Translations under genes and position numbers: made by a program
Shown: positions 1 to 64,000 of the stretch, piece after piece
Layout of the letters: each line of letters begins with the position of its first letter
Numbering within the stretch: position 1 is the stretch's first letter
The notes under the pieces: model-generated
Told to the model about the DNA's origin: nothing
The model's database searches: none
Seen by the model: only the letters and a program-made list of their open reading frames with translations
From: Chamaelirium japonicum
Taxonomy: Eukaryota > Streptophyta > Magnoliopsida > Liliales > Melanthiaceae
DNA length: 64,000 nt
NCBI GenBank assembly: GCA_947650365.1
Contig: OX393557.1
Coordinates: 34,060,241 to 34,124,240, forward strand
Direction: 5' to 3'

Positions 1-478
<478 letters not shown>

Positions 479-860
479 ATACGGGGTATAGGCTGGCGGC
501 CTATTTCGACGAAATGGGCAGCCACCCATTTGACACCCTTAGGAGTCTTAGAATGTGCTGATATTTTGTGAGCATATGCATCTTACCTTAGATAGCACAT
601 CCACAAAAAATCAGCACATTCTAAAACTTTAGAGGCATCAAATGTTATATTTCATATTAACGGTAACAACGGACGTTCGATAAAACTCTTAACATTTGAA
701 GCCCCTAGGAGTCTTAGAATGTGCTGATTTTTTGTGGGTGTTCTATCTACGATATGGTGCTTATGCTCACAAAAAATAAGCACATTCTAAAACTCCTAAG
801 GGCTTCAAATAGGTGGCTGCCTATTTCGTCAAAATGGGCTGGCAGCTCATTTCCCGTTTC

Positions 861-863
<3 letters not shown>
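479..863. mobile_element. Foldback MITE-like element E1 between TA tracts
   Basis: Terminal inverted repeats of about 65-70 bp: 496-560 pairs with 785-860 (shared words CGAAATGGGCAGCCACC and TTAGGAGTCTTAGAATGTG). The core holds two hairpins (536-638 and 695-809) separated by a ~57-bp spacer. Each hairpin arm carries GAATGTGCTGATTTTTTGTG or a close variant. The element lies between (TA)n/(GA)n tracts on both sides. No coding capacity. The superfamily cannot be set because target duplications are invisible in TA repeats; insertion in TA tracts recalls rice Micron elements. Confidence 0.75.
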
Positions 864-931
<68 letters not shown>

Positions 932-932
932 C
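864..932. repeat. (TA)n then (GA)n microsatellite
   Basis: About 30 bases of TA followed by about 40 bases of GA with one interruption. It bounds foldback element E1 on the right. Confidence 0.95.
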
Positions 933-1025
933 GTGTTACGTTGCACTGTGTGCTGCCCCGCGAGAAAGTGCGCTGCGAACTCCGGCCGTCCGATTGGCGT
1001 GGAATCGAACGGCGCAAATCGTTCC

Positions 1026-1226
1026 TACACCGGCTCAAAGGTGTAGCCGTCCGATCGGATGATCCAACAGATGGAATCCGTGGGAAACAACCGAATAGGA
1101 CAAAAGAAAATCACGTTACTGTAGCGGTACAGTAATCATGATTTTTTTTGTCCTATGCGGTTGTTTCCCACGAATCTCATCCGTTGGATCATCCGATCGG
1201 ACGAATATAGTTTTGAGCCGGTGCAG
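1026..1226. repeat. ~200-bp near-perfect inverted repeat (hairpin)
   Basis: Two arms of about 95-100 bases meet near 1126 (TTACTGTA / TACAGTAA). Paired words include CACCGGCTCAAA with TTTTGAGCCGGTG, GATCGGATGATCCAAC with GTTGGATCATCCGATC, and GTGGGAAACAACCG with CGGTTGTTTCCCAC. Non-coding foldback element or MITE. Confidence 0.8.
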
Positions 1227-1426
1227 GATGGATTTGTGCCTTTGGATTCCCATGGGAATGGATTTGTGTCGTCCGATTGGATGATTGATCCATGGGAATC
1301 CAATTGATGTTCTATCTAAGGTGGAATGATTACATCCACAAAAAATCAGCGCATTCTAAACCCTCTTGGGCATCAAATCAAAAATCGAAGGTAAAAAATA
1401 AAGGCAAAAGATATAGGGTCAGGATC

Positions 1427-1781
1427 TAGGGACACGCTAGTTTGCCACAGAGTTAGACACATAATCCAAATCGTTAGATAGAGGTTACATAATTTATTAA
1501 TTTTTTATAAGGATGATTATCTTCCCTTAGATAGCACATCCATAAAAATTCAACACATTCTAAACCCTTTAGGTTCATCAAATCTAAAATACATTATCGA
1601 TCATCCATTTTAACAGTTAAATTGAAGAGAACATTTGATCAGTCTATAGGTTTTATAATGTGTTGATTTTTTGCTAATGTGCTGAGGCAAGGTTATCACT
1701 CTCACAAAAAATCAACAAATTCTAAAACCTCTATCTAGGGTTTTAGGGATGTATGTCTAACTCTATGACACAGCAATGTGT

Positions 1782-1784
<3 letters not shown>
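1427..1784. mobile_element. Foldback MITE-like element E2
   Basis: The ends are inverted: AGGGACACGCTAG at 1427 and its counterpart ending CAATGTGTCCCTA at about 1785, both followed inward by AGAGTTAGACA (reverse complement TGTCTAACTCT). The core repeats the plan of E1 and E3: a hairpin (about 1480-1590), a spacer (about 1574-1640) and a second hairpin (1632-1734). It abuts a (TA)n tract on its right. Non-coding. Confidence 0.7.

Positions 1785-1857
<73 letters not shown>
1785..1857. repeat. (TA)n microsatellite
   Basis: About 73 bases of TA separating foldback elements E2 and E3. Confidence 0.97.
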
Positions 1858-1859
<2 letters not shown>

Positions 1860-2239
1860 GAAATGAGTTCCTATAACATGTCATAGGGAGTACCCTATGA
1901 CATGTGGTGAGTTAGTAACCCTAGAATATTTAGAATGGTTTGAATTTATATGAGGATGATCACCCTATCTTAGATAGGACCCCCGCAAAAAATCGACTCA
2001 TTCTAAAACCTCTAGAGGCATCAAATATTATTTTCAATTTAACGGTTAAAATGGATGGCCGATAAAGCTTCTAGCATTTGATGGCCCAACAAGTTTTAAA
2101 ATGCTTTGATTTTTTGTGGACATTCTATCTAAGATAAGGTGATCACCCTCAAAAAAATTCAGCACATTCTAAACATTCTAGCATTACTAATTCACCATAT
2201 GTCATAGGGTACTCCCTATGACATGTCATAGGAACCCAG

Positions 2240-2242
<3 letters not shown>
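1858..2242. mobile_element. Foldback MITE-like element E3 between TA tracts
   Basis: Terminal inverted repeats of ~65-75 bp: 1863-1925 against 2157-2237 (GAGTTCCTATAACATGTCAT versus ATGACATGTCATAGGAACCC). Each arm contains its own small palindrome, CATAGGGAGTACCCTATG. The core contains two hairpins (1919-2024, 2075-2180) and a spacer with the same layout as E1 and E2. TA microsatellites on both sides. Non-coding. Confidence 0.8.
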
Positions 2243-2335
<93 letters not shown>

Positions 2336-2352
2336 AGAGAGAGAGAGAGAGA
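2243..2352. repeat. (TA)n then (GA)n microsatellite
   Basis: About 90 bases of TA followed by about 18 bases of GA. Confidence 0.97.
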
Positions 2353-2497
2353 TGCTATAATGCGGCATACGGTAAGTGCGGCACCTCACCGCAACTGTCT
2401 GATGCGTCACTGTGTGCATGCGATGCACACAGCACGTGCATCAGACAGCTATGATGCGGTACCGCACGTACCGCATGCCGCATTATAGCATGCCCCT
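2352..2497. mobile_element. ~140-bp foldback element beside TA/GA tract
   Basis: The arms ATGCTATAATGCGGCATACG (about 2352) and its inverse ending CATGCCGCATTATAGCAT (about 2490) meet in a loop near TGCATGCGATGCACAC. Left flank is a GA tract and right flank is CCCTATATA, so the arrangement matches the other TA-flanked foldbacks here. Non-coding. Confidence 0.7.
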
Positions 2498-3111
2498 ATA
2501 TATGAATGATGTTGGCTGGAGGCAATGGAAGGAGACAATTTGGATATTTAAAAAAAAATAAAAATTGGAATGGGCGCCCAGCTTAAACCATTGGGTGCAT
2601 ATAGAACCTTTTTATAATATCTTGATTATTTTTATAAAAAACAATACCCATCTAGTCTTCTGAGACAGGGGAGTACATTTTCCTAAGCAAAGGTTGTAAT
2701 TAAACTAGCAAATGAAGCCTGTAGGCCCGGTACCAGCTATTTAGAACTCAGCCTTCATAAATTCTAGGTATTTAGAACACAAGAAGCATGCAGCTATTTA
2801 GAACTCAGCCTTCATAAATTCTAGGTAGAAACATTATTCAACGGCACATATGTATCTAAACAGAGCTAGCATTGAGCTGCATGCCTAGTAAATTATCACA
2901 AATTAGCTTCAGTACCCAAACAGGCAAATAAGGCACAAAGGAGCCTACACAGGAGTCCAGATTGTGAAAGGGCAAAGATCCAATCCCATGAAAAGAAAAA
3001 TGGGTAAATATGGGGTTCCTCAGTCACTATTACTGAAACAATCACCAAGAAAGAGAGCAGGCAGGCATCCATTCCCCCAAGGGTAATAATACTCGACGAT
3101 CCGCCGTCCGC
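2498..3111. other. 3' flank of the zinc-finger gene
   Basis: No open gene seen. It contains a 36-bp direct repeat (2735-2770 and 2792-2827, beginning AGCTATTTAGAACTC), otherwise AT-rich unique sequence. The part just below 3112 should include the 3' UTR of the minus-strand zinc-finger gene, but no clear polyadenylation signal was fixed. Confidence 0.5.
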
Positions 3112-6100
3112 CTAACCGACCGGTGCCACCGCCTGCTGTTTCTCCACCATGGCAGCATGCTTCTGCCCCGCGATATGGAACTCGAACACTTTCTGGCTGT
3201 TGACCACCACGTTGCAGACGGTGCACACCTTGATCTCACCGGACGCCGCCCCTCCCTCCAGAACCCGCTGCTTCTTCAACTCCAGCTCCTCTTCCGTCGC
3301 TGGGGCTGCCGCCGCCACCCTTTTCTTCCTCTCCTCGCCCACTGCTTTGCCCTTGTCCGCGGCTGCGGTTCCTTTGTCCACAGCAGTCATCGGAACTTTC
3401 GCGGTCTTGGCGGTGATAGCCTCCTGGAGCTTCAGTAGGTTTCTCTTGTGCTTCTTCCCCTGCTTGTGGATCTTGAGAACTCCTTGGGTGTCGCAGTTAA
3501 TCTTGCAAACCTCGCAGTATGCTGACTGCACAACCTTGGTGGTACTCTTCGCATGTTTCCACAGCGCTTGTCTAGGAGCGTGATGCTTCACGTTGTTATT
3601 CCAGTAAGTAGGGTTCTGGTGTGGTTGGGCTGTTGGCTCCGGACCAGTGAAAGATCTCGGTCGAGCCTGCAGGTTGACATGTAACGATATATTGATTCGA
3701 AGAAACGAGATATTAAAATTTTCAGAATGAACAAAGAAATAACATAGTCGAAGCTCAAAAGACTCGAAACTGAGAAAAGGAGGTGACAATCAGATTCTAG
3801 GGCTAAGTACTTCAGAAAGGGCAACCAGAGCAGAATCATAGCTGGTCATGGCTGATGTTATATGCACAGAGAACAAGAAGTCATCAATTCATATTGACAC
3901 ACAAAGCACGAGAATGCGTCATTGGCCTTGAGTTGAAATAGAAGAGCAGAAAATGTACCCTCATTCCACATGGCCTATGTTTGGTAAGCGGAAATATTAA
4001 ATGTATCTCTCCCTTTATCTCTGTGTTGTATTCTCACCCGTAGGTTACCACACCCTTTGCATGGTTTAAAATTTCGGTTGGAATTCTGAAATTTCGCCAA
4101 AGTATTTCGGTTTCAGCAATACCGAAACGAAACAGGGGTCTAAAACCAACAAATTCCGACAATACCAAAACGAAACAGGAGTCCAAAACCCTGACCCATT
4201 CCAATTTCAGCAAAATTTTGGGATTTTGGTTCAATTTCGTGATGGAGGCCGAAATTGTGGGGGTTACCGAAATTTCAGATGAAACAGTGGGGGTCCACCA
4301 AACCCATGCTCATTTTGTCATTTTCAACGAGATTTCGACCGAAAGTAACGGGGCCTACCGAAACCACTGATGCCCCCCATTTCGATGCTGATTTTGACGA
4401 AGTTAACTATTTAAGGATCATTTCGATAATTCTGACCAAAACCGGCCCATAGATTTCGTGAAACCTATGGGTTGGTTTCAATGGGCTGGGATCTTTAAAT
4501 GGGGGCTGATTTCGACCAAAACCACCCAAAATTCATCGGTTTTTGCCGAACTTTATTGAGGTCTGACTAATTTGGCCGAAATTGCCGGATCTCTCAGTCG
4601 AAATCACCGATTCTCAATACCGGAATGGCCGGAATCACCAGATTTCACCAAAATTGTCGGATCTCACCAAGTTTCGGCGAAATGTCACAATTCACCGCGG
4701 ACCACATCCTCAGATCTCATCGGTTTTTGCCGGATCTCATCAGATTTCCGTCAGATTTCGTCGGATCTTGCCCCCGGATTTCTGAACATCGCCAGACCAC
4801 CAGAGTCGCTAAATTCTGTCGGTGGGTTCACTTGGATTTCGACCGATGTCGTCATCCTCACCTCACCGCCCTCCCAGGCGCAATTGCCTCCACCACCACT
4901 GTTGTTGCCAATGCAGTCGTCTCGGAAGGCATCTTTTCAACTTATGTTCTCGCCAACATCAGAGTTGTGGGATAGGTATGTACTCGTTGCTACCATTGAA
5001 GAGCGGAACGCCACTGGATGGCGTAAGTGGGACATTTTGAGTAGAGTTAATCTGTATGTGATGAGCCGTAATATTCTTTGGAATGGGATGAGGTGTAATG
5101 TTATATGGCAAGTAATGTCGTGCGCCAGGACCAGTTCCCTCTATTTTAAAAAAATATGGATGGAGATATTGTTTGACGATAGGTGTATTGATTATATGTC
5201 ATGTTATCAAGACTTAAAAGACATTAAATAAAGCGAAAATATGGAGGAAAATAGAAAGACAAGGACAAATGAGGGGAAGGGAAAGATATAGACAATTATC
5301 AAATAATGGGACGAGGTGAAGACGGTGAAGTTAAATAAAACAATGTAAATATATATATATATAACTGTATCATATATGATGATTATTAGTTTTTATTTTC
5401 TCCAATTTATTGGTATTATATCTTGGTTATCATGGTCATGCAAGCTTACTATTATTTGATATAGTTGGTATGTTTTTCAAAAATAATTCATGCAAATATG
5501 TGCAACTCAACCATAAAAGATTTAATTTTAAAAAGACTTAAAAAAAACATCCAAATATCTTTTTTTACCATTTTAAAATCTGTCACCATTTCGATCGAAA
5601 TTTTGGTTTGGGTGTTGACCGAAACCAAACAAAAAACTAAAAATTGAAACCCATGACCTTTGTAGGTTGTGTATAATGTTGGCCACAATGCCCTAATACA
5701 ATTGAGATTTGGCCTCCCGTTGTGGCTATCCTTTTAGAGTTTCATCTCCTAAGATAACATGGTATCAGAGCAAGGTTGATGTCCTAGAGTTTCAAAGTTC
5801 TCATCCCCAGCCTTAGCCTCCTCGGTCATCGCCGGCGTCGGTGACCTCGAGGAGGTCAGTAATAGTAAATATTTTTATGCGGACCTCCCTCGTGCGGAAG
5901 CCTCGTCGCTGGCATAGACCTCGTCGGTTACAGCTCATCCACCCTCGTCACCTGCCCTCGCCGAGATCGCACCTCACTCGCCCCGGTCCAGACCTTCGAC
6001 ATCGGCAACCCATCTCTCCAGAGCCTATTCTCCGGCCCAACCTCTCTGTGACAGATAATGGGGGTGGGGTTGGGGAGGGGGGGGGGGGGATTTCTTCCCC

Positions 6101-9100
6101 TCTGCCGCTACTGGCCAATCTGAGGCCTTCTCCTCTCCTGCCAATAGGCCGACAGATCGAACATTCTTATCTTCTATTTTTTGCCAGAAATGTGTTTAGA
6201 AAAATATTCCAAAATATTTGTATTTGAGATAAATGTTTGACATGTGGCTATAAAAACCGTTTCTAGGAAATAAAACACAGAAACGACGTTTGAGATAATA
6301 TAACAGAAACAACTTTTTCTACATATAATCTGTATAACTTCATTCAATCATTCTCTCTATACAACCAGTGTTTTAAAAAACTCGCCCGGGGTACGCACGG
6401 GCCACTCCCCGGGGCGGGAAGGGCCGGTCCTAAAACGTCCTGAGCGGCTCAATCTGGGGCTTTTTTCCTGTGGGGCTTACGCCCAAACCACTGGGGCGTA
6501 CGCCCCGAACGTCCGAGCATACCTTTTACGCCCCAATGGCCTATACTTACGCCCCAATGGCCTATACTTACGCCCCACTGGAGTTTATCTGCATAGTTAA
6601 AAAAAAATGATTTGATTGCTACCGTATGATCTTTTATATGCGTCTTACTCTATCAGATGGCGATTATGACATTTTTTGGAACTAAAGTTGTTTTAAATTG
6701 GTTATATATCATGTATAGAATGATAGAATCTACGGAATATAAACGTAGATAGTTTGAATTTTGGTTAGAAATTTAGAATTATATCTTAAATGATATTGAA
6801 AGACAATGATAAGTTCATTTTTATTATTGTTTTGTATATATTTGTGATTTATCAACCAATTTTTTAGGCTTAAATGCTTTGTTTGTTCATAATATTTTTT
6901 ATTTTGTTTGTTTTTAATCTATTTTTATTATTTATATAATATTTTTTATTTCTATATATTTTTTAAATTATAAAATGAAAAATTCGTGGGGCTTACGTCC
7001 CGCCCCACATCAAGCAAAACGCCCCGCCTTACGCCTCCGCCTCTGAAAACACTGTATACAACATATATTCTCTGTGCGACACCCTCTCTAAAATATATAC
7101 ATTCCATCTAAAATATTGTCATTAAAATATATATTCTCTCTCGACAATATATACTATGTTTCTACAACATTTTCTCTAAAACATACAACAACACTATCTC
7201 TTTATAACCGTCTCTCAGTACATGGACTCTCCCTACAACATTATGTTAGTATTTTTTTATGGCATGGCCAACTGGAATAGAAATAGCTCCAACTCGAGGA
7301 GATGGAATGGCCCCTACCCGGATCCACGTCGTTCCTTAGCATCTGCTGCTAGAGTTGTTGGCACTAAGGGGCCAATCGGTCAATTACCAGAGGTTAATGC
7401 TTCTTCTTATTGGCAGGTCCCAAATATAGTAGATGTTAGGAATAAACTTGCTGTTTCTGTGGACCTTGATGCAGCTGTTAAGGCTGCTGATGTCCCAATA
7501 GGTATTGCATATGTTAGGACTGGTAAAATTGTTGGTGATTCAAGTGATGTTTTGGGCCAGTCAAGAGTCAGGTTAGGCAATAGATTCAATGTACTATCTG
7601 CCGGTATTCAGGAGAATCAGGAGAAAACAACGGATGTTGCTAGGCAAGCAACATTTGTTAGAGAAGCGACAAAGTCGCCTAGCAACCAGTTAACAGTGGG
7701 CTCTACTAGTGTTGCTCAAGTAACTCCACCTAAGGGCCCACCCAAAGACTCTTTCCATATGGAGGTTGAGCACTCTATTGCAGCAGAGGATGTGTTGTAG
7801 TTGTCAATTTCAGCAAGTTTGCTATTGATGCTGGGACTGGAATGGGAGAAACAGGAGATTCTCGAACAATTGTAGAATTTTCATTTCAGTTTCAACCCAA
7901 AAGTACAGATTTGCAGCAATTTGTGGACAGTTCTACAGATTTGCAAAATAAGGAAGTTTAGATTCAGGGTGCAGAAGTGCAACAAACTACCTCCCCTCCA
8001 CTACTTCATGCCAGTGCTATTGTGGGGGCTGATCCCAACATTGGGATCCTCATTCTTTGTGGGCATGATGAGGCCTCACTAGCTTGCAAAATGGAAGCAA
8101 TGGCCTTGTTGGATAACGACAAGGGAGGTTCCCTCAAATTTATGAGGGGGATGAAGTGGGGCTCAACTTGTGTGGGCTTCTGGAATCTTTATAAGGAACA
8201 TCCTTTGAATATGACAATCAAGAAGATGATTTGGCTTTCTCCTCTTGTGTCCCCTCTTTTCTCGCCAGTTGATTACCGCACTAAAGTATCTGCGCATCCT
8301 TTGATACACTTTCCACGGCATTAAAAAGTGTTAGAGGAACGCATTCTTCTTATTCTATTGAGAAGAAGGTTCTAACGCCATAGCAAGAAGAGGGCAGATG
8401 CCAAAGTTCTACATGAGAAATCACATAGACCGGATCTAACACGGGAGATGCACGAGTTGTGGAATCAGAACAAGCAACTCACATAGGATATTGAATCTTT
8501 CAATATTCAATCGCAATTGGATTATCTCAGACAAAAGGTCCAACATGTGTGGCGTGAAAGTCCAGAGCACGTACCATTACATCTACCACATGTCGTAGAT
8601 TCAGGCCCTTGAATTCACAGGAAGGGGATTTAATTGAAGTCTTCAACTAGCTATTGGAGTCCTACTATCTTTGACGAAAAGTCCAAGATCCCCGTGGAGC
8701 AATATAAGAAAAATACCGAAGAAAATCCAAGGAAGCTTCACAGTTGGTCCATAAGCAACATCCAAGGAAGAATCTATGGATGAGCACAATAAAAAACCCA
8801 TGGAAGAAACTAATGATGCACTAAAGAATTTTGAGAGCCAAAGAAGGAGCCCATGATAACATCATGGATATGTAATCGCCTTTGAATAGCGACCAGGCAA
8901 CATGGGAAATTATATCAAGGGGAGGTGGACTTAATTAGGATTATCAACCATGATCATGCTACTGGAGGCGTCCATGAGCATCCTGAAGATATCATCGTCA
9001 ATTGTTATGGCTCTATCAGAGAATATTTCACTGAGACATGAAGAGGCATAACTTCCAAATCTTCAATGAACCTTTTAAATATTAACAATGGTAACTCCAG

Positions 9101-12100
9101 AACAGAAGTAGAACAAATATCAAAAAGTAATCATTATGGTCACAATTTACAAAGAAAGGTACTTCTAGTTCTGAGTCTACTATGAGGATACCTTGATTCC
9201 TAGGAACGAATTAGTACTTTTTCCCACAACATGAGAACAAGCAGAAAGCAAAACAAAAGATGCTTTGCATAACAATAGATATGTTTCAATGATCAATTTC
9301 TGACCTGATTTCTTAGTTTTAAAGAATTAGTTTTACTATTTTAAAGCATGAGAAAAAACATAAACAGTACATAAACAGTACACAGGAAAGCAACAATCAA
9401 ATATATGATAAAAGTACTCCAAGAGATTAAGCAATTACTCTTATGGATCAAAGAAGGATTGCAAACAGATCTGAAAATAACAGCAAAGTAAATAAGGAGA
9501 TGAAGGAAACTATATCCCGCTGTGATCTATTCTCTGCAGTAAAAAACCTAGGCAAACCCTAGACGCAAGGGGTGCGCCTAGTTTTTTTCCCCTTTTTTAT
9601 GTTTTTTTGGGTGGTATAGAGGCCCTGTATAAGTTAACCCACCCACCCCCCCACCCCCAAAAGACTCCTCTCCAATATCTCCAATATCGACAGAATAATT
9701 CATAGGCATAAATTGTTAAGCATTCTTGTCTTCTCGTATTAGGGCCTTTTGTTCATTAGCTCCCATAGCTTATTCAGCATCATTCAAAGTGAGATCGTCA
9801 TCATCATGAACAAGCTCCTCAATATCTAGAGGGACAATCCAATAAGTAGCAGCATCCACCCCTCCCAAAACATCGGGCATGCATCTCATCGATGTATGCT
9901 CAAGTGATCCTCATATAGCAACCCCTAATTATATTGAACAAAAAGAAGATTGTTCAACTTCGTCTAAGCCAAGCAGTTTTTCTTCCTTGAATGCATCTAC
10001 AAATCAAAAAATTTAATGTTAGGATCTTAAAGTAAGCGATAAGGTTAGCATATCAAGAGTAAACAAAGTATTATGAGATTTGTAGTCACATTGTCGAAAG
10101 CACTCCAATTGTGTTTGCATTGGGATGCACTATAAGTTTGGAGAAAGATTTTTTAAAAACTTTAGTTTTAGACTTTTAGGGCATTTACCTTTTCACCAAA
10201 TCAAGGGTTAAAGAGGGTCAAGAAATCAAGTTGGGATGTTAGGAGGGGTTTTAGTGCATTAGGGAAGAAGTTCGGAGGAACAACGAGCAAATGAAAAAAA
10301 AAACATAAGCCCTTTCAAACCTGCCACTAGGGTAATGTATTAAACTTTCGACCGAAATACCGAAATTTCGGTCAAATATTTTTTGTTTCGATCGAGACCG
10401 AAACGAAAAGTAGGTGCAAAACCCAATTTCGATCATTTTGGCCAAATTTAGGAGAATTTCGATCAATTATGTTTTTGCATTCGAAACCAGAACTAGTACT
10501 ATAAATTTGGGTCCATTACGGTCAAATTTAGGTCTGATTCGGTTTTAAAACTAGGAATGTAAATTTTAAATTTTGGCCAATTTCAATCAAATTTCAATTT
10601 CAGCTTGGACTGAAACCAACACACGAAACCAAAATATAAAAATAATAAAACCATGATTGGGGTCACGGGCACACAAGACCAGCCTAGCATGGGCGTAGCT
10701 AGGCATGCGCCTAGGCGCACCTACGCCTAGGGCATCCTATCTGCTGCTTAGGCGAGGAGCAGACCTGGTGCCTAGCATGCCTTTGACTGCATTGGATCTA
10801 TCCAATGTTTAAAAAGGCGAAAGGCGTACCGAGGCGTTTTTCCTCTGGAGAGACGAGGCGTAAGCCTCAAATTTTTTTGAGGCGTTTTGGTTAAAAAAGT
10901 TAAAAAAGAAAAAAAATCAGAATAAATACTATTATTGAATATTTGAATGTGTAATAATAATTGAACTAGATATGCATTATAAATCACAATGTGTTAGAAA
11001 ATATCTTATATGACACGATTGAGGACTCCATCGAGCAATCTAACAACAAAATAGAAAGTCAAATTGTTCAAACATGCTTAATACTTTTATATTTAAGATA
11101 ATAATTAAAATAACAACTAACAACTAATAACGAACAATAAAATACGAATATAGGACTAACATTGTCAAGATTAAAGAAAAAAAACAATGATACAAATACA
11201 TGAGAATGGTAAAATACAAAGAAAAAAAATAGAAAAACCTAATAAAAGATACAAGATCATAATCCATACCTCTAAACTTGAAACAAATCTTTCTCTCACT
11301 TGTAGTTGGTAGACAATCCACAAAGAAGAAGAATACAACTTTGGAATCAAAATTGGAAAAGAAATGAGCACTAGATCTTGATTTTGGGTTTTTGGAGACA
11401 ATGGTGCTTCAAAACCTAAAGAGATCTAAAAAGGTTTAGGAGATTTCAATGGATGAAAAAATGGTCCATGGGGACGATTTACATATCAAACCCTAACCCC
11501 GCCTCTCCCTATGTTTCACGCCTGAACACCTTGAGGCGCGCCTCGAACACCTTGAGGCGCACCTCGGACAAAGGCGTACGCCTCTTGATACAGAGACGTA
11601 GGTTTTTTATATGTGGCTGCTGAGGTGTGCGCCTCAAGCCAACACAGGACCGCCTCGCCTCGAGGTGGACCTCGAGGCGTAAGTCTCGAACGTCTTTTTA
11701 AACATTGGATCTATCCTCCAGGAGGCTCCTCACCTAGGCGCCCCTTCAATTGCATATCATCTATCCTCTAGTAGGCTACCTCAAGTGCCATCAACAAAGG
11801 CTATGGCACACCAATCGTCCCAAATAATGTGAAGAGATGGGTAGGGTTGGGAAGGTGGATCAAGAGGAGATGAATGGTTCTGGGGATAAAAAGAGCAATA
11901 ACTAGTGCAAAATCTGCAAATGTACAAGAATGAAGTGGATGGAATTGGTAGAAGAATGTGGGAGTGAGGAAAGAAGTATGATGAAGAAACAAGGGGGATA
12001 AAAGTGCAGCCCAACACTTAAAAAAGAAGTAGATTTTTTTCTCCAAACAAGTTATTTTCAGCCATGGAGGGTGGGAGAAGATAATATAGGAGGAGAGGAA

Positions 12101-14001
12101 AAAGACACATGGGAAATGCAAAAGGGGAAGATAGACGATCACGATGGGGTAAAACGAGAAAAAAATTGAGGAGACAGAGGAGGGGGGATAACTCTTATAA
12201 GTCCATGAGTCTTCACCCACACAAGCAGAAATAGAAAAAAGAGGGGAAGAGCATCAAGTATATAAGCAAACAATGTGTGTGTGTGTGCGCGCGCGTGTGC
12301 GCGCTCATGTGTGTTGGGGGGAAGGAGTATGGGGGATGAGAGATCAGTGGCAAGGAACGCCTCAGGGCTTCATTCCCACGAGGGTTTAAGATAATAAAAG
12401 CAAGCTTCAGCTTAATTAAATAAATCCAAGCCAATTGAATTAAAGACCCAATAAGGAAAAAACTTCAGCCCCAATAAAAAGGGATTTAATGGTTGAAATA
12501 TGATCACACAATCGATCGGGCCTAACATGAGTCGATCAATAGCAAACCTAGCCCAGTATGCATGGGCTCACGAGTCATACCAATGTTTAAAATACGAGTA
12601 TCGTATCAGCCAAATCCGGACCGATACGTACGGGCCATACGACTCAGTATCAAACAGTACCGACCCTTTTTAAAATAAAAAATAAATAGAAAAAATCATA
12701 AAAATAAAAAAACAATATTATGACTTCTTATATTGTTTTTTCTCTTTTTCTTCTCTCTCTCCTCTTGCCTCTCTTCTCTCATTCACTCGTTTTTTCTCCT
12801 CTCTGTTGGATGTATGGAAATGGGATATAGTATATACAACCTCAAATGATGCCCCTTCACAGACTATAACCTCAAATTATGCACCTTCCACAAGCTAGTA
12901 GTTGTACATGAGCTCCTCGGCATGTGAGCTGCTAGATGATGAGAAAATTGGGGATAAATACCAAAGGCCCCTTCTTAAATAGACTCACCTAGGACTCAAT
13001 TAGGACTCAAATCCTATCCTATAGGACCATAACAAGATACGAAGTAGGACTATTAACCAAAAGGGGATTCGTTTATGTTTTTCTTTTAATTTTTCTATAG
13101 GGTTTCATTAATTTATTTGTTGTTCTTTTTGTAGAAAATAAGAGGACATGAGAAAAGAGGATACAGATGATTGTGGAAAGTTCTTTTTTTCTATTTAATA
13201 CAAAAGCAAGGCTTATTGGAAGTCCATTCATGTATAGACAAGGGGAGGAAGGTAGCAAATCCACAAGAGAGAAAATCACATGTTTATGTCCTGCAACTGA
13301 GAACCATGGGGAAAAAGGTTATTCCTCTCGAGTCTCGCCCATGTACGATGTAGTCGGCACCCCCTTATCCTTTCCTACTTTGCATTTCATTGCTATTTTA
13401 GTTGTGATTCTAACATCTCATAAATATTTGATGATTATCTCCTTAATCAATTGTTATTCTATTAAAATTCCTATTTAAATAACCAAACTACCCCCAAGTT
13501 GACCCGAATTACAAAATGGGCCAATGTGCTCAAAAAATCTTTATGAAGTACAAAAATATCTGTAACCCCTTAAATTATTAAAACGACAATTAGACTCACT
13601 ACTGACACTTCCAATTGGTAAATTTAGTACAAATTTGGCCCTTTATGTGCCTACAGATGCTCATGCATCATTGGAAGGTAGAATCAGTGAATTGATGGCT
13701 TAGATTTAGTTTGTAGTTTAAGTTAAGCGCCACATCATCATAAGATGCCAAGTTGTGAGTGTAAGGTCCAACATGGAGGTTGAATTAGAGTGGGGTATGA
13801 AACTTTAGAGGCATTCCTGCATATTGGCTCTTTTCACTTCCTTCTTAGGGCGAAACATATTCCGCACCGAAAGTTTTCATATAGGGTTATGATCAATTTA
13901 CAATAATCAACTGTCGAAAACCCTGAAAGACATAAGTTCATAGAAACTGCAAATCTTTCTTTATGATCTTGCGTATAAGGCTATAACACGAAAGCTTCTT
14001 G

Positions 14002-14082
<81 letters not shown>

Positions 14083-14886
14083 AACTTAATCTAAACTTAT
14101 TACTGAAATTTCCTTTGGTTTTTAATTTCTTCTATAGATCAGAGATCTGTCTTCACTAGCTTCCCAACTCCTTCATATCCTAAATCAATTGGTAAATTTT
14201 TGCAAGTGCAACAAGTAACAGCTCACATCAAGCACCCCACATTTCACCACAGATCCCAACATGACCCATAAATCACAACTCAGCCTGTAGCTTGCATGAA
14301 TAAGAAATGCAAAACGGCCTTCGATTCTGAGTGGGCACTAATTCAGAAAAATTGAAAGAAAAAAAAAAGGAAGAGAGATAGGGAGAGTCGCACTTACCCC
14401 ATAGCTCTGGGGATCCATTCCGTACTGCCGGATGGCCTCCTTCGCCGCGAGGCCGTGGGCGTCTCCACCTCCTCCTAGGACACCGTAGTACGGCGATGGC
14501 TGGGGATCCACCCCGTACAGCCGGACGGCCTCCTTCACCCCGTGGCCATGCGCGCCACCTCCTCCTCCTCCCGCGCCGTAGTAAGACGACGGCGCGAAAC
14601 CCGGGTACGAAGAGGGTACGGCTGCGGCGGCGTAGCGGCTCTCCAAGCCGAGATGCGGGGCGTCGGGAACGGGGTTTTCGAGAATGGGGTCGGATCTAGG
14701 GTTAGGGTTAGGGTTGGGATTGGGGTAGTAGGAGGGGATGTAGGGGGAGGATTGGGGAAAGGTTTGCTGCTGGTGGTATTGGTGGTGATCGAGTGGTGGG
14801 TTCAGATGGTGGTGCGCCGCCGCGTCGTAGGCGGCGTGGTGCGGCTGCGGCACCGGAGCGTTGGCCCACCAGCTTCCGTAGTCCAT
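3112..14886 (-). CDS. U1/matrin-type C2H2 zinc-finger protein, two exons, 10.7-kb intron
   Basis: Exon 1 is 14886-14398 (163 codons) and exon 2 is 3666-3112 (184 codons plus TAG), giving about 347 residues. The donor GTAAGT follows codon TAT-GGG and the acceptor CTGCAG precedes GCT; both are phase 0, so the frame is kept. Exon 1 begins MDYGSWW and is rich in His, Pro, Tyr and Gly; it has two copies of a K-E-A-[VI]-R-x-Y-G-[VM]-D-P-Q motif. Exon 2 holds two zinc fingers of the form C-x2-C-x12-H-x5-H (starting CEVCKINC and CTVCNVVV) separated by a charged Ala/Lys linker. Such fingers are typical of double-stranded-RNA-binding and U1-type proteins, so a nuclear RNA-binding role is likely; the exact function is inferred. 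Start chosen because MDYGxWW is a typical beginning for this plant family. A small exon hidden in the intron cannot be excluded. Confidence 0.85.
4060..5655. mobile_element. hAT-like element with ATTTCGGTC word array
   Basis: Lies in the zinc-finger gene intron. Left end CATGGTTTAAAATTTCGG, right end GAAACCCATG, roughly inverted. Flanks ACCCTTTG and ACCTTTGT could be an 8-bp target duplication with one base lost. The left ~750 bases are dense in ACCGAAATTTCGG-type words. No coding sequence is convincing inside, and the readable stretches are word-array artefacts. Assignment rests on its likeness to the better elements at 6366, 10803, 26828 and 62505. Confidence 0.5.
5677..5840 (+). mobile_element. 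Copia-type LTR end and primer-binding site (fragment)
   Basis: A TGTTGG...ATAACA segment (5677-5759) is followed directly by TGGTATCAGAGCAAGG (5760-5775), the classic initiator-Met tRNA primer-binding site of plant Copia elements. No second LTR was found, so this is a truncated 5' end. A GC-rich leader follows to about 6150, with no conserved gag recognised. Confidence 0.6.
6366..7054. mobile_element. hAT-type non-autonomous element, 8-bp TSD TATACAAC
   Basis: Ends CAGTGTTTTAAAA (left) and TGAAAACACTG (right) are inverted. The identical 8-bp words TATACAAC lie at 6358-6365 and 7055-7062, the hallmark of hAT insertion. Both subterminal zones are rich in GGGGCGTACGCCCC / TTACGCCCC words; the middle is AT-rich and non-coding. 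It sits in the zinc-finger gene intron, inside a TCTCT/AAATAT-rich stretch. Confidence 0.88.
7222..8620 (+). pseudogene. LINE-like ORF1 remnant
   Basis: An open stretch 7222-7800 encodes 192 residues including S-R-V-R-L-G-N-R-F-N-V-L-S, a pattern seen in ORF1 or endonuclease-leading regions of plant LINEs. A further stretch 7977-8324 and a stop-broken continuation (around 8400-8615, with D-Y-L-R-Q-K-V-Q-H-V-W) may belong to the same decayed element. No reverse transcriptase is present. It lies within the zinc-finger gene intron on the opposite strand. Family assignment is tentative; a host exon is unlikely because no splice context or known domain is visible. Confidence 0.4.
8621..10320. other. 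Intron sequence without recognisable genes
   Basis: AT-rich unique-looking sequence inside the zinc-finger gene intron. No open frame, domain, inverted terminal repeat or array could be supported. Confidence 0.5.
10325..10665. repeat. ATTTCGGTC-type word array (hAT-like fragment)
   Basis: Dense in GACCGAAATTTCGGTC-like words similar to the array at 4060-4800. The edges (TAATGTATTAAAC and AATAAAACCATGATT) are degenerate and no matching target duplication was found, so it is probably a decayed relative. Confidence 0.4.
10803..11707. mobile_element. hAT-type non-autonomous element, 8-bp TSD GATCTATC
   Basis: Inverted ends CAATGTTTAAAAAGGCG and CGTCTTTTTAAACATTG. Exact 8-bp duplications GATCTATC at 10795-10802 and 11708-11715. 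Subterminal zones are arrays of GAGGCGTA/AGGCGCGCCTC words; the middle is AT-rich. No transposase. In the zinc-finger gene intron. Confidence 0.9.
11716..13990. other. Intron sequence; GT repeat and hAT-like edge only
   Basis: No gene supported. It contains a (GT)n/(GC)n tract near 12272-12315 and, at 12583, a hAT-like start CAATGTTTAAAATACG followed by GATACGTACGGGCC words, but no partner end was found. Confidence 0.45.
14006..14083. repeat. (CT)n(CA)n compound microsatellite
   Basis: About 53 bases of CT followed by 26 bases of CA. It lies about 315 bases inside the intron from the exon 1 donor of the zinc-finger gene. Confidence 0.97.
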
Positions 14887-14905
14887 CAGATCAGCATTCA
14901 ACGGA

Positions 14906-14910
14906 GGAGA

Positions 14911-14947
<37 letters not shown>
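14906..14947. repeat. (GA)n tract in the zinc-finger gene 5' leader
   Basis: Read on the gene's strand it is a CT-rich tract about 20-60 bases upstream of the ATG. Such CT-rich leaders are common near plant transcription starts, so it probably lies in the 5' UTR or core promoter. Confidence 0.7.
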
Positions 14948-14949
<2 letters not shown>

Positions 14950-15021
14950 AAAGCCTAGAAGGGGAAGACGAACCCTTTCTGTCTGGGTTGGGGGAGAGAG
15001 ATTACCAGACAAGACGGGGGC

Positions 15022-15852
15022 CGGGTCCGTCTATTCACAGTTTCGCACCGATAGCATTAGTTATGGCACCCGAATCTTTCGACCCCTAACCCGTTTTGAC
15101 GTGCTATTCTCGACACCCGTTTTAATCCCTAATGGCCCCCACCCAATCCCTCACCATCATAGTCCATATCCGACCGCTCACCACTCTGCCTCCATGATCG
15201 TCCCCATCCTATCAACCGCCCTTCTTCTTCCTCCCCCTTCCTAGTTCCTCCTCCTCCTCCTTCTCCTTCTCCGTGCTCATCCCCTCCTCTTTCTTCTTCC
15301 GTCATCCCCACGACGAAACCCTAATCGGATGGCCCTCACCCCTTCCTCCTCCCTCCTCTGTCCTCCCCCTTCTTCCACCATCTTTTTCGTGCCTGAACCT
15401 ACGTCGTTGGCCGATGTCGGTGGCAACCCACCGACATTGTCGGATGGCTACTGACATCCTCATGATCATGCCGATTCGTACACACTACAGCAACTTTGGT
15501 GGGAAACCATTGACACAATGTCGACAGGCTGCCACCGACATCAACCAGCAGCTAGGATTCAGGCACGGAAAAGACGAAGAAATAAGGAGGAGGGGGGAGG
15601 ATGAGGAAGAAGAATGAAGGGGGAGGAGGGCCAGTGGCTTAGGGTTCCGGCGAGGGAAAGAATGAGGAAGAAAAACAAGGAGGAAGACGGAGGGAGGAGA
15701 AAGAAGGATGAGGAGGAGGAAGAGGAGGCCGATAGAGGGTGTCCTCGGAAAAGGAGGCGACAAATGAGACTGGGCGGCGGCTGAGGCAGAGGGTTAGTTT
15801 TTTTTGGGGTGCCATCACAAATTCCATGGGTGCAAATAGACGGACCGACCCT
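15022..15852. mobile_element. ~830-bp inverted-repeat element next to zinc-finger gene
   Basis: The left arm (15022-15090, GGTCCGTCTATT ... TTATGGCACCC) is inverted at the right end (about 15780-15852, GGGTGCCATCACAA ... AATAGACGGACC). The interior also folds: CCTCCTC/TTCTTCC-rich left half against a GGAGGAGG/GAAGAAG-rich right half. A further degenerate copy of the arm lies at about 15955-16080. Frames readable through it are low-complexity and not supported as genes. Target duplications are not evident. Confidence 0.6.
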
Positions 15853-16085
15853 ATAATGAGAATTTGGTAGATGGTAAGGACAGTCACAAGAGACCCTAAG
15901 TGTGATTAGTGGATACATGTAGATCATGAATAGAAAGGTTTGGGTAGTGTCTTATGTGGTTCTTCGTTGTCTATCATGAGCCCTGTCTATACACCCCAAT
16001 AGAATTGGTGATGGCATCCAAATCTTTCTTGATCCCCAACCCATTTTGGCCTTCTATCCTTGGCACCCATAGTAACCCCAAAATA

Positions 16086-16112
16086 CCCCCCCCCCCCCCC
16101 CCCCCCCCCCCC
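16086..16112. repeat. 27-bp poly(C) tract
   Basis: Uninterrupted run of C, as given in this assembly. Confidence 0.95.
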
Positions 16113-16383
16113 ACCTTCTCGCTCCCATCCCCTCGCGACCGTCATCCATGTCCAACCGCCCACCTCTTCGGCCATTCCCTCCACGCCTAGACATCCAACT
16201 ACCTCCTTCTCCAGTCTCCTCCTCCTTCCTCCATCTTCCTTGCGCCGGAACCCTAAGCCCCTGGCTATCCTGAGGCCCAAGTTGCTAGTGTTGAGCTTAT
16301 CAAATTTCTCTGAGGCCCAAGGGAGTGAGGTGTATAGGTGGCTTTTTGGAACTCTCATATGTTGGATGATGTGTAGTCTCATT

Positions 16384-16592
16384 CAGGGACGGATCCAGGA
16401 ATCGAACTTTTGGGGGCGAATGTTAGAAAAATCTTTGCGAGGGCGGGTCTTAAATTTTGTTAAAAATTAAGGGGGCTGTGAACTTATGTAATTTCAAATA
16501 ATCCTAGCTAATACTACTATAATAAGGGGTTCTCTTTCGACTCTAGGGGGGGCGATCGCCCCCACATGACCCCCCCCTCGGATCCATCCCTA
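16384..16592. mobile_element. Short hAT-like MITE
   Basis: Ends CAGGGACGGATCC and GGATCCATCCCTA are inverted. The flanking octamers GTCTCATT and GTCTTATA match at six of eight positions, consistent with an old 8-bp target duplication. Interior is non-coding. Confidence 0.6.
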
Positions 16593-17500
16593 GTCTTATA
16601 GCTCAGCTTAAAGGTATGTGTGTTTCTCATACATGGAGAGGAGCTAATGCAACTGTGTAGAACTGGTTCAACTACATTTATAGGAACGGTTTGATGTTCT
16701 TCTTGTTTCCCTTTCTTTATGCAATGTAAGCTTATTATGAGGGACATTTTATTTATGTTTAATAAATGATTTGCCTCCTACGAAACAAGAGGATAATTTT
16801 CTCGAATGGCTCTTTAGGGTCTGTTCTTTTGGTTTCGCTGGAAAATAACTGAAGGACATTATTTCCATGGAAACTTATTTTCTTGGAAATCAATTTCCTT
16901 GTTATCTGTTCTGCTGTTTATTGGGAGGGTCCATTCCCATGTGGGCCCAGCCCGGTTCTTTGAACCATATGCTTTCTTTTTATCCAAATGAGAAGTCATA
17001 AAATGACTTTTGTTGGCTGTTTAAAGTTTTAGCAGGGAAGATGAAGGAGGAACAATGAAGAGGAAGGAGTAGGAGAAAGGAGGATGAATAGGAAGGAGGA
17101 GAGAGAGGGCTACAAAGGGGGTGATGGAGGTGGGATGACGACGGGGTGGGGCAGCATTGGAAAGTGGCCAATAAGGACTGCGGTGGAGAAGGCTAGGAGC
17201 TAAAGGCAACAAGATGAGGGTGTTTTGTGGTTATTACGACTTACGAGTGCCAATATAGGCCCATGTAAGTGGGTCTAGTGCCGAAGACCTAGCCGGCACT
17301 TACTATCATACACTTTACTTCAGTGAGGACTACCTCGCCTTTGTAGATGGTAGATAGGCCTAACTAAGGGTGGCAATGGGCCAGGCTTAGACCAAGCAAG
17401 GACAAATTTTTAAATAGGCAAAACTCAAAAGGTCGGTTCTCTTAATACCCTCCAACTGAAGCTAATCGTATCTTCTCCCTACACTGGAAATTTAGTTGGC
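16593..17500. other. Intergenic sequence, no gene
   Basis: Nothing coding is supported. At about 17365 an AAGGGTGGCAATGGGCC word resembles the end of the hAT element at 52058, but its other end was not found. Confidence 0.4.
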
Positions 17501-17539
17501 CGATTCTCATAATAACTCCCCTCGACAAATTTCGATTAT

Positions 17540-18054
17540 CTGCGTACAGTGGATACCCCCAAGCCTGGGGGAACTTAAACTGAACTTTGATGGTTTGGTG
17601 GATCACTCGTGATACAGCAGGTAGTGCTTACCTCTTACGGGATTTCCGAGGTCGCGTACTTGCGGTGGCAGCTTACCCGTCTTTCTCCGCCAACGTGGCC
17701 TATGCAGAAAAATTGACCCTTTTTATGAGACTACGTTTGGGCAGTACTGTTTATCCACAGGCCCAGTTATGGATTGAAGGGGATTCTCTATACATCATTC
17801 AACAAATTGGCGACACAAGGTCGTTCGACGTCATCATGGAAGACTGCCAGCGGATGATCTGGTCTTTTCATTCGGTGCGGTGGTCCCATATTCATCGGAA
17901 AGTAAATGGACCTGTGGACATCCTCGCCAACTTGGGTCGGGTGATTGGAGGACCTCGGATATTTTGGAAGAATTTTCCAACTGCGATACGGGACACGGCT
18001 CGGAGGAAAATGGGTTTTTGGTGCTATCCTCGGCTTGTACATGATCCGGGCTAA
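17540..18054 (+). pseudogene. LINE-type RNase H domain fragment, one frameshift
   Basis: The main open part is 17587-18054. About 50 bases upstream, in another frame, the expected start of the domain is visible (L-K-L-N-F-D-G), so one frameshift near 17610 breaks it. The four acidic positions of an RNase H fold are visible: D in NFDG, E in AYAEK, D in EGDS, and D in GPVDILANLG. This is the RNase H-like domain found at the 3' end of plant non-LTR retroelement polyproteins and in many stand-alone relics. No reverse transcriptase lies upstream. Probably a LINE 3'-end remnant. Confidence 0.7.
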
Positions 18055-19135
18055 ACTGGGTGTGGCTTTGTTTGCCCCCCAGTGCCTCGTAATTTTTGTA
18101 GTTTTTCGTATAATAGTTTATAACAAAACAAAAAAGCCTGGCCTGAGATAAGATAAATGAGACCCAGTTTTAGGCCCACTCCACAACCTTGCTAGTCCTA
18201 AGTAGTTTTTTTTTTTGGTTCTTCAAAGGGGTAGGTCACAATCGGATCTTCAAAAGACGCCACATGCCGGCGCTAGCAAAAGACTGACACAGTGTCGAAA
18301 AAAACCAAACAGCTACAAGGTGGGGGAGAGCAACCCGAAGTTGACATCCTATGAAAACCACTATTTACCTCTAGAAAGGACCGAAGTACCTCACACCCAC
18401 CCCCATGCCCACTAAACCAACTTAGAAAACTCCCACCAACTGAGGTTCAGCCATCCTTTATCCACCTTCCTAAACTTTATCTAGATCAACAAAAGTGTGT
18501 GTGTGTGTGTGTCCACAGGCTTTGAGTCTATGGCCTATGAGTTCCACCGACTTTTATGTTCAAAGTGGGCTTTGTAGTGCTTGCGCAGGCCTGTGGCGCC
18601 AATAAAAGTGTGGTTTGGGCCCCAAACTTTTTTTTTGGGGGGGGGGAGGCAAGTTTAGGACTCCCACAAACTTCAAGGAATTTATACAGTCCACAGGCTT
18701 TGAGTCGATGGCCTTTGAGTTCCACCGACTTTTATGTTCAAAGTGGGCTTTGTTGGGCAGCGCCGGCCTGTGGCGCCTCTTGGAGATCCTGTTGTGATAT
18801 CCCCTTTGCTGAATACCAAAAAAAAGACTTATGTTCATGAACTAATTCCAAATTCTCAAAATACAAGTCCATGAATGTCAAACATGGGTCCCCAATATGT
18901 GTCACTGGTCATCAGAGTTGGTCCACCTGACATAGAAAATGCTTGTCGGAGTTTGCCGCCGGTCACCGGAGTTAATCATCAGTCATTGTCAGCGGTTATC
19001 AGGGGCATTGGAGATCGTCAGAGTTGGTCGCCGATCATCGGTTGCCGCCGGAGTTTAACACCGGAAGTCTGATGATATTGTTGGACAAACGTTCTTTCAC
19101 AGTATTCTCTCTTATAAAACAGCTTTACCACCCTG
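18055..19135. other. Intergenic; ~100-bp imperfect direct repeat
   Basis: Segments 18512-18600 and about 18690-18780 are direct copies (CCACAGGCTTTGAGTC ... GGCCTGTGGCGCC). The second is followed by TGTGATATCCCCTTT and an A-rich stretch. A similar tail (TGTGACATCTCCTTT, then A-rich) lies at about 31050-31080, so a dispersed short retroelement tail is possible. No gene. Confidence 0.45.
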
Positions 19136-19162
19136 CCTCAAGAACCCAAAACACAAAAAATT

Positions 19163-21315
19163 TCGGGTGTGTTTGGCATTGGTTTTGAAATTTTAGGTTT
19201 TGATTTTGGAATACCAAGAACTAGTTTTGTGCAAAATCAGTTTTAACTTATCGAAAACCAGTACTAGAATTATCAACATTTGAGCATTTGGCAATAAAAT
19301 CAGTTTTGAGCCTAAAACTAGTTTTGCAGTTATTTTTCTAAAATGTTCTCTCCAATATTTTCTCTCTAGGATATTTTCTCTTTCTACAATATTTTCTCTC
19401 CAACATTATCTCTATGATATTCTCTCTATAATATTTTCTCTTCTCACTACGTCATTTTCTATCTAAAATACTCTCCTACAATACTTTCTCTCTATAATAT
19501 TTTCTCTCTAAAATATACTCATTCTATAATATTTTCTCTCTAAAACATTAACTTGCTACAAGATTTTCTTTCTTTAAAAATATTCACTCCATAATATTTT
19601 CTCTAATATTTTCTTTGTACAATATTATTTGTCCTCTCTCTACCCCACTTTTTCTCTCTATAATATTTTCTCTTATTCAGTTTCTCTTTTAAATATTTGC
19701 TCTTTAAAATATTTTGTCTTTACAATATTTTCTCTCTAAAATATTTTTTTGTACAATATTTTTTCTTTCTCTATAATATTCTCTTTCTACAATATTTTCT
19801 CTTTACAATATTTTCTCTTTATAAAATATTTTCTTTCTATAACATTTTTTCTATCTGCAATATTTTCGATCTCTTTCAACAATATTTTTTTTCTATACCA
19901 CTTTTTCTCTATGATATTTCCTCTATATAATATTTTTTTCCTTTTATGTCATTTTCTCTCACTACAATATTTTTTCTTTCTAAAATATTCTCTCTAATAT
20001 TTTTTCTCTAAAATATTCTCTTTCTATAAAATTTTCTCTCTAAAATATCATATTCTACAATGTTTTATCTCTACAACATTTCTCTCTAAAATATTCTCTT
20101 TGTATACTATTTTCTCTCTCTAAAATATTCTTTCTATAATATTTTTTCTCTTGAATATTTTCTCTCTATAATTAATATTTTTCTCCCCTCTAAATTTCTC
20201 TCTATAATATTTCTTTTCTAAATTTTACTCTATAATATATTCTCTCTCTAAAATATTCTCTTTCTATAATATTTTATCTCTATAAAATATTCTATTTCTA
20301 CAATATTTTCTCTCTCTACAATATTTTTTTTTTTTAAAATATTATCTTTATAATATTTTCTCTCTCTAAAATATTCTCTTTCTATAATATTTTCTCTCTC
20401 TAAAATATCCTATTCCTACAAAGTTTTCGCTCTATAATATTTCTCTCTATAAAATACTCTTTTTACTATATTTTCTCTCTCTAAAATATCCTATTTCTAC
20501 AAAGTTTTCGCTCTATAACATTTCTCTCTCTAAAATATTCTCTTTTTATAATATTTTCTCTCTCTAAAATATTCTATTTCTATTATATTTTCTCTCTCTA
20601 TGATATCTTCTCTCTCTAAAATATTCTATTTCTATTATATTTTCTCTCTCTATGATATTTTCTCTCTATTATTAATATTGTTCTCCTCTCTATGTTTTTT
20701 TCTTTCTCTACAATATTTTCTATCTAAACTACTCTCTATAACATATTCTTTCTCTAAAATATTATCTTTCTATAATATTTTCTCTCTAAAATATTTTCTT
20801 TATAAAATATTTTCTCTCTCTACAATATTTTCTCTCTCTATAACACTTCCTCTGTATAATATTTTTTTATCGTCTATATTTTCTCTCACTACATATTTAT
20901 TTATTTAATAATCTATCTATATTCTTCTCTTTAGAATTTTCTCTTCCTATAATATTTTTATATATGTCATATATTTTCTCTAAAGTATTCTCTCTATAAT
21001 AATTTTCTCTCTCTACAATATGATATGTATATATTCTCCCGGTTTTAATTTTTTCTCTTTGCAATAGCTTCTCTCTACAACATATATGTTATTCACAATA
21101 ATTTCTTTTAATTATTGTTTTGCCTTCTTGACTCAAGAACCCAAAAGCAGAAAATTTCTACTTTTGGGTTTTGATGATTTTCTGGTTTTGGTTTTGGAAA
21201 ACTAATTTTCTAATCGAATCCCAAACGCACTAAAATCTTATACCAAAACCAGTTTGGTAAGCGAAACTAGTTTTGACACAAAACTAGGCCTCCAAAACCA
21301 ATGCCAAACACACCC
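19163..21315. mobile_element. Inverted-repeat element filled with TATAATATTTTCTCTC array
   Basis: Left end GGGTGTGTTTGGCATTGGTT and right end AACCAATGCCAAACACACCC are exact inverses. The outer ~170 bases on each side keep further inverted similarity (AAAACTAGTTTTG-like words). The interior (about 19335-21060) is a degenerate array of units like CTCTCTATAATATTTT. The right end is duplicated once more at 21316-21480. Phe/Ile-rich frames read from it are not genes. No target duplication could be fixed. Confidence 0.65.
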
Positions 21316-21485
21316 TTCCTTTTGAATTTTGATGATTTTCAGGTTTTGGTTTTGAAAAACCAACTTTCTAACCGGATCCCATACACACCCAAAATCTTAT
21401 TTCAAAATCAGTTTAGCAAGCGGAAGCGTCTTTGACCCAAAACAGGTGTCCAAAACCAATGCAAACCGCATCCTAAAAGAATTAC

Positions 21486-22491
21486 ATCCGCAAACTTGAA
21501 AAACTGATGATAAAAGAAAAAAAACCTAGATCAGAATCAATCTGTCCAACAATACCAGCATAGATCTCGTTCCATTAAGATGTGACCGACCACATCGCAT
21601 AAATTTCGAACACGGTTAAGACTGGTTCCGAAAACACAACCAATGCAACTGGCAAAAGACATACTTCTTTTTTTTTGAGAAATGGAACCAGACAAGCATA
21701 ACGAGAAACCTAAAAGGCCAGTTGGCAGGTAGGGGCGGATAGGGATACCCACCTTTTTTTTCTCTCCTTTTTTCCAGAAGGTTACGCAGTTTGAGCTGAT
21801 GCAACTAGGGAGCAGCCCTCCAATGCTTCCCTACACTAGGAAAGAGTCGTCGAAAAAGAACAGACAGCAACATTTGATATAGGGATTGCAATCATCTCAA
21901 GCACAAATTACATTCGCGGTGCAAAAATGAAACAACATTCTCTTAATCAATCCCTCCAACATGATATCAAGAAGATTTCAAGATCTCCAAGGTTATTGAA
22001 TCATGCATACTTGCGCTGAAGTATTATGGTTTCAGGACTCTTTACAGTCAGTTGAAAGGAAACCAAAAAGGTAGAAGAAACAATCATGCCAATAACATTT
22101 AAATTACACGAAAACTTAAAAATGATAATTGCACATAATAAACTTTCATTGCACAGGTAGAATAATGTAAGGTTCTCGACAAATATAGCCTCCTACCAGG
22201 AAAATTTCACCAGATAGGTAAGAAAGATGACCGCGAAGATATGTAAAGAATCATGCAAGTACTAAGATTTATCCATGAGATCACCGCCTTTTTATGTCCA
22301 GACACTAATTTACAGTAAAGAGTAGGACTTTCATCTTCAACCATGGATGTACAAAGGAAAATTGGAAGATTGTTCCCAACACCATCTAATGCCAAACTGC
22401 CTTCAAGATGTTTTCAGGCTATGAGCAAAGCCACATCTCACGTAAGATTAGGTTGGCAAGAAAACCAAAGAAGCTCAGAGAATCTGTATAA
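21486..22491. other. 3' flank of the ELM2/SANT gene
   Basis: No coding feature recognised. The part nearest 22491 should include the 3' UTR of the minus-strand ELM2/SANT gene. Confidence 0.4.
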
Positions 22492-24605
22492 CTAGGCGAT
22501 ACCATGACTGTCCCTTGCCCCATTCTCCCAAGACCCCTTCCCAAAAACCTCTTCGATCACATTACATGTCGGTGAGAAATCGATCTCTCTCCCTGTTCCT
22601 CGCATGTAATCAAGCTCCCATGTTCTTGGATCACAATGGCCCACAATGTACTCTTGATCGATTACAGCGCACAAGCCATCATTTCCATACTCCCCGGGTC
22701 CCACCAGGCTATCTTGTGGATCCACAAAGTCAACAGGCCGATCACAAGGGTCAAACCCCTGCAGCTGGCCCTCATACGACGTGCATGAATCGTCCTGCAC
22801 ATCTTTGTCTTCACCACCATCCTGCAAATTCTTGCCCATAGGCTGCACATTAGGAACAGATCTTGATTTATCAATGATGCATCCTTTGGACAAATCATAA
22901 AGCTCCTTGCCACCGATGGCACAATCATCTCCATTCTCATCCTCGGTATCCACTTCTGTATGGCCATTATAACAAGTAACATCATCTTGATCAGACTCAA
23001 CTACAGAATCTTCGTCGTCTTCCTCCGTCGTTGCAAACTCACCATCATCACTGTCTTGCCACTCATCATCGTCACTGTCCACATTCAATGGATCAGACCG
23101 GTTCTGTCCAGCCCTCTTCCGAAGCATGAAGACATTGAAATAGTAACTAACAAGCTCTTTGCTGCATCGGGATGGAAAGACCTGAGGCAGTTCGTCCCAG
23201 AAGTTCTTGCCCATTGATGCAGGATTGGATAAGACGACATCGAGGAACAACTGCTCCTCCTCTTCAGTCCAATTGTGCGCTACATCCTCACCCATGTCAT
23301 AGAATCCCAGCTGTATGAACCTGTCCGGACCAAGCTTCTTTCTAAGTTTCTCTCTTGCTTCCATCACATGTTCTCTCACACATCTGATGGAACCCTCATC
23401 CGGGCAGCTACATCCAATCTTATAGTTTCCAACCCTAAGCTCAAAAACCCACGATTTAAAATCAGGCTTCGACATCACACTACCTTCCATACATATAACA
23501 CTGTTATCTTCATCGATCAAATGGGGACCAGCCGGACATGTCACAGAGGTCAGAAAGGAAATACAATCGTCCGATTCCCCAAAAGGATTCTTACTACATT
23601 GTGATCTCCATCCTGGAACATCTGCTTGATGATCTGGACCAATAGCAACAGGTTTCCGAGGGCGAGGAAGGTATTCGTAAACAGGTGAATAGATCTCTTC
23701 TGGTTGATTAAATCCAGTTGTTCGGTGGTCATCTTCAAAATAACCAGGAAAAAACGATAGCCGAACAGGTGGCTCTAACCTTGTATCTTCTTCAGTTGTA
23801 CTCCGTGTGAATCCTGGCAAGCTCAAAACACTGCTGGGAGCATTTCTAGCAGGATCCTCAGAAAATGCAGCAGACTCTCCCTTCTCTAACTCCTCACTAG
23901 GGGCAACTGAAACCAATTCTACAGTATCAATTGTAAGCCTTTGCTCTCCTTGGTACTGAATATTTCTCGTCTCCACGGTAAACTAATGAATAATCTTATA
24001 CAAAAACAACAGATTTAACAATAATTACCTGAAGTAGGCGGTCCCTCAAAGATATTATTGAAGGAAGCAAATTCTGTACAAGAATCCGCTTGACTATCTT
24101 GGTCCGCTTGCCTTGTGCGCTTAACTGCAACTTCACAAAAACTGTCGTCGCTGAAAGGTCTTTTGCTACGCTCCGACCTGACAACGTCAGTAATGCTGCT
24201 TGTGGCCCATGACAAGCTGAAGGCATCACCAACGGCACTAGCAGCAGTGGCACTGGGGATGCCATCAACTTTGTTCTGAAACTCCTTATGGGTGACGACT
24301 GAGAATAGATTATCGACATCGCCTCCAAGCCTCACATTACCTCGGGATTGGCTGAAGATGCCCTCCCTTTCGACATCTTCATATCATGAAAAGGTGAGTA
24401 CAAGGACAGTTGCATCTTATTCCCTATTCACAAAAATCTCAACTTTCTTACCTGAAATTGGATGTTTCTGAGGGATATCGCTGAATGAAGAATGTTCTGC
24501 AAAGGATGCAAGTTGACCACCACAATCCAATTGTCTTTGGTGTTTATAAGAAAATTGGCAAGAGTCATCGCCCGCAAAAGGCTGTTTGTTATGCTTGAAC
24601 ACCAT
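22492..24605 (-). CDS. ELM2-like/SANT (Myb-type) chromatin protein, three exons
   Basis: Proposed exons: 24605-24452 (51 codons +1), 24376-24029, and 23948-22492 (stop at 22492-22494), about 652 residues. Introns are 75 and 80 bp, GT-AG, both phase 1; the exon 3 acceptor (ends CCAAG) is the least certain. The last exon carries an ELM2-like stretch (P-V-A-I-G-P-D-H-Q-A-D-V-P-x-W), a conserved C-S-C-P-D-E-G-S-I-R-C-V-R-E-H-V block, and a SANT domain starting W-T-E-E-E-E and ending V-S-Y-Y-F-N-V-F-M-L-R-[KR]-R, then an acidic tail. Plant proteins of this ELM2/SANT class are nuclear and linked to histone deacetylase-type repression; that role is inferred. The start MVFKHNKQPF resembles the family's N terminus. 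An acceptor-like TTGCAG just before the ATG suggests an upstream leader exon. Confidence 0.83.
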
Positions 24606-24782
24606 GATTGACCTGCAAGACTAACAAATTAGACCTTACAGGTTTATAGTTTAGACGGTGGCATTAATTCTAGTTCCTGCCATCTAAAATAGTAAAGAAT
24701 AAAAGCAAAAAATATCTCCCTAAAGGGACATAAATAAAGGGATCCATTTGTTCTTTACCAGTAAGAATTACATATTAGTGGA

Positions 24783-26060
24783 ATGACTTATTATTTTAGA
24801 CTTGTCAACGACTATTACTACAAAGCTCACAAAGGGATTAAATCGAGATTTTTCCGAACGGATGTCAATCTCAAGTCAACCGTTTCGAAATTGTGCCAAG
24901 GATCAGGAAATATGGCAATTCCGAAGAAGGGAAAGTATACATGTGATGCCGGAAAGTGGTGGCGCACATGAAAACGGGAAAGAAGATAAGCTAACAGCCT
25001 CGCAACTAGGGGAAGACAACCTACCTATCACACACCGGTAGGGTTTTAGGACTCATTCCTAGAAGCAAAGGCCTCCCACCTTCAGGGTTTGAGAGAAGAT
25101 TTCCCTTCATTCATTCAATATTGCTCTAACTGGCACTACTACAAGGGCTTAATAGCCCTACCGACTCATGGCCTAATGCAAGTTACGCAACCACCCACTA
25201 AACAAAGAAGAATTACCACCTACAAAACATATCCAGAGCACAAAAAGCCCACCAAAGTACAACAACCGAACCCATTGCTAGGAGTATTCTTCCTCTCGTC
25301 AGGGGCGTGCCTTTGGAGGGTGATGCCCAAGATCCCATCAATTCTTCCCAAGAGCATTCTTCTCTGCCTGAAGTGTGCCAACCCATTGTTTGGAGTATTC
25401 TTCCTCTCATCAGAGGCGTGCCTTTTGAGGGTGATGCCCAAGATCCCATCAATTCTTCCCAAGGAAGTTAAGGAACTCCATCAAACGTCTTGTAGGGGCC
25501 ATGGTCCAAACGTTGGCAGTTTTCAATATCAATCCTCAACTTGGGAGTCTTTTCCAGTTGGTGAGGTACTCTTCACAATCACCACCTCCCACCTTTTGGC
25601 CTCTACTTTGACATCATTTGTTGGTAAGGACGTGAAGGCATTTCATCATATTTCAACAACATGCTTAGCCTTCCCTCGGTATTTTCCCACATCGGTCGTA
25701 CTCAGAGACATCAAAACAATCTCCTTGCCATCAAAATTGAAAGTAGTGTTGGCCTCTCCGCAATGGTACACTTCGCAATCATAGATCGACCATGAAGAAA
25801 TGTGTCTCACCTTCGTAGGTATCATGTCGAACCAAATAGAATACTTATAAGATCAACAAGAAAGAGACGTGAGGCAACATTGTGTTACCGGAAATGTGGT
25901 ACTGTCTCCCTCGGCTAGTAGGTAAGGTTGAGATTCTTGAGAATACGGTCGGACGTATAATTTAAGGCGGTTGACAGTGGATGTTGATACCACGTTCATG
26001 CAACTACCCACCATCAATGACGAACTTCCCAGCTTGATCACTGCAACAAACTGATGTATT
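24783..26060 (-). pseudogene. Ty3/Gypsy gag-protease remnant
   Basis: On the minus strand a retroviral-type protease region is recognisable (around 25640-26041: G-S-C-M-N-V-V-S-T-S-T-V-N-R-L-K-L and S-L-S-C with later N-F-D-G-K-E-I-V-L-M), broken by stops and frame changes. Lower coordinates contain a ~125-bp direct tandem repeat (about 25262-25385 and 25386-25470) and then an LTR-like stretch. No reverse transcriptase or integrase, so most of the interior has been lost. Open frames on the plus strand here are antisense shadows. Confidence 0.6.
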
Positions 26061-26210
26061 AAAATAGAAGTGCGCCACCAATCTTCCTCTCAAATTGTAG
26101 CATCGGAAAAGGAGGTGACAAAGGAGACTGTTGCGACGACCGAGGCAGAGGCGATAGGGGCGGCATCAATGGAGGTAAGTTTCCTCCATATGTAAGGTAA
26201 GGTGCTTCTC

Positions 26211-26250
26211 ATAAAAAAAATCAGCACATTCTAAAACTCCTATGTGAATC
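26211..26250. repeat. Isolated arm of the E1-E3 hairpin module
   Basis: Contains AAAAAATCAGCACATTCTAA followed by AACTCCTATGTGAATCAAAT, matching the right arm of the hairpin modules at 1-2.2 kb. No partner arm is visible nearby. Confidence 0.6.
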
Positions 26251-26579
26251 AAATGAGGTAAATGCTCAAGAAGATGGAATTAACACGAATCAAAACAAAA
26301 GTTGCCAATATAAGCAAGAATCAATACATCAAAATCATCGTATCACCATTTCCATGAAAGTCTATTTCATTTGAAACATGACTCTCCCTATCAGAATCAC
26401 CACAAACTTTAGCATCTTCAAGTGTATGTGGTTATGTGATTCTTCCTCCTCTTTGCCTTCGCCTTTCATTGTTTCCACTGGCCTCAACAACAAAATATAA
26501 TGTTAAACAATCATCAAGAAGACGGTCCATGAGTGGCCGCATTTTCCCAATAAAAAGCTAACTCGAAAAACCAAAAAAA

Positions 26580-26715
26580 CTACCCAGGTGACCAGGTGCT
26601 CAAGCGGTCTAGGCGGCCGCCTAGGAAACACCGCTCGTCTAGGGGCACCTAGGCACTACAAAATGTACCAGCCTAGGTGGCACCTAGGCGGCACCTTGAC
26701 TACACTGATCATATC
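26580..26715. repeat. CCTAGGCGGC-type word array
   Basis: A short stretch of GCCTAGG/CACCTAGGC words, similar in style to 10690-10790 (GCGCCTAGGCGC). Probably a decayed hAT-like element; no target duplication found. Confidence 0.35.
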
Positions 26716-26827
26716 AAGCGCTCAATTCAAAATCTATTTACAACCATTACCATTACATTTTAAACAAATCGCAAACAAAATATAACTAAAATAACTCTTA
26801 ATATGGACCATAGATCTAACTCAAGAT

Positions 26828-27174
26828 CAAGGTTTAAAATCACGGTATCGGTCGCGGTATCGGTCGGCCCCGAACCGGTATGTACCGGCCGGTACGTACC
26901 GGTACCGGCCGGTACGAACCGATACCGGTTGAGAAAAAAAATCTAAAAAAAACCCAAAAAACCCAAAAAAAAAAAAATTTAACCAGTCGGTACCGGTCCG
27001 TACCGGCCGGTACCGGCCTGTACCGGCCTGAACCGGCCGATACGGACCGGTACGTACCGGTACCGGCCGATATGGGTCAGGTATCGGGATCGGATGCAGT
27101 ACCGGTCTCGAACCGGCCAAAACCGGTACGTACCGGCCGGTACGTACCGGTATCGACCGAGATTTAAAACCCTG
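26828..27174. mobile_element. hAT-type non-autonomous element, 8-bp TSD CTCAAGAT
   Basis: Ends CAAGGTTTAAAATC and GATTTAAAACCCTG are inverted. Identical octamers CTCAAGAT at 26820-26827 and 27175-27182. The interior is an array of GGTACCGGCCGGTACG words on both sides of an A-rich centre. Arg/Pro/Tyr-rich frames through it are array artefacts. Confidence 0.9.
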
Positions 27175-27182
27175 CTCAAGAT

Positions 27183-29639
27183 CACTTTTACAATTATACC
27201 TTACAATTAACTAACAGAAAGGCTTCTAAAACAAGGTGAAATCCAACTAGAAGTTCTACAATAAGCTTGAGTTAATTTTTGACCCAAGATAGATGGTATT
27301 CAACCAAAATACCATTTATAGATCTCAAAGGGTTTGTTCTAACACGTATAAGAGAAACAAATCAAATATCCAAGTGGGTACTATGCCTAGTAGATTGTTT
27401 CTTTATAATAGGTTATAGTGATTTGCTATAGGGTTGTCAATTGTTGGGTTTGGGCCTAGCAAATCCAAGTTTCTAAATAGCCCCAACCTGAAAGACAAAT
27501 ATGAAATATAAACAAGACAAGATGACCTAAGGCTGCAACTCAAGCAAGCGGATTCCAAGGTCTGAGGGTTTGTCCGAACCTAAACGGAATTTGGCCAATC
27601 CAAAGCACCGAACCCGTATGATGCCCTGAATCGGATCTGATTCAGATATAGTTCATATCATCCTATTAGTATAAATGATATATATGCAATTAGTAGTTGT
27701 TTCATGATTCTTACACCACAAGCCTTGGATCTAAAGTAACTGATTTGAGCCCTAATCGAGTGAATCAGACCCTAATTTTACATTCTTTTATTGTTTTTTT
27801 AATATTTTGGCTAAACACCTGAACCAATAAAACTCGAACCTAAATCTAAGCTAGTTCCTCTTTGTTTGATCTGAACTTGAATTCTCAAATATTGGTTGGT
27901 TCGGGGAAAGACTAAAGAGGCAACCAAAGCTCAACCCGAGGGGTAGAATCTGCAACCTAACCCAACCCAGCCCGACCCAACCCGAGAACAAATATCCAAG
28001 CCTAGGTTAACCCAAGTTGGTGGGTTAGACCAAGTTCAGATAATTTCTTATTGTAGCACTTGTTGAAAATTTGAATTATGAAGTCAAATAAAAAAACTTA
28101 CTTGTTCTATGTTATAACCACTAATAACATACAACTTTCATTGAATTTTATCTTTAACTTCACTTCCATACCGACTCAAACAACCTTACCAAGATATAAC
28201 ACTTCAACTCGACCCACCTAAAAAGTTATACTCAAACTTGGGTTCAAGTTGGGTTGGGTTACACAACCCCTTTGCCCAGGCCCAAGCCCATCGTTGATTC
28301 ATTTCAGGTCTCCTTTTTCCAACCTGATCGTCAGATAAGAAAGCCCAAAACCTAGCCCAACCTTTGGTTTGGTGGGTTAGTGTTGCGGCCCTGCGATGAG
28401 CGCCCATTTAAATCAAATTTTTGCCCTTGGCTGCATTGCCTTGAAACTGTCACATCTCCCCAACTCTTTGCAAGCTGTTTTGCCCTTGGCTGCATTGCCT
28501 TGAAACTTTGTCACATCTCCCTAACTCTTTGCAATGAGCTCCCATTATACGAGAGTAAGTTGCATATAAACTTTCCAAATTCCAACATTTTTTTCCACTA
28601 CCTTAGCCCGGGGAGAAAACATAATTGCCACTAATGGATAGTGGCTAACTGAACTAGCATGTGGATTCAAATGCGAGAAATGAGTGGTCTATTCCTATTA
28701 AACACTATCGTCACCAAGTGACATTATTCACAAAAATACCTAGATCACATGGAATTATCATGTCGATTATAAAATAGTATTGCAAGGGATGAAGCAATTG
28801 CAACTAAGTCGATACCTAACACTACCTTCACAATGTGATATTATTCAAAAAAACACCTAGATCACATGAAATTATCACATCGATTATAAAATAGTACTGC
28901 AAGGGATGAAGCAATTGCAACTAAGCTGATACCTACTGCAAATGACCTTCATGATGATGACCAAATTATATTTCATAATAATTTAAAATAAGATGTCTAA
29001 CATACAACAAGAAATAAAATAACCCCTCAACTATTTGTACAATCTTTATATAGATATACATAAAATGACATCTTCTATAAACAAGGAAACTAAATCACAC
29101 ACCAAAATGAAGCAAAGTAAAAAGGCAGTTACATCATGCAGCAAATGGTAAGGCATCGAATTTAGAAAAAATGCTCCGTACCTCTCTAATTCATACCAAA
29201 AAGTATAAAAAAATCCCAACAATCAAAAGATTCAATGGGAAGCTGATTAATAAAGATCATTAACAAATATATTCTGATTCACACCAATAATTTGACACAA
29301 TAAAAGGGCAGAAAGGTCATTCATTACCTTAAAAAATGAAGAATCAGGTGGGCTCAACACCAGTGAATCAAACTGATTGAATCCCTGAATATACTGCTTT
29401 TGGAGAAAGGCAGTATATTTAGTAAAAGGATTAACCCCAGGACCTTCGAAGCTAGTGGAAATTTTAACAAACCTTCGACCAATCGAATAATTCCCTACAT
29501 GTATCAACCAATTACAAAAGAGAATCGATTCCCCACTAGAAATTCACAGATCGACGGAACTACCAAAGTTAGATCCGAAAAAGGAGAACTTAATCTCAAA
29601 AACAAATTAAGGATGTATCCAGGCAACTAATCGGCGAAC
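27183..29639. other. Intergenic or leader-intron sequence with local duplications
   Basis: No gene recognised. 27430-28380 is rich in CCCAACCC/GGGTTGG words. 28423-28545 holds a ~62-bp tandem duplication (GCCCTTGGCTGCATTGCC twice). 28719-28937 holds a ~118-bp tandem duplication (ACCTAGATCACATG...AAGCAATTGCAACTAAG twice). These look like slippage or unequal-exchange products. Confidence 0.5.
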
Positions 29640-30080
29640 AGGGGACAACTTTCTGAAACCCTAACCCTAGAATCGATCCAGGTCGAATCGTGATCGATCG
29701 GGAGCGGGGAAGAGTGAAGGAGAGATCAGAGGATCAATCGAGGTAATAGATCGATAGATCGAGATCGGGACCAGGAAAAAAAATATGGGATCAAAATTTT
29801 GGAAACCCTAACCCTAGAATCGAGTTGGAGCAGCTAGAGAGCGAAAAATCGGGACCGATCGAGAGGGGGTGAGGAGGCCCCGATCGGAGACGCCGGCGGG
29901 TTCGAAGATCTGGGGTTTGGATCGGAGGAGAATCTGGATCGAGATCGGAGGATTTGTCGGCGAAAAGACGAAAAGGGTCAAAGAAAAAAGCTCGAGTCCG
30001 AGTAATTTTTCCTGTTTGCCCTCTTTTTATTTTTTTTTAATTCGGCGGCGGGCCGAAGATGGATACCTTCCCGGCAATCA
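29640..30080 (-). promoter_or_regulatory. Possible 5' leader/core promoter region, minus strand
   Basis: On the minus strand the sequence is CT/GATC-rich with two CTAGGGTTAGGGTTT telo-box words (near 29660 and 29810), a pattern common just downstream of plant transcription starts. The nearest minus-strand gene downstream is the ELM2/SANT gene, whose first coding exon is preceded by an acceptor-like site, so this could be its leader exon about 5 kb away. This is inference only. Confidence 0.3.
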
Positions 30081-30154
30081 ACTGAAGATGGATTACGGCA
30101 GTACGGCCGCTACGGCCTGACACGTTTTGGAGTTTGGTGCCTGGCAGCCTTCGC

Positions 30155-30523
30155 CAATGTTCCAAAACCGGACCGGAAGGCAAACCGAACAAGCATCCGG
30201 TCGGGTCCAAACTGGTTCAAACAGATGCTTGAACCACTTAAAAAATAGATATTTTAAAATATATACCTAATAAATACTTTAAAGAAAATTATGATTTCTT
30301 AGTTAAAAAGACATGTTTAAAGGTTTTAAAACTATAGATCATGTGTTCAAAACCTAACCATCTTATTTATTCCAAAAATAGTTTATAATTTATTTTTTAA
30401 TAGATTTTTCCAAACGAACCGATTTATTTAAAGCTCGAACTAAAACATGTTTTGGTTCCTATTCAAAATGATCGAACCGTCCGGTCCGATCCGGTTTTCA
30501 AAACACTGGTTTTCAAAGCACCT
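30155..30523. mobile_element. hAT-like element with CCGGACCGG words
   Basis: Left end CAATGTTCCAAAACCGGACC; right end GGTTTTCAAAACACTG followed by a second, altered copy TTTTCAAAGCACCTG. Flanking octamers GCCTTCGC and CCCTTCGT match at six of eight positions. The interior resembles the element at 62505-62763 (GGTTCAAAC, AACCGTCCGGTCCG). Confidence 0.6.
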
Positions 30524-31266
30524 GCCCTTCGTCCCTCCTTGTTGTCGTTCATGTCCGACCGTCCACCCCTCCGCCTCCGTGGCCATCCCCGTCCAGCCCC
30601 TCTTAGCTGCCCTCCTTTGTTCTCCCCCTTCCTCCTTCCTCCTTCCTCCTGCCTCCTTCTTCTTTCTCTATCTTTTTCGTGCCATAACCCTAAGGCATCA
30701 TTTGGTAGCATGAATGTTTTAACTAAGGGAAAAGGGAATACTAAGTCGGGGAATATGATTTCTCTCAGTGAAAAGAGGAATGTGTTTTCTGTCACTTTCC
30801 TATCGATTGGCTAGTTTTTGTACAAGATTAGATTTACTTTCTCAATCAAAAGTTAAACTTTCTCAGCAACCAAACGCACACGATAGGGCTCACGTGTTGT
30901 TACTTTCCCCCTCCTTCGTGAAATTTTCATCTACCAAACGAGGCCTAAGTTGTTGGCCCTCCTACCCCTTCCTCCTAGTGCTGGTTTGATTCCGGCCGAG
31001 TGGCAGCCTTCCTCTACAACGCCGGCATGTGGTGCCTCCCGGAGGTCTGATTGTGACATCTCCTTTAAATGCACCTAAAAAAATTTTTGAAGGGGGGATT
31101 GGATACATGCCACTTTACAGAAGGATCAAAACTCTCGGATTTTCTTACTCTGTCTCATAAAATATTACCTATTCCCCGCACTCAATTATTTTGCTAGAAA
31201 ATAGGAAGAAGAATTTACAAAAAAAAATTAAAAAAAAAAAGACCCCAAGAAAATATTTTAACACAT
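30524..31266. other. Intergenic sequence, no gene
   Basis: A CCTCC/TTCTT-rich stretch (30530-30680) resembles the interior of the inverted-repeat element at 15022-15852. Around 30980 is a GGTTTGATTCC word and at about 31050-31085 an A-rich tail, weakly suggestive of a short retroelement. Confidence 0.4.
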
Positions 31267-31427
31267 TGTTACACGAGAGAGACACCTAGAGTTTGGAGAA
31301 TAACCGGCATTCTCATTAGGCACATAGCCAATCTATATGTAGACATACATGTGTATAGCCGTGGGATACCCCACGTGTAGCAGTTGGAGACTATATTTAA
31401 TATAAACACATAACACATATTCTAACA
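31267..31427 (-). repeat. Copia 3' LTR
   Basis: 161 bp, TG...CA. It differs from the 5' LTR by roughly ten substitutions and three or four small gaps. Confidence 0.9.
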
Positions 31428-31499
31428 CCCTCCTCAAACTCATGGTGGGTCAAACACCGAGAGTTTGCTAATAAGAAACCAGAAACGAGGAGCGGGATG

Positions 31500-34400
31500 A
31501 GACTGCATGAAAAAATCATCAATTTGCTCCGTTGAAGAGACATATGGCAGAGAGATGATTCCAGCCTCGTACTAATCTCGAGAGAAGTAACAATCAAGTT
31601 CAATATACTTTGTCCACTCATGAAACACCAGATTGCTGATAATCTGAATAGCACTCTTGTTGTCGCAATTAAGAGTAGTGGGACCCCAAGTAGTAACACC
31701 AAGATCTCGAAGAAGACGTCGAAGATAAACGATCTCCATAGTAGTAGTGGCCATGGCACAAAATTCGGCCTCAGTACTTGAGAGTGGGACAACCTTTTGC
31801 CTCTTGCTCTTCCAAGAGATAAGAGAGTCACCAAGAAATAGACAATATCCAGTAGTTGAACGACGAGTAATCAGGTTGCCTGCCCAGTCAGCATTAGAGT
31901 ATGCAGTGAGGTCGTCGAGAAAAAGAGCGACCAAGTGATAGTGCCACGAAGGTACCGAAGAGTCCGTAGAAGAGCAACATAGTGAGCAAAGTGAGGAGCA
32001 TCCACAAACTGACTGTGAATACTAACGGCATGAACAATATCTGGTCTGATGATGCAAAGGTAGACTAGCTGACCTACTAACTCTCGGTACCTGGTAGGAT
32101 CAGAAAAGGGCTCATCATCAACGAGACGGAGCTTCACATGAAGTTCAAGAAGAGTGTCGACCGTATGACAGTCAAAGAGTGCAGCCCGAGTAAGAATGTC
32201 AGCTGTGTACTTCTGCTGAGAAAGCAGAATCCCCCGAGCACCCCTAGAAACCTCCAAGCCAAGAAAGTAACGCAATGTACGTACTAAGATCCTTTCTCTG
32301 AAACTGACTACAGAGATGCTGTTAAAGAGAGATAATGGCGCTAGAGCCATCACCTGTAAGGATCATGTCATCGACATAGAGAATGATGATGGATCGGCCC
32401 TAAGGAAAAGTTTGCACAAACATAGATTGATGTTGGAAGCTTTCTACAAAGCCGATCTCGTTAACTGCCAGACGAAAATGCTCAAACCAGGCACGAGGTG
32501 CCTGTTTGAGCCCATAGATAGCCCGACGAAGATGGCAAATATGTTGGGAAGGAGTACTGAGACCAGGAGAAGGATGCATATAGACAACCTCGAAGAGATC
32601 ACCGTAAAGAAATACATTCTTCACATCCATTTGAAAACAGCGACCCACCTTTAGCAACAGCAATAGCAAGGAGGGTCTGAATAGTGGTCATCTGAGCCAC
32701 CGGAGCAAATGTCTCATCATAATCAATCCCATACTCCTGAGCAAAGCCTCGAGCAACGAGACGGGCCTTGTACAGATCAATGGAGTCATCTGGACGACGC
32801 TTGATCTTGAAGATCCACTTGCAGCTGATGGGCTCAATACCAGGAGGCAAAAGCATAACCTCCCATGTTTGAGTCTGCACAAAAGCCTGAAACTCCTCAA
32901 CCATAGCCTATCACCACACAGCGTACTACTGGGCCTCTTTGTAAGACCTGGGCTTTCTGTCTGTGTGAAGGGTAGTAAGGTAGGCAAAGAACGAGGCGAG
33001 TAGGCATTGACTGCGGTAAAACCAAAGTTATTAGGGGAGTAGCCAAAGTGGTCGAGGGGGCGGTGCTCACGCTGGGGGGTATCGAGGAGAAGTGCAAGGA
33101 TCCAAATCCAGGTGAGATAGGCTGCTCGAAGTGGACGGAGTACTAGAAGAGTCACTGCTAAGCGAAGGCGTAACAGGTAACGAGTCAGATAGACGAGGAA
33201 AGAGAGAAACAGACCGAGGGGACAAGGGATCCGAAGAGGAGGAAGAACTCAAGCTAGAAGAATGAGCGACCACGGGATCCGAAGAAGATGAAGGAGTCAA
33301 ACTAAGAGAAAGGGTGACCACAGGAGCAGGAGGTAAATACTTAAGAGCAGGGGCAAGAGGAGGAGCTGTAGAAGAAGGAGAGGTTGTTACAGGAGGAGGC
33401 ATGGTGGAAGAAGTGGGAGAAACCTCAAGAAAGGTGAGATTCTAAGATGCAGGAGAGTAGTAGGGAACATCCTCGGTAAAAGAGACATGTTGAGAGATGC
33501 AAAGACAACAAGCCAAGGGGTCATAGCAACGATACCCCTTGTGCTCAGAACTGATTCCCAAGACCACACACTTAGTGGACCGAGCCGACTGATTGTTACG
33601 CTAATGGGAAGGAAAGAGTATAAAACATGTGCACCCAAAAGTACGCTGCATGCTGTAATCAGGAGGGGTGCCAAAAAGACGCTCATGAAGCGAAACACCT
33701 GAGAGGACAGAGAAAAGGGATGATGTTAATGAGCTTGACGAAGGTCAAAATGGCATCCGCTTAGAAGGTGCAAGGAACGCACGAGGAGATAAGCTAAGCA
33801 CAAGCTGTCTCAAGAATATGATGGTCCTTTCGCTCTGCAACACCGTTCTGCTTATGAGTATAAGGACATGATTGTTGGAAGAGAGTCCCATGGGACTGAA
33901 GGATAAAACGCATCGTATAAGAGAGATATTCACGGGGGCGCAATCGGACCTAAAAGTTTTAATATGAGCATGGAACTGAGTACATATGAACCATGGCGAT
34001 GAAGGTCTGATAGACCTAGGGAATGTCAGAACGCTGATGAAGGAGATACACCCATGTGAAATATGAATAATCGTCAATAAAGCTAACATAGTAAAGATAG
34101 TTATTTATAGAAGAAAAATGTGTACGGCCCCAAATATCAAAGTGCACTAGATCAAACGGACTATAGAACTGCAACAAACTGGTAGAAAAGAGGCTAGCAG
34201 AATGCTTAGCCAACTGACATCCTGTGCAAAAAGAAAGACGAGAAAAGGAACCACGGACTAAAGCACCTAATCGGAAAAGACTTTTAAGCTAAGGTTCAGA
34301 CACATGACCTAGCCTTTTGTATCATAAGTCGGCATCAGAGGAGACAACACTACAGACGACCGAATGAGAGACATAAGGTAGATGAAGATACTCTAGGTTG

Positions 34401-35846
34401 TATAGGCCACCTACCCAACGAGTAGCACCAATCCTCTGTCCCAAGCGTGGATCCTACACAACACAAGAAGAGGAAGATAAAGTAATTGTTAGGCCGGAAT
34501 CACCAAGGCTGCTAATAAAGATTAAGTTCATGCGAAACTGAGGTGCGTGAGAACAAAAAGTAAAGAGAGAAAGCCAGAAATAATGAACCCAGTTTCCGAG
34601 ATGGCTAGAAGAGAGCCATCTGCAGTATAGATTGGAGGAATGCTATAGACAGGAGAACATACAGTAAGAATGGAGTGGTCAGGGGTCATGTGGTGAAAGG
34701 CCCCAGAGTCTATAATCCAAGGTACAGAGGTACCCGTGGTGGCAGAGAAAGCAGAGAGATTGGAGGAGCCAGAAGGACCGGAGGCAGGTTGCAGAAAGAG
34801 CTGCTCAAGGTGCATCTCAAGACGCTGAAGGCGGTCCGTCATAGTAGCTGCAGTAGAGGTGGGGCCAGGAACAGTAGTGGTGGCGCTAGCAATTGCAGCA
34901 ACAGGGCCACCACGGTGCGGTGGACCAACATGCTTCTCCTGGTGGAGAGCTAACAGGAGTCAAACGTGTGCCTCATCTTGCTACAGTGGGTGAACCGTCG
35001 ATTTTCAGGCAGACCGGCAGGACGAGTGCCACTCCGAAAAGGAGGAACAGCAGGAGGAATTCTCGGGGGAGGAGTAACAACTAGAGCACCCTCAAAGCTA
35101 GAGGATACAGGGGCCCTGCGGGCAGCCATGGTGCGAAGACGCGTCTCCTCGGTAAGAAGCTCAGCTATGACAGCATCGAGACGAGGAAGAGGATCCCGAT
35201 AAATCAGCTAACCCGCAAGAGAAGAGAACTCAAGGCGAAGAGCCATCAGAAACTGGTAAAGTTGTCGCCGTTCTCGAAAGAGCTGCAACTCACGCCAGTA
35301 GGCACTGATTCTGGACATTTCTAGCAGAGGGGGCTCCAAGGCCTGTAGCTCACGCCAATAGCCACGCATAAGGTTATGAACTTGCTGAATTATCTACTCC
35401 CCCTACTGAACAGACTGGGCCTGAGATAGAAGCTGATATACGCGGGCCTCGCTTTGCTCCACAAAGCGATCAGTAAGGTGAGCCCAGAGCTCTGCAGTAG
35501 TAGAGAAAGTGACAAGATCTACATGAAGAGTGCGATCGGCCGAGGCAACTTGAAAAGCGCGAACGCATCGATCACGAACACTCCAAGAATCAGAAACCAC
35601 GGAGTCAGAGGTCACTGTAGGAGCATGAGTAGATCCGTCAAGGTGTCCGTATAAGGCACGACCATCCAGAACGCTCTGGACTGTAGCCAACCACGCAGTC
35701 CAATCCGCAATGATCACAAGGGGGAAGTCCGTAGATATTGGGAGAAAATCCCTTGTCTGTTCAATAGGTGTCACCAAGAACTGAACAGAGGATGACACTC
35801 CGGACGGAGCAGAGGATGTTATTGTGGGCTGATCGAAAGATGCCAT
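31500..35846 (-). pseudogene. Copia gag-pol polyprotein relic
   Basis: The gag part (35846-35403) starts M-A-S-F-D-Q. A degenerate zinc knuckle (about 34998-34954) has lost its first cysteine to His (H-C-S-K-M-R-H) and is followed by a stop. Protease is visible as W-I-I-D-S-G-A (34842-34528), integrase core as H-F-D-I-W-G and F-I-D-D-Y-S-Y (34213-33745), reverse transcriptase as K-A-R-L-V-A-R-G-F, Y-G-L-K-Q-A-P-R-A-W and the Y-V-D-D site (32904-32330), and RNase H as S-N-A-D-W-A-G (31934-31572). Several frameshifts and stops separate these parts, so no full product can be made. Confidence 0.9.
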
Positions 35847-36221
35847 CAGGGAACAAAATCAGCGCAGGCTCAAGGCAGGGTGCAGAGTCGACAAATAAGC
35901 ACACACGGTGCGCGAAGAATCCATATCAGATTGGGTCGAAATCGGATCCGGGTCGGGCGCACGGGAACAGATCGGGCCCCGGTGCGGGATAGCACAGAGG
36001 CAGTGCGGGATAGGGCAAAGGCGGTGCGGGATAGGGCGCCGGCGCGAGATAAGCGCAGAGGCGGTACGGGATAGGGCTCCGGTGCGGGATCAGGTGCAGA
36101 GCTTCGATGCTGGATCAGTGTGGGATCGAAGCGAGATCCGACGGTGGACATGGCGCAAAGCACAGAGCCGATTACGGGCGGAGGCAGGCAGGCTGACAGG
36201 ATCACACTGGCTCTGATGCCA

Positions 36222-36379
36222 TGTTACACGAGAGAGAGACGGCTAGAGTTTGGAGAATAACCGACATTCTCATTAGGCACATAGCCAATCTATATGTAGA
36301 CATACATGTGTATACCCGTGGGATATCCGCGTGTAGCGGTGGGAGACTATAATATACACACATAACACATATTCTAACA
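36222..36379 (-). repeat. Copia 5' LTR
   Basis: 158 bp, unusually short for Copia. On the minus strand it starts TGTTAGAATATGTG and ends GTGTAACA, directly followed by the primer-binding site. Confidence 0.9.
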
Positions 36380-36384
36380 TACAC

Positions 36385-37554
36385 AAAGCAAAAGTTTCAA
36401 AATTGCTTAAAAGTATGAGGGTTTACGCCAATTGAAGTGGAGTATCAGAGTTTACGCCGGTCCAATTGGCATAAATGAGAGGGCTAAACTTTTGTGACCA
36501 AAATCCCCTTTTAATTTATGCAAGTTGAACCGGGATAAAAAGAACCACATCCACCTCCTTGATATTGAGAATTCTATTATGCCAGTTCAACTGGCGTAAA
36601 AGGAATGACAATTTGGCCACAATTCATCCCTCTTATTTACACCAGTCGAATTGGTGTACACCCTTATACTCCAATTAACGTAAAGATCCTATTTCGACAA
36701 TTTTGAAACTTTTGATCCCTTTATAAAATATTACTATCTTAGGTTCTCTTTTTTTAAAATTTCTAAAGAATTTATCATTGAAAACAGGCATTCATAGCCC
36801 TTTAACACTAAAAATAAAAATGGGTTAATCCTCATTAAGACTAACCGACTATTATGCCCAAAATAAAAAAGAGATGAAAATAATATAAAGGCGTCAAAGG
36901 ATGAGAGCCGACTATTACATTTAATCTCTTGTTTCCTTCCACATATATGAATACACTTTCGTACATCAAATCATGCTTTATACGTTCTTCGTGTAGACTT
37001 TCTTACCTTATAAGAACCTTGAAGGGTCACTCTCTAGTCACATAAGCTTAAACTGCGTAACCAACAAGATAGGTCACCCTACCCTTCAACCGGCCTCTTA
37101 AATTTCTTGGCATGTCCTCTCTTACCAAGGTGCTTTGGTCCGGTTTTCGGCTCCAACCCTAGAGGGTCGACAGCCGGTCAAAAAAAATCTAGTCAACCTT
37201 CCCATATAGTCACCCCCATCTTTGATGGGATAAGCCTTCTATGATGATGATGAAGACGACGACATCACGACGATACTAAATCCACAAAACCAGTTCATGT
37301 ATGTAGATTGTAGAGTAAGGAAAATAAATAAATAACTTTTTTTTTTTTCTTTTCTACCATAGGCTGTATAATCATCAAAGATTATCAAACTGAAGGTTGC
37401 ATGTTTACCAAAAAAAAAAAAAACAGAAGGTTGCATGTCAATATATTACAAAGAAAATTAAAATCTCTCATAAGTGAAGGTACAAGGAAACTTCAGACAA
37501 AGGGTGACAAGGAGCTAAGGAGAGCCCGCTGTAAAAAGCAAGTGCGAGGAACTG
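36385..37554. other. Intergenic; 3' flank of the LRR gene
   Basis: No gene recognised. 36410-36700 repeats the phrase 'CCAATTGGCATAAA / TTTACGCCAGTTGAA' in both orientations, so a small inverted-repeat element may be present. The part nearest 37554 should include the LRR gene's 3' UTR. Confidence 0.4.
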
Positions 37555-40500
37555 TCAGAGATCGAGACCCTCATCCAATGCAGTAGAGCTCATCATAACA
37601 TTCGAATCGATCTGCTTATCAAACTTTTTCTTTCGTCGGGCTTCAAACTCTTGGAATCCTTCCATCTGCAACAGATAAAAATGGTATTAAGTGCAAAAAA
37701 AAATGAGAAAAAATCGGGATAGGATGCACAAAAGAGCTGATCTGATAAAAATCTAGGTAGTTTTAGATGTGTGTGAGGACAAACTTGCTGGAACTCATCC
37801 ATTGAAATCGGATTGTCATGAAGTGAGATACTTTGCAGGGATTTGCAGTCTTTCAGTAGATTCAGAGGCAGCTGATGATCATTTTCTCCAATTAGTACTT
37901 TAAGACGATAGGCAGTACATAATAAGAAATTCAAAAAAAAACAATGCTTGTCGGGTTGAGGAAAATAATAGCATATCATGTTTACTTCGTCAAGTATAAG
38001 AGACAGAAAACAATGGAATCATATTGATGACAGACAACTTAATGTCAGAAATAGACTAGTACTAATCCAGTGCAATGCATGGACGGTTGAGATGCCGCTC
38101 GATCCGATCGACATCCGGCACCAAATGAGAGAGAGAGAGAGAGCGGGGGGGGGGGGGGGGGGGGGGAGACTGCCACATGGCGCTAAAAGCCTCCATTTTA
38201 TAAGTATTTTATAGATGCCAGAGTGGTAGTAAACCCGACTATAATATTAGTAACACAAATCTTATACCTTATGCACGCTATTATTATTCAGCGAAAGGGA
38301 CTTCAAATGAGTGAGATTACAGATCGATGGAGGCAGATTATCGATCGAGTTGCCTGTGATTCAAAGACTTGGTGATAAGAGACATCAAGAAAACAAATAA
38401 CATAGTTTGAATAATTCATTCACAATAATAAACGGGGGAAATAGAATTCGAATTATAGAAGAGAAGGTAACTAATAACTATCATGAAAGGAGAACTCAGT
38501 TGTATGCTGAACATGTGAAATCATTGATATGATAAAGAAAATGGGTAGCAGAATTTATCATTGACAAGGTAAACACAGAGTAATTTAACATTTAGTATGA
38601 GATCTTTGCTGAATCCCATATGTTTTAGTTCCGCCATGAATGCAATATTGTGGACTCTTATCTAATAAAAATATCAAAAAAAAGCAATTTATCTTCATTT
38701 ATATCTAAATCTGAGGATCTCAATTCACATCTTTCACATTAGAATCTCTTTTCAGCATTTGTATTTTTGATGAATAAATATAATAACACACACACACACA
38801 CAAACACAGACATATCCCACCCTTACCCCCCAATATGCAGAGCTCTTCACGTTCCACACGCACACATGCACACACACACACACACACCACCTGGCACCCC
38901 ACCCCTCTAATATGCAGAACTCTTCAAGTTCTTCATTCTGTGTTGCAGCACATAATCATACCACACAGAGACGGGAAATCACATAAATTCACCAAGTCTT
39001 ACAGACATCTGTCTCCAACCCAAACAATAAATTTCAATCAGGAGTCTTCAAAGTTAAAGATTCTACTATGGGACTGCAGCAATTGAGTGACTTTAAGTAG
39101 CAATTACAGTGAATTCAACCCTTGCTTACGTTATGAAAGAAAAAAGAAGATTTTCCATAGGTGAATACAGACTTGTAATTACTGCAAGTTAACGAAGTAC
39201 CATTTGCCTGCAATTCTTCCAAGGAGATGCAACTCCCAATTGATTCTGGAAGGGACTTTAGCTTGTTGTTGGACACATCTAATAGCAACAACTGCGGTCA
39301 AATAAAATCACGTCAAGTATGAAATGAACAGCGATCAAATTACATTATCAAATCCAGCCCTCCAAATAAAAACAAATGATACCGACTTGGAAACATAAGA
39401 TACCAACAAATGGGGTCTATGGTACACCTACAAATCTTTCTAAATTGAGCACCTTGGCAACATTCACAACTCTAGTTAAACACGAATGAAGTAGGCCATG
39501 CTGAAAAATATACCACCAAAGACGCTCCATATTTTGATTGGAAAAACCTTAAGAAGCATACAAAACTTGCTAGTAATCAAAACGGTCTGAGGTTGAATCA
39601 TATCATTTTATTTTAATTTGTTATTTCAATTCAAAGAAGAAAAAAAATGTCTGTTCAGAAACAAATAAACTTCAAGTTTTTTCATCCCCAGTACCCTTTT
39701 TTGGTTATTTCTAGTTTTTCTACGTATGTTAAAGTACAGTTTAAGTGCATCCGTGTGTAAGCATCTGATAAAATTGAAGTCAATATTTATCAAGCATGTT
39801 CAACTCTGAGAGAGGATACATAAATCAATATCCTTAAGATGAATTTATGAATGTAGACGGTAAAGGTAGTGGGATTATGTAAATAGCACATAATTTCACT
39901 AAAAAGGGAATAATAAAGTGGGAAAGGTGCATCATTCTTGTGTATGTCAAACTCTTCTAGATTAAGATAGATGCCCTTGACGTAAATTAAGCTCTCAAGT
40001 ACGACTAGTACTGACTTTGCAGTGTAAACACAACCCTTTTGATTAAAAGTGGAGAAGGTTCTTTTAATTCGAAAGGGCTTAGATAGGCAAAATACAAAAT
40101 AAAAAGAAATTTAGTTTATAATTCGGACAGCAAACCCAAAACAAGACAGCCTCAAAACACGATTCTTAACAAAATAGCCAGCAAATTGTGACCAGTATTT
40201 GAGTCGATGGAGAAACCAGACAGCCAGTGAACAAATAAGTTGTCTTGGGCTTCCTAAAATCATCTGCAGATATCAACAAGACTGTTTTTCACAACGTAAT
40301 ATTCAACACTGCAAGCCAGATCAACATCATCAGTGTATAGGAGAATATTTTAAAGCGATGAAATGCTGGAATAAATAAATATTTTCACTATTTTGATCAG
40401 CCACTGATTATAACAATCAGTTCACTAGCATCAATCAGAGAACCAAGTGCTCAAGCTGTTGCTCATAGTTTCATCTCATATAGAATACATTATTGATCTT

Positions 40501-40744
40501 GGAAGATGCTATAAAACACCAAGGTGGGAAATCAGTTTCCAACTTAAACCTCATGTAACCCCAAGAAAAAGGGGTAACTCATGTAAAAGAGTACTTTAAT
40601 TTATCTATTCATGTTACAAAAGCTCAGGATGAGGCGTGAATAAAATTTCCCGAAGAACAGGTTCACACGTAAGAGAAGAGAAAATAAGGCTGGCTAGCAG
40701 CCAAAGGCTCAATTTTGAGCAAGAAAAGGACTAGGCGTGATGCC

Positions 40745-40803
<59 letters not shown>

Positions 40804-43509
40804 CACACAATCAAGTTCATCTCCTTCAAAACCGGTTTACACCACTCTGTCTTCTCCACATATACAGGGCTACTCAACCCCTAGGAAACACAAACCAAAT
40901 CAAATCTATTAATTTAAATAAACTAATCATATCCATTAAACAAAATACATGACTAAAGAAACAAAATAAAAAGTAAAATTCTATTTGAACTTACGGCGGG
41001 ACATAATCACGGACATAATGCCGACATGGGGGGCATCGCCTACCTTTCGGTGCGATGGTCGAGGCACTGAGCGCTGGCTGATGCCCCCCACATGGAATTA
41101 TGTATGCCCCAACCTGCATCATGAGGTTTTTATTTTAAATTTTTAATTATTAGTAGTTTTTTTTGTGGGGTGTGTGTGTGTGTGTGTAAAGAATGTACAT
41201 CTATATATATCTTATATAGGTTCTTCCTTTATTGGGTGGAATGTTCACCATGTTGGTGGCCACACTCATCTCCTTGTATATACACCTTGGACTGTTTCCC
41301 TTCTGATAACCAGTTCATTTCGCTCCATGATATTTCACAAGGGAATGAAACCTATGTGATCCAAAACTGAGGTGATGGATAAGAGGGAGGAAAGCAAGGA
41401 CGTGTATGACATACCACATCCCTCTTCAACTGACCCTTAAGACTCATTATGGTGGCCTCAAGAAGGTGCTACACCTAACTATTGCAACAACTTAACATCC
41501 ATGTTCTTGTATATATACTCGTTCTCTTTCATGTACTGTTGTCTTTTAGAAGAGCTTTCTCTTAGGCTTCACATGTCTAATCACCATACTAGAAAATCAA
41601 ACTCAAACGGAACCTGCAAGTTTTACAACTCAAAATCGTTGATAGATAGAAACTAGAAATCGAATCTCCGTCCTCTCAGTGTTCAACTAAAAAATAAAAT
41701 AAATGTGATTTACTATTGAAGGAAGACAGTCACAAAGTAAAGCATGAATTAATAAAACAATCCGAAGGGATCCTCTGTAACACTTTAGAAGTGATCATTA
41801 CATATTTTACTTCTCAAATTACCAAATCAAGATATGCCAGTCCAATCAACTAAATGCTGGAGCATGCTAAAGTAACTCAAATCACCTACGACACACCCAG
41901 AAAACATTAAAAAAAAAAGTATACAAATGACAATATCAAGATATGCCAAATCCAACCAACCTCACTAACAGCCAAATGAAAAAATCTAAAAGTGGCAATA
42001 TCAAGATATTCCAAATCAAATCAACTAAATGGTGGAGCATACTAAAGTAACTAAAATCACGTACGACACACCCCCAGAAGATGAAAGTAGATGCTGAAGC
42101 AATTCATTCAGATTTCAAACATACCCCAAAACAGAAAACTAATTTAATTCAGCACTCACATTATGCAAATCCCCTACAGTTTTGGGCAAGCACATTAACG
42201 AATTCCGTGTGATAGACAACCGCTCAAGCCTGATAAGAGAGCCCACTGAACACAGTAGTAGAACACATGATTAGCAAAAAGGAAAGGGTACCACATTCAC
42301 TAAATATATGAAGTGATATTAACCTGTGCATAAAGACTGTCTAAAACATTCAAGAAACATGGGTAAATTAATCATACATTTGAAGGCATATTACCATAAG
42401 GTGCATCTGAATACCGCAAATAGATGAATGACAGCATTGTTTTTTTATACACCCCTTTCAAATATAAAAAAGAAAATTACATTCATTAGGCAAGGTGGTA
42501 ATCCGATTTCCATCAAGTGTGAGGACCTTTAGAGACTTCAGATTTCCCAGGTTAGCCGGAAGGCGTACAATTATATTATCCGCTAAGGCCTGAAAAGTGA
42601 CAAGCACTTGTAAGTTAAAGTAGTCCCGTGCTAATCATAATCCCATTATAAAAGAAACACCAGAGAGGAAGATGGGGAGGGGGGGGGGGGGGGATGGGAC
42701 TGTAAATTCACCAGACGCTGCATGTTAATTAATTTGCTGATCTCCGAAGGAATCTCAACTGCAGGAAACATTGACAGAACTAATCGTTAATTGCTAAAGA
42801 AAGAAGGAATCAAGAAAATAGGAAATTCTTCAAATGATATAATTAGATTCTTAGATGGGACTTCCAACTTACTACTTGATAGCATTTTGAAGTACCATGC
42901 CAAACCAACTAAATAACAAGAAGCCACAGAGAATTTCTATAGATTGTAGAAAATCAAAGTGACCATAGGTTACTTGACAAGCTCAATCATAAAACAAAAG
43001 GCTGAAATTGGAATAGGGTTTTGATTAGGTTTTTGGCATTGCCACACAATAGATGTAATCATATAGAATCCAATTTTTACAGGTAAGGCACATTAAGCAT
43101 ATAGCAAGTCCATAGGTTTTTATGCATCAATCCCTTGACGGAGATTTTCATCCGAAGAGGGACGTGCATCAAGTGCATTTTTAAACCAGCTTAAGAAATC
43201 CCTGATAGTTATTTAATGACCAATTCAAATACTCATTAATCATGAACCATATGTACATGTCGAACTTAGTTTTTTTTTTATGGATTCTTATGTGATATAG
43301 AGCATGTGTCTTTGATCACTTCTATAACCACACACACACACACATAGGGTTGTGCTACCATGCAGCATGAGGCGATGCAAACCGTGCGATCACAGTCGTT
43401 GGTTATGTATTTCATTCTTGGCTGAGTGTGATTCACCGGTCGGGGTGGCTGATCGGATGGTTGTGATCACGACCACCGCACATTAAAATCCATTGCACCA
43501 TAGTTTTTT

Positions 43510-43572
<63 letters not shown>

Positions 43573-45107
43573 TAAAAACTAAAAATAACACGTGAAATTA
43601 ATACAACCAAATTCCAATTCAAAAGAATCATGAACAAACTTAGAATTCTCAAACAAAAATGGAATATTGTAGATTTTGATCTTTCTCAATAATCAGTAGT
43701 AGGTATTTAGAGTAGTTTAAAGTGTGGGTGACGAGGAAAGCCTCAAAGGACTATAATCTATGGACGAAAGCCTCAGAAGGTTAATTGTTCTATGGCCGGC
43801 CCAGATCGCCTATATGACAAAAGTTGGAACCTTGACCTGACACAATATGCAAGAATGGGGAACAAGAAGGAAAAACATAAGAAGATAGAGAAAATAGGTG
43901 TAGAGGAAGAAGTAAAAGGAGGAGCATAGAAACCGAAGATGAGCATATTGTTTGTCTAAAACCACCTGTGCATTTCTAAAATTATAGAAAATGCCACTCA
44001 AACAAATGACAATTTTTACCCCTGGAAGAATCGTGTGGGGGGATTTCAGATAAAATGCTTTTAAATCTTCTAAATCTCACATTGATCTCTACGTGCATGT
44101 CTCGCAAAAAAAGTGTTACAAGGATATTACTTAATAAACATAATATCTACAAAATAATAACAGAGAAGTATTATCTCAATATCCCACTATTTAATTAACG
44201 ATGAACTTCTAACAATCATTGAGGTTAACATTTTTCTCTGTAACGAAATATTTTAACTTTTACATATAAGGGTTATTTTGACTTTGCCCCCCAAATTTTG
44301 CCTTGAATTAGACTTTACCCCCATATTTTCATTAATTAGACTTTACCCCCCAAAACAAACTGTTCCGTCAGCTCACCCTTTCTCTTAGATGGTGAGCTGA
44401 CGGAAAAGAAATAAAGTTTTGGGGGGTGAGCTGACGGAAAAGTTAGTTTGGGGGGGGTAAAGTCTAATTAATGAAAATATGGGGGGTAAAGTCTAACTCA
44501 AGGCAAATTTTGGGGGGCAAAGTCAAAATAACCCTACATATAATCAAGGTAAGATATTACAAGTAACTCAATCTACTCTTAGACTAACCTATAAAATAAA
44601 TTTGAGAAGTTTGACTTACCTATTTTGTTGTTTGTTAAATCAAGGGTACGTACATAACTATCTACTGAGAAAACTTCACTTGGTACTACCTGTCCAAAAG
44701 AAGTTTAGTTAGTCAATGTCAAAAACATCAACATTAGGAAACACAAGGCTAAGAAAATATTGTCTTACTAAAGGGTGATGAAAGCTTTACATATTTTACA
44801 TGCTTGAGAGAGAGAGACAGAGATGGGGGGGGGGGGGGGGTAACCTACCCTATTTATACCATATGAAACCATGTAAGCTAACAAGAAATATTCTTGGAAA
44901 AGGTATTGAGGCATATAATGTTGCACTATGTATTAGATAAATTATTTTACCATGTATTAGACTCATTTATGGAGGAGTACTTTGGAGGATAAATTCTGAA
45001 ACTAGTTGTACCAGAATAAAATATATGAATATTTCGAGTGTATCTGTAAAATTGGAGTTGTTTACTAGAGACTATAAGACAAGAAGGAACCCCTAGAGTT
45101 TGGGGGG

Positions 45108-45179
<72 letters not shown>

Positions 45180-48100
45180 ACAGATGAAATATAAAATGCA
45201 GCTACTAGAATTTGGTACCTAACACTAGTGATGGACAAAGAGTGTTCTACGATACATGAAGATGGAGAAATCAACCTAGATGTTTCATTTTGGACTAGAA
45301 AACGTTGATTTGACAACAAGGCAACTATATGAGTTTGTGCAGTAGATACATATTAAGACTGTTATCAGACCAGCTATGGTGAATGGTCCGAAGTGTTGGA
45401 TAACAAAGAAGTACATGAACGTGTGTTAATGGTGGTGTCGATGATGATGTTGAGGCGGATGTGGTAAAATTAGGAAGGATATATTAGAAACGAGAAAAGA
45501 GGAAATCTAAACGTATACCAGTGGAAAAATCTGTGAATGGTTTAGGCATGTGCAGTAATGACCGAAGAAGACACATGTTAGAAGATAAGTACATGTCCAG
45601 ATGAAAGGGAATAGGGGGGACTGATGCATCACCGGGATATAGAACACTTGTGAGTGGAAAAGGAAGAGAACCACTAGCTTCACACTAGTGGTATACTAGT
45701 ATCCTAGGAATCACTCCTAGGGAGAAGAATCATCACACTTCTAGGGTTTGGGAAAAGCTCCATTTTCATTTCATTGATTCATTAATGCCCAAAATGGTAC
45801 TACAAAGTGTAAATGGTTCTCACAATTTGGATAACAAGTAAAACCATAAAGGACTAAAAAGGGCTTGGATAAATCCCAACTCAAAGTCCCAACAGCAAAT
45901 AAGATCCCATAAAAAATTTGCACCACTAGACAAACTTCAATGTGAAGACCAAGACACGACCCACTAAGTTGAACCCAAGTACGCTAGGCTCCAAGTGCGC
46001 CCCACACCATCCAATACATGCCAAAGCAAGGCCTTGGAGCCTTCTCGCCAAGTGTACACCTTTAGAGGCTGTTGCTAATGATCATCGTTAACTCTCCTCG
46101 GCTTCAAAGAAATCGACTTGTCGATCTTCGTTAACAAATGAGTAGAAAGATCAGGAACAAGGAGAACAAATGATAAGCGATCATTGATTTTTGATAACTT
46201 TCTTTCTTGTAATAATAGAAATGGAACCATTTGCAATTCTCATATCTTTGCACAAACATTGAGTGGAAAATAGAGAGGCCATACCCATCATTTGATCACA
46301 CCAGAATCAATAATCCACACAGTATTCGGGGTAAGGAAACTAGGAGAAATAGCCGAGGCAATAATACCTGACTATGCAAAGGCAGAGGCAAAAGTATATT
46401 TACCAAATTACGCTTGAATGTATCACATCTGCTTCTAATCACTAACCGAGAGACTGAGAACTATTGTACCCAAACCTTTAGAAACCATAGAAGGAGCTGA
46501 AATGTGTGTATAGAGAATGAAAGTTGATCCATGTTAGTAATATTCCTTGCAACCAAATAGGACTTTCTGCTCGACTTCAAAAAAGTTGCTCGAAGATGAG
46601 ATGTTTTCTCCAAACATCTACTTTCATCATTAAAAAATTTGCAATGCAATCAAAGTTGGAAACTTTTTCCATAAAAAACTATTCTCAGTATGTCCATTAT
46701 GACAACAAAAGTTGCAATATAACCCATCTCTATTCACAGTTCCTTTGCTCTACTTATTCTCCCGAATCTCCCCTTTATCTTCCTTAGAAGAGACAGATGC
46801 AGAGCGCAAACATTGACTTCTTGTCATTGACCTCACTTTGAGACAAATTGAATACTTGATCAATACCGAGAAGTTCACCTCTCCCCAAAATCTGCCCACG
46901 AGTCATATCGAACTCATAAGACAAGCTAGATATTCAAGCATTTGATTCATTCCCACTTGCTTCCAATATCGATGTCAATCTTTCTTGTTTTCCTATCTCA
47001 GTAGCTATAAATAATCAAGCTCTCTAGTCTTACCAAAGAAGAGTAGCACAATAAGTGGCGACGGACAACTCTTTCACCTGACGGAAACTACTAATCTCAT
47101 ACTAAGAAGATGAAGTTAAGCAATATTTTTTCTCTGAGAATAAGTATTAGAGATCTAATCCCATAATCCTTGGTTGTCATATAATAGTGGATTGCACGAA
47201 GGATTTTTGAAGTCATTGAACCAAGAATCCACGGTATAACCATAAGATTAACTTGCTCCATCTTATTATAGCTTTTATCAAAAGGATTTGGAGTGTGAAT
47301 CTTGCCATAGATGTAGGCCAACTTCCTTTCCAACCAATATACATGCAAGTTGATCAAGACCATTCAGTAAAGTTAGTCTCATGCAACTTAATTGTAGCAA
47401 ACCGAAAACTAAGAATATCACCACGTACTACATCTCTATTATGATTTTGGGTGGGTGACATTGATGTGGGTCTCTCTCCTCTTTCTCTCTCTAAAAAATA
47501 TTCTTTTTCTCTCTCCCCTTTATCTCTCCCACATCTGTCCTCTTTTTCTCTCCATTTCATTGTCGATCGCTCTCTCCTCTCTCTTAAAATTTATCGATAC
47601 TCTATCCTCGTTTGAGAAAGAGAGAGCATATAAAAGTGTTGAACCCATCCAATTATATTCCGCTTTTAATGACTAGCCCCTCAAATCGAGGAATATCTAT
47701 CGTGGCCATCCGTCTTATTTTAGCCACGCAGTGCTCATCGGCCGAGGAGTCAAGGGGAATTGAGACACTCGGAATAGAAATGAGCCGAACCCATGAACTA
47801 ACTTTCGAGTCACTAATAATAATAGTTGGCATAAGTGATTACAAAAGAATGAGACTGTAAACCTACACAACTTTAACTATAGCCGAGAAACTGTATAACC
47901 TTAGGCAAAAATAGAGATTGTTTGTTCCCAATTAGTGTTAAGTTTAGTGGGAAAAATCTAATGAATTCTAGGAGAAATTTGCTTCTTTCAGGTTCAAAAA
48001 ATACATCAATCAAACTCCAAACAGCTGAGAACAGGTTTAGACTAAACTGATCCGATTGTAGGAAATCGGATCGGTTTAGTATTGAAGATCAGATTGTAGG

Positions 48101-49104
48101 AAATCGGGTCGAGTTTAGACTAAGAGCGAACATGTTTAGAGCAGGTATCAAGTTTTGAGTTATTTGATTCATATTTTGGGTAAAGGTTAACTAACGGGTT
48201 AACATGTTAACATAAAGGTATCGACAAAGGGTTTTCAGTTTAGGGCTTCTATGTGGTTAGCGGCTTCTACGGTCTCACAAGGTGGTGGATGTGGCTGTAT
48301 TTTGCGAACCAATCGACCAGTGGCTTGTGGCGAAAGCTTTGACCAAGGGGTTGATAGGGTGGCATGCCAGCAACATGGCTAGAGGACGTGGAGATATGGT
48401 ATTGGTGATCGCTATAGGGACGGAAAGGGTGATGAGTTCGATGTCAATGCAGCAGGGCTCTGAGGGGTCTGGTGAAGCGATCAAGGTTGGATCAAGACCG
48501 AGGACGCAAAGTGGTGATGGGTTTCAAATCGGTTAAAGGCGGCACTATGTGGGCGCGAGGTAGGATGTCGAAGATGAGGGATGGATGATTGATGATAGGA
48601 GGAAGGTGGACATTACTCGGACTTTGGAGCCCTCATGTATTGATGTGTAAGGGGTGAAAACTTTCAAAGTGAAATTGCTGGTGGTCATTATCTTTCCTAT
48701 TATAACACCATGAATCTTCCTCCATTTCATCTTTTCTTTTCTTTTTTCATTCTAATGATCATCATAGGTATCATCAACTTCTTTCCCATCTTCTTTGTAA
48801 TCTCATCATGTGTACATGTTATCCAGACCATGGATTCTATCCAAACTTCAGAAGAAGAAAAAAAAGCATGAATTATTAAAAAAAAAAAATTCTGATTGGA
48901 TAGCAGCAGAACATCATTCCACTCGATTCTTGATAGGAAACCCCCAATTTGAAGAATCAAACTCGAATGAAATAGGATTAAGAAAACAAGCGAGGGATTG
49001 ATTACCTTTAATGAAGAGTCCCTCAGAGCCACTATTCCGGTCGATCTCCATCGAGCCACCCGATTCTTGCTAGAATCGCCTCTCTTGCTGATACAACCAC
49101 CCAT
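37555..49104 (-). CDS. IRL7: Plant intracellular Ras-group LRR protein (IRL7 type), nine exons
   Basis: Exons: 49104-49006, 44689-44620, 42758-42712, 42589-42481, 42245-42160, 39291-39201, 38353-38268, 37871-37785, 37665-37555. All introns are GT-AG and all phases match, giving 786 nt, 261 residues. The N terminus MGGCISK is a likely myristoylation (Gly2) and palmitoylation (Cys4) signal, followed by R-W-R-S-T-G-I-V-A-L-R-D. Residues ~45-220 are eight or so LRRs of the x-L-x-x-L-x-L-x-x-N-x-I/L type with L-P-x-x-I/L spacers, several exons ending near the repeat edge. The C-terminal 36 residues (start M-E-G-F-Q-E-F-E-A-R-R, end D-E-G-L-D-L) are a highly conserved tail. Such proteins are membrane-tethered cytosolic scaffolds; precise partners are unknown. 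Intron 1 (4.3 kb) and intron 5 (2.9 kb) hold repeats. Length equals the family norm, so the gene looks intact. Confidence 0.92.
38145..38166. repeat. 22-bp poly(G) tract
   Basis: Uninterrupted G run after a short GA tract, in intron 7 of the LRR gene. Confidence 0.95.
40749..40801. repeat. (AG)n microsatellite
   Basis: About 53 bases of AG in intron 5 of the LRR gene. Confidence 0.97.
41823..42081. repeat. ~82-bp direct repeat in LRR gene intron 5
   Basis: Segments about 41823-41905 and 42000-42081 are near copies (CAACTAAATG-TGGAGCAT ... CGACACACCC), about 177 bases apart. Confidence 0.7.
43347..43569. mobile_element. Possible microsatellite-flanked foldback, then (TA)n
   Basis: After a CA tract the sequence TAGGGTTGTGC begins; it ends TTTTTTCC against a 58-bp TA tract (43512-43569). 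Partly inverted words (GTGCGATCACAGTCG versus GGTTGTGATCACGACC) link the two halves. The layout recalls the TA-flanked elements at 1-2.5 kb, but pairing is weak. In intron 2 of the LRR gene. Confidence 0.4.
44270..44534. mobile_element. Mutator-like MITE, 9-bp TSD TACATATAA
   Basis: Exact 9-bp duplications TACATATAA at 44261-44269 and 44535-44543 flank inverted ends GGGTTATTTTGACTTTGCC / GGCAAAGTCAAAATAACCC. Arms of about 110-120 bp pair almost throughout (TAGACTTTACCCCCCAAA versus TTTGGGGGGGGTAAAGTCTA). Nine-base duplication plus long arms points to a Mutator-type foldback. In LRR gene intron 2, about 75 bases from exon 2. Confidence 0.88.
45113..45178. repeat. (CT)n microsatellite
   Basis: About 66 bases of CT in intron 1 of the LRR gene. 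Confidence 0.97.
45625..47450 (-). pseudogene. Copia gag-protease remnant in LRR gene intron 1
   Basis: On the minus strand, a gag-like piece (around 47363-47097: Y-W-L-E-R-K, then T-P-N-P-F-D-K-S-Y-N-K), a zinc-knuckle-like piece (around 46740-46680: C-C-H-N-G-H-T) and a protease-like piece (around 46330: W-I-I-D-S-G) occur in Copia order but in different frames with stops. No integrase or polymerase. Same strand as the host gene. Confidence 0.6.
47460..48990. other. LRR gene intron 1, no recognisable feature
   Basis: A CTCTC/TTTCTC-rich stretch at 47465-47580, otherwise unique-looking sequence without a supported gene. Confidence 0.4.
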
Positions 49105-49610
49105 GTTATTCAAGAACAAATCACTCGACCCAAAAAATTTGGTAATTTAATAAGTACCACCAGCTCCACGGATTTGGGATCCGTGGAACAGTCTGTGCAA
49201 CCGATTAGATATGAAGATTTTGCTCTTCCTAAATTTTTTTGAGAAGATGGCTACAAAGAGGTGAAGGTACAGCACGAGGTACCCTGGTTTTTTTTTTTTT
49301 CTGGGAGACTTAGCTTTAAAGTCCGTTTAGCTGATGAAATATTAACTATTGGACAAATACTGTTTCAATATTGCACCAAGTCCCTCTCGTATATTGCATG
49401 CTACAATAAGTCCCTCACTCTTATTTTGGGATAACGTGCTATAAAAAGAGTATCAATTCGTCTCCAGAAATAATATCCATTCACAAGTTGACACTGTGCA
49501 TTAGCGATTGCTACAATGATTTCATCATAGCTGCTACAATGAACTATAGTGAAATCACTGTTGCAAGAGTATCAATTCGATTCGGTATGAGGATCAATCT
49601 AGCGAATTAT
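49105..49610 (-). other. 5' flank of the LRR gene
   Basis: Upstream of the LRR gene's ATG (minus strand). No convincing TATA box; a leader exon or promoter presumably lies here but cannot be marked. Confidence 0.35.
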
Positions 49611-49612
49611 CT

Positions 49613-49912
49613 GTTGTTACAGTTTACCCCCTGAAGTTTAGCTCAAAAATATTTAACCCCCCTGTAATTTATTCTGTTCCAACTCGCTCCCTAAAGCTTA
49701 AAATGTTAGCACATTACCCCTTTTTATCTTTTTTTTTTTTTGAGAAATACATTACCCCTTTTTATCAACTACTTAATCTCCTCATTTGGTAATTTTATCT
49801 AATCAAAAGTAAATTGAAGGGGGCAAAATGTAATTTTTTAACTATAGGGGGGTTAAGTGTTTTTCAACTAAACTTGGGGGGGGGGGGGGGGGCAAAGTAT
49901 AATTTATCCTCT
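49613..49912. mobile_element. MITE with ~60-bp inverted arms
   Basis: Left arm TTACAGTTTACCCCCTGAAG...ATTTAACCCCCC and right arm GGGGGGTTAAGTG...GGGCAAAGTATAA are inverted. Similar in style (CCCCC plus GTTTA/TTTGC words) to the Mutator-like MITE at 44270. A 17-bp G run (49876-49892) lies in the right arm. Target duplication not resolved. Confidence 0.6.
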
Positions 49913-51309
49913 TTTTTGTATGGACGGGACAATGGTCAAAGGACACACTAGAGCATGGGCTCAAAGAAGTTCGGAGATCGAAACGGAGAAAGGAAGCATA
50001 ATTGCTATTTTATTAAGAGTAATGCTACTCGTACAATCTCCATTGACAGCACTGACCAGGGGCCCCGCCACCACTTCTTGAGTCTGGTGTGTTTTTTAGA
50101 TTGTCGATGGAGATTGTACGAGTAGCATTACTCTTCTATTAAATCCCATAATCCCACGAGCATGATATGAATGGCTAGGATTTGCACACCCTAACAAGGC
50201 AACAACGGTCTTGAGAAAGGAAAAGTTTGATCCATGGTATCCATACAGGAAATATAACAGGGAACCTCTCCAACAAGGGAGAGAGGAATTGCTAGGGGCA
50301 GCAATGTGTTGAGTCGTGTTGAGACATAGGTTCAAGGGTAAAACATACAATCCGAACTTGACCGTTTAATAAACGGGTCAAAAACTTAAACCCAAATCCA
50401 ACCCGTCTAATAAATAGGTTGACCCAACATGTTAACCCGTTTAATAAATAAGTCGAGTCAGGTTGGGTCAACAGAACCAATGTAAACTAGTTAGGATGGG
50501 TCAAGTCAAGTCGAGTTGGGCCAAGTTTGATTGAGTTGGGTCAGGTTGGCTTGGGTCAATTCGATCAGGTTGTTGACGGGTTGACATGACCCATTTAGTA
50601 AAAGGTTCAAGTCAGGTCAATTGGGTTAAACCTATAAAGCAAAACCAGACCCATTAAAATAAACGGGTCAGTTGGGTCAACCCATTTTTGACCCAAACCC
50701 ATTTAGGCCAAACCCAAACCCACTAGCTTCGGGTCGGTCAGGTCAAGGATTGTCACCCATTAAAGTACTAGGTCATGCTATTTACATCATAGAGATTACT
50801 TTGGGCAGCACATTTACAAAGGGAAAGAGAAAAAAAAAAAACTCAATCCTACCCCAGTGCCATGGATGAGAGCAACTCAGATCATCTGCTGCCTCCGCCT
50901 ATCCTATGCAGAACGCCATCCACCTTCGTCGTTTGCATCCGCCACCTCCGGCCCCATGAAATCCGTGGATGCCTCTCTCCCCTTTCATCTTCCTCCTACT
51001 CCTACTCCTCCCCTGGCCTCCCTTCTTCCTCCTATACTCGTCCCCACCCCCCCACCCCCTCTCTCTCTCCCCTTCCTCCTATACTCAGTCGTTGTAGCTC
51101 GGCCCCGGTACTCTGCACTCAGCCATGCAATTGAGGAATCACCAATTGCATTGCTCAGGGATGGACCTATGACCTATGATTTCTCTGGAGGATATTCAAT
51201 ATTTGTTCCTTTCTATGGATGGCCGGATTCGATTCTCCCCGGCTGAGTTGGAGAAAACCCTCTCCGGCTATTGCATTTTGACGTTGTTTTGATGGTGGAT
51301 GTTGAACTT
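49913..51309. other. Intergenic; GGGTCAACCC word array, no gene
   Basis: 50340-50755 is dense in GGGTCAACCC/ACCCGTTTAATAAACGGGTC words and ends TTGTCACCCATTA, like the right end of the hAT element at 52058-52518; the left end is not clear. Around 49990-50150 two words (CAATCTCCAT...GATTGTACGAGTAGCATTAC) form an inverted pair of a small MITE. The Ser/Pro-rich frames at 50857-51246 are CT-rich low complexity. Confidence 0.4.
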
Positions 51310-51572
51310 TGTAGATACCCTCTCGCCCCAAAACCCGGTTCATAAGGGGAGGTCCACCATAGGGTATTTAAGCACACCTTCACCCAGCCCCTAGTCGATG
51401 TAGGACTAAACCCAACAACCCCCCCCCCCCCCCTCACACGAGGCTAGAGCTGAACCCCCAGCCAACACCCCCCCCCCCCCCCCCCCCCCCTTATCGTGCG
51501 GCGGTGATAAGAGAGAAGGACCCCAAAACCCGGGTCGTAAGGGGAGGTCCACCAGAGGGTATTTAAGCACAC
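51310..51572 (-). mobile_element. Inverted TRIM copy (LTR, internal, truncated LTR)
   Basis: 51310-51417 is a full 108-bp LTR in minus orientation (minus strand TGTTGGGTTTAG...TATCTACA). 51418-51520 is the internal part, carrying poly(C) runs of 15 and 23. 51521-51572 is a 52-bp remnant of the other LTR, cut off where the plus-strand TRIM begins. Confidence 0.8.
51468..51490. repeat. 23-bp poly(C) tract
   Basis: Uninterrupted C run within the internal part of the inverted TRIM copy. Confidence 0.93.
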
Positions 51573-51578
51573 AAGAAT

Positions 51579-51923
51579 TGTTGGGTTAGTCTTACATCGG
51601 CTAGGGGCTGGACGAAGGTGTGCTTAAAAACCCTCTAGTGGACTTCCCCTTACGACCTGGGTTTTGGGCGCGAGAGGGTATCTACAAATGGTATCAGAAC
51701 TAGCTTGCCGCCCAGTTCGAATCTGGTCGGGCCGGAGTGTCCTCCTCCCCTGTTGCCACTGCACGAGAAGGGGGGGGGGGGGGTTTCAACCCTAGCCTCG
51801 TGTAAAGGGGGGGATTGTTGGGTTTAGTCCCACATCAGCTAGGGGCTGGGCGAAGGTGTGCTTAAATACCCTCTGGTGGACCTCCCCTTACGACCCGGGT
51901 TTTGGGGCGAGAGGGTATCTACA
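51579..51923 (+). mobile_element. 345-bp TRIM/SMART-like LTR element
   Basis: LTRs of 108 bp at 51579-51686 and 51816-51923 (TGTTGGGTT...GGTATCTACA). A primer-binding site TGGTATCAGAAC follows the first LTR by two bases (51689), and a purine tract TAAAGGGGGGGA lies just before the second LTR. The internal part is only 129 bp and non-coding, so mobility would need enzymes from another element. After the second LTR another primer site (TGGTATCAGAGCAAGG) follows, suggesting an LTR-internal-LTR-internal arrangement. Confidence 0.88.
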
Positions 51924-52057
51924 AATGGTATCAGAGCAAGGTTGCAACACCCGCAGAGGTAGGGATTTTGGCAAGGGCGGAGCACGTAAGAAGACTCGAC
52001 GCGAAAGGATCTAGGCGTGCCCGTAAGCAAGCTGGCGCCTTGGGCCTGTGCGGCGCC

Positions 52058-52518
52058 TATGGGTGGCAATGGGTCATGTCGGATCGGGTTCGTGTCGTGT
52101 CTAGTTTTGGGTCGTGTCCAAAACCTCTAGACCCGGACCCAACCCGTTTAACTAATCGTGTCTAGACCCTAAACCCGTACACGACCCGTTTATAAACGGG
52201 TAGACCCGATAAGACCCGTTTACCACACAGGTCTATTCAGTTGACCCGATCCGGCCCAATCCGACATGATCCGATAAGACCGCTGGTACTACATACTATA
52301 GTATCAGATTGCGGGTAGACCCGACCCGACACGACCCGTTGAATTTTAAACGGGTCTTCCCAGGTCTACCGTGTCCATACCCTAAACCTGGACCCTACTC
52401 GTTTATTAAACGGGTCTACCGTGTCGACCCGTTTACAACCCAAACCCGTTTAACCAAGACCCAAACCCGCTAACTTCGTGTCGGGTCTGTCGTATCGGGT
52501 CCAGAATTGCCAGCCCTA
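52058..52518. mobile_element. hAT-type element, near-exact 8-bp TSD
   Basis: Ends TATGGGTGGCAATGGGTC and AGAATTGCCAGCCCTA are inverted. Flanking octamers GCGGCGCC (52050-52057) and GCGACGCC (52519-52526) differ at one base. Interior is an array of GGGTCTACCCG/ACCCGTTTA words. Non-coding. Confidence 0.82.
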
Positions 52519-52526
52519 GCGACGCC

Positions 52527-53024
52527 CGGCCACTGACGGGCGCCAACTTCTCGGGTTGGTGCCCAGGGTGAAAGTCTCACACCGATGATTTTTTGGGCTG
52601 CCAGGTCATTGGCGCTCTGGGCACAAGGCACAAAAACGTGCGCGGGTTGGACTTGGATTTGCACGGATTGTGGGGGCTATAAATAGGATTTTCACCTAGG
52701 TTTTTCAATGAGTTGTCATTGTGTTTGACGGTTGGTTTGAGGATCTTGCTTTGGACTTTCCATTGAGTTTGAGAGACGAAAAAGATCCGGGATCGAGATA
52801 AGAGATATTGATCTCCTTGAGATCCGATGGAGGTGTGGAAGAAGAAAAGGATTATAAGTCAAATCTAATCCCACATTGCTCCAGGACGGTGACTGACACC
52901 TGCAGAGTTAAGAATTTTCGAACTTACGACGCCTAGGTAAGTGCCAAAGGCCCTGGGAATCCACCTTCAGAGGATACCCATGTGCACAAAAAAAAATTTC
53001 CGGAAATCCCACGGAGTGCAAAGT

Positions 53025-53064
<40 letters not shown>

Positions 53065-53308
53065 GCTCAATTACCACAAAAGACAGTGCATACAAAGTAT
53101 TCGACCAGAGGCAGCAGAAGAAACAGGGGAGATAATAACCCAGCCCTCTTCAACTACAAACCCAAAACACCAAAACCATTGAAAATGGAATACTGAATCT
53201 TTGTCGGATCCGAACAACAACAAATTATAAAAGAATAATCCCCGATTCTTCAAGCTTCTCCAACTAAAACCGACCAACCTCCCATTTTTTTTCTACTGTG
53301 TTTCTGTG
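52527..53308. other. 3' flank of UDP-glucose dehydrogenase gene
   Basis: No gene in 52527-53020. It contains a (CT)n tract at 53029-53058. The segment from about 53060 to 53308 is the likely 3' UTR of the minus-strand dehydrogenase gene. Confidence 0.45.
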
Positions 53309-54751
53309 TTAGGCGACAGCAGGCATGTCCTTGAGCCAACCATCCAGCGGCTTGCCGATCGAGTACACGATGAACCCAATCCCCCTCAGCCTGTCGGCGT
53401 CCACGACATTGCGCCCGTCAAATATGAACGCCGGCTTCTGCATGTTATCGTAGATCCTCTGGTAGTCCAGCGCCTTGAACTCGTCCCACTCGGTCAGGAT
53501 GCACACCCCGTGCGCCCCCTTCGTCGCCTCGTACGCGTCCCACGTCACCGTCACCTGCTTCACCGCCGTCGGGCTCATCGGCTGGAGGTGGATCGGGTGG
53601 TCCCAGTCGAACTTGTTCATCGCCAGGTCCCGCCCGATCTGGTCCTCCGTCACCTGGGGGTCGTAGATGCTGATCTTCGCCTTGTCGCCCAGGAGGCCCT
53701 TGCAGACGTCGATCGCGGGGGTCTCCCTCGTGTCCCCCGTGTCCTTCTTGAAGGCGAACCCGAGCACCGCCACCTTCTTCCCGGACACGGTGTTGAACAT
53801 GGAGGACACCACCCGGTTCACGAACCGGCTCTTCTGGTAGTCGTTGATCTTGATCACCTGCTTCCAGTAGTTGGCCACCTCCGGGAGGCCGTTGCACTCG
53901 CAGATGTAGACCAGGTTGAGGATGTCCTTCTGGAAGCAGGACCCTCCGAACCCGACACTGGCATTCAGGAACCTGGGGCCGATCCTCGAGTCCTTCCCCA
54001 CCGCGTAGGCCACCTCCGTCACATCGGCTCCGGTGGCCTCGCAGAGCGCGGATATGGCATTGACCGACGAGATCCTCTGCGCCAAGAAGGCATTGGCCGC
54101 GAGCTTGGAGAGCTCGGCGGACCAAAGATTCGTCGTTATGATGCGGCCCTCGGGAACCCAATGGGCGTACACCTCCTTCAGTGTTTGGACCGCCTTTCGT
54201 CCCTCCGGAGTCTCCCGCCCGCCGATGAGCACCCGGTCAGGCGCGAACAGATCCTGGATCGCCGTGCCCTCCGCGAGGAACTCCGGGTTCGACAGGATCT
54301 GGAAGTTGATCCCTTTGCTGTTGTGGGTCAGGATCTTCTCGATCGCCTCGGCGGTCTTGACCGGCACGGTGGATTTCTCGACCACGATCTTGTCGGACTT
54401 GGCGACGTCGGCGATCATGCGAGCGGCGCTCTCCCAGTAGGTGAGGTCGGCGGCCTTGCCCGCTCCGAGGCCGCAGGTCTTGGTCGGCGTGTTCACGGAG
54501 ACGAAGATGATGTCCGCCTCCGAGACATGCTCCTCGACGTCGGTGCTGAAGAAGAGGTTCCTACCTCGGCACTGCTTGACCACGTCGTCGAGGCCCGGCT
54601 CGTAGATGGGAAGCTGCTCGCTGTTCCACGCCGTGATGCGGGAGACGGAGATGTCGACGACCACCACTTGGATGCCGGGGCATTTGAGGGCGATCACCGC
54701 CATGGTCGGGCCCCCGACATAGCCGGCTCCGATGCAGCAGATCTTCACCAT
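53309..54751 (-). CDS. UGD: UDP-glucose 6-dehydrogenase
   Basis: One uninterrupted 480-codon exon, the full length of plant UGDs. The enzyme oxidises UDP-glucose twice with NAD+ to UDP-glucuronate in the cytosol, the precursor of UDP-xylose, arabinose and galacturonate for cell-wall polymers. Visible features: N-terminal Rossmann motif G-A-G-Y-V-G-G (residues 8-14), S-N-P-E-F-L-A-E-G (154-162, catalytic Glu161), S-K-L-A-A-N-A-F (215-222, Lys216 and Asn220), G-G-S-C-F-Q-K-D with nucleophile Cys272 and Asp276, and [14 protein letters not shown] (331-344) of the UDP-binding domain. The start gives the standard [15 protein letters not shown] terminus. Third positions are strongly G/C, unlike the surrounding DNA. 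A long open frame on the opposite strand is a by-product of that bias. Confidence 0.98.
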
Positions 54752-54774
54752 GTCTTCTCCTCAAAGTATAGCTC

Positions 54775-55408
54775 CTGTGAGATGATCTCAGGTGAGATCG
54801 TGAGAAATCAGCAAATCCGATCGGTTCATTTCATCATTTTATTAGCCATTCTTTGCAAATAATTAAGATTAAAAAAATAAACAAAAATCCTATAAAGACA
54901 ATTTAGCAGAAAAATCTGGATCTGCAGACAGCTAGGTTCCTAAAATTAATGATAAACAAGCAAAGCAAGGATTAGCCCCAAAAAAAAAAACTAACACGGA
55001 TCGAATCAGACTCAATCTAACTTCGGAATGCGTACGTACACAATTTGGGATCCAAATTTACAGCAGTCGACGATCTAACAAACAGATACGTGCTTCACAA
55101 AGAAAACCGAGGCGGATCTGCGGACACCTAGTGCGTAATTCGCAATCAAAATGGTGAAAATCTGACAGGATCTTGGATTCAGCCGAGAAATCCCCACGGC
55201 CGCCTCGACTCCAAACCAAATGGCTCAGATCTGTATCGAAACCTCGATGCATCTACAGATCCACACGCGCATACGCTCATCACATGAATCCGTCCGCGTT
55301 TCAGATCCAAATGGGGCAAGAAACAACGAATTCGACGGATCTGATCGACGAAAACAGCAAGAAATGTACGGTGTGCAGATCTGACAAGAACAAGATCCGT
55401 AAATTTAC
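54775..55408 (-). other. 5' UTR intron of UGD
   Basis: The minus strand reads CCGAAG|GTAAAT at 55409/55408 and TCTCACAG|GAGC at 54775/54774, 23 bases upstream of the ATG. A 634-bp leader intron fits the pattern of many plant UGD genes and may enhance expression. The exact borders are inferred from splice consensus. Confidence 0.7.
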
Positions 55409-55487
55409 CTTCGGGACTGCCGGGACGAGGAGGAAGAGCGGGTCCTCTTGATCTTTTGAAAAGGAACGGGAGGGGCCTTGCACCTCC

Positions 55488-55494
55488 TTATATA
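55488..55494 (-). promoter_or_regulatory. UGD TATA box
   Basis: TATATAA on the minus strand (context GGCGTATATAAGGAGG), about 80 bases upstream of the proposed leader-intron donor, so transcription would begin near 55455-55465. Confidence 0.7.
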
Positions 55495-55499
55495 CGCCG

Positions 55500-55839
55500 A
55501 GTGATCCACCCGCCTCCTTCCTCCTCCTTTCGCGAACTGACCAAGCAACCAAAAAAGTAGTAATTAACAGCCGAGCGACTGTTATCTATATAGATGGTTT
55601 ATACCAAGGGCAATGCAATTCGGGGGTTGCCGACTTTCCGTACCTTGCATTGTGCTAGTGGCACTAGTAGTATTCTTCCACACCTAACACACTTGTAAGA
55701 ACCTCCTCGTAACGGGGGATCTAACCCTATAAATAGACATGTAGTTCTTAAAGAAGGTGGATTGTAACGATCAAGATTCAAGAGTCAAGACTTCTGAGAC
55801 TGTGATGCCAAGATGAATAAAATGAGGTAATGTGTACAA
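55500..55839. other. UGD upstream region; LTR-like promoter fragment
   Basis: No gene. At about 55725-55735 a CTATAAATAG word on the plus strand, followed by CATGTAGTTCTTAAAGAAGGTGGATTG, resembles an LTR promoter fragment, but no paired LTR was seen. Confidence 0.3.
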
Positions 55840-56220
55840 GGTCACAAATTAGCCCTACATCACCTGGAGAGAAGTAAATCATGAGCTATTTATATAATTT
55901 TCTTTCAAACATAAAAGACGTATTTGAAAACCGTGAGTCCCTAAGGATCCCGTAATAGCACTGTAGTTAAGCTTGATCGAGCGAGAGTAGTAGTACTAAG
56001 ATGGGTGACCTCCTGGGAAGTTCTCGAGCGGGCACGAGTAAAGCGGACAATATCTTGTGTGTTTGGGGCAGATGGTACAACTTGGTATTAGAACTCAGGG
56101 ATATGACCTAAGGAAGTAGTTTCATTAGTACTAGGATGGATGACCCTCCTGGGAAGTGCTCATGCGAACACAAGTAAAGTGGACAATATATTGTGTGTTT
56201 GGGGCAGATGTTGCAAAATG
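55840..56220 (+). mobile_element. Cassandra-type TRIM with 5S rRNA-derived LTR
   Basis: First LTR about 55840-56078. Its start (CCCTACATCACCTGG) and end (AAGCGGACAATATCTTG ... GGGGCAGATGGTACA) fit the Cassandra plan. In between, 55944-56032 is a 5S rRNA-like domain (AGTTAAGC, GAGCGAGAGTAGTA, GATGGGTGACCTCCTGGGAA). A primer site CTTGGTATTAGAACTC follows, then after ~38 bases a truncated second LTR with a partial 5S domain (56117-56164) ending near 56215. It is non-coding. 5S promoter boxes are recognisable but altered, so it is not a functional rRNA gene. Confidence 0.88.
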
Positions 56221-56487
56221 AAGTGAGTGTAATTCAATCGTCCGGATGTGATTTAATTATTAGAGAAAGAGATAGTACTAATGATTTTTCTAATTAACAT
56301 AAGATAACTAAGGATTTTTGAGAGAGCGTAGCGTTCACATATGGGAGAATGATTATTGCTCTTCATTAGAGGTTCACATGTCACAACATAGGAGAGAGGG
56401 CTTCATTTTAGTATTATACTATTAGATTAGACTTGTATTGTATGAGGCTGTGATCACACCCACCAACACTTATCTAAGAATATTCGT

Positions 56488-57479
56488 AGGGTGTTGCTAT
56501 TTGCACCCTTATGAATGACTAGCACCCCCAACTTAACAAATAAAGAATGCTAGTCGTGTCACCGCAACATCCTAGGCATATTTATATGCATATCGTGTTG
56601 ATCGCTCCCGACTGACATGGTTGTCGGTTGATCGCGACTGACATGGTGTGTCCATGCCGGTCGAGATCGACGGACATATACCACACCATGTTGAACCCGA
56701 GCAATCGATAACAATATCGTTTGGGAGCAACCGACACATCTGCAAGAATGAGGAGAAAGAGAAGGGATGGTAGGAGACAACGGTGTTGAGGTGCATGGAT
56801 CCGACAACTTTGGCAAGACAGTTGGATTGGGGAGGAGGAAGAAGAGGAGGAGGCGGCAGTGAGGTGCACGGAATTGGCAGCTTTGACAGGGCAATCGGAG
56901 TAGGGAGGAGGAAGGGGAGGTGGAGGAAGAAGAGGAGGAGGAAGGAGAGGAGGAGCGGCAACGACAATAGCGGACGGTGCGAGGAGTAGAGGGAGGGTGA
57001 GGCAAATCCATTTGTAGGGAGCACTATCAAAATGTAAGTAATAGTTAAAATCTATATAGCATGCTACGGCTGTTTACAAGCTAACTATAACAAAAAGCCA
57101 CGAGATAGATCGAACCGTCGATCAAGATCTAAAAATAGGAAGGAACAGAGAGAGAATTCAATTAAAAATATATTATAAAGATATTAAAAGCCTACCATAA
57201 AGATGATAAATATATTTTCAATGGCATTTAATGGTCATTCAATGTATTAATATTTTTTTGAAAGGTTAATTAGTACGCTATCTATCTAATAAGTGAATCA
57301 CAACCCAAAGATAGATGCAGCCACCGAAGGTAGCTGTCCCAAGATCGACGGGCACGTTGATGTCGAAGACGGTCGTCCGAGTGCAGACAAGCACAAGCAT
57401 TTACTAGTAAAAAACGGGCTAGGTTGCGTGCGTAATGGGGGGGTGTTACTGATTTTGTGGGTGCAAATAGCAACACCCT
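56488..57479. mobile_element. MITE-like element, ends AGGGTGTTGCTATTTGCACCC-type
   Basis: The left end AGGGTGTTGCTATTTGCACC and right end GGTGCAAATAGCAACACCCT are exact inverses, with further partial pairing inward (AGCACCCCC / GGGGGGGTGTTAC). Interior frames rich in Ser/Pro (56559-57030) are TCC/GGA-rich low complexity. No target duplication found. Confidence 0.7.
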
Positions 57480-58180
57480 ATTTACATTTTTAATTTTCAG
57501 GCACCCCTAATTCTCCACCCTCTCTATCCCTTCCCTTTCGGCCGCCGCCTCATCTTCCTCCTCTTCTTTGAAGGGTGGAAGGAGATGACAGCACCGGCAA
57601 GGGGATGAGTCAATGACAATGTGTCCACGGGCAATGAAATGTGTGGGGAGAAGGGTTTGGTTGCGTTGAGATTAAAACAGGGGTAATTTGGAGATAATTT
57701 TTTTATAAATTTTTGTTGAGTGCCATTAGTAAAAGGTTGGTGGGGATTGACGGACCCGCTATTCAGCCATAAGGGATGGAACGGAGACGAGGGAGGCTGA
57801 GTGCAATGCAGAATGTTACAAGTTTACAACAAACAATTACTCATGTTTTTCGCAGCCTAATGCAACGGACAGTTGTGACCGTTGTAACGTTCATATGTTA
57901 AAAAAAGTTTGGAACAATTGTTTGGCTAAATAGCATTTTACTGCACGGGCCGGGGACTCGCAGTCACATGGTAACGGTAGGATTTGGGAGGGCCGAAGGT
58001 CCTGCTCATGCCCAACTCGACCTACACACAACTTAACCCGTTTTGCCAGGAAAACCCATAGAAGCCCAATCTCTGTTTGCTCATTCGGGTTGCTCGGGCT
58101 GCCCAATTTGTAAAAAAAATGGACGGATTGGTTCGACGGGACACAATTAAAAATGTTTGCGAAACATATTTAGATGGAAA
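57480..58180. other. Intergenic sequence, no gene
   Basis: A short word array of CTCGGGTTG/CCCAAC type near 58010-58110, otherwise nothing recognised. Confidence 0.4.
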
Positions 58181-58191
58181 TATATATATAT

Positions 58192-58402
58192 GGGGAGGGA
58201 TACTCTCACTAATGGCCTCTTACTAATGGCCCTTACTAATAATCTGGACCGTTCAATCAAAATTGAGGGAGGGCTGAGATCAACCCTCCCTCTCTCTATC
58301 TCTTTCTCTCTCCATCAAACAACCCAGACCCCGACCCTCCCGACCCCGACCCCTCCGGCTCTGGCTCCGGCAGCCCCCGACCCCTCCTCCGGCAGCCCCC
58401 CG

Positions 58403-58436
<34 letters not shown>

Positions 58437-58929
58437 TTCCCCTCCAAGTCCGGCAGTCCCCCCGATCTCCCCGACCGGAGCCCCCCGCAGCCCCGGCCGC
58501 CGCTCCGCAGCCCCAACCGCCGCTCTGCGCCCCCCGCAGCCCCGGCAGTCGCTCCGCGCCCCACGCCGGCCAGCCGCTCCGCTCCGCGCCCTCCGCTCTG
58601 TTCCCCGCGCCGGTGCCGGAGGGGATCGGGCTGCCGGGGCCGAAGGGGGGTTGCTCGTCGCGCACTACGTCGCGCCGGTGCCGGAGGGGGGGTCGCCCGT
58701 CGCGCCCTGCGCCGCGTCGGTGCCGGAGGGAGGGTCGGGGGGCTGCCAGAGCCGGAGCCGGAGGGGTCGAGGTCGGGGTCGGGGAGGATCGGGGTCTGGG
58801 TTGTTTGATGGAGAGAGAGAAAGAGATAGAGAGAGGGAGGGTTGATCTCAGCCCTCCCTCAATTTTGATTGAACGGTCATGATTATTTGTAAGGGCCATT
58901 AGTAAGAGGCCATTAGTGAGAGTATCCCT

Positions 58930-58931
<2 letters not shown>
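58192..58931. mobile_element. 740-bp foldback element inserted in (TA)n
   Basis: Arms of about 200 bp: 58192-58395 and 58730-58931 pair almost fully (GGGATACTCTCACTAATGGC versus GCCATTAGTGAGAGTATCCC; GAGGGAGGGCTGAGATCAAC versus GTTGATCTCAGCCCTCCCTC). It is flanked by TA tracts: 58181-58191 on the left and 58932-59019 on the right. The centre is very GC-rich with a 33-bp C run (58404-58436) and CCGGTGCCGGAGGGG repeats. Frames read from it are low-complexity. Confidence 0.88.
58404..58436. repeat. 33-bp poly(C) tract
   Basis: The longest homopolymer run in the window, near the middle of the TA-flanked foldback. Confidence 0.93.

Positions 58932-59019
<88 letters not shown>
58932..59019. repeat. 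(TA)n microsatellite
   Basis: About 88 bases of TA on the right of the 740-bp foldback. Confidence 0.97.
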
Positions 59020-59023
<4 letters not shown>

Positions 59024-59536
59024 TATTGCTCTGCACCACGGGAGAGAGACAAGCAAGGGGGTAAAATAAGAGCAGAGGGTATCAGCAGTGTTGGATTAAG
59101 GATTCTCTTTCTCTGTTGTGAATTTATGATTTATATATAGATTAACGGCTTAGTCGAGCACTCAAGCGGATGTGAGTGTGAGTCATATGACTGTGTATGA
59201 GCCACAAATCGTTGCACCAATGTAGTGCAATGAGATCAGAGTATGATCCACTCATCGTTGCACCACTGTAGTGCGATGAGATCAAATTAGTGGATCCACT
59301 GTAGTGATCAGATACAAGTATACCACTATACTTAGGCTCCTCGGGTTGTATAAGACCGGTGCCCAAATTCGTCCAAATTGAAATCGGTTTGATCTTTTTT
59401 GTCCAAACCCGTATAAGTTCTTAACCAGCTTTGCCCATACTTGTCGATTGTTTGGGTTCGGCGGGTTGACCAGCACAAATCCCACCCCTAGCGGGGTATG
59501 CCATCTCCATTCTCTAACTCCCACATCATTGCATAA
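59020..59536. other. Intergenic sequence with ~60-bp near-direct repeats
   Basis: Two near copies of GATCCACTCATCGTTGCACCA/GAGCCACAAATCGTTGCACCA with TGTAGTGC-ATGAGATCA at 59195-59290. No gene. Confidence 0.4.
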
Positions 59537-60017
59537 AGGGTGATGTTATTTGCATTAATAAAATTACTAGTTGCACCCAACTTAAATTGGAAAAAAAATC
59601 TGCTCGCTCTAGAACCTAAATTTGATATGCGACACCCATCATCTAATGTCATGCGCAGCTCAACCTCCCAGTGTATCCCAATGCCGCAGCGAAGCTTCTA
59701 CCACCGCCAAGGAGGAGGAGGAAGAGGTGGCAGCTTCGATAATCTACAACACCACCGAAAGGAGGCAACTTCGACGGTCTACACCAACACCGGAAGGAGG
59801 AGTTGGCCGCCTACATGGGAACAGACGGCAAAGGTAGTGACGATGGTTTGCACAAGCACCGGCGGTGGCGGCGAGCTGTACGGGCACCAAAGGCGGCGAT
59901 CGATGGCACTTGCTGGGATGGAGGTGGCGTATTTGAGATCGGAGATACAAGGGATATTTTCCAATTTTAAGTTGGGTGCTCCAAGTAATTTTATTAGTGC
60001 AAATAACTCTAGACCCT
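59537..60017. mobile_element. MITE-like element with ~58-bp inverted ends
   Basis: Left AGGGTGATGTTATTTGCA ... TTGCACCCAACTTAAATTGG and right CCAATTTTAAGTTGGGTGCT ... TGCAAATAACTCTAGACCCT are inverted. The first 20 bases resemble the ends of the element at 56488-57479, so the two are probably one family. Interior frames (CACCACC/GGAGGAGG-rich) are not supported as genes. Confidence 0.7.
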
Positions 60018-60161
60018 ATATAAATTGAGGCAATGCATGTTGGAAGTTTGGAACCCATGTACTTCCAACAATACCCACCTTCAAACGCATGCATTGTAAA
60101 TGAAGAACATCAATATTCTCAGCTAGTTGGTAATGATCCATCAGCTATTCTGCTAGTCATG

Positions 60162-60348
60162 GGGAAAATTTTTCAGCACATCCTTCGAACCATAGGACCG
60201 TGGGACCCACTGCTCTCAGGACTTATCAACACGCTCTGAGTGCTGGGGGCCACTACCCCCATATGCTGAGATCCACTACTCCATGTCCCTTGAATCGTAG
60301 TGGGCCCCGTAGTTTTATGGTCGGCAGGATGTGCAGAAAATTTTCCCC
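60162..60348. mobile_element. Short foldback MITE, 8-bp TSD with one mismatch
   Basis: Octamers TAGTCATG (60154-60161) and TAGTCTTG (60349-60356) flank inverted arms (GGGAAAATTTTTCAGCACAT / ATGTGCAGAAAATTTTCCCC). The arms pair through CATAGGACCGTGGG versus GGGCCCCGTAGTTTTATGG. Suggests a hAT-type insertion. Confidence 0.65.
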
Positions 60349-60949
60349 TAGTCTTGAGGTCTACAGTCAGAGTTCCATGGTGCAGCCAGATGAGGAAGAG
60401 GCTCATTTTGCTTGGTACTTCGGCTGGCCAAATGATCTGGGCCTCTTGCTACCGATCGAACTCCTTCGAAAGAAATAACTCATTTTATTGTTCTAAAAAT
60501 TAAATGTTGAGAGCATCTCCAACGGCCTCCCTAGCTCAAAGCTAAATGTGGTGAGTCATTTTTGCCACGTCAACATATTTGATGAGTGGGTTTTGCTCCT
60601 ACTCCAATGGCCTCCCTACCCACTCTCTACAATATAATAATTCCGAAATAAGTTGTCTCTTGAGCCAAAGTACAATAATTTCAATAACCATAATACCCAT
60701 TTTTTTTAATCATATTTATAAGCTAAATAAAATGATTTTTTGTCTAAAAAAATTATTTAAGATGCATTAAATAATAAATATAATTATTTAGTTATAGAAA
60801 TATAACTTGTTTTATAATATTATTGAATAAAGGGATATAAATTCAAGATTACAAATTGAAATTCAAAGTTACAATATAGAAGCTCAAAGATACTGGATTT
60901 TGAAAAGATAATTTACAATACTAGTACAACTCTAGGACAAACGTCATCT

Positions 60950-62114
60950 ATCTAGTATCTCTGTCCGAAGATGCATGTAGTACTACATAATCTCGGATGG
61001 CATATCCTTCAAGTCAAGCGTCATGATCCTCTCCTCCTCAGCCCTTCTCTTTTCTTCTACCTCGTGGTAGAATTTCTTCTCTGCGAGTCCGATCTTTGTC
61101 ACCTTCACTGTATTCCTCTCTTTGCCTCATGCGTCTTTCGCTGAAATCCGAGTCTGCTCTTGTGTGTTTTTCGATGCGATCCGAGCCTATTCTTGTACAT
61201 ACATCTTCTCAAGGCCAGGAGCTCCAGCTTCATGGAAGACCGCTTGTCCGAGTCATGAGTTGACCGTTCCAAGAGCTCGTACACCAATCTTGGTTCAACC
61301 AGTGTTGCTTTCCCTGCGCGCTTCAGTTGTTTCTTTTCAGCTTTCTTGCCTACTGGCCATTGTAGCTTGATCGGAGGAGCATCTTCTCCATGCTCATCGA
61401 CTCCTGGGTAGAGGGAGATAACTACATTAGAGATGAGGTGTTTTTGTCCTTCTTTACAACTCTTCTTTCTGTACCAATTTCTTTTGTTGCACATTCGTTC
61501 ACTTCTGTTGAAAGCAAAGTTCGTTCCAACAATGCTCAGATTGGACGAATTCACGTCGTTCACTGCGCAATACGCTTCTCAAGCATCTTGGATCTGCAAG
61601 AGTAAAAAACGATTTATAAAATAGATCGTGCAAAAAACTAAAGTTGTAAATTAAAATATAAGCAAACTCAAAGTACACTGTCCTGCCCGTTTATTCTGAA
61701 TTTATGTTTATAGACTTTTTGAACGTAGGCTGCAGCAAACTTGTTGATTGTCAAGTTGATAGTAGATCATCGATGTTGTTGCGTCAACAAGTTTTGAATA
61801 CGATTGGTATAAAAATTCTTATGTGTACCGTAGTAGTTGTGAACCCAATCCCAGAATTATGTTGATGTTTGATCCGTCCCCAACACCGCGTCTAGGCTCC
61901 TGTTGAGCCAAGCCAAGATGTGAAGCTTGTCCTCTTGAATGGTAAAGTTGTATTGGCGCGTGATCTTTGAATTCGTACAGTTAGCTTTTGCGGGTTGGGC
62001 AAACATCGAAGAAAACTCCAGCTCCGGTGTCACTTACGTCTCCGACACAAAAACCCCATAGATGTCATAGACCGGTTCGCTCGCCGCATAGCCCGAGAAA
62101 TCGTTTAAATCCAT
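60950..62114 (-). pseudogene. Harbinger ORF1 (Myb/NAM-associated-like) relic
   Basis: Minus-strand pieces in order: M-D-L-N-D-F-S-G-Y (about 62114), F-T-I-Q-E-D-K-L-H-I-L-A-W-L-N and V-L-G-T-D-Q (about 61870-61960), W-V-H-N-Y-Y-G-T-H-K-N-F, a stretch with S-T-I-N-L-T-I-N-K-F-A-A-A-Y, an open part 61563-61105 with W-P-V-G-K-K-A-E-K-K-Q, and D-M-P-S-E-I-M near 61000. This is the order of the Myb/trihelix-like then NAM-associated domain of PIF/Harbinger ORF1 proteins and their plant relatives. Several stops and frame changes break it. Confidence 0.65.
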
Positions 62115-62504
62115 GGGTTTGAGTTTGGGTTTGGACAAAGAGGAAGAACTAGGAGAGGTATGTAGAAATGGTGAAAAATGGGGAACATAGAGCTCATTTT
62201 ATACAAAATCTGGATCAGCCTATATCTTAATTCTTCCATAATTTTTGATATTTTTTTTAGGGTTCTTTTAGCACCCAACGACTAGTTTTCAAAGATTGTA
62301 GCCGTTGAGGGGCATAGTGGAAATTTTGCCATATCTTATAATTGTTTGGTGAGGAGGTTAGTTTTAACCAGCTCAAGAGCTGGAATCGGACGGCACATCT
62401 TGATTTGATCCAAGGGTTTATATCGCAGCAGACTAACTGGCGATCCACAAGCAAGCCAACAAAGGAGGCAAGCCTAGTCAATGCTTTTAAAATATGGTGA
62501 TATG

Positions 62505-62763
62505 CAGTGTTTTCAAAACCGGACCGGAAGGTGAACCGAAAAGGCATCCGTTCGGCCCAAATCGGTTCAAACTGGTGGTTCAACCGTTTGAACCGTATGA
62601 AAATATGTTTTTTAATATAGATATCTACTAAATTCTTCAATGGGAAGGTTTGATTCCTGGGTTAACATACAAACCGGTTTATTCAAAGACCGAACCAAAA
62701 CATGTTCCGGTTCCGGTCCAAACCGGTTGAACCGCCCGGTCCGGTTCGGTTTTCAAAACACTG
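62505..62763. mobile_element. hAT-type non-autonomous element, 8-bp TSD GTGATATG
   Basis: Ends CAGTGTTTTCAAAACCGG and CGGTTTTCAAAACACTG are inverted. Exact octamers GTGATATG at 62497-62504 and 62764-62771. 259 bp. Interior words are CCGGACCGG and GGTTCAAAC/AACCGGTTGAACC. It is nested in the Harbinger-type element, so it inserted later. Confidence 0.93.
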
Positions 62764-62847
62764 GTGATATGTCAGCGAGCCCATTGGAGGGCTTTTTGTT
62801 GTACTATGCCGGGTCAACGGTCTCAAACGATACCGTTGGAGATGCTC

Positions 62848-64000
62848 TAACATAAAAATCATGTTACCTTGATTTCTAAAAATTATTGCTAAGTTTTGAA
62901 AATATGGAAAAAAGCTTGTTCACCAAACTTGATTTATATAAAATTATCTAAATTTCATCCTTAAAAAATAAATCAAACCAAACAAGCTAAAAATCACTCA
63001 AATCATCGACTTTTTCCTTGCAAAAAAAGAATTTATCGAAAATAAAAGAAAAAGAAAGGATAGGAAAAGAAAAATTACTTTACTTGTTATTGTTTGGTTA
63101 CCCCGGAAAGAAAAAAAAAATTTATATCTTTTCCCATGTTTTTCTATGCTTTTGTAGAAAAAAAATTTATAGCCTTTTGACGGAAAATTAATTTCTACGG
63201 AAAAATTATCTATATAACATGGCACGTTGGTTTTGTGCTAGCTAGATAAAAGGAAAGCTGACTGGACAAAAATGAACTGAATATATCTAATCATTCGTTC
63301 AAAAATCAACGCACGATCTCTATTTCCCCGTCAACCAACTCCCTCCCCTTGGTTTCAAATCCCAACCTTTTTAAATTGCACTAAACCTCTAAAATCCCGA
63401 CCCATTTAAACTGCACTAAACCTAACCGTTCATCCCGTGATCGTTGCTCGCATCAATGACTATAAACTCGCCTGCTTAAATTTCGGCCGCCCCAAACCAT
63501 CGGGCCGATCTCGAGGAATCCGTTCAAATAGAGACAATTGTGATTGATCGATTATAAGGGGAGGGGGAGTTGGTCGCGCCGAAGGCGCCCGCTTCGTGCC
63601 AATCGGCACTGGCAAAGAAATGGGTGTCCCTATGAATGCCGGTGCTGTCGTCGAAAGTGTTTTGTTGCCGAAGACGTTCAAGTGTGTTGTCGCCGAGACG
63701 GCCCGCTGCAGTGCCGACAGGCACGGGGATGCACTAGTTTTCATACGGGGAGCACACTTTTCGATCAACCAAACACACAGTTTTGCATAAAAAAAACTAG
63801 TATTTTCTTTTTCTTTTCCTGTGTTTTACCGGCAATCAAACCCATCCTTAGAGGATAAGACTGATGTTGATGCCGACGCTGACGGTCAGAACTAATCTGC
63901 TCAATTTTTCTTGTATCCTTTCCCCAAGGAATCTATGCAGGTTCGATGTAGAAATCCATTATCCTTCCTTATCAATCCCCGGCAATTTCGGAGCACTTCT
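62848..64000. other. Intergenic sequence, no supported gene
   Basis: AT-rich to 63450. 63540-63790 is more GC-balanced and open in several frames on both strands, but none shows a recognised domain or splice context. Confidence 0.4.

Follow-up and report, generated by a model that had tools for sequence, protein, structure and literature searches.

The first 2.5 kb of the window (the whole stretch of 64,000 bases that was analysed) form an array of short foldback sequences linked by (TA)n microsatellites. Three complete elements in it, E1, E2 and E3, have a common core of about 260 bp, inverted in E2, between symmetric outer modules that differ from element to element. The array is probably composed of non-autonomous Mutator-like foldbacks of the SaTar/mt-MITE type, and E1, E2 and E3 probably descend from a shared ancestor whose ends were replaced by exchange.

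Layout of the array and comparison with known systems

Seven modules of three different families follow one another in the order F1-E1-F2-E0-E2-E3-P, and none of them interrupts another in the annotation. The microsatellites and the modules outside the three complete elements are located as follows.

1-310, plus strand: F1, right half of a foldback of the second family, its left part lying outside the window
311-456, no strand: (TA)73 microsatellite, then (GA)10 at 457-476
864-930, no strand: (TA)15 (864-893) then (GA)n, the interval from E1 to F2
931-1307, plus strand: F2, foldback of the second family, arms 1001-1123/1128-1250, left terminus present
1308-1385, plus strand: E0, a fourth, truncated core copy that is fused to F2 and placed 5' of E2 without a TA tract
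1785-1857, no strand: (TA)36 between E2 and E3
2243-2332, no strand: (TA)45, then (GA)9 at 2335-2352
2352-2496, plus strand: P, third small palindromic element, arms 2352-2405/2438-2491 (85%)

The first-pass annotation had located the complete elements correctly to within a few bases (E1 at 479-863, E2 at about 1429-1784, E3 at 1858-2242). They measure 356-385 bp (E1 and E3 385 bp each) and are small TIR elements without coding capacity; a 166-aa ORF at 61-561 crosses the TA repeats, and the frame 16-558 gave no Pfam match. The microsatellite flanks typical of SaTar-type elements were found on both sides of E1 and E3, with (GA)10 separating the left TA tract from E1, and on the right side only of E2. 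After three of the four (TA)n tracts, at the starts of E1, F2 and P, (GA)n follows. Two junctions, F2/E0 and E0/E2, are devoid of a TA tract, and since there is none at the left of E2 they look like deletion fusions, as described for SaTar clusters (PMC5907723).

F1 and F2 can be assigned to one family because the right end of F1 pairs with the left end of F2 (242-310 with 928-994, 79.7%) and the start of F1 matches the centre of F2 (p 0.002, 500 shuffles). The right terminus of F1 reads GAGGAGTGTTACGTTGC inward from 310. No inverted match for the right terminus of F2 was found in 1250-1430 (p 0.63), and an 11-base direct match from this search (p 0.014) belongs to the internal repeats. E0 scores 62, 64 and 55 with E1, E2 and E3, in the best orientation each, with shuffle maxima of 24-26. 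Besides the complete copies, which lie in microsatellite, the only core matches in the window are E0 and a fragment at 26189-26259, both without recognisable ends. The latter is a solitary piece amounting to a quarter of the core; it scores 65 with E1 and lies outside any microsatellite, with no inverted repeat around it in 25900-26600. A (TA)29 tract at 43512-43569, where none of the seven modules matches, is a possible empty target.

Judged by the published descriptions, this layout is that of SaTar elements, pineapple Ac-mMITEs and MuTAnT. SaTar elements of guayule, rice, sorghum and citrus are small TIR elements flanked by (TA)n, and their linear arrays consist of unrelated modules joined by microsatellite, none interrupted and some fused by deletion (PMC5907723). 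Such arrays are pictured as repeated insertions of non-autonomous Mutator-like elements into (TA)n, and TA tracts are longer at occupied than at empty sites (PMC5907723, PMC4486113). The SaTar authors also proposed circular intermediates that recombine into microsatellites, a model which they themselves labelled speculative (PMC5907723). The present array resembles theirs in its (TA)n-flanked, non-nested arrangement, and E1 and E3 (385 bp) are close to rSaTar2, which is Micron, and rSaTar3 (both 380 bp; PMC5907723) in size. One core under different outer TIRs is not described in the accessible text on SaTar (PMC5907723). Ac-mMITE-1 and -2 (mt-MITEs) of pineapple likewise insert into (TA)n, frequently form non-nested clusters and carry GA/TC tracts at their ends, as in this array, and the terminal (GA)n has been attributed to slippage (PMC8449440). 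They differ in sharing the distal TIR while size and TIR length vary, rather the reverse of E1-E3 (PMC8449440). MuTAnT of Medicago truncatula is a (TA)n-targeted, hairpin-forming foldback of 292 bp with four similar segments and GGGG termini (PMC4486113); it is like E1-E3 in targeting, foldback structure and hairpin, and its termini resemble the GGG near their ends. In contrast to E1-E3, it is one family with two subfamilies, and no end exchange is reported in the accessible text (PMC4486113).

Because no target duplication of 9-11 bp was seen, the Mutator class of E1-E3 is a putative assignment made by analogy with these systems; the outer flanks of the elements are microsatellite, and no target duplication was present at the core borders. 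A MULE domain was not detected in Pfam at E 0.001 among the 63 stop-to-stop frames of at least 115 aa in the window, and a partner transposase inside the window was rejected on the basis of the same frames. Known microsatellite-targeted MULE-MITE arrays account for most of what is strange at the locus. The earlier view that ordinary MITE families do not behave in this manner was not supported, as modular (TA)n arrays, foldback segments and the exchange of ends in Galileo have already been published.

The shared core and the outer modules

The three complete elements are divided as follows.

479-534, plus strand: E1 left outer module, itself palindromic (GGCTGGCGGCC...GGGCAGCC), 79% identity to E1 right
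535-801, plus strand: E1 core (hairpin 1, spacer, hairpin 2); the E3 alignment covers 548-791, outer edges placed by symmetry
802-863, plus strand: E1 right outer module, GGGAAATGAGCTG from 855 reading inward
1429-1484, minus strand: E2 left outer module, GGGACAC...AGAGTTAGACA, 79% identity to E2 right
1485-1742, minus strand: E2 core, inverted relative to E1 and E3
1743-1784, minus strand: E2 right outer module
1858-1916, plus strand: E3 left outer module, begins GGGAAATGAG, palindromic stretch CCTATAACATGTCATAGGGAGTACCCTATGACATG, 92% identity to E3 right
1917-2178, plus strand: E3 core, 75.9% identity to E1 over 245 columns
2179-2242, plus strand: E3 right outer module

Pairwise identity of the cores ranges from 70.5 to 75.9%. 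The local score of E1 with E3 is 197 (shuffle maximum 29), that of the E2 reverse complement with E3 is 162 (73.5% over 249 columns; maximum 28) and that of E1 with the E2 reverse complement is 128 (70.5% over 234 columns; maximum 30), each against 200 dinucleotide shuffles. The unreversed E2 sequence scored 88 with E3 and 96 with E1. The hairpin-spacer-hairpin layout proposed earlier for all three elements was thus confirmed by core scores far above shuffles, but not in a uniform orientation, since core and spacer of E2 are inverted. The base of the hairpin, where a word like ACCCT(T)AG occurs, marks the start of the alignable part, and each core consists of two hairpins around an asymmetric spacer. 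Left and right hairpins are identical at 76/88 (86%), 63/84 (75%) and 70/89 (79%) aligned positions in E1, E2 and E3, respectively, and corresponding hairpins of different elements at 73-79%. The words CATTTGA (693) and TCAAATG (638) on the spacer side of E1 lie inside the core, while a second such pair (527, 805) falls at or just beyond its edge. A literature search with words of the core sequence gave no match.

The inverted arms of E1 (445-628/710-893, 82%) take in part of the microsatellite flanks; those of E3 extend over 1864-2026/2076-2238 (83%), and E2 pairs end to end with its own reverse complement (67.6% over 377 columns). Folding of the copies, which the first-pass annotation had suggested as a check, gave one long hairpin per whole element, with -226.9, -111.0 and -201.2 kcal/mol for E1, E2 and E3 and z-scores of -24, -9 and -23 (100 dinucleotide shuffles each). 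Folds of this stability would also be expected of a host MIRNA-like small-RNA hairpin locus, and a permissive Rfam search over positions 1-2600, which gave 35 matches up to E 1, placed MIR8562 (83.2 bits, E 9e-15) as well as MIR862 (54.5 bits, E 2e-10) on E1, in both orientations. These scores remain below the gathering cut-offs of 211 and 100 bits, respectively, a long hairpin is able to score from structure alone, and the elements are bounded by microsatellites and belong to a mixed array, so that such a locus in place of transposons is very improbable. Sub-threshold Rfam matches fell mostly on hairpins or TA tracts. A known structured RNA or miRNA was rejected, with 0 matches at gathering score in 64,000 bases.

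The outer modules (42-68 bp overall; left/right 56/62 in E1, 56/42 in E2, 59/64 in E3) are well matched within each element: left and right are identical at 44/56 (79%), 38/48 (79%) and 54/59 (92%) positions in E1, E2 and E3, counting aligned positions only and excluding gaps. Comparison of different elements gave, as the best of four local scores, 10 for E1/E2, 20 for E1/E3 and 16 for E2/E3, values attained by shuffles in 100, 3 and 18% of 500 runs, the 95% point being 18 for every pair. Homologues simulated with 26% substitutions and 6% indels, assuming that outer modules and core evolve at an equal rate, averaged 47, 48 and 40 and came down to the observed score or lower in 0, 0.6 and 0.6% of 500 runs (P 0.006 or less). 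The outer inverted repeats therefore differ among the elements, as had been noticed at first sight, and homology of the whole elements including their ends is argued against by the score windows and the simulation. As the observed scores are well below those of simulated homologues, simple divergence would not account for the subterminal parts, provided that these evolve as the core does.

Some likeness between the ends was nevertheless observed. GGG occurs no more than 8 bases from each of the six ends: directly at the border of E2 left and right and E3 left and right (at E2 left by placement of the border, as there is no TA tract), and in E1 at distances of 4 and 8 bases from the ends, behind GAGGATAC/GAGGAAAC. 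E1 right and E3 left have GGGAAATGAG in common (p 0.006, 20,000 shuffles, uncorrected for 55 pairs), to which the slight excess of the E1/E3 score over shuffles (P 0.03) is owed. E1 right also has 12/13 bases of GGGAAATG-GCTG in common with an internal place of F1 (p 0.001, 20,000 shuffles, uncorrected). When the outer ends were compared in 55 pairs under two scorings, p < 0.05 was reached, beyond five pairs within an element or family, by E1 right/E3 left, E1 right/F1 right, P right/E0 right and E1 left/E3 right, the last with p 0.008 under the looser scoring; these four would correspond to about some chance matches plus the GGGAAATG word.

Such traces, the GGG motifs included, are what would be left if E1-E3 were ancient members of a single family in which the outer parts change more rapidly than the hairpins, until the similarity has faded. 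This explanation appears improbable, because the outer modules retain 79-92% left-right identity inside the elements and are therefore not fast-decaying, and because the observed scores stay far from those simulated. The extreme ends of the elements may be homologous and the replacement limited to the subterminal part; the cleavage end could, on one reading, have been kept while the subterminal module changed.

Replacement of the end modules

Since a common core carries non-homologous subterminal modules, some kind of module replacement can be assumed. The first-pass annotation had left the choice between module shuffling and successive nested capture, and the data speak more for the former, as direct repeats beyond chance were not found at the core borders. 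In a nested capture the core would be a separate palindromic MITE inserted centrally into three different (TA)n-targeted palindromes, whose halves are now the outer modules. The core boundary does coincide roughly with the hairpin base in each of the three elements, and, folded separately, five outer modules reach -13.8 to -24.9 kcal/mol and the sixth, E2 left, only -3.9. In E3, the one element for which the comparison was made, the outer halves show a higher left-right identity (54/59) than the hairpins (70/89), as if differently aged (Fisher p 0.04), and nested insertions or rearrangements occur in 20/218 copies of MuTAnT (PMC4486113). However, the direct repeats at the core borders of E1, E2 and E3 were not above chance (p 0.74, 1.0 and 0.40, 300 shuffles each), so that the target duplications expected of an independently inserted MITE were not seen at any of the three borders. 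Three insertions near the exact centre would also be needed, as the outer lengths indicate, and the accessible texts on the SaTar (PMC5907723) and pineapple (PMC8449440) arrays report no nesting. Nested capture is consequently regarded as unlikely. The missing duplication at the core borders slightly favours recombination; duplications could have decayed at about 20% divergence.

The exchange of ends, which we favour, would have proceeded as follows. Non-autonomous foldback Mutator-like mini-elements would have inserted successively into a (TA)n microsatellite, each mobilised in trans by a transposase recognising its ends. From one hairpin-spacer-hairpin ancestor, E1, E2 and E3 would have arisen by replacement of the subterminal modules on both sides of the core, most likely via ectopic recombination, gene conversion or template switching in which other foldback elements were the partners; a new module would be acquired at one end, and conversion within the foldback would match the second end to it. 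Both the transposition in trans and the manner of exchange are what we infer from the modules. The same hairpin middle with different end pieces suggests that ends may have been exchanged, and one core with three end pairs makes a credible case of module exchange, based on a small sample of three complete copies at one locus.

Precedents for parts of this process exist in two groups. In Galileo, a Drosophila element of the P superfamily, copies occur with both TIRs of one subfamily and the centre of another, explained by ectopic recombination or gene conversion between copies (PMC3573991). These chimeras are foldback-like and have a foreign centre between matching TIRs, as do E1-E3, but superfamily and host are different, and the exchanged TIRs are 77% alike (PMC3573991) while E1-E3 share a decamer at most. 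MULEs with multiple TIRs, known with both ends affected from tomato and Arabidopsis and not from rice or maize, carry external and internal inverted-repeat modules at both ends; their origin has been discussed in terms of recombination or of a nested insertion whose duplication was lost (PMC3310237). They resemble E1-E3 in the stacking of such modules and differ in that their tandem TIRs are copies of each other (PMC3310237), whereas the outer and inner modules of E1-E3 are unrelated. No report of end-swapping in (TA)n-targeted MITEs was found in the accessible parts of the open-access literature.

One core with three end pairs would be a natural record of end-swapping, and such an array would connect the stacking of MULEs in microsatellites with the exchange of ends known from foldbacks. 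If the pairing of core and ends proved fixed or nested in the genome, the locus would be an ordinary SaTar-type array. To our knowledge, the survival of non-autonomous MITEs beyond their transposases is an open question. Because microsatellite arrays place unrelated foldbacks side by side, neighbours might exchange end modules by recombination or template switching; more speculatively, and with little likelihood at present, the core could be a chassis that repeatedly changes its transposase-recognition ends through such exchange and so shifts its lineage between mobilising transposases.

Other features of the window

Another (TA)-flanked element is located at 58185-59019, with a short TA run at its left and (TA)44 at its right. 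Its inverted repeats of 119 bp (58194-58312/58813-58931, 97%), with ends like GGGAGGGATACTCTCACTAATGG, enclose 500 bp of GC-rich, repetitive sequence, and the Pfam scans of its frames reported no domain. In appearance it resembles a Pack-MULE-type element, and a young age is suggested by the identity of its TIRs.

A G-poor tandem array of 1.6 kb at 19354-21012, with about 101 copies of the 16-bp unit AATATTTTCTCTCTAT (65% matches), is accompanied by a strong negative GC skew at 20001-22000. On the minus strand, a Myb/SANT-like ORF is found at 22492-23976 and a conserved, full-length UDP-glucose 6-dehydrogenase (UGDH) ORF at 53309-54751. In searches of a protein database clustered at 90%, the Myb-like ORF was closest to palms (54-55%, Phoenix 55%; best 120 of 971 matches), and the UGDH ORF showed 93% identity to Colocasia, 92% to Spirodela and 86-90% to grasses (best 120 of 7994 matches). 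Taken together, these identities point to a monocot that is not clearly a grass and has no close named relative among the matches. The two ORFs match Taro_038302 and Taro_038300 of taro, respectively, which are listed on contigs of equal length, and gene order may be conserved. A C2H2 zinc-finger (zf-met) ORF lies at 3112-3789 on the minus strand, its 3' end about 600 bp from the foldback array, and among 43 ORFs of the window remnants of copia-type retrotransposons were recognised by the domains RVT_3, Pol_BBD and Retrotran_gag_2, in one ORF each.
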